From positions 1 to 48,742 of the forward strand of contig JAMONX010000027.1 of the NCBI GenBank assembly GCA_027066435.1: 48,742 nucleotides of DNA, written 5' to 3'. Shown here piece by piece: positions 1 through 48,742 of this stretch; the first letter of the stretch is position 1; each line of letters starts with the position of its first letter. The DNA comes from Campylobacterales bacterium (GTDB lineage: Bacteria > Campylobacterota > Campylobacteria > Campylobacterales > QNZT01). Under the pieces are notes generated by a model that was not told the DNA's origin, made no database searches, and saw nothing but the letters and a program-made list of their open reading frames with translations. The position numbers were made by a program, and so were the translations under genes.

Positions 1-1
1 A

Positions 2-2545
2 GTTCCACTAAAACTAAAAGAACAATCAAAACTTCAAGAGCAAAATATATCAAATGAACTTTATAAAAAATACTCCAGTTTAAGAGCTAAACTTTTTGAA
101 AATATAGTAAAAAACAACCCTCATATAAACAAACTAACTCTACTGTTAAAAACACAAACAATTTTGGATCGTTTGGTATTTGTATTTTTCGCTGAAGATC
201 GTGGGATATTGCCACTAAATACCATCAAAGCAATCATCGATAGATACAAAGATGATATCGAAGATAGGTCGCTTTATCATTTTTACAAGATATACTTTAA
301 AGCTATCAATGAGGGAAATGCTAAACTAAATATCCCTGAATACAATGGCGGACTATTTGCCAAAGATGAGATACTAGAAGAGTTGATAATAGACGATGAA
401 ATCATCAATGCTCGTCCACTAGAGATAAGTGGATATGACTTTAACACCGATATAGATGTCAACATACTTGGACATATCTTTGAAAACTCACTCTCAGATA
501 TCGAAGAGATGAAAGCCAACATAGAAAACCAAAGCTTTGACAAAACAAAAAGTAAACGAAAAAAAGATGGAGTGTTTTACACCCCAGAGTACATCACAAA
601 ATACATAGTTGACAATACACTAGGTAAGCTATGTCATGAAAAAAAAGTAGAGCTAAAAATTGACAATATAGAGATAAGCATCCCAAAAACTAAAAGGCTT
701 AACCAGCGTGAAAAAGAACTTTTACTCAAACTTGAATCTTACAGAGAGTTTTTGCTAAATCTCAAAATCCTAGATCCAGCTTGTGGAAGTGGTGCATTTT
801 TAAACCAAGCATTAAATTACCTATTGCAAGAACATGATTTTATAGATGAGGGCATAAAAACTCTCATGGGAGGAAATGTACTAGGGCTTTATGATGTCAA
901 AAAAGGCATCCTTGAAAATAATCTTTATGGTGTAGATATAAACTCCGAAGCGGTGGAGATAGCCAAGCTTAGTTTGTGGCTGAGAACTGTGGAGCATGGG
1001 AGAAAGCTAAATATCTTAAGCGGAAAAGTTAAAGTTGGGAACTCTTTGATAGATGATAAAAGTGTAGCTGATGATGCTTTTGTTTGGGAAGAGGAGTTTA
1101 AAGAGGTTTTTGAGAATGGTGGGTTTGATGTTGTTATTGGGAATCCGCCTTATGTGAGGCATGAGTATATTACAGAGATAAAACCAGCATTAAAAAAATA
1201 CCAAGTATATGCAGGAACTGCTGATTTGTTTGTTTACTTTTTTGAACTTGCCACTAAGCTTTTGAAAAATGATGGAATGAATGGGTATATATGCTCAAAT
1301 AAGTTTTTCAATGCAACTTATGCTGAAAATTTGAGAGAATATATTTTAAATAATACCACTATAAAACAGATAATTGACTTTAAAGGTAAACAAGTTTTTG
1401 ATGATGCTACTGTTGAGAGTACAGTAACTATTTTTCAAAAAAGTAAACCAAATAAAGATAATTATTTTCAAGTTATTAATGCTGATTTAGTAGAAGCATA
1501 TGAAATGAAGCAAACTGATTTAAATTTATCTAGCTTTACATTGTTAAACCCTAAAAAGATACTTTTGATGCAAAAGATGGAGAAAGTTGGTGTGCTCCTA
1601 AAACAATGGGATATTGATATCAAATCAGGAATTAAAACGGGTTTCAATGAAGCGTATATCATAGATGGTGATAAAAAAGAAGAATTAATAAAGCAAGATG
1701 AAAAAAATGCAGAAATTATAAAACCACTTTTACGAGGACGAGATATAAAAAGATATGGATATGAATTTGCTGATAAATGGTTGATAAATATACATAATAA
1801 TCCTTCTATTGATATAGCAGAATATCCAACTTTAAAAATTTACTTTGATAAATATATTGATAAATTAAAAAGCCGTAGTGATAAAGGTAAAACAATTTAT
1901 AACTTAAGAAATTGTGCTTATTTAGATGATTTTCAAAAAGATAAAATTATGTGGTTAGAATTAACTGATAATCCAAAGTTTGTTTTAGATAAATCGAAAT
2001 ATTTGTTAGAAATGACAGTTTTTTTTATTGTTGGTAATAAACTAAATTATTTGTTAGCATTACTAAATTCAAAAGCTGTGTTTTGGTATTTTGATTTAAT
2101 TTGTAATGAATCAGGAGTTGGAACAAATAGATGGAAAAAAATTTATGTTGAAAGATTACCGATATCCCCAGTTTCAGATGAAAACGAAAAAATCTTTATC
2201 GAGAAAACAGATCTTATAATGGATTTAAATCAAACTTTCCAAAACAAAAAACAAAAATTCCTCAAACGATTAGAAGGCAATTTCGATATAGCCAAGCTAT
2301 CCAAAAAATTAGAAGCATTTTACAATTTAGATTTCAAAACTTTCCTAAAAGAGCTAAAAAAGAAAAAGGTTATATTAACTCTCATGCAACAAGACGAGTG
2401 GGAAGAGTATTTTGAAAGCTATCAAAAAGAGCTTTTAGAGATAAGGGCTGAGATTGATAAGACTAACAAAGAGATAGATGAGATGGTTTATGAGTTGTAT
2501 GGGTTGAGTGAGGAGGAAGTGGCTGTAGTTGAGGGTAAAGTATGA
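2..2545 (+). CDS. Type IIG (Eco57I-like) restriction-modification enzyme, 5' truncated by window edge
   Basis: The frame is open from base 2, so the true start lies left of the window; 847 residues are visible. In order they show the conserved block RLVFVFFAEDRGILP (about 169-213), the KKDGVFYTPEYI methyltransferase motif X (about 562-600), AdoMet-binding DPACGSGAF (about 773-800), acidic motif YGVDIN (about 929-946) and the N6-adenine catalytic NPPY (about 1142-1153). A target-recognition half follows, opening with KPLLRGRDIKRYG near 1722-1760, then a charged coiled-coil tail. Members of this family methylate adenine and cleave DNA with one polypeptide; the nuclease domain is normally N-terminal and is therefore probably off the edge. 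The stop overlaps the next gene by ATGA, so the two are translationally coupled. The class is confident; the target sequence cannot be read from here. Confidence 0.9.
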   Translation, partial: VPLKLKEQSKLQEQNISNELYKKYSSLRAKLFENIVKNNPHINKLTLLLKTQTILDRLVFVFFAEDRGILPLNTIKAIIDRYKDDIEDRSLYHFYKIYFKAINEGNAKLNIPEYNGGLFAKDEILEELIIDDEIINARPLEISGYDFNTDIDVNILGHIFENSLSDIEEMKANIENQSFDKTKSKRKKDGVFYTPEYITKYIVDNTLGKLCHEKKVELKIDNIEISIPKTKRLNQREKELLLKLESYREFLLNLKILDPACGSGAFLNQALNYLLQEHDFIDEGIKTLMGGNVLGLYDVKKGILENNLYGVDINSEAVEIAKLSLWLRTVEHGRKLNILSGKVKVGNSLIDDKSVADDAFVWEEEFKEVFENGGFDVVIGNPPYVRHEYITEIKPALKKYQVYAGTADLFVYFFELATKLLKNDGMNGYICSNKFFNATYAENLREYILNNTTIKQIIDFKGKQVFDDATVESTVTIFQKSKPNKDNYFQVINADLVEAYEMKQTDLNLSSFTLLNPKKILLMQKMEKVGVLLKQWDIDIKSGIKTGFNEAYIIDGDKKEELIKQDEKNAEIIKPLLRGRDIKRYGYEFADKWLINIHNNPSIDIAEYPTLKIYFDKYIDKLKSRSDKGKTIYNLRNCAYLDDFQKDKIMWLELTDNPKFVLDKSKYLLEMTVFFIVGNKLNYLLALLNSKAVFWYFDLICNESGVGTNRWKKIYVERLPISPVSDENEKIFIEKTDLIMDLNQTFQNKKQKFLKRLEGNFDIAKLSKKLEAFYNLDFKTFLKELKKKKVILTLMQQDEWEEYFESYQKELLEIRAEIDKTNKEIDEMVYELYGLSEEEVAVVEGKV

Positions 2546-3420
2546 CATTAGATAAAATCTTTGATAATTTCACTTCTAAGATGCTAGAAATAGAATTGTT
2601 TAAAAGAGTTGTTGAGGATAGTTCAAACAAAGAGCTGTCTGAATTGATAAAAAATTCAAAAGAGATAAAAAAGCTTTCCAAGGAAGAACAGGATGAGTTT
2701 TATGAGGGTCATAATTTTATTTTTTATTCAGCATTAGATGGAAAAGTTAAGTTTTATGGTAATAAAAACTTAACAATAAAAGAGATGCAAAAATTGACTG
2801 TTAATCGGAAAAATAAACAATATCAATGGTTACTTGTAGATGCCTATGAGGCATTTGAAGATTTTATAGAAGATATTTTTGCTTATTTAGGATATAAAGA
2901 CAAAAATTTATGGATGATGAGTGATTATGGAAATATATACCCGTCTGAGATAGATAATAAAGATTATACTTGGTTTTTAGAACAATCTCGCAAAAAAAAA
3001 GATAGACCAAAATCAATTTTAAACCATCTTAGAAAAAAGTTTCCAAAAATTGAACAACTTGAATCTAATAATAAACTGAATGTAAATTTAAAGTTATCAC
3101 TCATTATTTGTGAAAATTTTAGACATATAATTGTTCATGAGAATGGTATTATAAAAAATGATGTTAAATTTACTCAAAAGCTACTAGAAAAAGCTGGATT
3201 ATATAACAATGGTAACCCTAATAATAGTTATAAGGATTTTATAAAACAATTTTTTGGGATAAATGAATATGCAAATCATATTATGTTATTAGACAGAAGT
3301 ATAAATCATAAAAGTAATGTTTTTAATATGAAAATTGATGTGTTAAGTATGTTTATTCGTTATTTAATCGCATATGCTGAAGTAATAAAATCGGAAGTAC
3401 AAAAGATAGAAAATATATAA
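2542..3420 (+). CDS. HEPN-like protein coupled to type IIG R-M gene
   Basis: This 292-residue protein starts inside the stop of the restriction-modification gene (ATGA overlap) and is not from a family I can name with certainty. An acidic aromatic helix, DAYEAFEDFIEDIFAYLGY, lies in the middle, and a second helix carries R194-HIIV-H199 followed by ENG. R-x4-H with a polar residue after the Arg is the signature of HEPN ribonucleases, which act in toxin-antitoxin and abortive-infection systems. No signal peptide or membrane segment is seen. Coupling to a restriction enzyme suggests a backup or suicide defence role, but that is inference from one motif and the position. It could also be a non-catalytic accessory of the enzyme. 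Base composition is very AT-rich, like the following gene. Confidence 0.6.
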   Translation: MTLDKIFDNFTSKMLEIELFKRVVEDSSNKELSELIKNSKEIKKLSKEEQDEFYEGHNFIFYSALDGKVKFYGNKNLTIKEMQKLTVNRKNKQYQWLLVDAYEAFEDFIEDIFAYLGYKDKNLWMMSDYGNIYPSEIDNKDYTWFLEQSRKKKDRPKSILNHLRKKFPKIEQLESNNKLNVNLKLSLIICENFRHIIVHENGIIKNDVKFTQKLLEKAGLYNNGNPNNSYKDFIKQFFGINEYANHIMLLDRSINHKSNVFNMKIDVLSMFIRYLIAYAEVIKSEVQKIENI

Positions 3421-3490
3421 AATTACTTCAAAAAACCGTACTTTATTTTTATGTCATAATATTTGTCAATATTTAAAAAGAGGAAAAAAT

Positions 3491-4129
3491 ATGTTACAGA
3501 TTGACAATATAAAAGAGTTAAAACAAAACAGACTTATACCCAAAGCAAAAAAGAGAAAAGTCTATTTATCAGATAGTTTTCAATGTTCACCTAATCTTGT
3601 AGATGGTTGGGAAACTTTTAAACAAGTAGTTGAAAAAGGTGGAGATTTAAAACCTTATCTTAGTAGAGGTGTAAAAAATTTAAAAAGTGACTATATGTTA
3701 TATAGTTGGGGTATATATCATTTTCATTTGGGGCTTAAAATAGAAAAAGATGGTTTTACTGAGAGAACAAAATATGTACTTATAGCATTTATAAATGAAG
3801 ATAGTTTTTATGTAATAGGAATATATAATCATCAATCAGATGCTAAAGTTTTACCTTGGGATAATACTGAAATAGTAGAAATATTGCATCGTAACTGGTC
3901 ATATCTTATAAGTGATTTTCAGATTGTGGGTGTACTGAGTGCATTTTTATCGCCAGAAGCGAGAAAAAGCCTGAGAAAAATGAATGGAAATACTACCATT
4001 TCAGTAAGTAATGGAACTGTATATAGTATGGTGGGTGGTGGAATAATGCCAAATGGAGAAAATATTTTAGATGTAATGAGAATGGATTATGAAAATAGAA
4101 AGGCAACTTTATTTAAGGAGCAAACATGA
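3491..4129 (+). CDS. Hypothetical protein with SWGIYHFHLG motif, defence-island context
   Basis: A 212-residue soluble protein that I do not recognise as a named family. It follows the HEPN-like gene by 70 bp with its own ribosome site (AAGAGG about 8 bases before ATG). Visible features are a basic start (KAKKRK near 18-23), a conserved-looking core YSWGIYHFHLG (71-81) followed by strand-like stretches TKYVLIAFI and DSFYVIGIYNH, and an HRNW tetrad (123-126). Several clustered His residues suggest a small enzyme or nuclease-like fold, but no catalytic assignment is possible. Its stop overlaps the start of a fourth gene by ATGA, preceded by AAGGAG, so the fourth gene was once expressed with it. 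The neighbours suggest a defence or mobile function. Confidence 0.6.
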   Translation: MLQIDNIKELKQNRLIPKAKKRKVYLSDSFQCSPNLVDGWETFKQVVEKGGDLKPYLSRGVKNLKSDYMLYSWGIYHFHLGLKIEKDGFTERTKYVLIAFINEDSFYVIGIYNHQSDAKVLPWDNTEIVEILHRNWSYLISDFQIVGVLSAFLSPEARKSLRKMNGNTTISVSNGTVYSMVGGGIMPNGENILDVMRMDYENRKATLFKEQT

Positions 4130-4185
4130 ATCTAGACATCTACTGCGATATAATAGGCTATATTAGCGTTAGTGGTGGAAAGTGA
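4126..4185 (+). pseudogene. 5' end of a fourth coupled gene, interrupted by a MITE
   Basis: An ATG overlaps the previous stop (ATGA) behind a consensus AAGGAG, a strong translation start, yet only 19 residues follow. Ten codons (MNLDIYCDII) precede the left inverted repeat at 4156; the rest, GYISVSGGK, is encoded by the repeat itself. Joining the flanks across one copy of the target duplication gives only a few more codons before a stop, so the original gene had already decayed or decayed afterwards. The opening MNLDIYCD resembles the start of DUF3800 proteins, but eight residues are too few to assign a family. Confidence 0.5.
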
Positions 4186-4345
4186 AAATTTTCTATTTTT
4201 TAGCCTATATCCATACTAAACCGTATTTAAAAATAAAATTTTTATTAACCTTTGCTATTGAAAACTATATTTTTTTAATACTTTTAGCATTTTTTTGTCG
4301 CTAAAAAATTTACCCACCACTAACGCTAATATAGCCGATATAATA
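4147..4345. repeat. 9-bp direct repeats (target site duplication) bracketing the MITE
   Basis: GATATAATA occurs at 4147-4155 and 4337-4345, immediately outside the terminal inverted repeats. The exact abutment on both sides is what shows transposition rather than a chance palindrome. Confidence 0.8.
4156..4336. mobile_element. MITE-like element, 181 bp, with 23-bp TIRs and 9-bp target duplication
   Basis: Bases 4156-4178 and 4314-4336 are perfect inverted copies of each other (23 bp, starting GGCTATATTAGCG at the left end). They are flanked directly by identical 9-bp repeats GATATAATA at 4147-4155 and 4337-4345. The 135-bp interior is AT-rich and encodes nothing convincing, though weak inverted similarity continues inward from both arms. 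This is the anatomy of a non-autonomous miniature element mobilised in trans by a transposase that makes 9-bp duplications, as IS1- and IS4-type enzymes do. No matching full-length transposase is in the window, so the parent family is unknown. It sits ten codons into the coupled gene starting at 4126. Confidence 0.85.
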
Positions 4346-4440
4346 ATAGGGTCAAACAATAATTGAGTCAAACACTTATTTAAAACCCACTTTACCTTTT
4401 CAAAATTTTAGATATTGCAGGAGTTGATAAGTTTGTGAGT

Positions 4441-4518
4441 TAGAAAAAGCACAAGCACCATGGTGCAGATACAGCTTTGTTTACCATTGGCTATGAGGGT
4501 AAAAAGTTTGAAACATAA
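4441..4518 (+). pseudogene. DUF488-like N-terminal remnant
   Basis: Between the MITE and cheZ there is no intact gene. In one frame after a stop at 4441-4443, the peptide reads through TALFTIGYEGKKFET to a stop at 4516-4518. FTIGYEGK is the conserved opening of DUF488 proteins, which are normally well over 100 residues long, so this would be a truncated scrap. A TTG at 4477 could be its old start. The surrounding 4346-4440 and 4519-4572 show only short broken frames. The motif is short, so the family call is tentative. Confidence 0.4.
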
Positions 4519-4572
4519 GTACCACCATTCCAATCCATAACAAATGTGCATAATGTTTGATTACTCATTTAT

Positions 4573-5256
4573 CTACTTTTTACCAAAACTCTCCAAGAGT
4601 GCTTCTATCTCATCTTCGTCCACTGTATCAGCTGTATCACCGTCGATATGAACTGCTGTTGGTGCTCTGTTTTTATCTTCTACATCAGAATCAAAAAGTG
4701 AATTCATATATTTTGATAATGCCCTCATGACATTTATAACTCTTTCTATCTTTTGTCTATGAATATCTTGATACTGCATGATATCCATAATCATCATTAT
4801 CTCATCACTTGCACCTTGAGATTTTTCTGTGATTTCGGTAGAAATTGTTAAAGCTTTTTGGTTCTCTTCTAGCATTGATTGAAAACTCTCAATATTTGGA
4901 AACTTTTGAGATAAGTTTTCAAATAACTCTATATTTCTAACAAGTGTATCTCTAAGTTCATTTGTAACATCTTCAATATCTCCAGAAAAACCACTTATCT
5001 CTTCTAGTTTATCAAATATTTCAGTTGCCTTCTCTTCAGAATCTCTTGTAACATTATCAAGTTGATCAACTACTTTATGCTCATCTGTTGGAGGGGGTGG
5101 AGGCCAAGAGCTATCTGCATCTGCTCTATACGAAGATTCATCAATCTTAGACTTTTCATCATCTTTTTGTACCTCCTCTTCCAAAATCTCTTCTTCCAAT
5201 GCAACATCTTCATCAAGCCCACCTGCCATCAATGCATCTAGTTCCTCTTGTGTCAT
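4573..5256 (-). CDS. cheZ: CheZ-like chemotaxis phosphatase (Campylobacterota type)
   Basis: I take the start at MTQEELDALMAGG (base 5256), a typical opening of the Campylobacterota remote CheZ family and preceded by GGAGA; a longer frame reaches 5307 but would run into the divergent gene's leader. The 227-residue product has an acidic N-terminal half with a short PPPPP run, then long helices. MDIMQYQDIHRQKIERV contains D164 and Q168 in the D-x3-Q spacing of the CheZ active site (QDLTGQ in E. coli), which places water for CheY-P hydrolysis. The C-terminus, DEDEIEALLESFGKK, is an acidic amphipathic helix of the kind that binds CheY. The predicted role is to lower CheY-P in the cytoplasm and so control flagellar switching. 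No other chemotaxis gene is adjacent. Confidence 0.85.
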   Translation of the reverse strand: MTQEELDALMAGGLDEDVALEEEILEEEVQKDDEKSKIDESSYRADADSSWPPPPPTDEHKVVDQLDNVTRDSEEKATEIFDKLEEISGFSGDIEDVTNELRDTLVRNIELFENLSQKFPNIESFQSMLEENQKALTISTEITEKSQGASDEIMMIMDIMQYQDIHRQKIERVINVMRALSKYMNSLFDSDVEDKNRAPTAVHIDGDTADTVDEDEIEALLESFGKK

Positions 5257-5332
5257 ATCTACTTTCTCCATCTCAAGAATATTTTGTATATACTTGCATA
5301 TCGACAAAAATCAAAAAAAGATAAGGGTTTTT

Positions 5333-6112
5333 ATGATTGTAGATTTACACAACCACACCACTCTATGTAAACATGCAGAGGGTTCAATGAAAGATTATGT
5401 AGAAAAAGCTATAGAAAACCAAACAAAATATTTTGGTTTTAGTGACCACGCACCTATGGATTTTGACCAAAAATATCGTATGCAATTTTCTCAGATGCGA
5501 GAGTATGAAGCATCTGTAAGAGAAATAAAAGATATTTACAAAGATGATATTGAGATTTTACTAGCTTATGAAGTTGACTATCTCAAAGGCTATATAGATA
5601 AAAGAGTTTTAGATGCTAAAGTTGACTACTTTATAGGTTCAGTTCATTTTATCGGCAAATGGGGCTTTGATAATCCAGAATTTATAGGCAATTATAAAAA
5701 CAAAGATATTGATAAAATTTGGCAAGAGTATTTTGACTCCATAGAAGAGTTGGCAAAAAGTGGGCTTTTTGATATCGTGGGGCATTTAGACCTTATCAAG
5801 ATATTTAACTTTTTACCAAAAAAAGATGTAAGGATTATTGCCCAAGGGGCATTAAAGGCTATCAAAAAAGCAAATATGACAGTTGAGTTAAATATGTCAG
5901 GCTACAGAAAAGAGACAAAAGAAGCATATCCAAGCAAATCACTAATAGAGTCTATGTTTGAACTTCAAATCCCTATAACCTTTTCAAGTGATTCTCACAA
6001 ACCTTCTCAAGTTGGTCTGTATTCTGATAAACTTTTAACACTTGCTAGAGAGACAGGATATAACAAGTGTGCTGTTTTCAAAGGTAGAGACCGTCAATTG
6101 ATTAAATTTTAA
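5333..6112 (+). CDS. PHP-family histidinol-phosphatase-like phosphoesterase
   Basis: The chosen start is ATG at 5333 behind ATAAGGG, giving MIVDLHNHTTLC; an in-frame start at 5294 is less likely because the PHP fold begins at this motif. The 259-residue protein has the metal-binding set of the PHP superfamily: DLHNHTTLCKHA at the N-terminus, GFSDHAPM, a Glu in LAYEVDYL, GSVHFI, DIVGHLD and the late SSDSHKPSQVG. Length and motifs fit HisK/HisJ histidinol-phosphatase, the penultimate histidine synthesis step, although other PHP phosphoesterases share them and no his genes are nearby. It is divergent from cheZ and upstream of glnA. Family assignment is firm; substrate less so. Confidence 0.8.
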   Translation: MIVDLHNHTTLCKHAEGSMKDYVEKAIENQTKYFGFSDHAPMDFDQKYRMQFSQMREYEASVREIKDIYKDDIEILLAYEVDYLKGYIDKRVLDAKVDYFIGSVHFIGKWGFDNPEFIGNYKNKDIDKIWQEYFDSIEELAKSGLFDIVGHLDLIKIFNFLPKKDVRIIAQGALKAIKKANMTVELNMSGYRKETKEAYPSKSLIESMFELQIPITFSSDSHKPSQVGLYSDKLLTLARETGYNKCAVFKGRDRQLIKF

Positions 6113-6185
6113 TCAGTGCCTATATTTAAGTTTTCTAAAACTTTAGATACAATATCCTTTACTTAAAAAATTTCAAGGATAAAAA

Positions 6186-7616
6186 ATGGGAAAATTCGTT
6201 AGTAATGTAGAAGAGTTCTATAAATTTTGTGAATCAAATGAAGTAGAATTTGTAGATTTTAGGTTTACAGATATCAAAGGTGCTTGGCATCATATAAGCT
6301 ACAGAATGAGTGCAGTTGAAGCTGATATGCTAGAAGCTGGTTTACCATTTGATGGTTCATCAATCGAAGCGTGGCAACCTATCAACAAGTCTGATATGCT
6401 TTTGAAACCAGAAATAAAAACTGCATTTATGGATCCATTCACTGCTGATCCTACAATTATTGTTATTTGTGATGTTTATGATATTTACAAAAATGAGCTT
6501 TATGAAAAATGTCCAAGAAGTATCGCTAAAAAAACATTAGCATATATGGCTGAAACTGGTATCGGTGATGAAGTTTTCTTTGGTCCTGAAAATGAGTTTT
6601 TTATATTTGATGATGTTCAAATCTGGACAGGCGTTAATCAATCTGGATATAGAGTAGAGAGTGAAGAAGGCGAATGGAACGATAACAGACACGATAGTGA
6701 TTATATAAACACTGGTCATCGTCCTAGAACAAAAGGTGGTTATTTCCCAGTAATGCCAATTGACTCTATGGTTGATTTAAGAGCTGAAATGATGCAAGTT
6801 TTAGAAGAGGTAGGACTTACCGTTATGTTAGGACACCACGAAGTTGCACAAGCTCAAGGTGAAATCGGTATAAAATTTGAGACACTTGTAGAAGCTGCTG
6901 ATAATGTACAAAAGTACAAATATGTAGTAAAAATGATAGCACACCTAAATGGTAAAACTGCAACTTTTATGCCAAAACCTCTTTATGGAGACAATGGTAA
7001 CGGTATGCATGTACATCAATCTATCTGGAAAGATGGTAAAAATACATTTTACAAACAAGGCGAATATGCAAACCTAAGCCAAACAGCTATCCACTATCTA
7101 GGCGGAATATTCAAGCACGCAAAAGCGGTTGCATCATTTACAAATCCATCAACAAACTCTTATAAAAGACTTATTCCTGGATTTGAAGCACCAAGCATCT
7201 TGACATATTCAAGTCAAAATAGGTCAGCAGCTTGTCGTATCCCTTATGGAGCTGGAGAGATGGCTACAAGAATTGAGACTAGATTTCCAGACTCTACTTG
7301 TTGTCCTTATCTTGCATTTTCAGTTCTACTTCTTGCTGGAATTGATGGTATCAAAAACAAAGATATACCAGTAGGTCCTATGGATATAGATCTATTTGAA
7401 TTAACACTTGATGAAATTAGAGAAAAAAATATCCCACAAATGCCTCATACACTTAGAGAAGCACTAGAGGGATTAATCGCAGATAATGGTTTCTTAGGAG
7501 GTGTTATGACAGACGAATTTATCGACACTTACCAAAACTACCAATTTGAGAGACAAGTTTGGCCAGATGAGTCAAGACCAACAGCATTTGAGTTTAGTTC
7601 TACTTACTCTTGCTAA
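6186..7616 (+). CDS. glnA: Glutamine synthetase, type I
   Basis: This 476-residue enzyme makes glutamine from glutamate, ammonia and ATP in the cytosol. Visible landmarks are [10 protein letters not shown], the metal site [23 protein letters not shown], the ATP site GNGMHVHQS and [12 protein letters not shown] with RSAACRIP. At the position of the E. coli adenylylated Tyr (motif NLYDLP) this protein has DLFELT with F404, so it should not be adenylylated there; H. pylori GlnA is likewise reported to carry NLFKLT. Activity is therefore probably controlled by feedback or transcription. The gene stands alone, with a good AAGGAT ribosome site and a strong terminator. Confidence 0.97.
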
Positions 7617-7622
7617 TATAAA

Positions 7623-7649
7623 CTCTACAAAGGTTTTTCCTTTGTAGAG
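7623..7649 (+). terminator. Intrinsic terminator after glnA
   Basis: A perfect 11-bp stem (CTCTACAAAGG with CCTTTGTAGAG) closes a TTTTT loop and is followed by a T/C-rich tract with T7 near 7670. It lies 7 bases after the glnA stop and separates it from the TonB receptor operon. Confidence 0.85.
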
Positions 7650-7712
7650 CTCCTCATTTTCTTCTCATTTTTTTATGTTATTATTCATTTTATACATAAC
7701 AAAAGGATACGC

Positions 7713-9746
7713 ATGAAAAAATCTTCACTTCTACTTATACTACCAATATCTATTTTGGCACAAACTGTAGAATTAGAGTCTATTAAAGTCAATGCATCCA
7801 CAGAAGATAACTTAGGAGTCATCATAGAAAAAGAGGGTTTTATGAAATCTGCTCCAATGCAAAAGCAGATAACTACCGAACAAGCCTTACAAATACCAGG
7901 AACAAATGGTGACCCTATAAAAGCTCTTAAATCATATGCAGGAATTGTAAGTACTAACAATGACGATAGCAGTGAACTTTATATCCACGGTTCAAAACCA
8001 AGAGAGACAGAATTTACAATCAATCATCTGCCTCTTGGATATCTTTTTCATTTAGGTGGTTTACACTCTGTTATCGCACCTGAGATGATGGGACAGATGG
8101 ACGCATACCTTGGTGGTTTTGATGTTAGTTATAGTGCGATGGGAGCAGTTGTAGATATCACTCCCAAATATCCAAGCGGAAGCAATAGCGGTCGTGTGCA
8201 TCTAGGCATGTATGATGCAGATTTTGCCTATGATTTTAAGGTCAATGAAAACAGTAATCTTTTTATCGGAGCAAGAAGAAGTTATTTTGATTTAATAGCT
8301 ACAAAAGTTATGGATGAACTTGATAAAGATAAAGATGACGAGAGCAAAAAGACAACTTTTACACTTTTTCCACAATTTTACGATGCACAACTAATTTATG
8401 TTGCAAACATCGGCAATCATGCACTCTCTCTTGAAGCTTTTATGGCAAAAGATGAGATGAAACTAAATGATACGATGCAAAAAGATAAAGACCCAAAAGC
8501 AGTTGGTAAAATAAATACAAAAATTGACTCTAATACAATAGGTGCTAGATGGATCTATGCAGGTGAAAATGTTACTTCAAATACTCTTCTTTATCGTTTG
8601 GAAACAAATCAAAATTTAAATCTTTTTGATGCAGACTATTTTGTAAAAGTAAATAGAACCGAACTTGGACTCTATCATGAGAGTGTTTTTGAAATCCAAA
8701 ACCATAAACCAATGGTTGGATTTGAAATAATGAAAGATAAAACACCTCTAAATCTTCATATTGTCAGTCCAGATTTTAATGATTTTGACCCTCTTGTTGT
8801 TGATAGAGAAGTTGTAACACTAAACAAAACTATAGATGCAAATAGCTATACCGTTTTTGCTCAAGATATTTGGAGCATAACTCCAAAGAATCATTTTCGT
8901 TATGGTTTAAGAGCATGGAAAATAAATTTTCAAAATTTTGGAACAGGGATAGATCCAAGAATCGCATATGTGAGAGATATAAATGATAACTTGACTCTCT
9001 CTTTTGCAGTTGGAAAATACTCTCAATTTCCTGAAGGTCTTTTTGTAATTGAAGGGTTTGGTAATGAAAAAATTGATACAAGTGAATTTGCAGAGCACTA
9101 TACATTTAGTATGCAAAAAAAGTTTTCTGATAACTCTTCACTTATAATTGAACCTTACTTTAAAAAGTTTGAAAACTTAGCAATAAGCGATGATACTTTA
9201 AACTATAAAGCAGTAGGAGAGGGAGAGTCATACGGAATTGACATCACCTATAGAAAACAAATTCAAAACTTTGATATCATCACAGCATATACATTTGTTA
9301 AAGCTAAGAGACAACTAAATACAAACAACACTAAACAATATCGCTTTGAAGGCGATATACCTCATACTCTACAACTAAATACAAATTATATATTTGACAA
9401 TGGCTGGAGAGTTTCTGGGCTTTTTAAGTATAACAGCGGAGCACCATATACTCCTATAGTTGCAACTGAGGATTACGAGTATGAGGGCAAAAATTATAAA
9501 AGACCGATATATGGAGAACCTTATAGTGCAAGGCTTAAAAGTGTAATTGATTTAGATATTCAGATAGGTAAAAAGATAAAATATGCTGATAATAAAAGTT
9601 TAGAGTTTTCAATAGAACTTATGAATATAACTTCACTTTTGAGAAAAAATGTAGCAGGGATTGAATATAATGACAATTATGAGAAAGATGGAGAATATCA
9701 TCAAATGGGATTTTTACCAGCATTTCATATTAATTACAGATTTTAG
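7713..9746 (+). CDS. TonB-dependent outer-membrane receptor
   Basis: The 677-residue precursor starts with a signal peptide (MKKSSLLLILPISILA, cleavage before QTVEL). A TonB-box-like stretch (VELESIKVNA) follows, then a plug domain with YIHGSKPRETEFTINHLPLG and GGFDVSYSAMGAVVDITPKYPS, and a long barrel of alternating strands ending MGFLPAFHINYRF with the terminal Phe used by the BAM complex. These receptors take up iron chelates, cobalamin, nickel or other scarce ligands. The ligand cannot be told here, and I see no clear Fur box upstream, only an imperfect TTATGT...ACATAA repeat. The next three genes encode its own TonB-ExbB-ExbD motor, so this is likely a self-contained uptake operon. Confidence 0.92.
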   Translation: MKKSSLLLILPISILAQTVELESIKVNASTEDNLGVIIEKEGFMKSAPMQKQITTEQALQIPGTNGDPIKALKSYAGIVSTNNDDSSELYIHGSKPRETEFTINHLPLGYLFHLGGLHSVIAPEMMGQMDAYLGGFDVSYSAMGAVVDITPKYPSGSNSGRVHLGMYDADFAYDFKVNENSNLFIGARRSYFDLIATKVMDELDKDKDDESKKTTFTLFPQFYDAQLIYVANIGNHALSLEAFMAKDEMKLNDTMQKDKDPKAVGKINTKIDSNTIGARWIYAGENVTSNTLLYRLETNQNLNLFDADYFVKVNRTELGLYHESVFEIQNHKPMVGFEIMKDKTPLNLHIVSPDFNDFDPLVVDREVVTLNKTIDANSYTVFAQDIWSITPKNHFRYGLRAWKINFQNFGTGIDPRIAYVRDINDNLTLSFAVGKYSQFPEGLFVIEGFGNEKIDTSEFAEHYTFSMQKKFSDNSSLIIEPYFKKFENLAISDDTLNYKAVGEGESYGIDITYRKQIQNFDIITAYTFVKAKRQLNTNNTKQYRFEGDIPHTLQLNTNYIFDNGWRVSGLFKYNSGAPYTPIVATEDYEYEGKNYKRPIYGEPYSARLKSVIDLDIQIGKKIKYADNKSLEFSIELMNITSLLRKNVAGIEYNDNYEKDGEYHQMGFLPAFHINYRF

Positions 9747-9755
9747 GCAGAGCAT

Positions 9756-10415
9756 TTGAACAAATTTGGTTTTTTAGGGGTTTTTGCTGTTGTTTGCTTA
9801 GCTCATGTTTTTATATTAAACTCTTATATAAAATCTCCTGTTGTGGTGAGCAAACCAGAAAAAAAGGTACATAAAATCACCCTAAGTTCTGTTATCGTAA
9901 AAAAACCAGCTCCACCACCTCCACCAAAACCTGTCATACTCCCACCAAAAAAACCTAAACCAATAGTAAAACCAAAGCCTAAATCTAAACCTAAAAAGGT
10001 TGTGAAAAAAATAACAAAAAAACCAAAAATAAAAAAACCACCAAAAATAGTTCAAAAACCTTTTCCAAAGGTTTTAAAGAGAGAGATAGTACAAACTGTA
10101 GCACCTAAAGAGGAAATTGACACAACTTCTATAAGAGATAAGTACACAACTCACATAAGGGAAGAGATACGAAAAAACCTACTCTACCCAAAAATGGCAA
10201 AACGACTTCGTTTAGAAGATAAAGTTTTAGTTAAGTTTATGGTAAGTAGAGATGGAACAGTCTCAAATATAAGAGTCATAAATAAACCAAGAAAGCTACT
10301 TAGTAACGGTGCAAAACAGACTCTAAAATTGATAAAACTAAAACCTATGCCAACTGAACTTATTGATAGGGTTTTATACATCACTATACCTATAGAATTT
10401 AAATTAAAAGGATAA
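9756..10415 (+). CDS. tonB: TonB energy transducer
   Basis: The start is TTG, 10 bases after the receptor stop. The 219-residue protein has one N-terminal membrane anchor (FGFLGVFAVVCLAHVFIL), then a periplasmic Pro/Lys-rich spacer (APPPPPKP followed by many KPKP and KKP repeats, about 50-115), and a C-terminal TonB domain: NLLYPKMAKRLRLEDKV, FMVSRDGTVSNI and a final ITIPIEFKL strand. It carries proton-motive energy from ExbB-ExbD across the periplasm to the receptor encoded upstream. Order receptor-tonB-exbB-exbD on one strand with gaps of 4-9 bp or overlap argues for one transcript. Confidence 0.93.
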   Translation: MNKFGFLGVFAVVCLAHVFILNSYIKSPVVVSKPEKKVHKITLSSVIVKKPAPPPPPKPVILPPKKPKPIVKPKPKSKPKKVVKKITKKPKIKKPPKIVQKPFPKVLKREIVQTVAPKEEIDTTSIRDKYTTHIREEIRKNLLYPKMAKRLRLEDKVLVKFMVSRDGTVSNIRVINKPRKLLSNGAKQTLKLIKLKPMPTELIDRVLYITIPIEFKLKG

Positions 10416-10419
10416 AAAA

Positions 10420-10932
10420 ATGGATATTATGAATTATATAGAACAAGGTGGAGTTATCATGTATATACTCTTAGCTTTAAATATTTTAGGCTTTACAATT
10501 ATGACTTTTAAGTTTTTACAATTTCTATTTGTAAAAAGAGAAGACCTAGTATCAAAGATATTTTTTGATTTAAAGGTTGATGAAAAAGAATCAATGATAA
10601 ATATTGCAAAAGATACAGTCACACAAAAAGTTTTACACTATGAAAGAGGCTTAAGCACTGTTAAAATCATAGCTTCTATCGCTCCACTTCTAGGGCTTTT
10701 GGGTACTGTCATAGGAGTTTTAATGGCATTTGAAGCTATATCAAAACAGGGACTTGATGACCCAACTATTTTTGCAGGTGGAATTTCACTAGCACTTATC
10801 ACAACTGTTGGAGGCTTAATTGTAGCAATTCCTCACTATATTGGATACAACTATCTCATAAGCATGTTAGACCATTTGGAAGCAAATCTAAACAAAGAAG
10901 TAAGTTTAAAAATCTATGAAAGCAAGTCATGA
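10420..10932 (+). CDS. exbB: ExbB/TolQ/MotA-family proton channel protein
   Basis: 170 residues with three predicted membrane spans (about 12-35, 80-106 and 118-145) and the family core [21 protein letters not shown] followed by [21 protein letters not shown]. ExbB pentamers form the stator that couples proton flow to TonB. It starts 4 bp after tonB and overlaps exbD by ATGA, which favours ExbB rather than TolQ. The N-terminal cytoplasmic part is short, as in small ExbB versions. Confidence 0.92.
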
Positions 10933-11321
10933 AAAGACGAGAACCTTTAACTCCTGACTTAACACCTATCATAGATGTAGTCTTTTTAATTTTAATCTTT
11001 TTTATGGTTAGTTCAACTTTTAAAAAAGAGGAATTAGCACTTCTTTTAACCCTGCCTGATGTCAAAAGCGAAGCACAACAGATAAAAAAAGAAGATATCA
11101 ACATAGAGCTTGGTAAAAATGAAGTGGCACTAAAAGGAAAAAAAGTTACCTTTGGAGAGCTTGATATCTCATTTGCAAATGTTACAGATAAACAAAAAGC
11201 TATAAATGTAAGAATCGATAAAGATGTTACTTATGAGAGAGTTGTTAAGTTATTAGATCTTTTAAATAAACATGGATTGAACAATTTAGCATTAGAAAAT
11301 AGGAAAGATATTTCAAAATGA
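10929..11321 (+). CDS. exbD: ExbD/TolR-family proton channel protein
   Basis: 130 residues: a short cytoplasmic tail, one transmembrane helix [19 protein letters not shown] with the essential proton-carrying Asp (D16), and a periplasmic domain containing [24 protein letters not shown]. It inserts in the ExbB pore and completes the TonB motor. It is coupled to exbB by ATGA and is the last gene of the uptake operon; no clear terminator follows. Confidence 0.92.
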
Positions 11322-11356
11322 GTATACCATCCACAATAATTTCACACAAAGCATGT

Positions 11357-11362
11357 TATAAT
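11357..11362 (+). promoter_or_regulatory. -10 element TATAAT before the ComEA-like gene
   Basis: TATAAT within GCATGTTATAATC lies 34 bases before the ATG at 11396 and is followed by an AAGGAG ribosome site. No -35 hexamer is evident, as is usual for sigma-70 promoters in this phylum. Confidence 0.6.
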
Positions 11363-11395
11363 CTTAAATATTAAAATTAGATTTAAGGAGAGAAA

Positions 11396-11803
11396 ATGTT
11401 AAAAAAACTATTTTTAGCACTTATGTTTACTGCTGTTTCGCTTGTTGCGATGAATTTCCAAACTGCATCCAAAGAACAACTTATGACTATCAAAGGAATT
11501 GGTGAAAAAAAAGCATCAGCAATCATCAAATATAGAAAATCAAATAAGATAAAATCTGCATCTGATTTAGAAAAAGTACCAGGTATAGGGAAAGAGTTAG
11601 CCAACAATGCGAAAAAAGGGATAAAAAATAAAACCCCTAAAAAAGCAGTTAAAAAAACATCTTCAACAAAAACAAAATCTACTAAAGATAAAACAACAAA
11701 AGCAAAGAAGAAAGCTACCACTTCAACAAAAAATGCTAAGAAAAAAGCAGGTGATTCTACAAAAAGAGCTGAAAAAAAGGCAAAATCTAAAACAAAAAAC
11801 TAA
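11396..11803 (+). CDS. ComEA-like helix-hairpin-helix protein with lysine-rich tail
   Basis: 135 residues. A signal peptide or anchor (MLKKLFLALMFTAVSLVAM) is followed by a ComEA-type helix-hairpin-helix pair: NFQTASKEQLMTIKGIGEKK (about 20-39) and VPGIGKELANNAKKGI. From about residue 78 the rest is a low-complexity Lys/Ala/Thr/Ser tail resembling histone H1 or AlgP repeats, an addition I do not expect in ordinary ComEA. ComEA binds incoming double-stranded DNA in the periplasm during natural transformation; the exported HhH domain suggests the same, while the tail would add sequence-independent DNA affinity. It has its own promoter and AAGGAG site and no competence neighbours. Confidence 0.8.
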   Translation: MLKKLFLALMFTAVSLVAMNFQTASKEQLMTIKGIGEKKASAIIKYRKSNKIKSASDLEKVPGIGKELANNAKKGIKNKTPKKAVKKTSSTKTKSTKDKTTKAKKKATTSTKNAKKKAGDSTKRAEKKAKSKTKN

Positions 11804-11820
11804 ACGGTCTCTACCGTTTA
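11801..11820 (-). terminator. Terminator for psd, between convergent stops
   Basis: A perfect 7-bp stem TAAACGG/CCGTTTA with a 6-base loop includes the stop codons of both convergent genes. Read on the minus strand it is followed by GTTTTTTGTTTT, a proper U-tract, so it terminates psd; on the plus strand no T-tract follows. Confidence 0.7.
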
Positions 11821-12641
11821 GTCGCTACTACATCCCCAAAACGAACTTTTTTACCTACTTCACTCTCAAGATTTACAAAATCTTTTTCAAAAATCATAAC
11901 TACCGTTGAGCCCATTTTGAACATACCAAGTTCATCACCTTTTTTAAGTGAGATATTTGTATATTCAAAAACATTGAGTCTGCTTGCATCTTTGTTTGTT
12001 TCGATAGATGGTTCAAACGAAAGAGTCATCTTTCCTACATTTAAAGCACCAACAAGAACCATAAAGAAAATTCTTCCACTATTATCATAACACTCTAAAA
12101 CAACCCGTTCATTTTTGACAAATAGTGAATCTATTTTATTTAAGTATTTAAGATTTACAGGGTACAAAAGTCCTGGCACATGTACAACTTTGGTAATTTT
12201 CATATCCATTGGTGCATGGTATCTATGATAATCTCTAGGAGAGAGATAAAAATTTATAAAACTCCCCTCTTCTACTCTTTGCATCTTATCATCTGATATA
12301 TTTTCAGTCAAAAGCTCTTTAATAGAGTAGGAAAAACCTTTTATTTGAAAAGCCGTACTCTCTTTAAAATCTCCAAGTGCAGAGACCAAAGAGTCAGAAG
12401 GAGAAACAATCACAGAGAGGTCAGTTGGCATCTGTCTTTCAAATACCAACTCTCTTGTAAAAAGCTCATTAAGAGTAGTATAATGATTTAAAGGATAGAA
12501 GTTTGACAAATCTACTTTCATTGCTTTGACATAGCTCCAATTAATAACATATTGTATAAATGATGGAAACTTACAAGAGGCAAATTTTCCAAAAGCTCTA
12601 GATATAGAATTAGTCCAAACTGCTTTGATGAGTTTATTCAA
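11811..12641 (-). CDS. psd: Phosphatidylserine decarboxylase proenzyme
   Basis: 276 residues, starting at TTG behind AGGAGA. The protein converts phosphatidylserine to phosphatidylethanolamine at the inner membrane. Hallmarks are SPSDSLVSALG, the active-site stretch YLSPRDYHRYHAPMD and the self-cleavage site FKMGSTVVMIFEK. Cleavage before S245 creates the pyruvoyl cofactor; the usual LGST reads MGST here with Gly-Ser intact. The N-terminal lipid-binding segment is short, as in other Campylobacterota. Confidence 0.95.
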   Translation of the reverse strand: MNKLIKAVWTNSISRAFGKFASCKFPSFIQYVINWSYVKAMKVDLSNFYPLNHYTTLNELFTRELVFERQMPTDLSVIVSPSDSLVSALGDFKESTAFQIKGFSYSIKELLTENISDDKMQRVEEGSFINFYLSPRDYHRYHAPMDMKITKVVHVPGLLYPVNLKYLNKIDSLFVKNERVVLECYDNSGRIFFMVLVGALNVGKMTLSFEPSIETNKDASRLNVFEYTNISLKKGDELGMFKMGSTVVMIFEKDFVNLESEVGKKVRFGDVVATKR

Positions 12642-12746
12642 AAATTAATCTCCTCTAATAGACTTAAAATCTATCGAATTTTTTCGATTTTAACATGTTT
12701 GATTTTACTTTCAAGATAGGGTAGTAAAATAGAAAAAAGGATTTAT

Positions 12747-13121
12747 GTGAAAATAAGAATTTACTACAAAGATACAGATTCTGGTGGCATAGTTTATCAC
12801 TCTAACTACTTAGACTTTTGTGAGATGACAAGGAGTGAACTATTTTTTAAAGAGGGAAAATCACCGATGATAAACGGTTGTCATTTTGCTATCAAGAAGA
12901 TAGATGCAAACTTTGTTAAACCAGCCTTTTTAGGAGATATTTTAAATGTAAGTACAAAAGTCATAAAGATAAAACATACAAGCTTACTCCTTCACCACGA
13001 CATCCATAGAGATGAGGAACTTATATTTTCTATGAATGTCACTCTTGTATTTTTATGCCCTGACTTAAAACCTCATCGTATAGATGAAGAGACAAAAGAG
13101 TTTTTTAGGCGGCAACTTTAA
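12747..13121 (+). CDS. ybgC: YbgC-type acyl-CoA thioesterase (hotdog fold)
   Basis: 124 residues with a GTG start six bases after AAAAGG; an ATG two bases earlier reads straight into TGA. The motif YYKDTDSGGIVYHSNYLDFCEMTR carries the catalytic Asp and His region of 4-hydroxybenzoyl-CoA thioesterase-like hotdog enzymes. YbgC proteins hydrolyse acyl-CoA or acyl-ACP and are often tied to the Tol-Pal system, but no tol genes are adjacent here. It converges on dnaE with a 17-bp overlap. Confidence 0.9.
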   Translation: MKIRIYYKDTDSGGIVYHSNYLDFCEMTRSELFFKEGKSPMINGCHFAIKKIDANFVKPAFLGDILNVSTKVIKIKHTSLLLHHDIHRDEELIFSMNVTLVFLCPDLKPHRIDEETKEFFRRQL

Positions 13122-16100
13122 TGGCTGAAATGCCTTCTAATTTTTCTACAATCATCTCATTTACACAGATATTTGACTCTATAACTACATCTTGAAGCTT
13201 AGATGAAAGAATTAATTTCAGAGGTCTATTACCTGGAAACTCTTTAACGAGTTGATAGAGTTCTTGCAATATTTTTGTATCTGAGTCAATCTCTACTTTT
13301 ACAAATATTGGGGAAACAACTTCTGTGAAAACCTCTTTTTTTACATCAATTTTCTCTTTTTTTGCACCAATTAAATCAGATACTTTAAGAACTCGTTTAT
13401 TGATACCTCTGTCATCTTTTGTAATTTGAACTTTAAAAGCTATTGGCTGGTTTTGATCCATCATAGCAATCTGCACCAAAGTTTTTTCAAAAACCATAAA
13501 CTCAATATCTCCGTGAAAATCCATTAACTGAATTATCCCAAATTTATTTCCTTTTTTACTAATTTTTGTAGTTATATTCTCTATCTTTCCAATAAAAAGA
13601 GTTTTAGAACCATCTGCTAAAGTGTCAATTTCACTTGAGAGTGTATAATCAATCTTTCCAATCTCATCTCTAAACTCATCTAAAGGATGCCCTGATACAT
13701 AAAATCCAAGTATCTCTTTTTCAAGTTCCAAGATGTTTTTGCCCTCATATTCAGGAAGACTATCTATAATAATTGAAGCTTTTGTAAGTTCTTCATCTTC
13801 CCCAAAAAGCGAACCTACCGCCATCTTCTGAGCTCTTGCAGCTTCTGCACCTGCTTCAACAATTTTTTCTATCTGATCTATCATAGCCCGTCTTGAATAA
13901 CCAAAACTATCCATTGCTCCTGATTTTATCAACGCTTCAATAACTCTTTTATTAACTTTAGAAGTATCAACTCTTGAGATAAAATCACTCAAATCCTCAA
14001 ATGGTTTTTCATCCCTCGCTTCAATAATACTCTCAATTGCTTTACTTCCAACACCTTTTATCGCACCAAAACCAAAAAGTATGATATCGTGTTCATCGTC
14101 ATGTGAAGGGCTAAATTCAATTCTACTTTTTATTATACAAGGAGGAAGTAGCTCAATCCCAAGTCTTTTTACTTCATCTACATATTTAGCAACTTTATCT
14201 ATATTTTGGGCTTCTGAAGTTAAAAGTGCTGACATAAATTCAGCAGGATAATAAGTCTTTAAGTATGATGTTTCAAAAGTTATCATAGCATAAGCTGCTG
14301 AGTGAGATTTGTTAAAACCATACCCTGCAAACTTCACAATCAAATCAAAAAGCTCTTCCGCTTTGGCTTTATTAAAACCTTTTTTAGAAGCTCCTTGGGC
14401 AAATTCACCTTTTAACCTATCCATCTCCTCTTTGATTTTTTTACCCATCGCACGCCTGACAACATCAGCCCCGCCAAGGCTAAATCCCCCAATGGTCTGC
14501 ACAATTTGCATAACTTGTTCTTGATAAACGATAACACCATATGTTGGTTTTAGTATCGGTTCAAGCTCAGGAAAATCATAGACAATAGTTTGCCGCCCAT
14601 GTTTTCTCTCGATAAAATCATCAAGCATCCCAGACTCCATAGGTCCAGGTCGATAAAGGGCAAGTACCGCAATAATATCTTCAAAATTTCCAGGTTTTAA
14701 TCTTTCATTTAGTGATTGCATCCCATCTGATTCTATCTGAAACAGTCCAATTGTCGCACCAGTTTGGATAAGCTCATAAATACTAGGGTCATCAAAATCA
14801 ATTTCATTAAAATTTATCTTTTTATCGTATCTTTTTTCAATTAACTTCAAAGCATCATCGATTACTGTTAAAGTTTTAAGTCCCAAAAAGTCAAACTTGA
14901 TAAGATCAACATCTTCAAGATACTTTAAAGAGTATTGAGTTATAAAAGGCTGATCATCACCAGAAGGTTTATAGATAGGAGTTTTATACCAAAGCTCTTC
15001 ATTGCTCATAACAACGCCAGCAGCATGCATCCCAGAGTTTCTGTTTAACCCCTCAAGAGCAATTGCAACATCCCAAACTCTTTTTGCTTGTGCGTTTGAA
15101 TCTATAAGCTCCTTTATCTTTGGTTCTTTTTTGTAAGAGTCTGCCAAATCAATACCTAATTCATCAGGGATAAGTTTTGCCATCGCATCTGCTTGTGCAT
15201 ATGGCATAGCCATAACCCTTGCAACATCACGAATAACCCCTTTTGCCAAAAGTTTACCAAAGGTAATCACTTGTGCAACATTATTTCTACCATATTTATT
15301 AACTACATAATCAATAGACTCCCCTCTCCTTTTTTGACAAAAGTCAATATCGATATCAGGCATACTTACCCGTTCAGGATTTAGAAAACGCTCAAAAAGT
15401 AAATCATATTTCATAGGATCTATATCAGTAATCTCTAGCGAAAATGCCACTAAACTCCCAGCTGCAGACCCACGCCCCGGTCCAATTGGAATCCCTTTCT
15501 CTTTTGCATCTCGAATAAAATCCCAAACAATAAGCATATACCCTGGAAATTTCATACTATTGATGATATTTATCTCAAAATCAAGCCTATCTTTATACTC
15601 TTGATGTTTCTCTGTAGGAACAATTTTTAAACGCTTCTCTAAACCCTCTTTACACTTATAGATAAAATAATCTGCATCATTATCATAATCAACTCCATCA
15701 GCTTTCGCATAATCTTTAACAAATTTAAAATTTGGAGGTGTTGGATCACCTAATTTGATCTCTAAATTACACTTATCTACAATCTCTTGTGTATTTGTTA
15801 AAGCTTCTGGAATATCTGCAAAAAGTTGTTGCATCTGCTGGGGGCTTTTTACATAAAATTCATGGACACTATGGCGAAGTCTTTTAGGGTCGTCAAACTC
15901 TTTATTCATAGCGATACACATAAATGCCTCATGGGCATCTGCAGTTTTTTGCTCTAAATAGTGAGTATCATTTGTTGCGATTATCTTGATACCTGTCTCT
16001 AAAGAGAGCTTTATAACCTGCTCATCAATATAGTGTTGATCAGCAATCCCGTGACGCATCATCTCCATATAAAAATCATCCCCAAATATATCTTTATACT

Positions 16101-16611
16101 CTAGAGCTATCTCTTTAGCCTTTTCATATCCTCCAGCTCCATTATTTCTGTTTTTTTCGCTATTTAAATTCAGATGCCAGTTAATCTCCCCTTGAAGACA
16201 AGCAGAAGAGCAGATAAGTCCTTGGCTTCTCTCTTTTAAAAGTTTTTTATTTATTCTAGGATAGTAATAAAAACCATTTATATAGCTTTGTGAGCTTAGA
16301 TACATCAGATTTTTGTAGCCTATTTCATTTTTTGCATATAGACAAAGATGAAATCTCTGCCTTGTACTCTTATCTCCTAGTTCATCTAAGTTATGGATAT
16401 AAGCCTCCATTCCTATAACTGGTTTAACGCCCTCTTTTTTCATCGTAACATAAAAATCGATTGCACCAAACATATTTCCATGGTCAGTCATAGCTACGGA
16501 GTTCATCCCAAGTTCTTTGACCTTTTTAGCCAATGCTTTGATTTTGTTTGCACCATCAAGAAGTGAATATTCAGTATGTAAATGTAAATGCGTAAAGTTT
16601 GGTATGCTCAT
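13105..16611 (-). CDS. dnaE: DNA polymerase III alpha subunit
   Basis: 1168 residues, the normal length for DnaE, the replicative polymerase. The N-terminal PHP domain begins FTHLHLHTEYSLLDGA. The polymerase core includes GPGRGSAAGSLVAF and the catalytic triad in MPDIDIDFCQ (D419, D421, D423). The tau/beta-binding middle contains GFNKSHSAAYAMITF, and a C-terminal OB fold (KTLFIGKIENITTKISKKG) precedes the short tail. It is transcribed alone, divergent from the GGDEF-EAL gene, and overlaps ybgC by 17 bp at its 3' end. Confidence 0.98.
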   Translation of the reverse strand: MSIPNFTHLHLHTEYSLLDGANKIKALAKKVKELGMNSVAMTDHGNMFGAIDFYVTMKKEGVKPVIGMEAYIHNLDELGDKSTRQRFHLCLYAKNEIGYKNLMYLSSQSYINGFYYYPRINKKLLKERSQGLICSSACLQGEINWHLNLNSEKNRNNGAGGYEKAKEIALEYKDIFGDDFYMEMMRHGIADQHYIDEQVIKLSLETGIKIIATNDTHYLEQKTADAHEAFMCIAMNKEFDDPKRLRHSVHEFYVKSPQQMQQLFADIPEALTNTQEIVDKCNLEIKLGDPTPPNFKFVKDYAKADGVDYDNDADYFIYKCKEGLEKRLKIVPTEKHQEYKDRLDFEINIINSMKFPGYMLIVWDFIRDAKEKGIPIGPGRGSAAGSLVAFSLEITDIDPMKYDLLFERFLNPERVSMPDIDIDFCQKRRGESIDYVVNKYGRNNVAQVITFGKLLAKGVIRDVARVMAMPYAQADAMAKLIPDELGIDLADSYKKEPKIKELIDSNAQAKRVWDVAIALEGLNRNSGMHAAGVVMSNEELWYKTPIYKPSGDDQPFITQYSLKYLEDVDLIKFDFLGLKTLTVIDDALKLIEKRYDKKINFNEIDFDDPSIYELIQTGATIGLFQIESDGMQSLNERLKPGNFEDIIAVLALYRPGPMESGMLDDFIERKHGRQTIVYDFPELEPILKPTYGVIVYQEQVMQIVQTIGGFSLGGADVVRRAMGKKIKEEMDRLKGEFAQGASKKGFNKAKAEELFDLIVKFAGYGFNKSHSAAYAMITFETSYLKTYYPAEFMSALLTSEAQNIDKVAKYVDEVKRLGIELLPPCIIKSRIEFSPSHDDEHDIILFGFGAIKGVGSKAIESIIEARDEKPFEDLSDFISRVDTSKVNKRVIEALIKSGAMDSFGYSRRAMIDQIEKIVEAGAEAARAQKMAVGSLFGEDEELTKASIIIDSLPEYEGKNILELEKEILGFYVSGHPLDEFRDEIGKIDYTLSSEIDTLADGSKTLFIGKIENITTKISKKGNKFGIIQLMDFHGDIEFMVFEKTLVQIAMMDQNQPIAFKVQITKDDRGINKRVLKVSDLIGAKKEKIDVKKEVFTEVVSPIFVKVEIDSDTKILQELYQLVKEFPGNRPLKLILSSKLQDVVIESNICVNEMIVEKLEGISAIKVAA

Positions 16612-16722
16612 ATATTTTCCCCTTATTCTGTACTTATTTTACAAAAAGCATACTTGTTATTTTATTTTTTTTTAAATTAGTCGATATGAGTAAACAATAC
16701 TATAAGAGTTGGAGAAAATTAC

Positions 16723-19101
16723 ATGTTTAAAAGACTAACAGGTGCAGATATCAGAGAAAAGAATGAAACTATCGAAATATTAATCAAAGATTTTGTAATA
16801 CCTATGTTTTATAAACATGAAAGAAGTTCAGCTTTTATTACAAATAGAGCATTTGATACATTTGCAGGTTCAAGCCGTCAAAAGGTTTTAAAACAGCTCA
16901 TAGAACTGCATAAAACAAAACAGAGTAAATTTGAGCTCGAATTAACAAATGATATTGGTCAAAAAATTGAATCAATTACCTATATATCTGATATTGGTGA
17001 AGATGGTGAAGCAAAACTTGGGATAATTGTAGATATAGGTGAACAAAATAGTGCAAAAAAGGCAATCAACACTTTTAAAGAGCGATATGAATTAGCGACT
17101 AATGGTTCAAATGAAGGGCTTTGGGATTTTGATTTAAAAAGTGGTGAAGTTTTTTATTCAAGTAGATTCAAGGAGATTATAGGATACGCAAATAAACCAA
17201 TAAGAGACAATATATCTAGCTGGTTCAATACAATCCTACCAGCTGACAAACCAATGGTCTCAAAAGCTTTAGAAGATCATATAAATGCTCTAACACCTAA
17301 CTTTAAATCAGAACATAGAATCAAAATAGGCAACACGATAAAATGGGTTTCAATAAGAGGAAAAGTCTCAACAGGAAGTGATAATAAAGCATCCAGAATA
17401 ACAGGTTTTTTAACTGATATTACAGAGTTTAAAGAGGCACAAATTGCCCTCAAAAATTCACAAGAACAGTTTCAACTTTTTATGGATAATATACCCGCTG
17501 GTGCATTTATCAAAGATGAACATGGCAATTTTATCTTTTCAAACAGATATCTTAATGATTTTTTTGGAGTAGATACACTAGAGGGTAAAAATGTAGCAGA
17601 TATTTTAGATTCTGCTCATCAAAAAAATATTATCAACAATGATGAATTAAAGGCTTATGGAACTTTAACATCTGAAGAGACACTTGTTGATAAAAGTGGT
17701 CTAAAACGCTACTTTCAAACACATAGATTTCTCATAAACAACAATGGGAAACAACTTTTCGGAGGAATATATTCTGATATCAGTGAACAGAAAAAGACTG
17801 AAACAAAACTAAATATCATGGCTCATTATGACCTACTTACAAACCTACCAAATCGTGCCCTTTTTCAAAATAGTCTAAAAACTTCTATCTCAAAAGCGAA
17901 AAGGAATAAAAGTAGAATTGCATTGATGTTTTTAGATCTTGATAACTTTAAAACTATAAATGACACTCTAGGGCATGATTATGGAGATTTACTCCTCATT
18001 GAAGTAGCAAGAAGATTAAAATCTATTTTAAGAGCAGAAGATACGGTATGTAGGCTTGGAGGGGATGAGTTTACAATTATTTTAGATGACATTCAAGATA
18101 ACTCTTACCCCTCTATCGTTGCACAAAAGATTATAGACTCACTCTCTCAGCCGATACAATTAGACGATGAAGTTGGTTATATTGGGGCTAGTGTAGGAAT
18201 TGCTATCTTTCCAGATGACGCAGATAGTATTGAGTTGCTCATAAAAAATGCAGATATCGCAATGTACTCTGCAAAAAATGGTGGTAAAAATGTTTACAGA
18301 TATTTTACAGAAGATATGAATGCAGACTCAATAGAGAGACTTGAACTCTCAAATGACCTTAGAAATGCAATTGCAAACAATCAACTTCAACTTCACTATC
18401 AACCTATAATAGACACAAAAAATAATACTCTTCATGCATTTGAAGCACTTGTAAGATGGGAGCATCCAAAATATGGTCTCATAACCCCCGAAAACTTTAT
18501 AAAACTTGCAGAAGAAGGCGGTTTTATGGCAAAAGTTGGCAAATGGGTTTTACAGCGAGCTTGTAAGCAGATAAGATTTATGCAAGATGCAGGACTAGAT
18601 GCAAAAATTGCAGTCAATATTTCAAGTAAACAATTGACTCAAAATCATCTTGAGCAAACTCTAAAAAGCATTGTCAAGGAGAGTAAAATCAATCCAAAAC
18701 TACTTGAACTTGAAGTAACTGAAAGTTTCTTGATGGAAAATATAGAACAAGTCGAACAAGTGTTAACAAATCTAAAGGCTATAGGAATAAATACTGCAAT
18801 TGATGATTTTGGAACAGGTTATTCTTCTTTAGGAAGGCTAAAAAAGCTCCCTATCTCAAAACTAAAAATTGATAAATCTTTTATTGATGATATCCCCAGA
18901 GATAAAGATGACATGGTTATAGCTTCGACAATTATAACTCTTGCAAGAGAATTATCTCTTGAAGTTGTTGCAGAAGGTGTTGAAACAAAAGAGCAAGCAG
19001 AATTTTTAAAAAAACATGGATGTAATCTTATGCAAGGATACCTCTTTAGTAAAGCAATTCCTGAGAATGAAATCAATAGCTATATAAAAAAGATAAGTTA
19101 A
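16723..19101 (+). CDS. PAS-PAS-GGDEF-EAL cyclic-di-GMP enzyme
   Basis: 792 residues, soluble, no membrane segment. An N-terminal sensory region of about 115 residues is followed by two PAS domains (about 120-240 with WDFDLKSGEVFYSS, and about 245-355), each closed by a PAC-type segment. The GGDEF domain has an intact RLGGDEFTIIL (GGDEF at 446-450) and an intact RxxD product-inhibition site (RAED) five residues before it. The EAL domain has E574 in FEALVRWEHP, NISSKQL, ELEVTESFL, DDFGTGYSSL, KIDKSFI and AEGVET. Both synthesis and hydrolysis of c-di-GMP therefore look possible, with the PAS input choosing. It converges on tyrA with a 4-bp overlap. Confidence 0.93.
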   Translation: MFKRLTGADIREKNETIEILIKDFVIPMFYKHERSSAFITNRAFDTFAGSSRQKVLKQLIELHKTKQSKFELELTNDIGQKIESITYISDIGEDGEAKLGIIVDIGEQNSAKKAINTFKERYELATNGSNEGLWDFDLKSGEVFYSSRFKEIIGYANKPIRDNISSWFNTILPADKPMVSKALEDHINALTPNFKSEHRIKIGNTIKWVSIRGKVSTGSDNKASRITGFLTDITEFKEAQIALKNSQEQFQLFMDNIPAGAFIKDEHGNFIFSNRYLNDFFGVDTLEGKNVADILDSAHQKNIINNDELKAYGTLTSEETLVDKSGLKRYFQTHRFLINNNGKQLFGGIYSDISEQKKTETKLNIMAHYDLLTNLPNRALFQNSLKTSISKAKRNKSRIALMFLDLDNFKTINDTLGHDYGDLLLIEVARRLKSILRAEDTVCRLGGDEFTIILDDIQDNSYPSIVAQKIIDSLSQPIQLDDEVGYIGASVGIAIFPDDADSIELLIKNADIAMYSAKNGGKNVYRYFTEDMNADSIERLELSNDLRNAIANNQLQLHYQPIIDTKNNTLHAFEALVRWEHPKYGLITPENFIKLAEEGGFMAKVGKWVLQRACKQIRFMQDAGLDAKIAVNISSKQLTQNHLEQTLKSIVKESKINPKLLELEVTESFLMENIEQVEQVLTNLKAIGINTAIDDFGTGYSSLGRLKKLPISKLKIDKSFIDDIPRDKDDMVIASTIITLARELSLEVVAEGVETKEQAEFLKKHGCNLMQGYLFSKAIPENEINSYIKKIS

Positions 19102-19925
19102 AGAATTTTATGCAAAGTTGTAGCACTTTGCATCCACTCTCTTAATTTATCATAATCATCGTTTTCAATCAAACTTTTAGCATATGAAAGCTCTTTTTCG
19201 AAACTTTCAATTGAGTACAAAAGGTTAGTTTTATTTTGTCTAAATATATCTGTCCACATATTTGGTGAACTTTTGGCAATTCTGCTCATATCTCTAAAAC
19301 CTCCAGCAGCTAGTGCTAAAATACTTTTAGGTTCTTCTTGCTTAAGTACACTATTTGCCAATGCATAGCTCAAAGCATGCGGGAGATGGGATATATAAGC
19401 AGCATGTAAATCATGTTCTTTTGAATTCATATAGACTATTTGCATCTTTAGTGCTTCAAAAATTGAAATAGCTCTATTTTTATGAAAAGGGTCATTTTTA
19501 TCAGTATCACATAAAACTACAATTTTCCCCCTATACAAATCAGAAAACGCAGCAGTTGGTCCAAAATTTTCAGTACCTGCCATTGGATGAGCTGCTATAA
19601 AGTTTGATTTTAAGCTTTGAGGAGTTTTTAAAACTATCTCCTCTTTTGTACTACCTAAATCAATAATCGTTGTTTTATTTGAAACATCTTCCAACTCTTT
19701 TATAGTTTTTAAAATTGCAACAACTGGAATAGCCAAAATAATCACATCACACTTTTTAATTTCAGACATCGAAACAATCTCATCTACAAGGGAGAGAGAA
19801 TATGCCATTTTACAATGCTCTTCATTGTGATCAAATCCGAGCAACTGCACATCTTCCATAGACTGTTTTAATGAAAGTCCAAAAGAACCACCCATCAATC
19901 CCAAACCAACTATACCTATAAGCAT
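19098..19925 (-). CDS. tyrA: Prephenate dehydrogenase
   Basis: 275 residues. The Rossmann start MLIGIVGLGLMGGSFGLSL binds NAD(P); IIDLGSTKEEI and AAHPMAGTENFGP contain the prephenate-binding region, and YISHLPHALSYALAN the catalytic His segment. It oxidatively decarboxylates prephenate to 4-hydroxyphenylpyruvate on the tyrosine branch. There is no chorismate mutase or ACT fusion. It is divergent from bamA. Confidence 0.95.
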   Translation of the reverse strand: MLIGIVGLGLMGGSFGLSLKQSMEDVQLLGFDHNEEHCKMAYSLSLVDEIVSMSEIKKCDVIILAIPVVAILKTIKELEDVSNKTTIIDLGSTKEEIVLKTPQSLKSNFIAAHPMAGTENFGPTAAFSDLYRGKIVVLCDTDKNDPFHKNRAISIFEALKMQIVYMNSKEHDLHAAYISHLPHALSYALANSVLKQEEPKSILALAAGGFRDMSRIAKSSPNMWTDIFRQNKTNLLYSIESFEKELSYAKSLIENDDYDKLREWMQSATTLHKIL

Positions 19926-19963
19926 TTTTTTTCTTTAAATTTTTGTACAATTCTATCTTTTTA

Positions 19964-19977
19964 ATCATTAAAATGAT
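19964..19977. promoter_or_regulatory. Palindrome in the tyrA-bamA divergent gap
   Basis: ATCATT-AA-AATGAT is a perfect palindrome in the 92-bp gap; ATAGTA...TACTAT follows at once. It may be an operator or part of the divergent promoters. The sequence is AT-rich, so chance is possible. Confidence 0.3.
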
Positions 19978-20017
19978 AGTATATTTTTTTTACTATTGAA
20001 TATAAAAGGTACACTTA

Positions 20018-22270
20018 ATGATTTCTAGCTCTAAAAATACTCCTATTCGTAAAATTTTTCTACTCTCATCTTTGGTAAGTATTACACTACTTCATTCCCA
20101 AACTGTCTCTGATATTAAATTTGAGGGATTAAATCATATTTCCGTTGAAAATGCAAAAGAGATTATTAAAATCAGAAAAGGTGATGAAATTAATCCTGAG
20201 GCTATTGATAGAAGTATTAAAAAACTTTATGCACAGCAATATTTTAAAGATATCTGGGTAGAACAAAATAAAGGTATTTTAACATATCACTTAAAAGAAA
20301 AACCAATAATTGCTAAAGTAGAGCTAAGTGGTTTGGCAAAAGAGAAAAATGAAGAGACACTTCAAAGTGCTGGTATAAAAAAGGGAGATATTTACGACGA
20401 AACAAAAATTAAAACCGTCAAAAAAAATATAGAAAACAATCTGCAATCAAAAGGCTATTTTGATTCGGTAGTTGAAATAGAAAATAAAGAACTAAATGAA
20501 GGAAGTTTACAAACAAAAATCGTTGTTAATAAAGGCGAAAATATCTTTATTGAAAAAATCAATTTTTACGGACTAAAAAATTTCAAATATAGCGATTTTA
20601 AGCATCTCCTAGCTAATAAAAAAAGACAAGCTGTCGGCTGGTTTTTTGGGCGAGATGATGGAATACTAAAAGCGGACCAACTAAAAGCAGATGCAATGAG
20701 AATCAAAGACTTTTATCTAAAAAACGGTTATCTAGATGCAGTTGTAGAGGAGCCTGTTTTAAAAACAAACTTTGATAACTATACTGCAACTCTCTCCTAC
20801 AAAATAACAGAAGGTTCACAATACAAAGTAGGCTCTGTAACGGTAGATATTGATGAAAAAATTGCAAACCCCAAAGAACTAAAAGAAGAATTTAAACTAA
20901 AGACTGGTCAAGTTTTTAATGTAGAAAATTTACGAAAAGATATGAGAAAGATAAGAGATGCAACATCAAACAAAGGTTATGCATTTTCAACTATCATTCC
21001 TGATGTTAAACAAAACAAAACAAATCATACAGCAGATATAAAATATATCGTTAAAACAAATGAAAAAGTATTTGTTAATAATGTTGTAATTTCTGGAAAT
21101 TCTAGAACAATTGATAGAGTAATAAGACGAGAACTTTACCTGAGTGAAGGAGATGCATTTAATCAGAAAGATTTGATAGACTCCACCAACGCACTAAAAA
21201 GAACTGGTTACTTTAATGATGTACAAATAATACCTAAGCAAATAGCCAAGGATAAAATGGATCTTCTTGTAAATATTGATGAAGCAAGTACTGGAAGTAT
21301 AATGGGTGGTATCTCATATGGAAGTTATGACAAGTTTGGTGTCAATGCAGGAATAAGCGATAGAAACTTTTTAGGAAGTGGTATAGAGGTAGGACTTGAT
21401 ATAGATACTTCTGAAAAAACAACAAGAGGAAGTCTACATTTTTATAATCCACGAGTTTTTGACTCTCTTTATAGTTTAGGTGGAAATATATTTAAAAAAG
21501 ATTTTGACTATTATGATTATGATGAAAAGTCCTTAGGTGGGAGTTTGAAACTAGGACGAAAAATTGGACGAAATCTTCAAGCCTCTCTTACTTACCTTTA
21601 TGAAGATGTAGAACTTACAAATGTATCTGAAAGCTTACAAGATGGCATATACTATAGAGAAGGGAGAACCGTTAAAAGTTCATTTTTACCTTCAATCACT
21701 TATGATAACACTGATGACTATTATCTACCAAGATCTGGTATAAATATAACAGCAGGGATAGAATATGCAGGGATAGGTGGAGATGCTAAATTTTTGAGAA
21801 AATCACTCTCATTTAAATATTACTATGGACTTGATGATTTAATAGATTATGATTTGATTTTTAGGCTAAAAGGAAGAGTAAGTACAGTTAATGACAATGG
21901 ATACCTCCCACTTAATGAAAAACTATATCTTGGTGGAATGGGTACAGTAAGAGGTTTTAGACAGGGAACTCTATCACCAAAAAATGAAGAAGGAAAACTT
22001 GTTGGAGCAGAAAAAATGGCTGCTGGTTCAATTGAAGTTTCTCTTCCGCTCATTGAATCTGTACAGATGAGAATTTTAACCTTTTATGATTATGGTATGA
22101 CAGGTGACAATAAATTTAGCGAAATTCACAGACAATCAGTGGGAGCAGGTATAGAGTGGGCCAAATCACCACTTGGTGTTCCTTTGCAACTTTTTTACTC
22201 TTATGCACTTGATGATAAAGAAGATGATAGAACTTCTAAAATTGAGTTTAATTTAGGGAGAAGGTTTTAA
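20018..22270 (+). CDS. bamA: Outer-membrane protein assembly factor BamA
   Basis: 750 residues: signal peptide ending near LLHSQT, then POTRA repeats from VSDIKFEGLNHISVENA through FVNNVVISGNSRTIDRVIRREL (about 25-430), and a 16-strand Omp85 barrel. The barrel contains the conserved lid motif MGTVRGFRQGTLSP (VRGF) and ends in IEFNLGRRF with a terminal Phe. BamA inserts barrel proteins, including the TonB receptor in this window, into the outer membrane. It is alone, divergent from tyrA. Confidence 0.97.
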   Translation: MISSSKNTPIRKIFLLSSLVSITLLHSQTVSDIKFEGLNHISVENAKEIIKIRKGDEINPEAIDRSIKKLYAQQYFKDIWVEQNKGILTYHLKEKPIIAKVELSGLAKEKNEETLQSAGIKKGDIYDETKIKTVKKNIENNLQSKGYFDSVVEIENKELNEGSLQTKIVVNKGENIFIEKINFYGLKNFKYSDFKHLLANKKRQAVGWFFGRDDGILKADQLKADAMRIKDFYLKNGYLDAVVEEPVLKTNFDNYTATLSYKITEGSQYKVGSVTVDIDEKIANPKELKEEFKLKTGQVFNVENLRKDMRKIRDATSNKGYAFSTIIPDVKQNKTNHTADIKYIVKTNEKVFVNNVVISGNSRTIDRVIRRELYLSEGDAFNQKDLIDSTNALKRTGYFNDVQIIPKQIAKDKMDLLVNIDEASTGSIMGGISYGSYDKFGVNAGISDRNFLGSGIEVGLDIDTSEKTTRGSLHFYNPRVFDSLYSLGGNIFKKDFDYYDYDEKSLGGSLKLGRKIGRNLQASLTYLYEDVELTNVSESLQDGIYYREGRTVKSSFLPSITYDNTDDYYLPRSGINITAGIEYAGIGGDAKFLRKSLSFKYYYGLDDLIDYDLIFRLKGRVSTVNDNGYLPLNEKLYLGGMGTVRGFRQGTLSPKNEEGKLVGAEKMAAGSIEVSLPLIESVQMRILTFYDYGMTGDNKFSEIHRQSVGAGIEWAKSPLGVPLQLFYSYALDDKEDDRTSKIEFNLGRRF

Positions 22271-22282
22271 ATAGTTTGAAGA

Positions 22283-22298
22283 TGTGGCTTTAGCCACA
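22283..22298. terminator. Hairpin between convergent bamA and DUF1566 genes
   Basis: TGTGGCT-TT-AGCCACA is a perfect 7-bp stem just after the bamA stop. The T-tracts on both sides are weak, so its strength as a terminator is uncertain. Confidence 0.5.
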
Positions 22299-22314
22299 CC
22301 TATTCTATTTAAAA

Positions 22315-22740
22315 TTAACCTCTAACACAACGAACATTGAGACTATTACTCTTTTTACTTTCACTATCAATTCCATCGATAAAATAAACAAACCATGCAT
22401 TATTTACATTTTTTCGGCTTGTAGTAGATGACCAATAGTGTACAGAACTACCATTAACAAAGCCATCTTTAATAGCAGGGTCTCTTTTACTTCTATCTGC
22501 AATACTATAAAGTTCATTAGAATTTGGCAATCTCCAATCTTCATACCCTGCAAAAATTAGACCATCACAATAATCAATTGCTTCAGTCCATACTCTTTTT
22601 TCTGTTGTACTAGCATTATCATCCTGCCACATAAGCTTAGTAGCTGAATCATTTACGACTTCTAATGCACTATCTCGAATAAAATCTGCTTGAACACAAC
22701 TATGTAGCAAAAATGTTGCTAATAAGATATTTTTCATCAT
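22315..22740 (-). CDS. Exported DUF1566 (Lcl C-terminal) domain protein
   Basis: 141 residues: an N-terminal signal peptide (MKNILLATFLLHSCVQA) and a single DUF1566 domain. The domain has the usual signatures LMWQDDNAS near the start, YEDWRLPNSNEL in the middle, YWSSTTS and a C-terminal NVRCVRG. DUF1566/Lcl_C domains occur in secreted surface and adhesion proteins with a C-type-lectin-like fold; no specific function is known to me. The downstream member of a same-strand pair, it starts 18 bp after the larger DUF1566 gene ends. Confidence 0.85.
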   Translation of the reverse strand: MMKNILLATFLLHSCVQADFIRDSALEVVNDSATKLMWQDDNASTTEKRVWTEAIDYCDGLIFAGYEDWRLPNSNELYSIADRSKRDPAIKDGFVNGSSVHYWSSTTSRKNVNNAWFVYFIDGIDSESKKSNSLNVRCVRG

Positions 22741-22757
22741 CTATTTTTCCTTTTTTA

Positions 22758-23588
22758 TTATTTTACACAACGAATATTATAGTTGTCAGTTTTAAGATTA
22801 TACCCACCGCTACTGCTGCCATTAGAAAAATCAAGAGTCCAAGCTGTCCTATCTCGACCATCGCTATATATAGTAGATGACCAATATTCTTCTGAAACAA
22901 TTTTCTCAAATGCTTCATTTGGTGCATTATTAATGTCAATTGATGGTTCATTTTTTCCTTTATTTACCAAAGAAGCTAACTCTTCAATGCTAGGAACTCT
23001 CCAATCATTAAAACCACCCAAAGTAAGCTTTTGGCAATACTCATTAGCTTGGTCAAAATTCATCATTTGAGTTTTTGTCTCTTCATTATCCTGCCACAAC
23101 AATCCAGTTACATTATCTGTAACAATTTCATTTATTTCATCTCTACTATAGCTTCTTGAGGTTCCTTTTTGTAAATCTCCATCATCATTATTATGATAAG
23201 ACTCAGTCTGTCCTGTTTTTAATAGAGATTTAAATGCAACGACATCTGCATTAACAGTGACTTTTACTTCATCAGTAGTCACTGCACCATCATCATCCAT
23301 AACACTCAATATCAAGATATGTTCACCAATACCAAAATCAGTTTTAGGGAAAGTAATTGTAGCGCCATTGTATGTCCATACAGCACTTGCTATTGTCCCA
23401 TCACTATCGCTATATATTGGTGTTGGAGAAAAACTCTCTCCTTGATTAATACTAACATCTACTCCTGCATCCACTGTTGGTGCTATATTTTGTGGTGTTT
23501 GAGTATCTGTATTATTATCACTGCCACACCCACTTAATAATAAAAGTATTGCTAATGCGGGTAAAATTGTAATAGATCGTTTATCCAT
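22758..23588 (-). CDS. DUF1566 lipoprotein with Ig/PKD-like domain
   Basis: I choose ATG at 23588 (MDKRSITILP) with AAAGGA six bases upstream. The signal peptide ends in a lipobox, LLLLSGC, so the product is a 276-residue lipoprotein. Residues about 40-110 form a PKD/Ig-like module (TVDAGVDVSINQGESFSPTP, then DDDGAVTTDEVKVTV). The C-terminal half is a DUF1566 domain with LLWQDNEETKT, FNDWRVPSIEEL, EYWSSTIYS and NIRCVK. It is probably surface-exposed and co-transcribed with the shorter DUF1566 gene. Confidence 0.85.
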   Translation of the reverse strand: MDKRSITILPALAILLLLSGCGSDNNTDTQTPQNIAPTVDAGVDVSINQGESFSPTPIYSDSDGTIASAVWTYNGATITFPKTDFGIGEHILILSVMDDDGAVTTDEVKVTVNADVVAFKSLLKTGQTESYHNNDDGDLQKGTSRSYSRDEINEIVTDNVTGLLWQDNEETKTQMMNFDQANEYCQKLTLGGFNDWRVPSIEELASLVNKGKNEPSIDINNAPNEAFEKIVSEEYWSSTIYSDGRDRTAWTLDFSNGSSSGGYNLKTDNYNIRCVK

Positions 23589-23620
23589 TGTTATTCCTTT
23601 AAAAGTCAATTTAGAATACT

Positions 23621-23628
23621 ATTATACA
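23621..23628 (-). promoter_or_regulatory. Extended -10 promoter for the DUF1566 pair
   Basis: Read on the minus strand the bases are TGTATAAT, an extended -10, 33 bases before the ATG at 23588. The rest of the gap to 23782 is AT-rich with no gene or clear structure. Confidence 0.6.
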
Positions 23629-23782
23629 CTCAATTTGACTTAAAATAAACTTATAAAAGTTAACAATTATTGACCAAAAAGCAATGAAGTTTAGATTATT
23701 GTTCATACATGAATAAATAACTAAATATATTTCAGATAAAAAGTAAAATTATTTTTTTAATAAAATTACAGTTTGTTACTTT

Positions 23783-25249
23783 TTAGTCATATTTTACTGT
23801 AAATGGGAAAGGTTTTTTTAATTTCTTAATACCTTCTTGGCATAAAAATGATATTTTTTCACTTTTTATAAAGAGAGAGTTATCTTTAAATTCGACTTCT
23901 ATCTTTTGTAATTTTTTATTTTTATTTATACACGCTGTCAAAGAGAGTATAAAACTAAGCCACTGCATCACTTCAGCAGAAGGTAGAAGTTTTTTAAATC
24001 TTTTTATCTCTTTTTCATCTATATCTTTTTTAAATGTATATTTCAAAATAAGTGATATCAAAATCTTTTGTTTATGGGAAAATGCGAAGTTTAGATTTTC
24101 AACTAAAAAACCAAAACTCATATCACTATTTGAGTAAATATTTAATCTTCTAAATATAAGCAAAAGTTTTGAAGCCATTAAAAGCTCTTCTTTATAAACT
24201 CTTTTCTTGTCAAAAAGATGATAAACACTCTCATAGATTGCCAATGCATCTCTTTGAATTTGTGGTATATTTTTATTATAAATTGCAAATCTATCTATAA
24301 GATTTTTGATACTGATATTAAAATTATGAGGAAATTTATGATTAGAGTTTCTTAAAATGTCACTCAGATATACACCTTCTCTTACTCCTGCTTTACTTGT
24401 AATAACAGATTTTGCTCCAAGTTCTTCACATATCATAAAAAAGATTGAACTTCCTTCTCTAATCGTGTCATATCTACTTCTATCAAGCGAAGTATCTTTT
24501 AATTTTAAAACTTCACTTTTTGCAATTTTTTCTATAAAATCTTTATGCTTATTATACTTATATTTAAAAGCGTGTAAAGAGTCAATAGGATAATTAGTAT
24601 CTTTTAAAATTGAAGATGATAATGCCCTAATTGTCCCACCAATGCCTACTATTTTTGAATTAAAAAATGATTTTGGGATGCAAGAGAGTTGTTTTGTTAT
24701 ATAATCTTCTACTTTTGAAAAATTTTCTTTTTTATCAAAAAATAACTCTTTTATACGAACAGTACCTAAGTTTATCGATATAGTATCAACAACTTTACCA
24801 TTTTTGATAGAAGCTAACTCTGTTGAACCTCCACCTATATCTATAGTTGTTGCATTTTCTATTTTTGGCAATAGATTTAGTGCTGCAACCCCTCCTAAAT
24901 ATGCCTCTTTTTTCCCATCAATCACTCTAATATTTAATCCTAGCCCTTTACTAACTCTTGTTAAAAATAGTTTTTTGTTTGGAGCATCTCTAAGTGCTGA
25001 AGTTGCGACTATCAATATCTTTCTACATGATAAGCTTTTTGTAACTGATAAAAAATCCTCCAATGTATCATAAGCTCTTTGCATAGCTTTTTCACTAAGA
25101 TTCCCGTTATTTGCATAAGCACCCTCACCTATTCGCACTTTACTTCTAATTTTTTCTATTAAATGAAATGCATAACGAGAACTTTTTTCATAAATTACAA
25201 GTGAAATTGAGTTTGAACCTATATCGATTATTGCTGTTCTTTTTGCCAT
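23783..25249 (-). CDS. ppx: Exopolyphosphatase / pppGpp phosphohydrolase family
   Basis: 488 residues. The ASKHA phosphatase signatures are clear: IDIGSNSISLVIYEK (phosphate 1), LIVATSALRDAPN, TIDIGGGSTELASI (phosphate 2) and VGIGGTIRALSS. A C-terminal helical HD-like extension follows from about residue 300. Ppx/GppA enzymes degrade inorganic polyphosphate and remove the 5' phosphate of pppGpp, affecting stress responses; the two activities cannot be told apart here. It follows the ferredoxin gene by three bases, and the group probably shares a transcript with the two-component genes upstream. Confidence 0.92.
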   Translation of the reverse strand: MAKRTAIIDIGSNSISLVIYEKSSRYAFHLIEKIRSKVRIGEGAYANNGNLSEKAMQRAYDTLEDFLSVTKSLSCRKILIVATSALRDAPNKKLFLTRVSKGLGLNIRVIDGKKEAYLGGVAALNLLPKIENATTIDIGGGSTELASIKNGKVVDTISINLGTVRIKELFFDKKENFSKVEDYITKQLSCIPKSFFNSKIVGIGGTIRALSSSILKDTNYPIDSLHAFKYKYNKHKDFIEKIAKSEVLKLKDTSLDRSRYDTIREGSSIFFMICEELGAKSVITSKAGVREGVYLSDILRNSNHKFPHNFNISIKNLIDRFAIYNKNIPQIQRDALAIYESVYHLFDKKRVYKEELLMASKLLLIFRRLNIYSNSDMSFGFLVENLNFAFSHKQKILISLILKYTFKKDIDEKEIKRFKKLLPSAEVMQWLSFILSLTACINKNKKLQKIEVEFKDNSLFIKSEKISFLCQEGIKKLKKPFPFTVKYD

Positions 25250-25252
25250 CTG

Positions 25253-25498
25253 CTACTTCTTGCTATTTTCAAATTTCTTCAATAATGACTCTTTTGTATC
25301 AATATAATTTTCATCTAAAATTATAGAATCTACTGGACAAACCAAAACACAAATTGAAGCCTCTTCATATCCAACACACTCACAGCAAATTTCTGGATTT
25401 ATGATATAAATTGGATCTGCCACACTGATTGCACCTGTAGGACAATCAGATGCACAGGCGTCACAAGAGATACACTCATTGATAATCTTAAAAGACAA
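25253..25498 (-). CDS. 2[4Fe-4S] ferredoxin, YfhL/Alvin type
   Basis: I place the start at TTG 25498 (AAGAGAAG about 5 bases upstream), giving SFKIINECISCDAC; a longer in-frame extension to 25549 overlaps the kinase and adds unlike sequence. The 81-residue protein has cluster one CISCDACASDCP and cluster two C-x2-C-x8-C-x3-CP (CCECVGYEEASICVLVCP). The eight-residue insertion is the mark of the Allochromatium-vinosum-type ferredoxins. It carries low-potential electrons for unknown partners. It begins right after the histidine kinase stop, a frequent order in this phylum, but functional coupling is not shown. Confidence 0.88.
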   Translation of the reverse strand: MSFKIINECISCDACASDCPTGAISVADPIYIINPEICCECVGYEEASICVLVCPVDSIILDENYIDTKESLLKKFENSKK

Positions 25499-25499
25499 A

Positions 25500-26858
25500 T
25501 TAACTTCTCTTAAAACTACTAAATATTGACATCCCTTTTTTATCATCATCAGCAGGGCAATAATTTCTAGAATTTAAAACAACCGTTGCGATTGCACCTT
25601 TTTTATCTCTTCTATTTTTCAAGCTAAGCTCTGCTCCGATAGCATCCGCTGCACCCTTTGCCAAAAATAATCCAAGCCCTGCTCCACCCTTTTCACCCAC
25701 TCTTTTAAATGGAGCAAATAAATCCATAGACTCATCAACGCCAGGTCCTTCATCAATAACTTCAATTCTAAAATTATCACCATCAAGCCTACTTTTTATA
25801 TGTACCGTTCCATTTTCTGGAGTAAATTTTACAGCATTTTGGACAAAGTTTTGCAAAATATGGGTAAGCAATGTCGCTTGAGAGATAATACAATACTGTT
25901 CAGGTTCAAAATCTACAGAAATATTTTTAGCAACACTTTTAGCAATTAAATTAAAATCTTTTGATTTATCTTTCAAAAACTGAACTAAATCTATCTCAAC
26001 TGGCTTTTCAAATTGTGAACCTTCTTGTCTTCCAACTTCTAAAATAGAGCTTATCATGTTGTTCATCTCATTTATAGTTTTATTGTTAAGCTTCAGTGTC
26101 TCTTGATACTTTATAGGTTCACGATCTCGTATAAGAGTTACTTCATTTTTAGCTTTCATAACCGCTAGTGGAGTTTTTAATTCATGTGCAGTTCCGATAA
26201 AAAGTTCTTTTTGGTACTTTACAAAGTTTTGAATTCTATCTATCAATTTATTTATACTTTCACCTAGTGGGATAAACTCACTTGGAAGTGTTTTAGTCTC
26301 AATTGGCTCTAAAAAGTTTTCATTCATCCTTGCTAATCTTCTTGTAATAGATTTGACTGGATACAAAAGCGTTTCTGAAAGAAACATCGCATATGCAAGA
26401 ATTAAAAAAAGTGTCATAAAATTGACTAAAACTATACTATTTAAAATCTTATTTAAAAGTTCATATGTACTAGTAACATCTCTTTGGATTTTTAGATAAC
26501 TTGATCTCTTTTTATCATAAATTGCAAAAACAGTAAGATATTTTTTATCACCATTTTCATACTGTTCATATGAAATATCATCTTTTTTATCAACCCTAAT
26601 AACTACACTTGTTTTATCTTGTCCAAACTGCTTTTGTTCATCAAAAACATCTATATTATCTCTTTTTGAGAATGGTACTTTCTCTTTAGAGTTTTTAATA
26701 TACTCAAAAGCCTCAGTTTTTAAACTGTGCATAGCATCATCTAGTATCGAAAGTTTGATATAATTATAAAGGATGATCGAAAAGATCACAATCAGGGTCG
26801 TGGATGCGACCACTAATTGGATGAGAAATTTTCTCTTTATACTTTTTTCGGATAGCAA
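25500..26858 (-). CDS. Membrane sensor histidine kinase
   Basis: 452 residues, TTG start. One membrane span near 12-32, a periplasmic sensor of about 100 residues, a second span near 138-160 (VLVNFMTLFLILAYAMFL), a HAMP-like linker, then the kinase core: H-box with H225 in GTAHELKTPLAVMKAK, N-box FVQNAVKFTPENG, G1 IDEGPGVDES and G2 GGAGLGLFLAKGAA. It should phosphorylate the response regulator whose gene it overlaps by 22 bp. The signal sensed is unknown. Confidence 0.92.
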   Translation of the reverse strand: MLSEKSIKRKFLIQLVVASTTLIVIFSIILYNYIKLSILDDAMHSLKTEAFEYIKNSKEKVPFSKRDNIDVFDEQKQFGQDKTSVVIRVDKKDDISYEQYENGDKKYLTVFAIYDKKRSSYLKIQRDVTSTYELLNKILNSIVLVNFMTLFLILAYAMFLSETLLYPVKSITRRLARMNENFLEPIETKTLPSEFIPLGESINKLIDRIQNFVKYQKELFIGTAHELKTPLAVMKAKNEVTLIRDREPIKYQETLKLNNKTINEMNNMISSILEVGRQEGSQFEKPVEIDLVQFLKDKSKDFNLIAKSVAKNISVDFEPEQYCIISQATLLTHILQNFVQNAVKFTPENGTVHIKSRLDGDNFRIEVIDEGPGVDESMDLFAPFKRVGEKGGAGLGLFLAKGAADAIGAELSLKNRRDKKGAIATVVLNSRNYCPADDDKKGMSIFSSFKRS

Positions 26859-27508
26859 AACCTATAGCCCCTTCGTCGAACTGTCTCTATTGTTGAGATA
26901 TTTAAAGGTTTATCCATCTTTTGTCTTATTTGATTTATTGCAACTTCAATTACATTTGGTGTAACTAACTCAGGCTCTTCCCAGATTGCATCTAGAAGTT
27001 GCTCTTTTGAGACGATTTGGTCACTATGACGAGCTAAGTGAGTAAGAACTTCAAATGGCTTACCTTTAAGCTCAATATCTTGTCCTTTATAAGTTATTTT
27101 CTCTTCATCAGGATCTAGTACTAAATCATCAATAGTTATAACATTTGTTCCACCAAACCTAAGTCTCGCTTCTAATCTTGCAACCAAAATATCAAAATCA
27201 AAAGGCTTTTTTATATAATCATCAGCTCCAGATTTAAGTGCTTTAATCTCACTCTCTTTATCATCTTTCGCAGACAACACGATACAAGCAGTTCTAGGGG
27301 TTTTTTGTTTAATTGCAGTTACTAATTCTACACCATCCCCATCAGGGAGCATCCAATCAGTTAGGACTAAATCATAATTTCTAATCCCTATATAGTACTC
27401 TGCGTCTTTAAAGTTTTCAGAACTATCGGCTTGATAACCATATTCCTGTAACCCCTCAACTAAAGTCCTATTTAATGTTACTTCATCTTCAACAATGAGT
27501 ATTCTCAT
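26837..27508 (-). CDS. OmpR-family response regulator
   Basis: 223 residues: receiver domain with the acidic pocket VEDE and phospho-acceptor D51 in LTDWMLPDGDG, the Lys in DDYIKKPFD, and a C-terminal winged-helix DNA-binding domain (KGKPFEVLTHLARHSDQIVSKEQLL...RRRGYRF). It is the first gene of the regulator-kinase-ferredoxin-ppx run and is preceded by a likely promoter reading TGCTATACT on the minus strand. Its regulon is not deducible. Confidence 0.94.
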   Translation of the reverse strand: MRILIVEDEVTLNRTLVEGLQEYGYQADSSENFKDAEYYIGIRNYDLVLTDWMLPDGDGVELVTAIKQKTPRTACIVLSAKDDKESEIKALKSGADDYIKKPFDFDILVARLEARLRFGGTNVITIDDLVLDPDEEKITYKGQDIELKGKPFEVLTHLARHSDQIVSKEQLLDAIWEEPELVTPNVIEVAINQIRQKMDKPLNISTIETVRRRGYRFCYPKKV

Positions 27509-27587
27509 TTATTTTTCCTTTTATATATAAATTTGAACAAAGTATAGCACAAATTTATTCAAAGTTTAAAGTTTTTTTAAAAAGAGT

Positions 27588-27917
27588 TTAAAATTTCCTG
27601 AAAAGTTCAACTCCAACTATACAATTTTTAAGAATATCGGGTTTTGAGAGCTTAAGTTTAACACTTTTAACCTCTCTATACATTTTGTGTATCGCATCTA
27701 CAATTTCATCTAATGCATCTTCAATCAGCATATATTTTTGCTTTACTAATGACTCCTCTATCAAAGATGCAACTTCTGCATAGTTTATAAACTCATCATC
27801 TTGTTTTTCATACTCTAAAAAACAATTTGCGACTATTAGCTGAGATGCTTCTCTCTCTTTTTCTAATATCCCTATGATTGCTCTAACTTTTAGGTTTTCT
27901 ATGTAAATGGTATACAT
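27588..27917 (-). CDS. folB: Dihydroneopterin aldolase
   Basis: 109 residues. The family opening IYIENLKVRAIIGILEKERE and the mid-protein YAEVASLIEESLVKQKYMLIEDALDEI match FolB, which cleaves dihydroneopterin to hydroxymethyldihydropterin in folate synthesis. It starts two bases after plsY ends, on the same strand, an arrangement common in this phylum. Confidence 0.9.
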   Translation of the reverse strand: MYTIYIENLKVRAIIGILEKEREASQLIVANCFLEYEKQDDEFINYAEVASLIEESLVKQKYMLIEDALDEIVDAIHKMYREVKSVKLKLSKPDILKNCIVGVELFRKF

Positions 27918-27918
27918 A

Positions 27919-28533
27919 CTAAACTATTTTGCCCTCTTTCCCCGCAAAAAGTCTATAAATATTTTCAGAATGTTTATAAAAAATAACCAAACCAATTATC
28001 ACTATCGGAGTGTGAACTAAATCTGGATATATAAAAAATGATGATGCCACTGCCCCCAACACTCCAAAAAGTGAAGATAATGATACAATTTTTAATACTT
28101 TTGCACTAAGCAACCATATAGCTACACCAACAAGTGCTGAAAAAGGAACCATAAATAGTAGGACTCCTAATCCAGTTGCCACACCTTTACCGCCATCTCC
28201 AAGTAAAAATATACTAAAACAATGCCCCATAACAGCAAATACTGCAATCGCCCACATAGTAGCTTCACTAACTCCTAACATATATCCTATCAAAAGAGCA
28301 AAAATACCTTTAAAAGTATCAAGTCCTAAAGTAATAGATGAAAGTTTTTTGGCAAGAGTTGGATTCTTCTCTTTTAAAACTCTTAGTACATTTGTAGCAC
28401 CTATATTTCCACTTCCCTCTTTTCTTATATCTACTTTACCGATATATTTTGCCAAAAGTAGACCAAAAGGGATACTTCCTATCAAATAAGCCAATATATA
28501 TAGTTGAACATTTATGTTAAATAAAAACTCCAA
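27919..28533 (-). CDS. plsY: Glycerol-3-phosphate acyltransferase PlsY
   Basis: I take TTG 28533 (LEFLFNINVQLY) because a perfect AAGGAG lies seven bases before it and the resulting 204 residues match the family; the longer frame to 28605 adds an unlikely extension through the nadA promoter region. Motifs are GSIPFGLLLAKYIG, DIRKEGSGNIGATN and GDGGKGVATGLG, with about five membrane spans. PlsY transfers acyl groups from acyl-phosphate to glycerol-3-phosphate, the first step of phospholipid synthesis. Confidence 0.93.
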   Translation of the reverse strand: MEFLFNINVQLYILAYLIGSIPFGLLLAKYIGKVDIRKEGSGNIGATNVLRVLKEKNPTLAKKLSSITLGLDTFKGIFALLIGYMLGVSEATMWAIAVFAVMGHCFSIFLLGDGGKGVATGLGVLLFMVPFSALVGVAIWLLSAKVLKIVSLSSLFGVLGAVASSFFIYPDLVHTPIVIIGLVIFYKHSENIYRLFAGKEGKIV

Positions 28534-28566
28534 ATTTATCTCCTTATAATGTGTAAGTATAACTAT

Positions 28567-28609
28567 ATTTTTGTTATATGTAAGTATAATTTGGGATAAT
28601 AACAAAAAT
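28567..28609. promoter_or_regulatory. Inverted repeat around the nadA -10 in the plsY-nadA gap
   Basis: ATTTTTGTTAT (28567-28577) and ATAACAAAAAT (28599-28609) are perfect 11-bp inverted arms with 21 bases between. Between them lies TAAGTATAAT, a probable -10 for nadA (TATAAT 28585-28590). The 10-mer GTAAGTATAA occurs twice, at 28553-28562 and 28580-28589. The layout looks like an operator that would block nadA transcription. Confidence 0.45.
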
Positions 28610-28634
28610 CATATCGAAGTAAGAGGAATTAAAA

Positions 28635-29627
28635 TTGACAAACCAAGAGTATAAGAAAGAGATTATAAGACTCAAAGAGAAGCTAAATGCAACAATAGTT
28701 GCCCATTTTTACCAAAAAGATGAAGTTTTTGAAATGGCAGATTTTTCAGGTGATAGCCTACAACTTGCACAGATGGCAGTTCAAGATGAAAATCCATTTT
28801 TAATTTTTTGCGGTGTTGGCTTTATGGGACAGAGTGTAAAGATATTGTCACCAAAAAAAAGAGTTCTTATGCCAAAAATTGCCTGTTGTGCGATGGCTAG
28901 GATGATTGATGGAGAACATTATGATACAAGCGTTAAAATATTAGAAAAAAATGGTATCAAAAAAGAGGATATTTTACCTATCACATATATAAACTCTTCA
29001 GCAGAGGTAAAAGCAAAAGTTGGACAAATGGGCGGTATGGTTTGCACAAGCTCAAATGCAAAAAAGATTATCGAAAAAGGATTAAAAAGTGGTAAAAAAA
29101 TCCTCTTTGTTCCAGATCGTTGTCTTGGGGAAAATATCGCAATTATGATGGGATTAAAATCTTGTGTAATTGGAGATGGAACTGACCCAAAAGAGGCTGA
29201 TATTATCTGTTATAACGGCTTTTGTTCAGTACATCAACTCTTTGATGTTGATGATATCAAATTCTACAGAAACAAATACCCAGATATAAAGATAGTTTCG
29301 CATCCTGAATGTAAACCTGAAGTTTGTAAAGCTTCTGACTTTGTAGGCTCAACCAGCCAACTTATAAAATATATAAAAGAGTTACCAATTGAGCAAAAAG
29401 TAGCAGTTGGCACAGAGTTTAACCTTGTAAACAGACTAAGAGAAAAGAACACTTTCGTACTCTCATCAACAAAGCCAGAGTGTCCTACTATGAACGAAAC
29501 AACACTAGAAGATTTGTATAATGTACTAAAATCGATAGAAGATGACAAAATCATATATGAAGTAGAAGTTGATGCTGAAGTTGCTAAGTGGGCGAAGATT
29601 GCACTTGATAGGATGTTTGAAATATGA
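28635..29627 (+). CDS. nadA: Quinolinate synthase
   Basis: 330 residues, TTG start behind AAGAGGAAT. NadA condenses iminoaspartate with dihydroxyacetone phosphate to quinolinate using a [4Fe-4S] cluster. Seen are ATIVAHFYQKDEVFEMADFSGDSL, the cluster-cysteine candidates in IACCAMARM, PDRCLGENIA and SHPECKPEVC, and AVGTEFNLVNRL. It overlaps nadC by ATGA, so de novo NAD synthesis is coupled; nadB is not in the window. Confidence 0.96.
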   Translation: MTNQEYKKEIIRLKEKLNATIVAHFYQKDEVFEMADFSGDSLQLAQMAVQDENPFLIFCGVGFMGQSVKILSPKKRVLMPKIACCAMARMIDGEHYDTSVKILEKNGIKKEDILPITYINSSAEVKAKVGQMGGMVCTSSNAKKIIEKGLKSGKKILFVPDRCLGENIAIMMGLKSCVIGDGTDPKEADIICYNGFCSVHQLFDVDDIKFYRNKYPDIKIVSHPECKPEVCKASDFVGSTSQLIKYIKELPIEQKVAVGTEFNLVNRLREKNTFVLSSTKPECPTMNETTLEDLYNVLKSIEDDKIIYEVEVDAEVAKWAKIALDRMFEI

Positions 29628-30448
29628 GAGTCAAAGAGACCGTAAGAGAAGCAATTTTAGAGGATATTGGACGAGGAGACCTCTTTTCACTTGTGAGTGA
29701 TAGAAGAATGGTAGAGGGAAAAATTATCGCAAAAGAAGAGGGCATATTTTCTGGAAAACTATATGTGCAAGAGTTAGGCGAACTAGAACATCTTGAAATT
29801 GAGTTTTTAAAATATGATGGAAATCACCTAGAAAAAGGCGATATCATAGCATATGTAAGAGGCACAGCAAACAGAGTTCTTATGTATGAGAGAATAATTT
29901 TAAATATAATGCAACATTGCAGTGGAATTTCAACAAACACTGCATCCTTTGTAGAGCTTGTAAAAGATTATGATGTAAAACTACTAGACACAAGAAAGAC
30001 AAGACCCGGTCTAAGAATAATGGAAAAATATGCAGTAAGATGCGGTGGTGGAACTAACCATAGACTCGGACTTGATGATTGTCTAATGCTAAAAGATACA
30101 CATTTAGCAGCCATTGATGATTTACATAAGTTTATAGAAATAGCACGAAAAAAAATTCCCTATACATCAAAAATAGAGATAGAGTGTGAAAGTGTCGAAG
30201 CCACTTATGAAGCTATGTCAGCAGGGGCAAATCTAATCATGTGTGACAATATGAAGTGTGAAGATATAAAAAAGGTTGTTAATTATAAAAATAAAAACTA
30301 CCCTCATGTGCTTGTGGAAGCTAGTGGGAATGTAGATAAAACGAATATTGTTAGATTTGCCCAAACAGGGGTAGATGCAATCAGTAGCGGTAGTTTAATT
30401 CATAAAGCAGTATGGTTGGATTTTTCGATGAGAATTGAGCATAAATAG
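29624..30448 (+). CDS. nadC: Nicotinate-nucleotide pyrophosphorylase
   Basis: 274 residues. The signature LLDTRKTRPGLRIMEKYAVR followed by CGGGTNHRLGLDD, with KDTHL, EIECES and EASGNV, is that of quinolinate phosphoribosyltransferase, which converts quinolinate and PRPP to nicotinate mononucleotide. It starts in the nadA stop and is the last gene of the pair. Confidence 0.96.
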   Translation: MRVKETVREAILEDIGRGDLFSLVSDRRMVEGKIIAKEEGIFSGKLYVQELGELEHLEIEFLKYDGNHLEKGDIIAYVRGTANRVLMYERIILNIMQHCSGISTNTASFVELVKDYDVKLLDTRKTRPGLRIMEKYAVRCGGGTNHRLGLDDCLMLKDTHLAAIDDLHKFIEIARKKIPYTSKIEIECESVEATYEAMSAGANLIMCDNMKCEDIKKVVNYKNKNYPHVLVEASGNVDKTNIVRFAQTGVDAISSGSLIHKAVWLDFSMRIEHK

Positions 30449-30619
30449 CTATAACGGTTTTTTCTCCTTATATAAACCACAATCCTTTCCACTGCTGTTT
30501 TTCACCTCTTGTGATGGAATTATCTTTGATTTAAAACCAAATGCTTTGCATCCGTGAGGATGCATAGCTTCCCAAGTTACATAATAATATTTACATCGTT
30601 TACAATTTATCTTCTTCAT
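30449..30619 (-). CDS. Small cysteine-rich conserved protein (56 aa)
   Basis: This frame fills the gap between nadC and mtnA on the opposite strand. The product opens MKKINCKRCKYYYVTWEAMH, continues PHGCKAFGFKSK and IIPSQEV, and ends with SSGKDCGLYKEK. Four Cys (a CxxC, one GCKA, one DCGLY) suggest a zinc site. I recall close relatives in Campylobacterota and deltaproteobacteria, sometimes labelled uracil-DNA glycosylase; the size makes that label untenable. Function is unknown. It converges on nadC, its stop directly following nadC's. Confidence 0.75.
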   Translation of the reverse strand: MKKINCKRCKYYYVTWEAMHPHGCKAFGFKSKIIPSQEVKNSSGKDCGLYKEKKPL

Positions 30620-30653
30620 TGTATGATATTATATCATAAACTTTGGAGAAAAA

Positions 30654-31736
30654 ATGAACGGAAAGTATAAAGCACTTTGGTTAAATGAAGAAGATAACTT
30701 AGTTGTACTAGATCAAAGAGTTCTACCATTTGTCGAAAAAACTATCACTATTACAAATACAGATGAATGTGTGGAAGCTATCAAAAACATGACTGTTAGA
30801 GGAGCTGGAGTTATAGGAAACACTGCTGCTTTTGGAGTTTTTTTGGCTTCATGTGAATGTGATGGAGATTTAAAACTACTTGAAGAGAAAGCAAAACTTA
30901 TCCGCTCTTCAAGACCAACTGCAGTAAATCTTATGTGGGCAGTTGATAGGATGATGGAAGTTGCAAGAGTAATTAAAAAAGACAAGATGCAAGAGAGATT
31001 AAAACAAGAAGCTATAAAAATATGTGATGAAGATTGCAAAGCAACTGAAAAAATTGCAAATTTTGGTGCTGATATATTTGAAGAAATTATGAAAAAAAAT
31101 GGTAAAAAAGAGATAAATGTCTTAACTCACTGCAATGCAGGATGGCTTGCAATTGTCGATAGTGGTACTGCCTTAGCACCTATTTATGAGCTACAAAAAA
31201 GAGGTATAAAAGTTCATGTATGGGTTGATGAGACTAGACCTAGAAATCAAGGTGCAAATCTTACTGCCTGGGAATTAGAAAAGAGCGGAATTGACCATAC
31301 TGTAATAGCTGATAACACAGGCGGGCATCTTATGCAACACGGCTTAGTAGATGTATGCATAACAGGAGCGGATCGTGTGAGTCTTGGTGGGGATGTAGCA
31401 AACAAGATAGGAACTTACCTAAAAGCGTTGGCAGCATATGACAATAATATACCTTTTTATGTCGCCCTTCCCTCTTCGACATTTGATTTTAAAATCATCG
31501 ATGGAGTCAAAGAGATAAACATTGAGATAAGAGGAGAAGATGAAGTAAAAACAATAAGAGGAGTTGATGAAAAAGGTCAATATAAAGGACTTCAAATCAT
31601 ACCCAATAACTCAAAAGCTTTAAACTATGGCTTTGATGTTACACCTTCTCGTCTTATCACTGGGCTTATCACTGAACGAGGAATTTGTAAAGCAGATATA
31701 AAAAATATTCAAAATATGTATGGAGATATTTTATGA
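30654..31736 (+). CDS. mtnA: S-methyl-5-thioribose-1-phosphate isomerase
   Basis: 360 residues. Signatures: MTVRGAGVIGNTAAFGVFLA, the catalytic Cys in LTHCNAGWLAIVDSGTALAP and the catalytic Asp in CITGADRVSLGGDVANKIGTY. MtnA isomerises methylthioribose-1-phosphate (and 5-deoxyribose-1-phosphate) to the ribulose form, part of salvage of the by-products of AdoMet use. The relative eIF2B-like family is excluded by the intact active-site pair. It is coupled by ATGA to a class II aldolase; mtnK or mtnP, mtnW and mtnX are not nearby. Confidence 0.93.
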   Translation: MNGKYKALWLNEEDNLVVLDQRVLPFVEKTITITNTDECVEAIKNMTVRGAGVIGNTAAFGVFLASCECDGDLKLLEEKAKLIRSSRPTAVNLMWAVDRMMEVARVIKKDKMQERLKQEAIKICDEDCKATEKIANFGADIFEEIMKKNGKKEINVLTHCNAGWLAIVDSGTALAPIYELQKRGIKVHVWVDETRPRNQGANLTAWELEKSGIDHTVIADNTGGHLMQHGLVDVCITGADRVSLGGDVANKIGTYLKALAAYDNNIPFYVALPSSTFDFKIIDGVKEINIEIRGEDEVKTIRGVDEKGQYKGLQIIPNNSKALNYGFDVTPSRLITGLITERGICKADIKNIQNMYGDIL

Positions 31737-32380
31737 TTGATGGTGTTATAAAATATAATCTTGATTTTATAAAATCTCATCCTGTAGAAAAATCTTTGTG
31801 GGAAAATATAGAGATGACAAGAGAGAGACTTTTTGCACTTGGACTCATAGGTGAAAAAGATGGCATAGGATATGGAAATATAAGCGAAAGGTTGGATAAA
31901 GATAGCTTTATCATCACAGGAACACAAACAGGAAATTTAAACTCTTTAGATGCAAAACACTACTCTCTCATTGAAGCATACAATAATGAAAAATTTTACC
32001 TCAAATCAAGCGGAGCAATAAAACCAAGCAGTGAAGCCTTAACTCATGGAACGATTTACCATTTAAGTCCAGAGATTGGTGCAGTTATCCACATACACTC
32101 TAAATCTCTGTGGGATTTTATGCTAAAAAAAGAGTATAAAAGAACGAAAAATGTACCTTATGGCTCATCTCAAATGATAAAAGAGGTAAAAAAAATTTAT
32201 CAAGATATAAATCCTCTTAAAAATCCCAAATTTGTTATGAGCGGACATGAAGAGGGAATTATAACTTTTGGAAAAACTTTAAAAGAGGCAGAATTTACAC
32301 TCTATCATGTCATTTCAGATATACTTGTCTCAACCTCCAATATCTCCAATTCATCCTCCTTTACAGGTGGTGAAAAATAG
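31733..32380 (+). CDS. Class II aldolase/adducin family protein, salvage partner of MtnA
   Basis: 215 residues, starting in the mtnA stop (ATGA). It keeps the class II aldolase pieces: GYGNISERL, SSGAIKPSSEALTH with the catalytic Glu, Zn ligands in VIHIHSKSL (H-x-H) and a third His in SGHEEGIITFG. Two close relatives fit: methylthioribulose-1-phosphate dehydratase (MtnB) or the aldolase of the DHAP shunt, which splits methylthioribulose- or deoxyribulose-1-phosphate to DHAP and an aldehyde. With only mtnA next to it, the aldolase route looks more likely. The last 25 codons overlap the convergent gene by 76 bp. Confidence 0.8.
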   Translation: MIDGVIKYNLDFIKSHPVEKSLWENIEMTRERLFALGLIGEKDGIGYGNISERLDKDSFIITGTQTGNLNSLDAKHYSLIEAYNNEKFYLKSSGAIKPSSEALTHGTIYHLSPEIGAVIHIHSKSLWDFMLKKEYKRTKNVPYGSSQMIKEVKKIYQDINPLKNPKFVMSGHEEGIITFGKTLKEAEFTLYHVISDILVSTSNISNSSSFTGGEK

Positions 32381-34059
32381 TACCCTTGGTATTGATCGAC
32401 ACCTAATTCTAAACAAGTCTCAAATACCTCTTGCGAATGTACAAATTCTGCGATAGTTGTAATACCTAATGCTTTTGTTAATCCAACTATGGATTTTACA
32501 AATTCATATGATTTTTTTGATTTATCAATCTCTTTTATCATCGATCCATCAAGCTTAAGATAATCAGGCTCTATTTCCAATATTTGCATATAGTTTGAAA
32601 ACCCTGCACCAAAATCATCAATCGCTATCCTCACCCCAAGTTCTCTAAAATCTTTGATAAAATTTTTGACAACTACATAATCTTCCAGACATTCGCTTTC
32701 AATAATTTCCAATATTAACTGCTTACCAACTTGATATTTTTCAATCTGATCTTTTAACATTTTTATAGTTGCACTATTATTAATATCTTCAAATGATAGA
32801 TTGATAGAAAAATCTTTTCTATTTTCTTTCATTATTTTAAAACTTTTCTCTACCATTATATTTGTAAGTTTAGAGTACTGTCTACTTTTTATTGCTGTAT
32901 CTAAAAAGAAAAATGGCGATATCAATTTTTCTTTAGAATCTTCTATCTGTACTAAACGCATTAAAGCTTCATATTTTATAATCTGCTTATCTCTATTTAC
33001 AATAGGTTGAAAAACTGAAATAATTTTATCATCGTTTACAGCTTTTTTAATTTCATCTTTCCAAAAAAGACTCTCTTTAGAAGCTTCTCCTCTATCAATC
33101 AATTTTTTATAAACAGCATAAGACCTTTTACCTTTTTTTGCATATTTTAAAGCCATCATCGCTTTTTCTATTGCATAATCTTGCTCAAATGAAATTCCTA
33201 TAGTAACATCAACAAATATTGGCTCATTTGCTTCGTCTAAATAAAATTTAAAATTATCAATTTTTAAAATTAGCTCTTTAATATCTTTTTCAAAATTATT
33301 TATATCATAATTCTTATTTTTCATTCGCAACATAAATTTATCATTATGAAAATGGTAAACACTATACAAATTATCATCTAAACTTGATTCTAAGGCATCT
33401 GCAAATGACTCTATAACCTTATTCCCACCACTTAAACCATAAAAATCATTAAAATCCTGAAGATTATCTATATCTAAAATAAGCACTGCAGTAAAGTTTT
33501 CATTTTCTATATCCTCCAAAAGTGCATTTTTGTTTTTCAAACCTGTTAAACTATCATGATAAAACATAAACTCAACCGCATCAGTTCTCTCTTGAATTTG
33601 TATCTCTAAACCCTCTTTATAGGATCTATTTTCTTTAATTAACTCAATTCTTTCTACAGTTTTTAAAAGCTGATTAATCAACTGTTTCATTTCAAGAGGC
33701 TTCAACAAATAACCATCAATATTTTGCTTGATTGCATCCATAAAATATCTAGATTCACTATGAGCAGAAATAATAAGTATCGGGATATCATTGTCAATTT
33801 TACGGATATTCTTAATCATTTCGATACCATTCATTATAGGCATATTGATATCGGTAATCACTAAATCATATTTACTTTGTCCAAACTTTTCTAAACCATC
33901 TACACCATTAACTCCAACAGTTATATGCTGAAAAAATCTCTCTAAAATTTCCTTTGTACTCTCTCTTACATATTCATTATCCTCAACATACAAAACTCTA
34001 AGATCTTTACTATTTTTCATTAAACTAATTATTAAATTTTTATCTACTATTTTATCCAC
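32305..34059 (-). CDS. REC-GGDEF(degenerate)-EAL response regulator
   Basis: 584 residues, GTG start after GGGAG. The receiver domain has VEDN, D70 in ITDINMP and the Lys in YLLKPLE. A coiled linker leads to a GGDEF-type domain where the signature reads HNDKF (238-242), so cyclase activity is likely lost. The EAL domain keeps E364 in KYEALMR, NLSFEDI, EIIESE, DDFGAGFSNY, LKLDGSMI and IAEFVH. I infer a phosphorylation-controlled c-di-GMP phosphodiesterase. Overlap with the convergent aldolase gene is 76 bp. Confidence 0.9.
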   Translation of the reverse strand: MDKIVDKNLIISLMKNSKDLRVLYVEDNEYVRESTKEILERFFQHITVGVNGVDGLEKFGQSKYDLVITDINMPIMNGIEMIKNIRKIDNDIPILIISAHSESRYFMDAIKQNIDGYLLKPLEMKQLINQLLKTVERIELIKENRSYKEGLEIQIQERTDAVEFMFYHDSLTGLKNKNALLEDIENENFTAVLILDIDNLQDFNDFYGLSGGNKVIESFADALESSLDDNLYSVYHFHNDKFMLRMKNKNYDINNFEKDIKELILKIDNFKFYLDEANEPIFVDVTIGISFEQDYAIEKAMMALKYAKKGKRSYAVYKKLIDRGEASKESLFWKDEIKKAVNDDKIISVFQPIVNRDKQIIKYEALMRLVQIEDSKEKLISPFFFLDTAIKSRQYSKLTNIMVEKSFKIMKENRKDFSINLSFEDINNSATIKMLKDQIEKYQVGKQLILEIIESECLEDYVVVKNFIKDFRELGVRIAIDDFGAGFSNYMQILEIEPDYLKLDGSMIKEIDKSKKSYEFVKSIVGLTKALGITTIAEFVHSQEVFETCLELGVDQYQGYYFSPPVKEDELEILEVETSISEMT

Positions 34060-34195
34060 TATAAACTCCCAAAGTTACCTCTATAAATCCTATTATCGGT
34101 AAATAGCAAAAAAACTTGAACTTTATTTAAAATCAAATTTAGAGTCTCTAATATTACAAATTGACATATTTTTTAAATAAAGTTGTTTTTAATGG

Positions 34196-34201
34196 TATAC
34201 T
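34196..34201 (+). promoter_or_regulatory. -10 element for the Sau3AI-like R-M operon
   Basis: AATGGTATACT carries an extended-type -10 (TATACT) 26 bases before the methyltransferase ATG at 34227; AGGAAA serves as ribosome site. A TTGACA at about 34161 is too far upstream to pair with it. Confidence 0.5.
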
Positions 34202-34226
34202 TTCTAAAATTAGCTAGGAAATATTT

Positions 34227-35552
34227 ATGAAAACACCAACTTTATTTAATTTATTTCAAGGGATAAAAGAGCATAAAAATATGAATATGAAAGTATCACA
34301 AAGTAATTGTATAACAACTATCGAATTATTTGCTGGTGTCGGTGGGTTTCGCATCGGACTAAAAAATGCAAAGCATAGTAATAAAAACTTTCATATAGTG
34401 TGGAGTAACCAATGGGAACCTTCAACAAAAATTCAACATGCGTCTCAAATATATGAAAAACAATTTGGATACACAAATCACTCAAATGAAGATATATCAA
34501 AAGTAAAAACCAGTGATATTCCTGACCATCAGATGCTCGTAGGTGGTTTTCCATGCCAAGATTATTCAGTAGCTAGCACTTTAAAAAATTCCCATGGGAT
34601 TAATGGGAAAAAAGGTGTTCTTTGGTGGGAAATATATAGAATTTTAGAAGAAAAGAAAGATAAAGCACCAAAATATTTATTGCTTGAAAATGTTGATAGA
34701 TTACTAAAATCTCCAGCGAGTCAAAGAGGTAGAGATTTTGCAATTATTTTATCATCTCTTAATGCACTTGGATATGCAGTTGAGTGGAGAGTAATAAATG
34801 CTAGTGAATATGGGATGCCTCAACGAAGACGGAGAGTATTTATTTTTGCTTCAAAAAAAGATACAACTTTTTATAATAATTTAAAAGCTAATTCTATTGC
34901 TGATAATTTAGATAAAACTGGACTATTTGGTAAAGCATTTCCAATTAAAAAAATAGATTCTAAAAAAGTTATAACCCAACAACTAAGTAGTGATTTAGTT
35001 GATATTACAGATAATTTCAATAAAAATAGTCCCAAAACTAATGCTTTTTTAGAAACTGGATATATGATAGATAGTGTTTATCATACAGCCAAAATTGAAA
35101 CAAATTATAGTGGTAAATATTCTGTTCTTGGAGATTTTTTACAAGATGAAGATAGTGTTCCAAAAGAGTTTTATATAGATGAGGAAGAGTTAAAAAAATG
35201 GAAATATCAAAAAGGTTCAAAATCAATTGAGCGAGTAAATAAAACTACTGGTCATAAATATAAATATGCAGAGGGCAGTATGGGGTTTCCTGACTGTTTG
35301 AATAAACCATCAAGAACTATTATCACTGGAGAAGGAGGAAAAAGTGCTTCAAGATTTAAACATGTTGTAAAGATTAATGGAAAATATAGAAGACTAACTC
35401 CAATCGAATTAGAGAGATTAAATATGTTTCCAGATAACCATACCATTGGTGTAACAGATACAAAAAGAGCTTTTTTAATGGGAAATGCTTTAGTTGTTGG
35501 GATTGTAGAGAGATTGGGAAATTTGATTTTAAAAGAGATAGATGAAATATGA
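34227..35552 (+). CDS. DNA cytosine-5 methyltransferase (Sau3AI-like system)
   Basis: 441 residues. C5-methyltransferase motifs: AdoMet site IELFAGVGGFRIGL (about 31-44), catalytic PCQ in GGFPCQDYSVAS, LLENVDRLL (ENV motif), GMPQRRRRVFIFASK (QRRRR motif) and, near the end, LTPIELERLNMFPD with MGNALVVGIVERL. It protects host DNA from the endonuclease encoded next, whose start overlaps by 11 bp. By analogy with Sau3AI the target may be GATC with C methylated; this is inference from the partner. The first about 30 residues are poorly conserved, so the true start could be slightly later. Confidence 0.93.
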   Translation: MKTPTLFNLFQGIKEHKNMNMKVSQSNCITTIELFAGVGGFRIGLKNAKHSNKNFHIVWSNQWEPSTKIQHASQIYEKQFGYTNHSNEDISKVKTSDIPDHQMLVGGFPCQDYSVASTLKNSHGINGKKGVLWWEIYRILEEKKDKAPKYLLLENVDRLLKSPASQRGRDFAIILSSLNALGYAVEWRVINASEYGMPQRRRRVFIFASKKDTTFYNNLKANSIADNLDKTGLFGKAFPIKKIDSKKVITQQLSSDLVDITDNFNKNSPKTNAFLETGYMIDSVYHTAKIETNYSGKYSVLGDFLQDEDSVPKEFYIDEEELKKWKYQKGSKSIERVNKTTGHKYKYAEGSMGFPDCLNKPSRTIITGEGGKSASRFKHVVKINGKYRRLTPIELERLNMFPDNHTIGVTDTKRAFLMGNALVVGIVERLGNLILKEIDEI

Positions 35553-36954
35553 TAACTCAGATGCAATATCTATTGTAAATTATGCTAATAAATTAGTTGG
35601 AAAGACTATTGGAGAGATACTCCCTTCTCAAAATATAAATATTAAAAACAAAGGAATAGTTGGAACTATAATCGAAGAGTATTGGTTTGGAATAAAACCA
35701 AACTCTTCTCCAAAACCAGACTTTGAAAAAGCTGGAATTGAACTCAAAATCATTCCATTGATACAACAAAAAACTAAACTATCTGTAAAAGAAAGAACCA
35801 AAATTTGTAGTATAAACTATAAAGAGCTAACTCTTGAAACTTGGGAAAGTTCGCATGCAAAAAAGAAACTAAATAAAATTCTATTTATATACTATTTGTA
35901 TGATAAAGATTATATTAAAAATTCACTTATCAAAAAAATAGATTTATGGGAACTCCATCACGGTAATAATGAGTTTATAATAAAATACGATTGGTTAAAT
36001 GTACAAAAAAGGGTAAAAAATGGTTATGCACACAAACTTAGTGAAAGTATATGCGAAGTTTTAGCTCCTTCAAGAAGTGGAAGTGGAGGCAAAGATAAAA
36101 ATGGGAAGCTCAAAGATTTAGTTACTCAACCAAATCAAACTTATAGTACAGATGCATTAAAAAGAGCATTTTCCCTCAAACAATCATTTACAAATCAACG
36201 GTGGAATGAACTAAGTAAAAAAATCAAATACGAATCAATAATCGGCTCTTTAAAAATTAATGAATTTGACAAATTTGAAGATACTATTTTAGAAAATTTA
36301 AATAGATATAAAGATAAATCTATACAAGAATTATCAGATACTTTTTCCCTTAATATTAACAATAGAAGCAAAAATCAAATAGCTACAATTATCAAAAAAG
36401 TAATAGGCTTTAAGAGTGTTAAATCAAATATAAAAGAGTTTGAACAACTTGGGATAATGGTTAAAACTATAAATATTAAAAAAAACAATAACTATCCATT
36501 TGAAGCAATATCCTTTCAAACTATGAAATTGCAAGATTTTATAAAAGAAGAGTGGGAAGAGTCAACTTTTAAAGAGCATATCAATAAAATTTTATTTGTA
36601 CCAATATATGCAGAGAATAAAAAAGCTTCTCTTAACGAAAAATTTTTAGGAAAATCTTTTTTTTGGTCGCCTTCAACAGAAGAGGAAAAGATAATTAAAC
36701 AAGAGTGGAAGAGATATCAATCTGAAGTAATTGATGGAAAATGTAAAGTGCATAGAGTAAAACTAAACTCAAAAAAAGGCTTTAAAGAGGTAAGCAAATT
36801 ATCAAAAGAGTCTCAAACAACTATCATACATTTAAGACCTCACGGCAGAAACTCTAACGATAGAGATAATGATCATCTTGGGAATAGTATAGTTAAACAA
36901 TGTTTTTGGCTAAACAAAACTTTTGTACAAAAATTATTAACCCAAAAACTTTAA
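35542..36954 (+). CDS. Sau3AI-family type II restriction endonuclease
   Basis: 470 residues, like Sau3AI (about 490). The N-terminal MutH-like domain has GKTIGEILP, GIVGTIIEEYWFGI and the catalytic triad D60, E67, K69 in PDFEKAGIELK, the exact D-x6-E-x-K spacing of MutH. A second MutH-like copy starts near residue 250 (YKDKSIQELSDTFSL); its equivalent site reads KEFEQLGIMVK (E299, M306, K308), so the second catalytic Glu is lost. This matches Sau3AI, whose C-terminal domain binds DNA without cutting. Probable target GATC. A genuine restriction enzyme is the best call; MutH repair protein is excluded by the linked methyltransferase and tandem domains. Confidence 0.9.
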   Translation: MKYDNSDAISIVNYANKLVGKTIGEILPSQNINIKNKGIVGTIIEEYWFGIKPNSSPKPDFEKAGIELKIIPLIQQKTKLSVKERTKICSINYKELTLETWESSHAKKKLNKILFIYYLYDKDYIKNSLIKKIDLWELHHGNNEFIIKYDWLNVQKRVKNGYAHKLSESICEVLAPSRSGSGGKDKNGKLKDLVTQPNQTYSTDALKRAFSLKQSFTNQRWNELSKKIKYESIIGSLKINEFDKFEDTILENLNRYKDKSIQELSDTFSLNINNRSKNQIATIIKKVIGFKSVKSNIKEFEQLGIMVKTINIKKNNNYPFEAISFQTMKLQDFIKEEWEESTFKEHINKILFVPIYAENKKASLNEKFLGKSFFWSPSTEEEKIIKQEWKRYQSEVIDGKCKVHRVKLNSKKGFKEVSKLSKESQTTIIHLRPHGRNSNDRDNDHLGNSIVKQCFWLNKTFVQKLLTQKL

Positions 36955-37023
36955 TGAATAATCCTAAACATTTTTTTAGCAATTTTTCACTACACTCATG
37001 ATAAATAATGAGGGGAATATGTA

Positions 37024-37959
37024 GTGCACGAACAAGTTTGGGATTTAATTGACAAGAGTCATTACATTACACTTATTTCTCATCTTAATCCAGATGGAGA
37101 TTCTTTAGGATGTGCATTAGCTTTTTATCCAACACTTAAAAAAATGGGTAAAAATGTCTCTTTATTTAATGCTACTCATCCTGTAGCAAAAAAATATGAC
37201 TTTTTACCAAATTTTTCTAAAATGAAAAGCTCCTTTCCCAAAAAATGTGATCTTCTTATCTCATTTGATTGTGGAGGATTTGACCGACTTGGAATTTCTA
37301 AAGGTGATTTTAAAATTATAAATATAGATCACCATAAAAGCAATACTCTTTTTGGAGACATTAATATCTTAAATTTTTCTGCCTCATCTGCAACAATTAT
37401 AGTTTATGAGATATTAAAATCAAAAAATAGTACTATCACAAAAGATGAAGCTATCTGCATATATACAGGGTTAGTAGAAGATACAGGCTTTTTTACTTTT
37501 GGAAATACAAATCAGATTGCTTTTGATATTGCATCCGAATTGATTTCATATGGTGTAATCCCATCACAAATTGCACAAAACTTAAAGATGCGAAACTCAC
37601 TTGCTAAAACTCGACTAACTGCTATATTTATCAACTCATTTGAGCTTTTAAAAGATGGACAAATAGCAATTGGAAATGTTACAGTAGAAGACTTTAGAGC
37701 AACTGGTGCACTTAGATCAGACAGTGATCATTTGGTTGATATACTTAGAAATTTGGCTACCGTGGAATTGGCAATTTTTATCTTAGAGCAAAAAAATGGT
37801 GGATTAAAAGTCTCACTTAGAAGTAAAAATAGAGTTGATGTTTCTGAAATTGCACTTTTTTTTGGTGGAGGTGGACATCAAAGAGCAGCAGGCTTTGAGT
37901 CTGAAGCGAAAGATATATCATCACTAATAGAAAAAATCATACAAAAGGTATCGTTATGA
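37024..37959 (+). CDS. DHH/DHHA1 phosphoesterase, NrnA/RecJ-like
   Basis: 311 residues, GTG start behind GAGGGG. Conserved pieces: SHLNPDGDSLGCALAFY, SFDCGGFDRLG, the DHH motif in INIDHHKSN, GLVEDTGFFTFGN and the C-terminal DHHA1 stretch FFGGGGHQRAAGFE. This is the architecture of NrnA-type oligoribonuclease/pAp phosphatase, which degrades nanoRNAs, pGpG or pAp with Mn ions. It overlaps the peptidase gene by ATGA and heads the long core run. Substrate is inferred from family only. Confidence 0.9.
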   Translation: MHEQVWDLIDKSHYITLISHLNPDGDSLGCALAFYPTLKKMGKNVSLFNATHPVAKKYDFLPNFSKMKSSFPKKCDLLISFDCGGFDRLGISKGDFKIINIDHHKSNTLFGDINILNFSASSATIIVYEILKSKNSTITKDEAICIYTGLVEDTGFFTFGNTNQIAFDIASELISYGVIPSQIAQNLKMRNSLAKTRLTAIFINSFELLKDGQIAIGNVTVEDFRATGALRSDSDHLVDILRNLATVELAIFILEQKNGGLKVSLRSKNRVDVSEIALFFGGGGHQRAAGFESEAKDISSLIEKIIQKVSL

Positions 37960-39341
37960 AACAGAGACAAAAACACAAAGGATTCTCATTAGGTCTTCTC
38001 TTAGTTTTATTAATTTTTATAGGTTTAGGACTTTGGCTTTATACGAAACTTGATTCTCCTCTTTTTGAAAAAAATGCTCCAACTATAAACTTAAAGGAGT
38101 CATCTTATTGGAATCTGAGCAGACCTCTTGAAGTTGAGTTTTTAGATGATACAGGGCTAAAACATATTGAAGTTTATATGGGAGATGAGACAAATAATAT
38201 AAAAATTGCAGAAAAAACATTTACAAAAGGAGAGAAATCATATACTCTAAAAGTAGAGTTTCCAAAAATTGGACTCTCAAACAAAAGTGATATATTTAAA
38301 TTAACTGCAAAAGCAACAGACATAAGTAAATGGAACTTTTTTGCAGGCAACAGTAGTCAAAAACAATCTATATTAACAATTGACAGTCAGAAACCAGATG
38401 TTTTTTCACTTATAACTTCATATGGTATCACTAAAGGTGGTGTTGGACTTGCTATATTTAAGGCTGAAGATAAAAACCTTGACCAACTCTATATAGAGAC
38501 AAATTTCGGTAAAAAATTCAAACCAACAAAATTTTATAAAGATGGCTATTATGCGGCACTAATCGCCTGGCCTATCACTGAAAAAAGGTTTTGGGCAAAA
38601 GTAGTTGCAATAGACAAAGCAGGGAATAAAACTCGTGCAAGATTAAGCTTCTTTTTAAAAAATAAAAAGTATAAAAAATCTTATTTAAAAGCTAGAGATA
38701 GTTTTATAAATGGGAAAATTCTTGATTTAGCCGAAGATAGCCCTGCTCTTACAGAGAATCTCTCTCCAACTCAAAAACTAGACTTTGTTAATAGAACTTA
38801 CAGAGATATAAATGATAAAGTCATTAAAGAGATTACTAGCAAAGTTGATTCAAATCTAATTTCAAATTTTGATATCAAACCTTTTTATCCTCTTAAAAAT
38901 GGAAAAGTGGTAGCAAGTTATGGAGATCACAGATTTTACTATTACAAAGAAAAAAATAATGTTATTAGCGAAGCTTATCATTTAGGATTAGATCTCGCAA
39001 GTATCAGAATGGATGATATAAAAATCACAAATCCTGGAGTTGTTGTATTTGCAAACTACAACGGAATTTATGGAAATACTCTTATCATCTATCATGGATT
39101 AGGTTTTTATACACTCTATGGTCACTGCTCCACAATTTTAGTAAAAAGAGGAGACTTGGTTAAAGCTGGTGAGCGCGTGGCTAGGACTGGTGCATCTGGA
39201 CTTGCTCTTGGAGATCATCTTCACATCAGTATGTTAGTACAAGGAGTTTTTGTCCGCCCTGCTGAATGGATGGACTCAAAGTGGATACAGACAAATATCA
39301 CTGATGTGATAAATGGTGCAAAAAAAATGATTGATAAGTAA
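37956..39341 (+). CDS. M23-family peptidoglycan endopeptidase
   Basis: 461 residues: N-terminal membrane anchor (GLLLVLLIFIGLGLWLY), two beta-rich periplasmic modules, and a C-terminal LytM/M23 domain. The zinc ligands are H342 and D346 in YHLGLDLAS and H423 in GDHLHISM (H421-L-H423). M23 enzymes cut peptide cross-links; helical-rod forms of this phylum use several of them. Position before minC and lpxC matches a Campylobacter jejuni gene order with a zinc metallopeptidase before lpxC. It is coupled upstream by ATGA. Confidence 0.92.
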   Translation: MKQRQKHKGFSLGLLLVLLIFIGLGLWLYTKLDSPLFEKNAPTINLKESSYWNLSRPLEVEFLDDTGLKHIEVYMGDETNNIKIAEKTFTKGEKSYTLKVEFPKIGLSNKSDIFKLTAKATDISKWNFFAGNSSQKQSILTIDSQKPDVFSLITSYGITKGGVGLAIFKAEDKNLDQLYIETNFGKKFKPTKFYKDGYYAALIAWPITEKRFWAKVVAIDKAGNKTRARLSFFLKNKKYKKSYLKARDSFINGKILDLAEDSPALTENLSPTQKLDFVNRTYRDINDKVIKEITSKVDSNLISNFDIKPFYPLKNGKVVASYGDHRFYYYKEKNNVISEAYHLGLDLASIRMDDIKITNPGVVVFANYNGIYGNTLIIYHGLGFYTLYGHCSTILVKRGDLVKAGERVARTGASGLALGDHLHISMLVQGVFVRPAEWMDSKWIQTNITDVINGAKKMIDK

Positions 39342-39355
39342 AAAAGGTAAGAATA

Positions 39356-40000
39356 GTGAAGGCAAAACAAAAAACAATCCGTATATTTGAAATTGAAATT
39401 GAAAATGAAGATGATTTTTTCTCTTATATGGCTCAAAACTTAATACTTTTAAAAGAGTACTTTTTAATAATAAAGGGCAATACAACACCAAAAATAATAA
39501 ATTATTTAGATAAAAATGATTTATGCTTTATAAAAGCTGATGAATGTAAATTAAACTTGACTTCTAAGACGAAAAGTAGTGATACTCGTGATACAATCTC
39601 GACAAATAATTTGGAAAAATCAAATGAGAGAGAAACAATTACAATTAGTTCACAATCGTCTGATACAATTCCCTATGTTAAAGAGATAAAAACTCTTCTT
39701 TTTGAAAAAACTATTCGTTCAGGAGAAGAGATTATAAGCGAAGGGGATATCACAATTTTTGGCAGGGTTAATAGTGCTGCGAAAGTGATTTCTGAAGGAA
39801 ATGTAGAAATTTACGGTACAATCGACGGACTTGTCCAATGCAACGGAAATTACATGATTGTAAAAGAGTTAGGCAAAGGACATATAATCTTTAATGGAGA
39901 TATCCTTGAAAGAGAAGATTTCAATGGTAATTTAAAAAAGATTACATATTCATCTGATGGTGCAGTTATAAGGGATATATTTGAAGCAATTAACAATTAA
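39356..40000 (+). CDS. minC: Septum site-determining protein MinC
   Basis: 214 residues with GTG start. The N-terminal domain is divergent; the C-terminal beta-helix is typical: LLFEKTIRSGEEIISEGDIT, FGRVNSAAKVISEGNVEIYG, GLVQCNGNYMIVKELGKGH. MinC blocks FtsZ assembly away from midcell together with MinD, which is not in the window. Its end overlaps lpxC by 20 bp. Confidence 0.88.
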   Translation: MKAKQKTIRIFEIEIENEDDFFSYMAQNLILLKEYFLIIKGNTTPKIINYLDKNDLCFIKADECKLNLTSKTKSSDTRDTISTNNLEKSNERETITISSQSSDTIPYVKEIKTLLFEKTIRSGEEIISEGDITIFGRVNSAAKVISEGNVEIYGTIDGLVQCNGNYMIVKELGKGHIIFNGDILEREDFNGNLKKITYSSDGAVIRDIFEAINN

Positions 40001-40865
40001 GAAAAAGATTGAAGGTGTAGGTATTGGTCTTCACAAAGGTGAGCCAATTCCGTTTTCTCTCCATCCACTAGAAGCAAATAGCGGTATAGTCTTTTATCAG
40101 TGCAATACAAAAACATATATTGAAGCAAAACCTGAAAATGTAGTTGATACAAAAATGGCTACAGTTATCGGTAAAGATGGGAATACAATATCAACAATAG
40201 AACATCTACTTTCTGCTATTTATGCTTTTGGTATTGACAATATGCTTATAAAAATCGATGCATCTGAAGTACCTGTTATGGATGGCAGTTCTGCAAGTTT
40301 TTGCATGATGCTCAATGAAGTAGGAATTGTAGAACAAAATGCAAATAAAAAAGTGATGGTATTAACAAAAGATGTTGAAGTTAGGGATGGTAACAAATTC
40401 TCGAAAATAACTCCAAGCAGTAATAGCCAATTTCTTTTTACAGTCGATTTTAAACATCCCGCAATTGGCTTTCAAAAATATAATTTTAGTTTTAGTAAGA
40501 AAAACTATATTGATCAAATTTCACGGGCTAGAACATTCGGATTTTTAAAAGATGTACAAATGTTAAGAGCTCAAAACCTTGCACTTGGGGCATCGCTTGA
40601 AAATGCCATTGTATTAGATGATAAAAAGATAATAAATGAAGATGGTCTTAGATTTGGAAATGAATTTGTTAGACATAAGATTTTAGATGCTATTGGGGAT
40701 TTAGCACTTCTTGGTATGCCATTTTTAGGCAACTATGAATCATTTGCAGGGAGTCATCATCTAAATCATCTACTCACAAAAGAGATACTAAAATCAAAAG
40801 ATAACTATCTCATCAAAGAGCTTGAAGGTAACACGGACTCTTCTTTTGTAAAGGCATATGCATAA
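39981..40865 (+). CDS. lpxC: UDP-3-O-acyl-N-acetylglucosamine deacetylase
   Basis: 294 residues, TTG start with AAGGGA six bases upstream inside minC. LpxC performs the committed step of lipid A synthesis. Visible: GVGIGLHKGEPIPFSLHP, the zinc His in STIEHLLSAIYAFGIDN, SRARTFGFL, RHKILDAIGDLALLG with His and Asp ligands, and GSHHLNHLL with the catalytic His. No frameshift or missing ligand. Confidence 0.96.
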   Translation: MKQLTIKKKIEGVGIGLHKGEPIPFSLHPLEANSGIVFYQCNTKTYIEAKPENVVDTKMATVIGKDGNTISTIEHLLSAIYAFGIDNMLIKIDASEVPVMDGSSASFCMMLNEVGIVEQNANKKVMVLTKDVEVRDGNKFSKITPSSNSQFLFTVDFKHPAIGFQKYNFSFSKKNYIDQISRARTFGFLKDVQMLRAQNLALGASLENAIVLDDKKIINEDGLRFGNEFVRHKILDAIGDLALLGMPFLGNYESFAGSHHLNHLLTKEILKSKDNYLIKELEGNTDSSFVKAYA

Positions 40866-41323
40866 AAGAGGTTGATGTTCTTGTTATTTCCCTCACTTCT
40901 CCACTTCTTGTTGGGATTTATCAAAATAATAAGCTTATAGAAAAATTTCAAAGTAATCATAAAACTAGTGAAATTCTACCTTCTATATTTGACGAAATTT
41001 TAAAAAAACACAACTGTAAAAATCTATATTTTGCAAAAGGTCCAGGAGGATTTATGGCAATAAAAATTTCATACCTCTTCTTAAAAACATTAAGTATTAG
41101 CAAGAATTTGCAACTTTTTGCAACAGATGGCTTTGAATTTAATGAAAATTCTCCTATAAAAGCAGTAGGGACTCTTTATTTTATAAAAAAAAATGGTAGA
41201 ATCACGACTCAAAAAATTGACGATATAAAATCGAAGATAAAACTTTTTAATCTTCCACAAAAATTAGATATTAATATCTTTACAAGTGACAATAAGCCAC
41301 TTTATATATTGCCAGCACTTTAA
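40862..41323 (+). CDS. tsaB: TsaB-like t6A biosynthesis protein, no canonical start codon
   Basis: The frame opens inside the lpxC stop and runs 154 codons: VLVISLTSPLLVGIYQNNKL, then LPSIFDEILKKHN, then YFAKGPGGFMAIKISYLFLK and a terminal YILPAL. GPGGFMAIKISY aligns with GPGSFTGLRIG of TsaB, the partner of TsaD in making t6A37 on tRNAs. Small, divergent TsaB proteins follow lpxC in this phylum. No ATG, GTG or TTG precedes the conserved part in this frame; ATG 41054 lies after the GPG motif and would remove 64 residues. Either ATA at 40862 (AAGG seven bases before it) is used, or one extra A in AAAA (40864-40867) has shifted the frame away from ATG 40858. Confidence 0.75.
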   Translation: MKEVDVLVISLTSPLLVGIYQNNKLIEKFQSNHKTSEILPSIFDEILKKHNCKNLYFAKGPGGFMAIKISYLFLKTLSISKNLQLFATDGFEFNENSPIKAVGTLYFIKKNGRITTQKIDDIKSKIKLFNLPQKLDINIFTSDNKPLYILPAL

Positions 41324-41337
41324 AGAGGAGATTTAAA

Positions 41338-42234
41338 TTGATTATATATGTTCCTGCTACAAGTGCAAATTTAGGTCCTGGTTTTGACTCGCTAGGATTA
41401 GCAATAGAGTTAAACAATGAGATAACTATAAAACCATCAGACTACTTAACAGTCTCTATAAAAGGAGAAGGTTCAAACAAACCAAATCTTAAAACAAACA
41501 ATCAATTTGTAACTATCTTTTACAATTTTTATACAAAACTCGTAGGAAGACGAGATAATTTTAGGTTTGAATTTCAAAACAATATACCATTTTCAAGAGG
41601 CTTAGGAAGCTCTTCAGCAGTCATCGTATCCGCGATTGCTAGTGCATACCATATGGCTGAAGTGTCACTAAAAAGAGAGTCAATACTAAACAAAGCTCTC
41701 TTTTATGAACCTCACCCAGACAATATAGCACCTGCGGTATTTGGGGGTTTTACAGCTTCTCTTAGTATTAAAAACGAGAGAGTGTTAACTCAAAAGAAAA
41801 ATATCCCCTCATACTTAAAAGCCGTTATGGTTATACCAAACAAGCCTATGTCCACACAAAAATCAAGAGCAAAAATGCCCAAAAGTGTCTCAATGCAAAA
41901 AACTGTCTTTAACTTGTCTAGAAGTGCAGTCTTAACAGCCGCATTTTTCAATGAAGATTGGAAAGCACTTCAAGTTGCATCTGGAGACAAGTTACATCAA
42001 TACATTAGGATGAATGCTATGAGAGAACTTTTTGAAGTACAAAAAACAGCTCTTTTAAATGGTGCACTTATGAGTACCCTCTCAGGTAGTGGATCTTCAT
42101 TTTTTAACCTAACATACGAAGATGATGCACAAAGTTTACAAAAAAAATTACAGATGCAATTTCCAAATTTTAGAGTTAAAATATATGATTTTAACAACAC
42201 AGGTTATATAATAAAGGACAACTCTAAAGATTAG
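41338..42234 (+). CDS. thrB: Homoserine kinase
   Basis: 298 residues, TTG start after GAGGAG. GHMP-kinase motifs: VPATSANLGPGFDSLGLAI, the ATP loop PFSRGLGSSSAVI, and TLSGSGSSFFNL. ThrB phosphorylates homoserine on the way to threonine. It starts 14 bp after the TsaB-like gene. Confidence 0.95.
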   Translation: MIIYVPATSANLGPGFDSLGLAIELNNEITIKPSDYLTVSIKGEGSNKPNLKTNNQFVTIFYNFYTKLVGRRDNFRFEFQNNIPFSRGLGSSSAVIVSAIASAYHMAEVSLKRESILNKALFYEPHPDNIAPAVFGGFTASLSIKNERVLTQKKNIPSYLKAVMVIPNKPMSTQKSRAKMPKSVSMQKTVFNLSRSAVLTAAFFNEDWKALQVASGDKLHQYIRMNAMRELFEVQKTALLNGALMSTLSGSGSSFFNLTYEDDAQSLQKKLQMQFPNFRVKIYDFNNTGYIIKDNSKD

Positions 42235-42273
42235 TATCTTTTTTAGAGCTTGACTTAAGGAAATTTATCTATA

Positions 42274-42528
42274 ATGCAAGAACAATTATTAAAAACAAAG
42301 AATGCCATCAGAATGTGTATAAACTGCAGAACAAGATACCTCCAAACAGACTTAATCAGATTGCAGTGTAAAGATAAAGAGTTAATTCCCTATACAAATT
42401 TTGGTAGAAGTTTTTATATATGTAAAACATGTTTTAATACAAAAGATAAAAAATTACTCAGAGCTCTTAGCAGAGCATGTAAAAAAGAGATAAAAATTAC
42501 AAACTTGGAGCGTTTAATAAATGGATAA
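42274..42528 (+). CDS. ylxR: YlxR-family (DUF448) RNA-binding protein
   Basis: 84 residues: RMCINCRTRYLQTDLIRL, then YTNFGRSFYICKTCF with paired Cys, the usual YlxR fold placed right before infB. YlxR proteins bind RNA and are linked to ribosome or RNase P function. It overlaps infB by 8 bp. AAGG is 13 bases from the ATG, a wide spacing, and TATAAT touches the start codon, so translation may rely on thrB coupling. Confidence 0.9.
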   Translation: MQEQLLKTKNAIRMCINCRTRYLQTDLIRLQCKDKELIPYTNFGRSFYICKTCFNTKDKKLLRALSRACKKEIKITNLERLING

Positions 42529-45130
42529 AGTTAGAATCAGTGAGATTGCACAAGAACTTGGTATGGAAGCTAAGGACATTCTTGCTAAAGCTAAAGAAGT
42601 AGATATAGCAGCAAAAGCTGCAAATAGTACAGTTAGTACAGAAGAAGCCGGTAACTTAATGGATTATATTTTAACGGGAGTCTATGCAGGAGCAAAGAAA
42701 CCTGAAGAAGTAAAAAAGCCAGAAAAAAAAGTTAGCGAAAAACCTAAAGTAAAAGAAGAACCTACTTCAGATGCAAAAAGCATAAAAGAACCGAAGAAAA
42801 TAGAAGAAGAACCTTTACCCAAAGTGATAATAAAAGAAGTTCCTAAGCCAAAAGAAGAAAAAGCTTTAGAGGAAAAACCTCAAACACCACCAAAAAAAGA
42901 AGAAGTAAAAAGTAAAAAGAAAGAAACATTAGCACAATCAAGCCTTAAAAAACGAAGAGGTTTGGTAATTGTTAGAAAAAAAAGAGTAGAAATAGCTTCC
43001 ACCCCTTCACAAGCTTTAAGTGGCGGAAGAAGAAAGATGATGGAGATGCCTCAAATCGTTGAAGGTGCTCAGAAAAAAAAGAAAAAAATCAAAAAAGCTG
43101 CAAATGCTAAACAAGATAATTCACAAAGAATAGATATGTTTTCTGGTGGGAATATTTCTAGTATAGAGATTCTTGGCGATGAAGACATGGTAGTTTTACA
43201 TGATTTTGATTTTACAGATAAAAGAACTTTTGATACAGAGACGGCTACAAAGAAAAAGTTTGATCCAACACAGATGAGAACAACAAGACAAAACTCTTTC
43301 ACAAGACAACGAGGAATAAGTAAGAAATCAAAAAAGAGAAAAAGAAAGAAAGAGGAAGTAGAAGTGGGAAATATCTCTAATATTGAAATTCCAGAGGATA
43401 TTAGGGTTTATGAATTTGCAGAAAAACTTAACCGCTCTATAAGTGATGTTATAAAGGTTCTTTTTACTCTTGGTGTAATGGTTACAAAAAATGACTTTTT
43501 AGACAAAGATTCCATAGAGATTTTAGCAGAAGAGTTTGAGATAGAGGTAACAACAGTTAATCCTCTTGATGAATTTGATTATGAAAGCGATTATGAAGAG
43601 AATGATAGCACTTCCGAAGCAAGACCTCCAGTAATCACAATAATGGGACATGTAGATCATGGTAAAACATCGCTTCTAGACAAGATTCGTTCAGCAAAAG
43701 TCGCTTCTGGTGAGCATGGTGGGATTACTCAACATATTGGTGCTTATATGATTGAAAAAGATGGAGAAAAAATCACTTTTATAGATACTCCAGGACATGC
43801 TGCCTTTACCCAGATGAGATCTCGCGGTGCAAAAGCGACTGATATAGTTGTAATCGTAGTTGCTGCTGATGATGGGGTTAAACCTCAAACTAAAGAGGCA
43901 ATTGAACATGCAAAAGTTGCTGATGTACCATTTGTTATAGCAATAAATAAGATAGACAAACAAAATGCCAACCCTGACTTAGTAAAATCAGGACTTGCAG
44001 AACTTGGTGTAACACCAACTGAATGGGGCGGAGAACATGAGTTTATAAATATCTCGGCACATACTGGAGAGGGAATTGATGAGCTATTAGAGGTTCTTTT
44101 ACTTCAAGCTGAAATACTTGAACTAAAAGCTAATATGGATACGAAAGCAAAAGCTGTTGTAATAGAGAGTTCACTTGAAAAAGGAAGGGGACCAGTAGCT
44201 ACAATTATAATGCAAAATGGAACACTTAATATTGGGGACACTGTTGTATGTGGTGTATGTTATGGTAAAGTCAAATTACTTCTTAGTGAAGATGGAAAAA
44301 AATTAGATAAACTTCTTCCAGGTGAACCAGGTGTTGTTGTGGGATTGAGTGAAGTACCAGGAGCTGGTGAAATACTTGTAAGTGTAGAGAGTGATAAGAT
44401 TGCTAAAGAGTATGCGAAAAAAAGAGCTGAATATGTCAGACAAAAAGAGCTTTCAAAATCCACTAAAGTTACGCTAGAAGACTTAGGAGCACAAATTGCT
44501 GAAGGCAATATAAAAAGCTTACCAATTATCCTAAAAACAGATGTTGCAGGAAGTTTAGAAGCAGTAAAAGGTAGTTTAGAAAAACTTAGAAATGAAGAAG
44601 TTAAGGTTAACATCATAAGTTCAGGAATTGGTGGTATATCTGAAAATGATATTGCACTTGCACAAACTAGTGAAAATTGTGTAATTATGGGATTTAATAT
44701 AAGACCAACAGGTAGCATAAAAGAGAAAGCAAAAAAACTAGGTGTTAAAATAAGCACTTACAATATAATCTATGATTTAATCGACGATGTAAAGAGCCTC
44801 CTTGGTGGATTATTATCACCGATAATCAGAGAAGAACATCTAGGTCAAGCAGAAGTTAGAGAAGTATTTACAGTACCTAAACTTGGAGCAATTGCAGGTT
44901 CTATTGTTACTGATGGTACTATAAACAGAGGTGCAAAAGTAAGAGTTATCCGTGAAGGTGTGGTTATCTATGAAGGTGAAGTATCATCACTTAAAAGATT
45001 TAAAGACGATGCAAGAGAAGTAGCAAAAGGGTATGAATGTGGTATTGGTGTTGTTGGGTATAATGATATTAAACCAGGAGATTATCTAGAAAGCTATAAA
45101 GAGGTTGAAGAGAAGGCAACTCTAGATTAA
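42521..45130 (+). CDS. infB: Translation initiation factor IF-2
   Basis: 869 residues. An IF2-N helical module ([21 protein letters not shown]) is followed by a long Lys/Glu/Pro-rich linker (about 65-150), a second IF2-N segment near 290-345, and the GTPase core: G1 [15 protein letters not shown] (from residue 376), [11 protein letters not shown] and INKID. C-terminal domains end [21 protein letters not shown]-2 places formyl-Met-tRNA on the small subunit. Co-transcribed with ylxR, rbfA and rimP. Confidence 0.98.
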
Positions 45131-45131
45131 T

Positions 45132-45500
45132 ATGGATAATAAAAGTATCAAACTTCTAAGAGTAGAATCTGTACTTAGAGAGTTAGTCCCTGAGGCTATA
45201 TCTTCACTCTCTGATGAGAAGATAAATAATATCCCAGTCCTTGATGTCAAATGTTCACGAGGGAAATATGATGCAGAGGTCTTTTTAGACCCATCATTTA
45301 TAACAAATGACGAAGAGCCTTATATTATAAAACATTTGTCACAAGCTAGTAGCTATATAGAAAATTACTGCAAACAAGCTGAGGGATGGTATAGATGTCC
45401 AAAGTTTAAGTTTAAATTTGACCATTCACTTCAAAAACTAAACAATATGGATGAACTATTTTTAAAAATAGAGAAAGAGTTACATAAAAAAGATGATTAG
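45132..45500 (+). CDS. rbfA: Ribosome-binding factor A
   Basis: 122 residues: KLLRVESVLRELVPEAISSL, then the KH-like core ILDVKCSRGKYDAEVFLDP (with V for I) and RCPKFKFKFDHSLQKLNNMDEL. RbfA helps mature the 5' end of 16S rRNA. It starts just after infB and overlaps rimP by 8 bp. Confidence 0.93.
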   Translation: MDNKSIKLLRVESVLRELVPEAISSLSDEKINNIPVLDVKCSRGKYDAEVFLDPSFITNDEEPYIIKHLSQASSYIENYCKQAEGWYRCPKFKFKFDHSLQKLNNMDELFLKIEKELHKKDD

Positions 45501-45924
45501 CCCTGAGATAAAACAAGTTATAGAAGATAGAGGTGTAAAACTCTATGATACAGAAGTAGTAACCGATAACAGCCGTAAAATTTTTCGTATATATATCACT
45601 TCAGATAAAGGAATTTCTTTGGATAAATGTAGTGAAATAACAAAGATAATTTCGCCACTTCTTGATATTGACCCACCTCTTCAAGGTGAATATACGCTAG
45701 AGATAAGCTCTCCTGGAATCGATAGAAAACTTACAAAATTAGAACATTTTAAAAACTCTATAAATGAACTTGTGAAGATAAAACTAAACTCTGATGAAAA
45801 ACTAAAATGTAAAATCATCAAAGTAGCTGGTAAAAATATAACCCTTTTTGATAAAAAATCAAAAGAGGAGAGAGAAGTATTATTTGACGATATCATAAAG
45901 GCTAAAACATATTTTGAATGGTAA
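45493..45924 (+). CDS. rimP: Ribosome maturation factor RimP
   Basis: 143 residues: GVKLYDTEVVTDNSRKIFRI, then GISLDKCSEITKIISPLLD, YTLEISSPGIDRKL and a C-terminal Sm-like domain. RimP assists 30S assembly. It overlaps rbfA (8 bp) and ribD (11 bp). Confidence 0.93.
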   Translation: MISPEIKQVIEDRGVKLYDTEVVTDNSRKIFRIYITSDKGISLDKCSEITKIISPLLDIDPPLQGEYTLEISSPGIDRKLTKLEHFKNSINELVKIKLNSDEKLKCKIIKVAGKNITLFDKKSKEEREVLFDDIIKAKTYFEW

Positions 45925-46924
45925 GATTAATGATTCATTTTATATGCAATTGTGTCTAGATGCAGCTTGGAAATATCAAGGATTAACTTACCCAAACCCC
46001 GCCGTTGGCTCTTGTATAGTTGATAACAATGGTAAATTAGTAGCAGTTAGCTCTCATAAAACTTCTGGCTCTTCTCATGCAGAACTAAATGTTATAAGCA
46101 AAACTCTAAAACTCTTAGGTCATACTAAAATTGATAAACTAGAAACAGCAGAAAAAAAATACCAATATATTTTAGATAATCATAACAATATCTTTAAAAA
46201 CTTTACAATTTATGTAACACTTGAGCCTTGTAATCACAAAGGTAAAACACCACCATGCTCTATTTTGATAAAAACTTTGGGATTTAAAAAAGTCATAATT
46301 GGATCTATGGATTTGAACGAAGATGCATCTGGCGGAGCAAAGCTACTTGAAGATGCCGGTTTAGAAGTAAAAAAAGGTCTTATGCAAAATAAGTGCGATT
46401 CTCTCTTGACTCCTTTTAAAAAATGGCAAGAAAACAAACCTTATATCTTTTTCAAATTAGCTATTTCACAAAATGGTGTATATTCAGGGGGAGTTATCTC
46501 TTCATTAGAGTCAAGAGAGTTAGTGCATAAACTAAGAGCTAAAATAGACCTTTTAGTGATAGGTGGGAATACGGTTAGAGTTGATAGACCAACACTTGAT
46601 TGTAGGTTGAGTGGTGGCAAGGCTCCAGATGTACTCATATATTCTAGAAGAGATGATTTTGATTATGATATCCCACTTTTTAAAGTTTTGGGGCGAAAAG
46701 TATTTATCAAAAACTCTCTCAATAAGATGCAAGAGTATAGATTTATAATGATAGAAGGTGGAGAAGGCATGTTTGAAGAGTCTATAAAAGTAGTTGATAA
46801 TATTTTACTTTTTACTGCACCTATTTTTAAAACAGGTAAAACTTTGCAACTTGATTTAAAGCTAAAATGTTTGCATACTTTTAAAAATAACTTAGATTGC
46901 ATCCAATGGTTTAAACCATTTTAG
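45914..46924 (+). CDS. ribD: Bifunctional riboflavin deaminase/reductase RibD
   Basis: 336 residues, TTG start within rimP. The deaminase half has GLTYPNPAVGSCIVD, SHAELNVI and LEPCNHKGKTPPCS with the zinc His and two Cys; an extra insertion of about 25 residues separates these, as in relatives. The reductase half contains FKLAISQNGVYSGG, IGGNTVRVDRPTLDCR and MIEGGEGMFEES. It carries out steps two and three of riboflavin synthesis. Last gene of the long run. Confidence 0.93.
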   Translation: MNGKINDSFYMQLCLDAAWKYQGLTYPNPAVGSCIVDNNGKLVAVSSHKTSGSSHAELNVISKTLKLLGHTKIDKLETAEKKYQYILDNHNNIFKNFTIYVTLEPCNHKGKTPPCSILIKTLGFKKVIIGSMDLNEDASGGAKLLEDAGLEVKKGLMQNKCDSLLTPFKKWQENKPYIFFKLAISQNGVYSGGVISSLESRELVHKLRAKIDLLVIGGNTVRVDRPTLDCRLSGGKAPDVLIYSRRDDFDYDIPLFKVLGRKVFIKNSLNKMQEYRFIMIEGGEGMFEESIKVVDNILLFTAPIFKTGKTLQLDLKLKCLHTFKNNLDCIQWFKPF

Positions 46925-46953
46925 GTAAAATACTTTTTAAATAAGGAGCCTTT

Positions 46954-47463
46954 ATGAAACATAAAAATATATTTTTTTTACTAATAGCAACACTTTTATT
47001 TACAGGGTGTACAGCAAAGACAAAAGGTTTTATTGAAGATATGTATTCAGAAACAGAGACGATAAGTGCAGATAATCAAGACTATACAGTAAATTATGAT
47101 AAAAAAAGACAAACTATTAAGAAAGTAATCAAAAAAGATGAAAATTTAGAATCAAGAACTACTCTAAATAATAATTATATCAGTGATGCATCCAATATTT
47201 ATCAAGGCGAGGGGAAAATCATAGACGCAAGTTTTGATAAAGATGTAAATTTATATATTTATGTATTTTTACAAAGTGGAGAATCAAATCCAATAACATT
47301 TTATTACGATAAAGATTTACGCCCAATTGGAAATATACTTTCCATTACAGTAAAAGACAATTTTTTAATAAAAGTTTCAAAAGAGAGTTCAAGTAGAACT
47401 AATCAAAAAAGAATAAAATCAAAGATAAAACCTCCAATTGTTGAAAAAATTAACACTTTATAG
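46954..47463 (+). CDS. Small hypothetical lipoprotein
   Basis: 169 residues with a good AAGGAG site. The signal peptide ends in lipobox LLFTGC (about residue 20), so the mature part is lipid-anchored and probably periplasmic. The rest is a beta-rich domain (YLYIYVFLQSGESN-like strand region, FYYDKDLRPIGNIL) with a basic C-terminal tail. I recognise no named family. Confidence 0.7.
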   Translation: MKHKNIFFLLIATLLFTGCTAKTKGFIEDMYSETETISADNQDYTVNYDKKRQTIKKVIKKDENLESRTTLNNNYISDASNIYQGEGKIIDASFDKDVNLYIYVFLQSGESNPITFYYDKDLRPIGNILSITVKDNFLIKVSKESSSRTNQKRIKSKIKPPIVEKINTL

Positions 47464-47486
47464 AGCGATACTGTTGTGATTAACTT

Positions 47487-47623
47487 TTTGTTTACTTTAG
47501 TATCTTATACTTTCAGAGTAAACAAATTCATTCAACACTCCTTTTGAATGTAAGAGGTTCTATAGATGCGGGTCTTAGAACTTTTTACGCTGTTAGCTGG
47601 CATTTGCGGAACTGTCGGCTAAC
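47487..47623 (+). ncRNA. Candidate structured RNA: four consecutive hairpins before yigZ
   Basis: The 185-bp gap holds four stems in a row. H1 47487-47526: 10-bp perfect outer arms TTTGTTTACT/AGTAAACAAA plus inner AGTAT/ATACT. H2 47529-47550: CATTCAA/TTGAATG. H3 47552-47586: 11 pairs AAGAGGTTCTA/TAGAACTTTTT, two of them G-U, 13-base loop. H4 47592-47623: 11 continuous pairs GTTAGCTGGCA/TGTCGGCTAAC, two G-U, 10-base loop. The loops of H3 and H4 both contain GCGG. G-U pairs favour the plus strand as the RNA. H1 or H3 (with U5) could end lipoprotein transcription. It matches no riboswitch class I could recall. Confidence 0.5.
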
Positions 47624-47648
47624 AATCTAGCAAAGGTATTCTAATCAA

Positions 47649-48212
47649 ATGTTACTTACAAGCAAAACAACATCCAAAAGATACGAAGTAAAAAAATCAC
47701 TCTTCATATCATATCTTACACCAATAAAAGAGTTCAAAAGCCTTTTAAAAGATTTAAAAAAAGAACATCCAAAAGCCTCCCACATCATCTATGCATATCG
47801 AACTTTAAATGAATATGAACAAATAGTTGAAAATTCTAGTGACGATGGAGAACCAAAAGGATGTGCAGGAGCTCCAACACTCGCAGTACTTAGAGGGGAT
47901 AATATAATTGAAAGTGCCGTCATAACTGTTCGATATTTTGGAGGGGTTAAGCTTGGTACTGGTGGAATGATACGAGCTTACACTAATGCTTGTCAAGAGG
48001 TTATAAAATCATCTAAGCTTGAAACTTATGAAAAAAAATTCCTTGTTACATTTGATATACCATATAGTTTAAACAATAGATATGAACACTTCTTTAATAG
48101 TGAAAAAATCTCATATTTAGATAGAAAGTTTGAAACAAACTCTATTTTGTGGTCACTTCACTTAACAAAAGATGATATTGAAAGATTTGAAAAATTTAAA
48201 CGATCGCTTTAA
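47649..48212 (+). CDS. yigZ: YigZ/IMPACT family protein
   Basis: 187 residues. The UPF0029 signature is clear: FISYLTPIKEFKSLLKDLKK, HPKASHIIYAYR, SSDDGEPKGCAGAPTLAVL and TVRYFGGVKLGTGGMIRAY; a C-terminal DUF1949-like domain follows. Bacterial members are of uncertain function, possibly translation-related. AAAGG lies 12 bases before the ATG. Confidence 0.92.
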   Translation: MLLTSKTTSKRYEVKKSLFISYLTPIKEFKSLLKDLKKEHPKASHIIYAYRTLNEYEQIVENSSDDGEPKGCAGAPTLAVLRGDNIIESAVITVRYFGGVKLGTGGMIRAYTNACQEVIKSSKLETYEKKFLVTFDIPYSLNNRYEHFFNSEKISYLDRKFETNSILWSLHLTKDDIERFEKFKRSL

Positions 48213-48228
48213 AAGAGAGTATAAAAAT

Positions 48229-48600
48229 AACTGTGTAAATCCAAAAAGCATATTTATTTGATATAGTAAATCAGATAGATTAATAAAGAAAGGTTTACAC
48301 ATGAGCATACTAAACACAGAAGAGTTAAAGAAACAAATAAGAGAGGGTACTTTTACCTCATTGGATGATGTTACAAATGAGTTTAAAAACATACTCAAAG
48401 AGGTGATACAGACAGCTTCAGAAGAGGAGTTGACATCTCACTTAGGTTATAATAAGCATCAAACATCAGATAAACCAAATAACCGTAACGGCTACAACAA
48501 TAAAACAATTAATTCTAAATATGGACAATTTGATGTTTCAATACCAAGAGACAGAAAATCTACATTTGAACCACAACTTGTAAAAAAAAGAGAGGTACTT
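48229..48600 (+). mobile_element. Truncated IS256-family insertion sequence, left end
   Basis: AACTGTGTAAATCC at 48229-48242 looks like a left terminal repeat of IS256-family elements, 60 bp before the transposase ATG. Only about a quarter of the transposase remains before the homology stops near 48590-48600, so the element is dead. Confidence 0.7.
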
Positions 48601-48654
48601 TTGGACGGAAGTGAGGATTATACCACCCCAAAAAGTCAAGACAATTTTTTCTAA
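48301..48654 (+). pseudogene. IS256-family transposase, N-terminal fragment
   Basis: The frame gives 117 residues; full IS256 transposases have about 400. SEEELTSHLGYNKHQ, NNRNGYNNKTI, GQFDVSIPRDRKSTFEPQLV are typical of the family's N-terminal region. After VKKREV the sequence (LLDGSEDYTTPKSQDNFF) no longer matches, and the DDE catalytic domain is missing. Start ATG is behind AAAGAAAGG. Confidence 0.85.
48605..48643 (-). repeat. IS-end-like sequence abutting the IS256 fragment
   Basis: Read on the minus strand from 48643 it begins TGTCTTGACTTTTTGGGGTG and continues through a TATAAT. A TG start with a GACTTTTTGGGG stretch resembles the left ends of IS3-family elements, with the resident promoter. 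Only about 40 bp remain; the family is tentative. Nothing recognisable lies between here and the window end. Confidence 0.35.
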
Positions 48655-48742
48655 AATCTAATTCTCTTTATTTCATGTTACCTTATGCTACATTTTTATC
48701 TAATTTGTCATAGTTCTCATTATTAATTTTTAAACTCTTATG

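Follow-up and report, generated by a model that had tools for sequence, protein, structure and literature searches.

The enterobacterial RNAs MicA, RybB and VrrA are small RNAs (sRNAs) that repress outer-membrane proteins (OMPs); they depend on Hfq and end in U-run terminators. CsrA sponges of the CsrB/RsmZ type carry many ANGGA motifs in hairpin loops. In Helicobacter pylori, which belongs to the Campylobacterota, RNA regulation operates without Hfq or ProQ (PMC8322730). There, the trans-acting sRNA NikS (HPnc4160) represses several outer-membrane proteins (PMC8035401, PMC8322730), and RepG (HPnc5490) recognizes the tlpB leader by base-pairing to a G-repeat (PMC8322730).

The element analyzed here is located in the window, by which we mean the whole stretch of 48,742 nucleotides of a Campylobacterales bacterium that was analyzed (contig JAMONX010000027.1). 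The explanation that we favor, and regard as probable, is that it encodes a new antisense sRNA that is confined to the family and acts independently of Hfq. Like NikS, it would be an sRNA of Hfq-less Campylobacterota that pairs with the leaders of OMP mRNAs, a likeness by description in which the targets on our side are predicted ones; unlike NikS, it has tandem UGCGG hairpins and is restricted to one family. It would share with RepG the phylum and the pairing with leaders in the absence of Hfq, but RepG targets a G-repeat, whereas the element here is complementary to a Shine-Dalgarno (SD) sequence plus AUG. The logic in common with MicA, RybB and VrrA would be that an antisense RNA pairs with the start region of envelope genes and represses them; these RNAs use Hfq and U-run terminators, whereas the element here would act without Hfq and shows no U-run after H4.

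Genomic position and distribution of the element

The intergenic gap that holds the element (47464-47648) is bounded by a lipoprotein gene (46954-47463) and by yigZ (47649-48212), whose product matches Pfam UPF0029. Four plus-strand stems lie inside this gap, and the features of the region are as follows.

47480-47496, plus strand: direct repeat TTAAC-N6-TTTACT with an 11-bp period, likely an OmpR/PhoB-type regulator site or a periodic promoter element
47487-47526, plus strand: inverted repeat H1, which overlaps the promoter, is probably outside the RNA and is without meaningful covariation
47506-47511, plus strand: -10 box TATACT of the predicted sRNA promoter, at a fixed distance from the repeat
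47515-47623, plus strand: predicted sRNA of about 109 nt with putative ends, based on the match to covariance model R1 and on covariation
47515-47549, plus strand: 5' antisense segment AGAGUAAACAAAUUCAUUCAACACUCCUUUUGAAU, which hardly varies across the family and is the reverse complement of SD plus AUG
47530-47549, plus strand: hairpin H2, 6 pairs, loop CACUCCUU at 47536-47543
47550-47588, plus strand: hairpin H3, loop AUGCGGGU, GCGG at 47568-47571, 95% of cells paired
47592-47623, plus strand: hairpin H4, loop UGCGGA, GCGG at 47606-47609, 99.4% of cells paired
47638-47643, minus strand: TAGAAT, remnant of a promoter-like box just past H4 that homologues conserve as TATAAT

Downstream of yigZ, near the contig end, 48301-48654 encodes a truncated IS256-type (mutator-family) transposase, whose match to the Pfam model is confined to its first quarter.

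When the neighboring genes of the homologues were compared, yigZ was found directly 3' of the element only in the window and in genome G003. In most homologues the gene at this position is a ccs-type cytochrome c biogenesis gene, and in G007 it is a cytochrome bd-type gene (both named by eye). On the 5' side, ribD and the lipoprotein gene, also named by eye, are retained in most homologues. Because the downstream genes vary, we do not regard the element as a leader or riboswitch of yigZ. Judged by sequence, it has the properties of a free-standing RNA, namely conserved promoter-like elements of its own and a varying downstream gene.

The original prediction had named an Rfam scan as one way to check the region. 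No class was found: Rfam 15 gave no matches over the window at the gathering score, and at E <= 10 the region gave weak, chance-level matches of which none was meaningful. When 149 genomes were searched at the DNA level, almost every member of the window's GTDB family gave a strong match. The core, TTCATTCAN{0,1}ACACTCCTTTT, is present in its proper setting in 19 of the 22 family genomes, and G003 contains a variant of the core from which two bases are deleted, so that 20 of the 22 contain the element. It is absent from G018 and G016, both of which are incomplete (85% and 65%). A core match in G015 was rejected: the remaining element is absent, and the other strand, near the contig end, resembles by eye a gene start (MNYFSEISR...). 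In a screen of the genomes of 84,980 species for the core pattern, all matches were MAGs of the family except for two records that belong to unrelated organisms. The covariance model R1, built from 13 seed sequences, matches the window with 109.9 bits (E 2.2e-21), the window sequence itself being part of the seed. Over 399 genomes of the order it detected nothing convincing beyond the family; G039 and G371 gave matches with E about 0.05 at this search size, which we attribute to chance. No match to the element was found in plasmids and phages, nor a second copy in its own genome, where one further match (G000:C58) looks like coding sequence. The loci L028-L036 of other families match the promoter weakly; they correspond to other genes or unrelated candidate sRNAs and not to homologues. 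On these sequence comparisons, the element is a real, new, family-specific structured RNA. It is most likely an sRNA, whose transcription we infer from its sequence.

Promoter, fold and covariation

The spacing of the TTAAC-N6-TTTACT repeat is fixed in every homologue not cut by a contig end, and TATACT is conserved in all homologues except L026 (TAAACT). The exact combination TTAAC-N6-TTTACT-N9-TATACT occurs at most once per genome, and only at the element. An 11-bp repeat beside a -10 box with no clear -35 would suit a regulator of the OmpR/PhoB family. The same bases lie within H1, which the original prediction had counted as the first of four RNA stems. As an RNA hairpin H1 was rejected: it shows one double change only and no meaningful covariation, its outer pairs are disrupted in as many as 9 of the 18 sequences compared, and it holds the conserved promoter-like element. 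Because H1 is unsupported and overlaps the promoter, the likely transcript is the one of about 109 nt at 47515-47623. Its 5' end is likely near 47515, as judged from the -10 box, and its 3' end likely at 47623 or beyond, as judged from the end of H4. No U-run terminator was seen after H3 or H4 in the window sequence.

Similar promoters were also seen elsewhere. In genus g5, a copy of the direct-repeat promoter with one mismatch precedes an ExbB-like gene (L115, L135, L139), and in G008 and G007 such a copy precedes a ClpS-like gene (L133, L140; both genes named by eye). Intergenic stretches of other families, L029 (G074, about 1300-1560, minus strand) and L030 and L031 (G122, G047), contain a similar direct repeat, a GC-rich stem and a U-run, and are candidates for other sRNAs with a similar type of promoter.

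The plus strand of 47487-47623 (137 nt) folds with -46.8 kcal/mol, compared with -24.9 +/- 3.2 for shuffled sequences (z = -6.84; none of 200 as good). The fold of four stems nearly filling the gap was recovered as predicted, and H1 to H4 could be placed, although H1 does not stand as an RNA hairpin. H4 has the 11 continuous pairs originally ascribed to both H3 and H4, plus 2; H3 instead has 13, with 4 more past a bulge. The GCGG common to both loops is present as predicted, and the G-U pairs noted in the stems are real and fix the strand, the reverse strand folding with z = -2.06 only.

Covariation was analyzed in 13 homologues from genera g1 and g5. In H3 and H4, 97.7% of the pair cells are kept, and 11 pairs (3 in H3, 8 in H4) show changes on both sides in a total of 35 cells, which none of 500 shuffles matched; in a control with partners slid, pairing was only 32-56%. 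When the same pairs are read as plus strand, 416 of 426 cells are paired; read as minus strand, only 351 are, because 67 cells are G-U. This dependence on G-U pairing indicates that the selected molecule is the plus-strand RNA. From the covariation, H3 and H4 are confirmed as RNA helices. Compensatory changes in homologous gaps, which the original prediction had set as its own test, are clear, and together with the empty Rfam result they support its "possible new structured RNA".

The loops AUGCGGGU (H3) and UGCGGA (H4) are near constant while the stems drift; the H3 loop is invariant in the 13-sequence alignment, and the H4 loop is missing in L024. The pairs of H2 are invariant across the 13 sequences, and its hairpin form is thus beyond the reach of covariation. 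In five g3/g4 sequences RNAalifold likewise recovered H4 together with a portion of H3, and double changes were present. These genera carry an additional inserted hairpin, and the 3' half of H2 can form other pairs in their folds: in the minimum-energy or centroid folds of three of the four complete g3/g4 sequences, this half, UUUUGAAUAA in whole or in part, pairs with a UUAUUCAAA-like stretch past H3, leaving CACUCC free. In g2 and g6 the GCGG hairpins are absent, while the promoter and the antisense core remain. In L026 (G006, genus g2), at about 1366-1500, the place of the GCGG hairpins after the antisense core is taken by another hairpin, which has a U-run and a loop with one CU-rich side.

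The 5' antisense segment and candidate targets

Conservation peaks in the 5' antisense segment and H2, and not in H3/H4. The best conserved part of the element, UUCAUUCAACACUCCUUUUGAAU, complements a ribosome-binding site plus start codon; reverse-complemented, the constant 5' segment reads AAAAGGAGUGUUGAAUGAAUUUGUUU, which is such a site with its start codon. No Hfq passed the cut-off in the 22 family genomes, and because of this the pairing would be Hfq-independent.

A genus search for genes with AAAGGAGTG before ATG identified the same protein in four genomes, which from its sequence we take to be an outer-membrane beta-barrel/SPOR protein. Its orthologues in other genera were found by protein search and not by their start region. 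Because the four g1 orthologues came from the SD pattern, only those of the other genera provide an independent test, and not a wholly independent one for G020, whose OMP had also surfaced in an earlier complement search. Candidates were ranked against sampled stretches or genes. In this ranking, in which the CAU of the bait favors every start codon and any strong SD lifts the duplex score, the start region of the G020 OMP (-25.9 kcal/mol) beats all 200 sampled G020 genes. The duplexes of G021 (-22.2), G013 (-21.2), G018 (-20.1) and G019 (-19.9 kcal/mol) are each stronger than that of the best G020 background gene (-19.8), and are followed by those of G007 (-19.5) and G009 (-17.4 kcal/mol). 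Over 13 orthologues, of which those sharing a genus are not mutually independent, the mean is -17.8 kcal/mol; it is -12.4 when the sequence flanking the anti-SD core of the bait is shuffled, and none of 1000 such baits reached the mean of the real one. The duplex of the window genome's own OMP is unremarkable (rank 44 of 142), and that of G003 is poor. An antisense mode of action is, in our estimate, fairly probable for the RNA, and the outer-membrane beta-barrel/SPOR mRNA is a tentative target, for which the odds are somewhat below even; it is the best lead, strong in genus g5 and weak in the genome of the window.

A direct search for SD plus AUG complements with up to 3 mismatches yielded mostly unrelated genes. 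A UbiD-like gene, whose start resembles the antisense segment in G147, was rejected, as none of ten family orthologue starts was below -12.6 kcal/mol. A complement search also yielded L083 (G012:C35), a NapD-like gene whose start, AAAAGGAGTAATGAATGAAT, strongly complements the sRNA arm (-22.0 kcal/mol); this gene is a possible further target in G012.

Alternative explanations and significance

In the explanation that we favor, a free-standing plus-strand sRNA of about 109 nt, limited to one uncultured Campylobacterales family, would be driven by the conserved promoter with its OmpR/PhoB-like direct repeat. Its 5' part would expose CACUCC inside the segment complementary to SD plus start codon, and would most likely pair with the ribosome-binding sites of trans-encoded mRNAs, blocking their translation without Hfq. 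H3 and H4 would be stable stems displaying two copies of the conserved UGCGG loop, which probably protect the RNA and/or act as a second contact site. The mRNA of the outer-membrane beta-barrel/SPOR protein would be a plausible target, at least in genus g5.

The minus strand could itself provide the functional RNA, a short mRNA transcribed from the TATAAT box, to which the plus-strand RNA would be the antisense in a type I toxin-antitoxin or leader-peptide arrangement. Opposite the 5' segment there is indeed an ORF of 8 codons (MNLFTLKV) with a perfect SD, AAAAGGAG, at ideal spacing. Past H4, 11 of 17 homologues have an exact TATAAT on the minus strand, compared with 7.9% in shuffles; when up to one mismatch is allowed, TTTAA-N11..13-TATAAT is present in 13 of the 17, compared with 6.7%. 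These rates serve as a guide only, the kinship of the homologues inflating the comparison. However, the ORF is not kept, being MNLFTV in L026 and shifted in frame to MNFVYEVKYRGLK in L027 (both by eye), and for this reason we take the 5' segment as antisense; a conserved toxin ORF opposite an antisense RNA was not found. Moreover, the hairpins are kept as plus-strand RNA (the 67 G-U cells), and the window, L020 and L022 have only a weak box, which makes this arrangement quite improbable. The conserved box does mean that an antisense transcript over the element is possible in relatives. A constitutive minus-strand RNA might then titrate or degrade the sRNA in these relatives, an overlapping pair that adds to the antisense sRNA reading and does not replace it. 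The promoter-like elements on both flanks are conserved and face one another, and the minus-strand box of the homologues resembles the HP1043 box, TTTAAG-N5-TTTAAG (PMC8345958); but the same degradation of the box, its not being seen by eye in g2 and g6, and the inflated comparison leave such a pair rather unlikely.

A sponge that binds CsrA through the H4 loop, which contains GGA, and through GCGG in H3 would fit the detection of CsrA in 21 of the 22 genomes at E <= 0.01 (20 over the cut-off), where Hfq was not found over the cut-off, and the repetition of a loop motif on stems. We consider it improbable to a similar degree as the minus-strand mRNA, as the H3 loop (GCGGG) lacks GGA, H4 has GCGGA rather than ANGGA, and there are two loops only, of which that of H4 is lost in L024; CsrB/RsmZ-type RNAs differ in their many motifs. 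Least probable is that the element is a cis-acting leader or riboswitch of yigZ, or that it simply terminates the lipoprotein gene. In both the window and G003 it does lie just 5' of yigZ, and it shares with guanidine-II (mini-ykkC) RNAs, to which the original prediction had likened it, two hairpins with repeated loop motifs. This direction was not borne out: most homologues have another downstream gene, the element is not tied to any one gene and has its own promoter-like element, its loops are AUGCGGGU and UGCGGA instead of ACGR, conservation peaks outside them, and guanidine-II gave no Rfam match at gathering or at E <= 10. A terminator is further argued against by the lack of a U-run after H3 or H4. 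A two-part regulator, with an antisense arm silencing OMP messages, UGCGG hairpins binding a protein that replaces Hfq in Campylobacterota and a converging antisense RNA as off switch, would extend the antisense sRNA reading, and we regard it as improbable, if slightly less so than the minus-strand mRNA or the sponge.

With model R1 and its 13 seed sequences, the element is ready as a new RNA family. For how sRNAs find their targets in bacteria lacking Hfq and ProQ, an sRNA that is present throughout a family and combines strongly covarying stems with an antisense arm and UGCGG loops that stay constant would offer a direct test case outside pathogens, both for what binds these loops and for whether sRNAs control envelope genes in free-living relatives.
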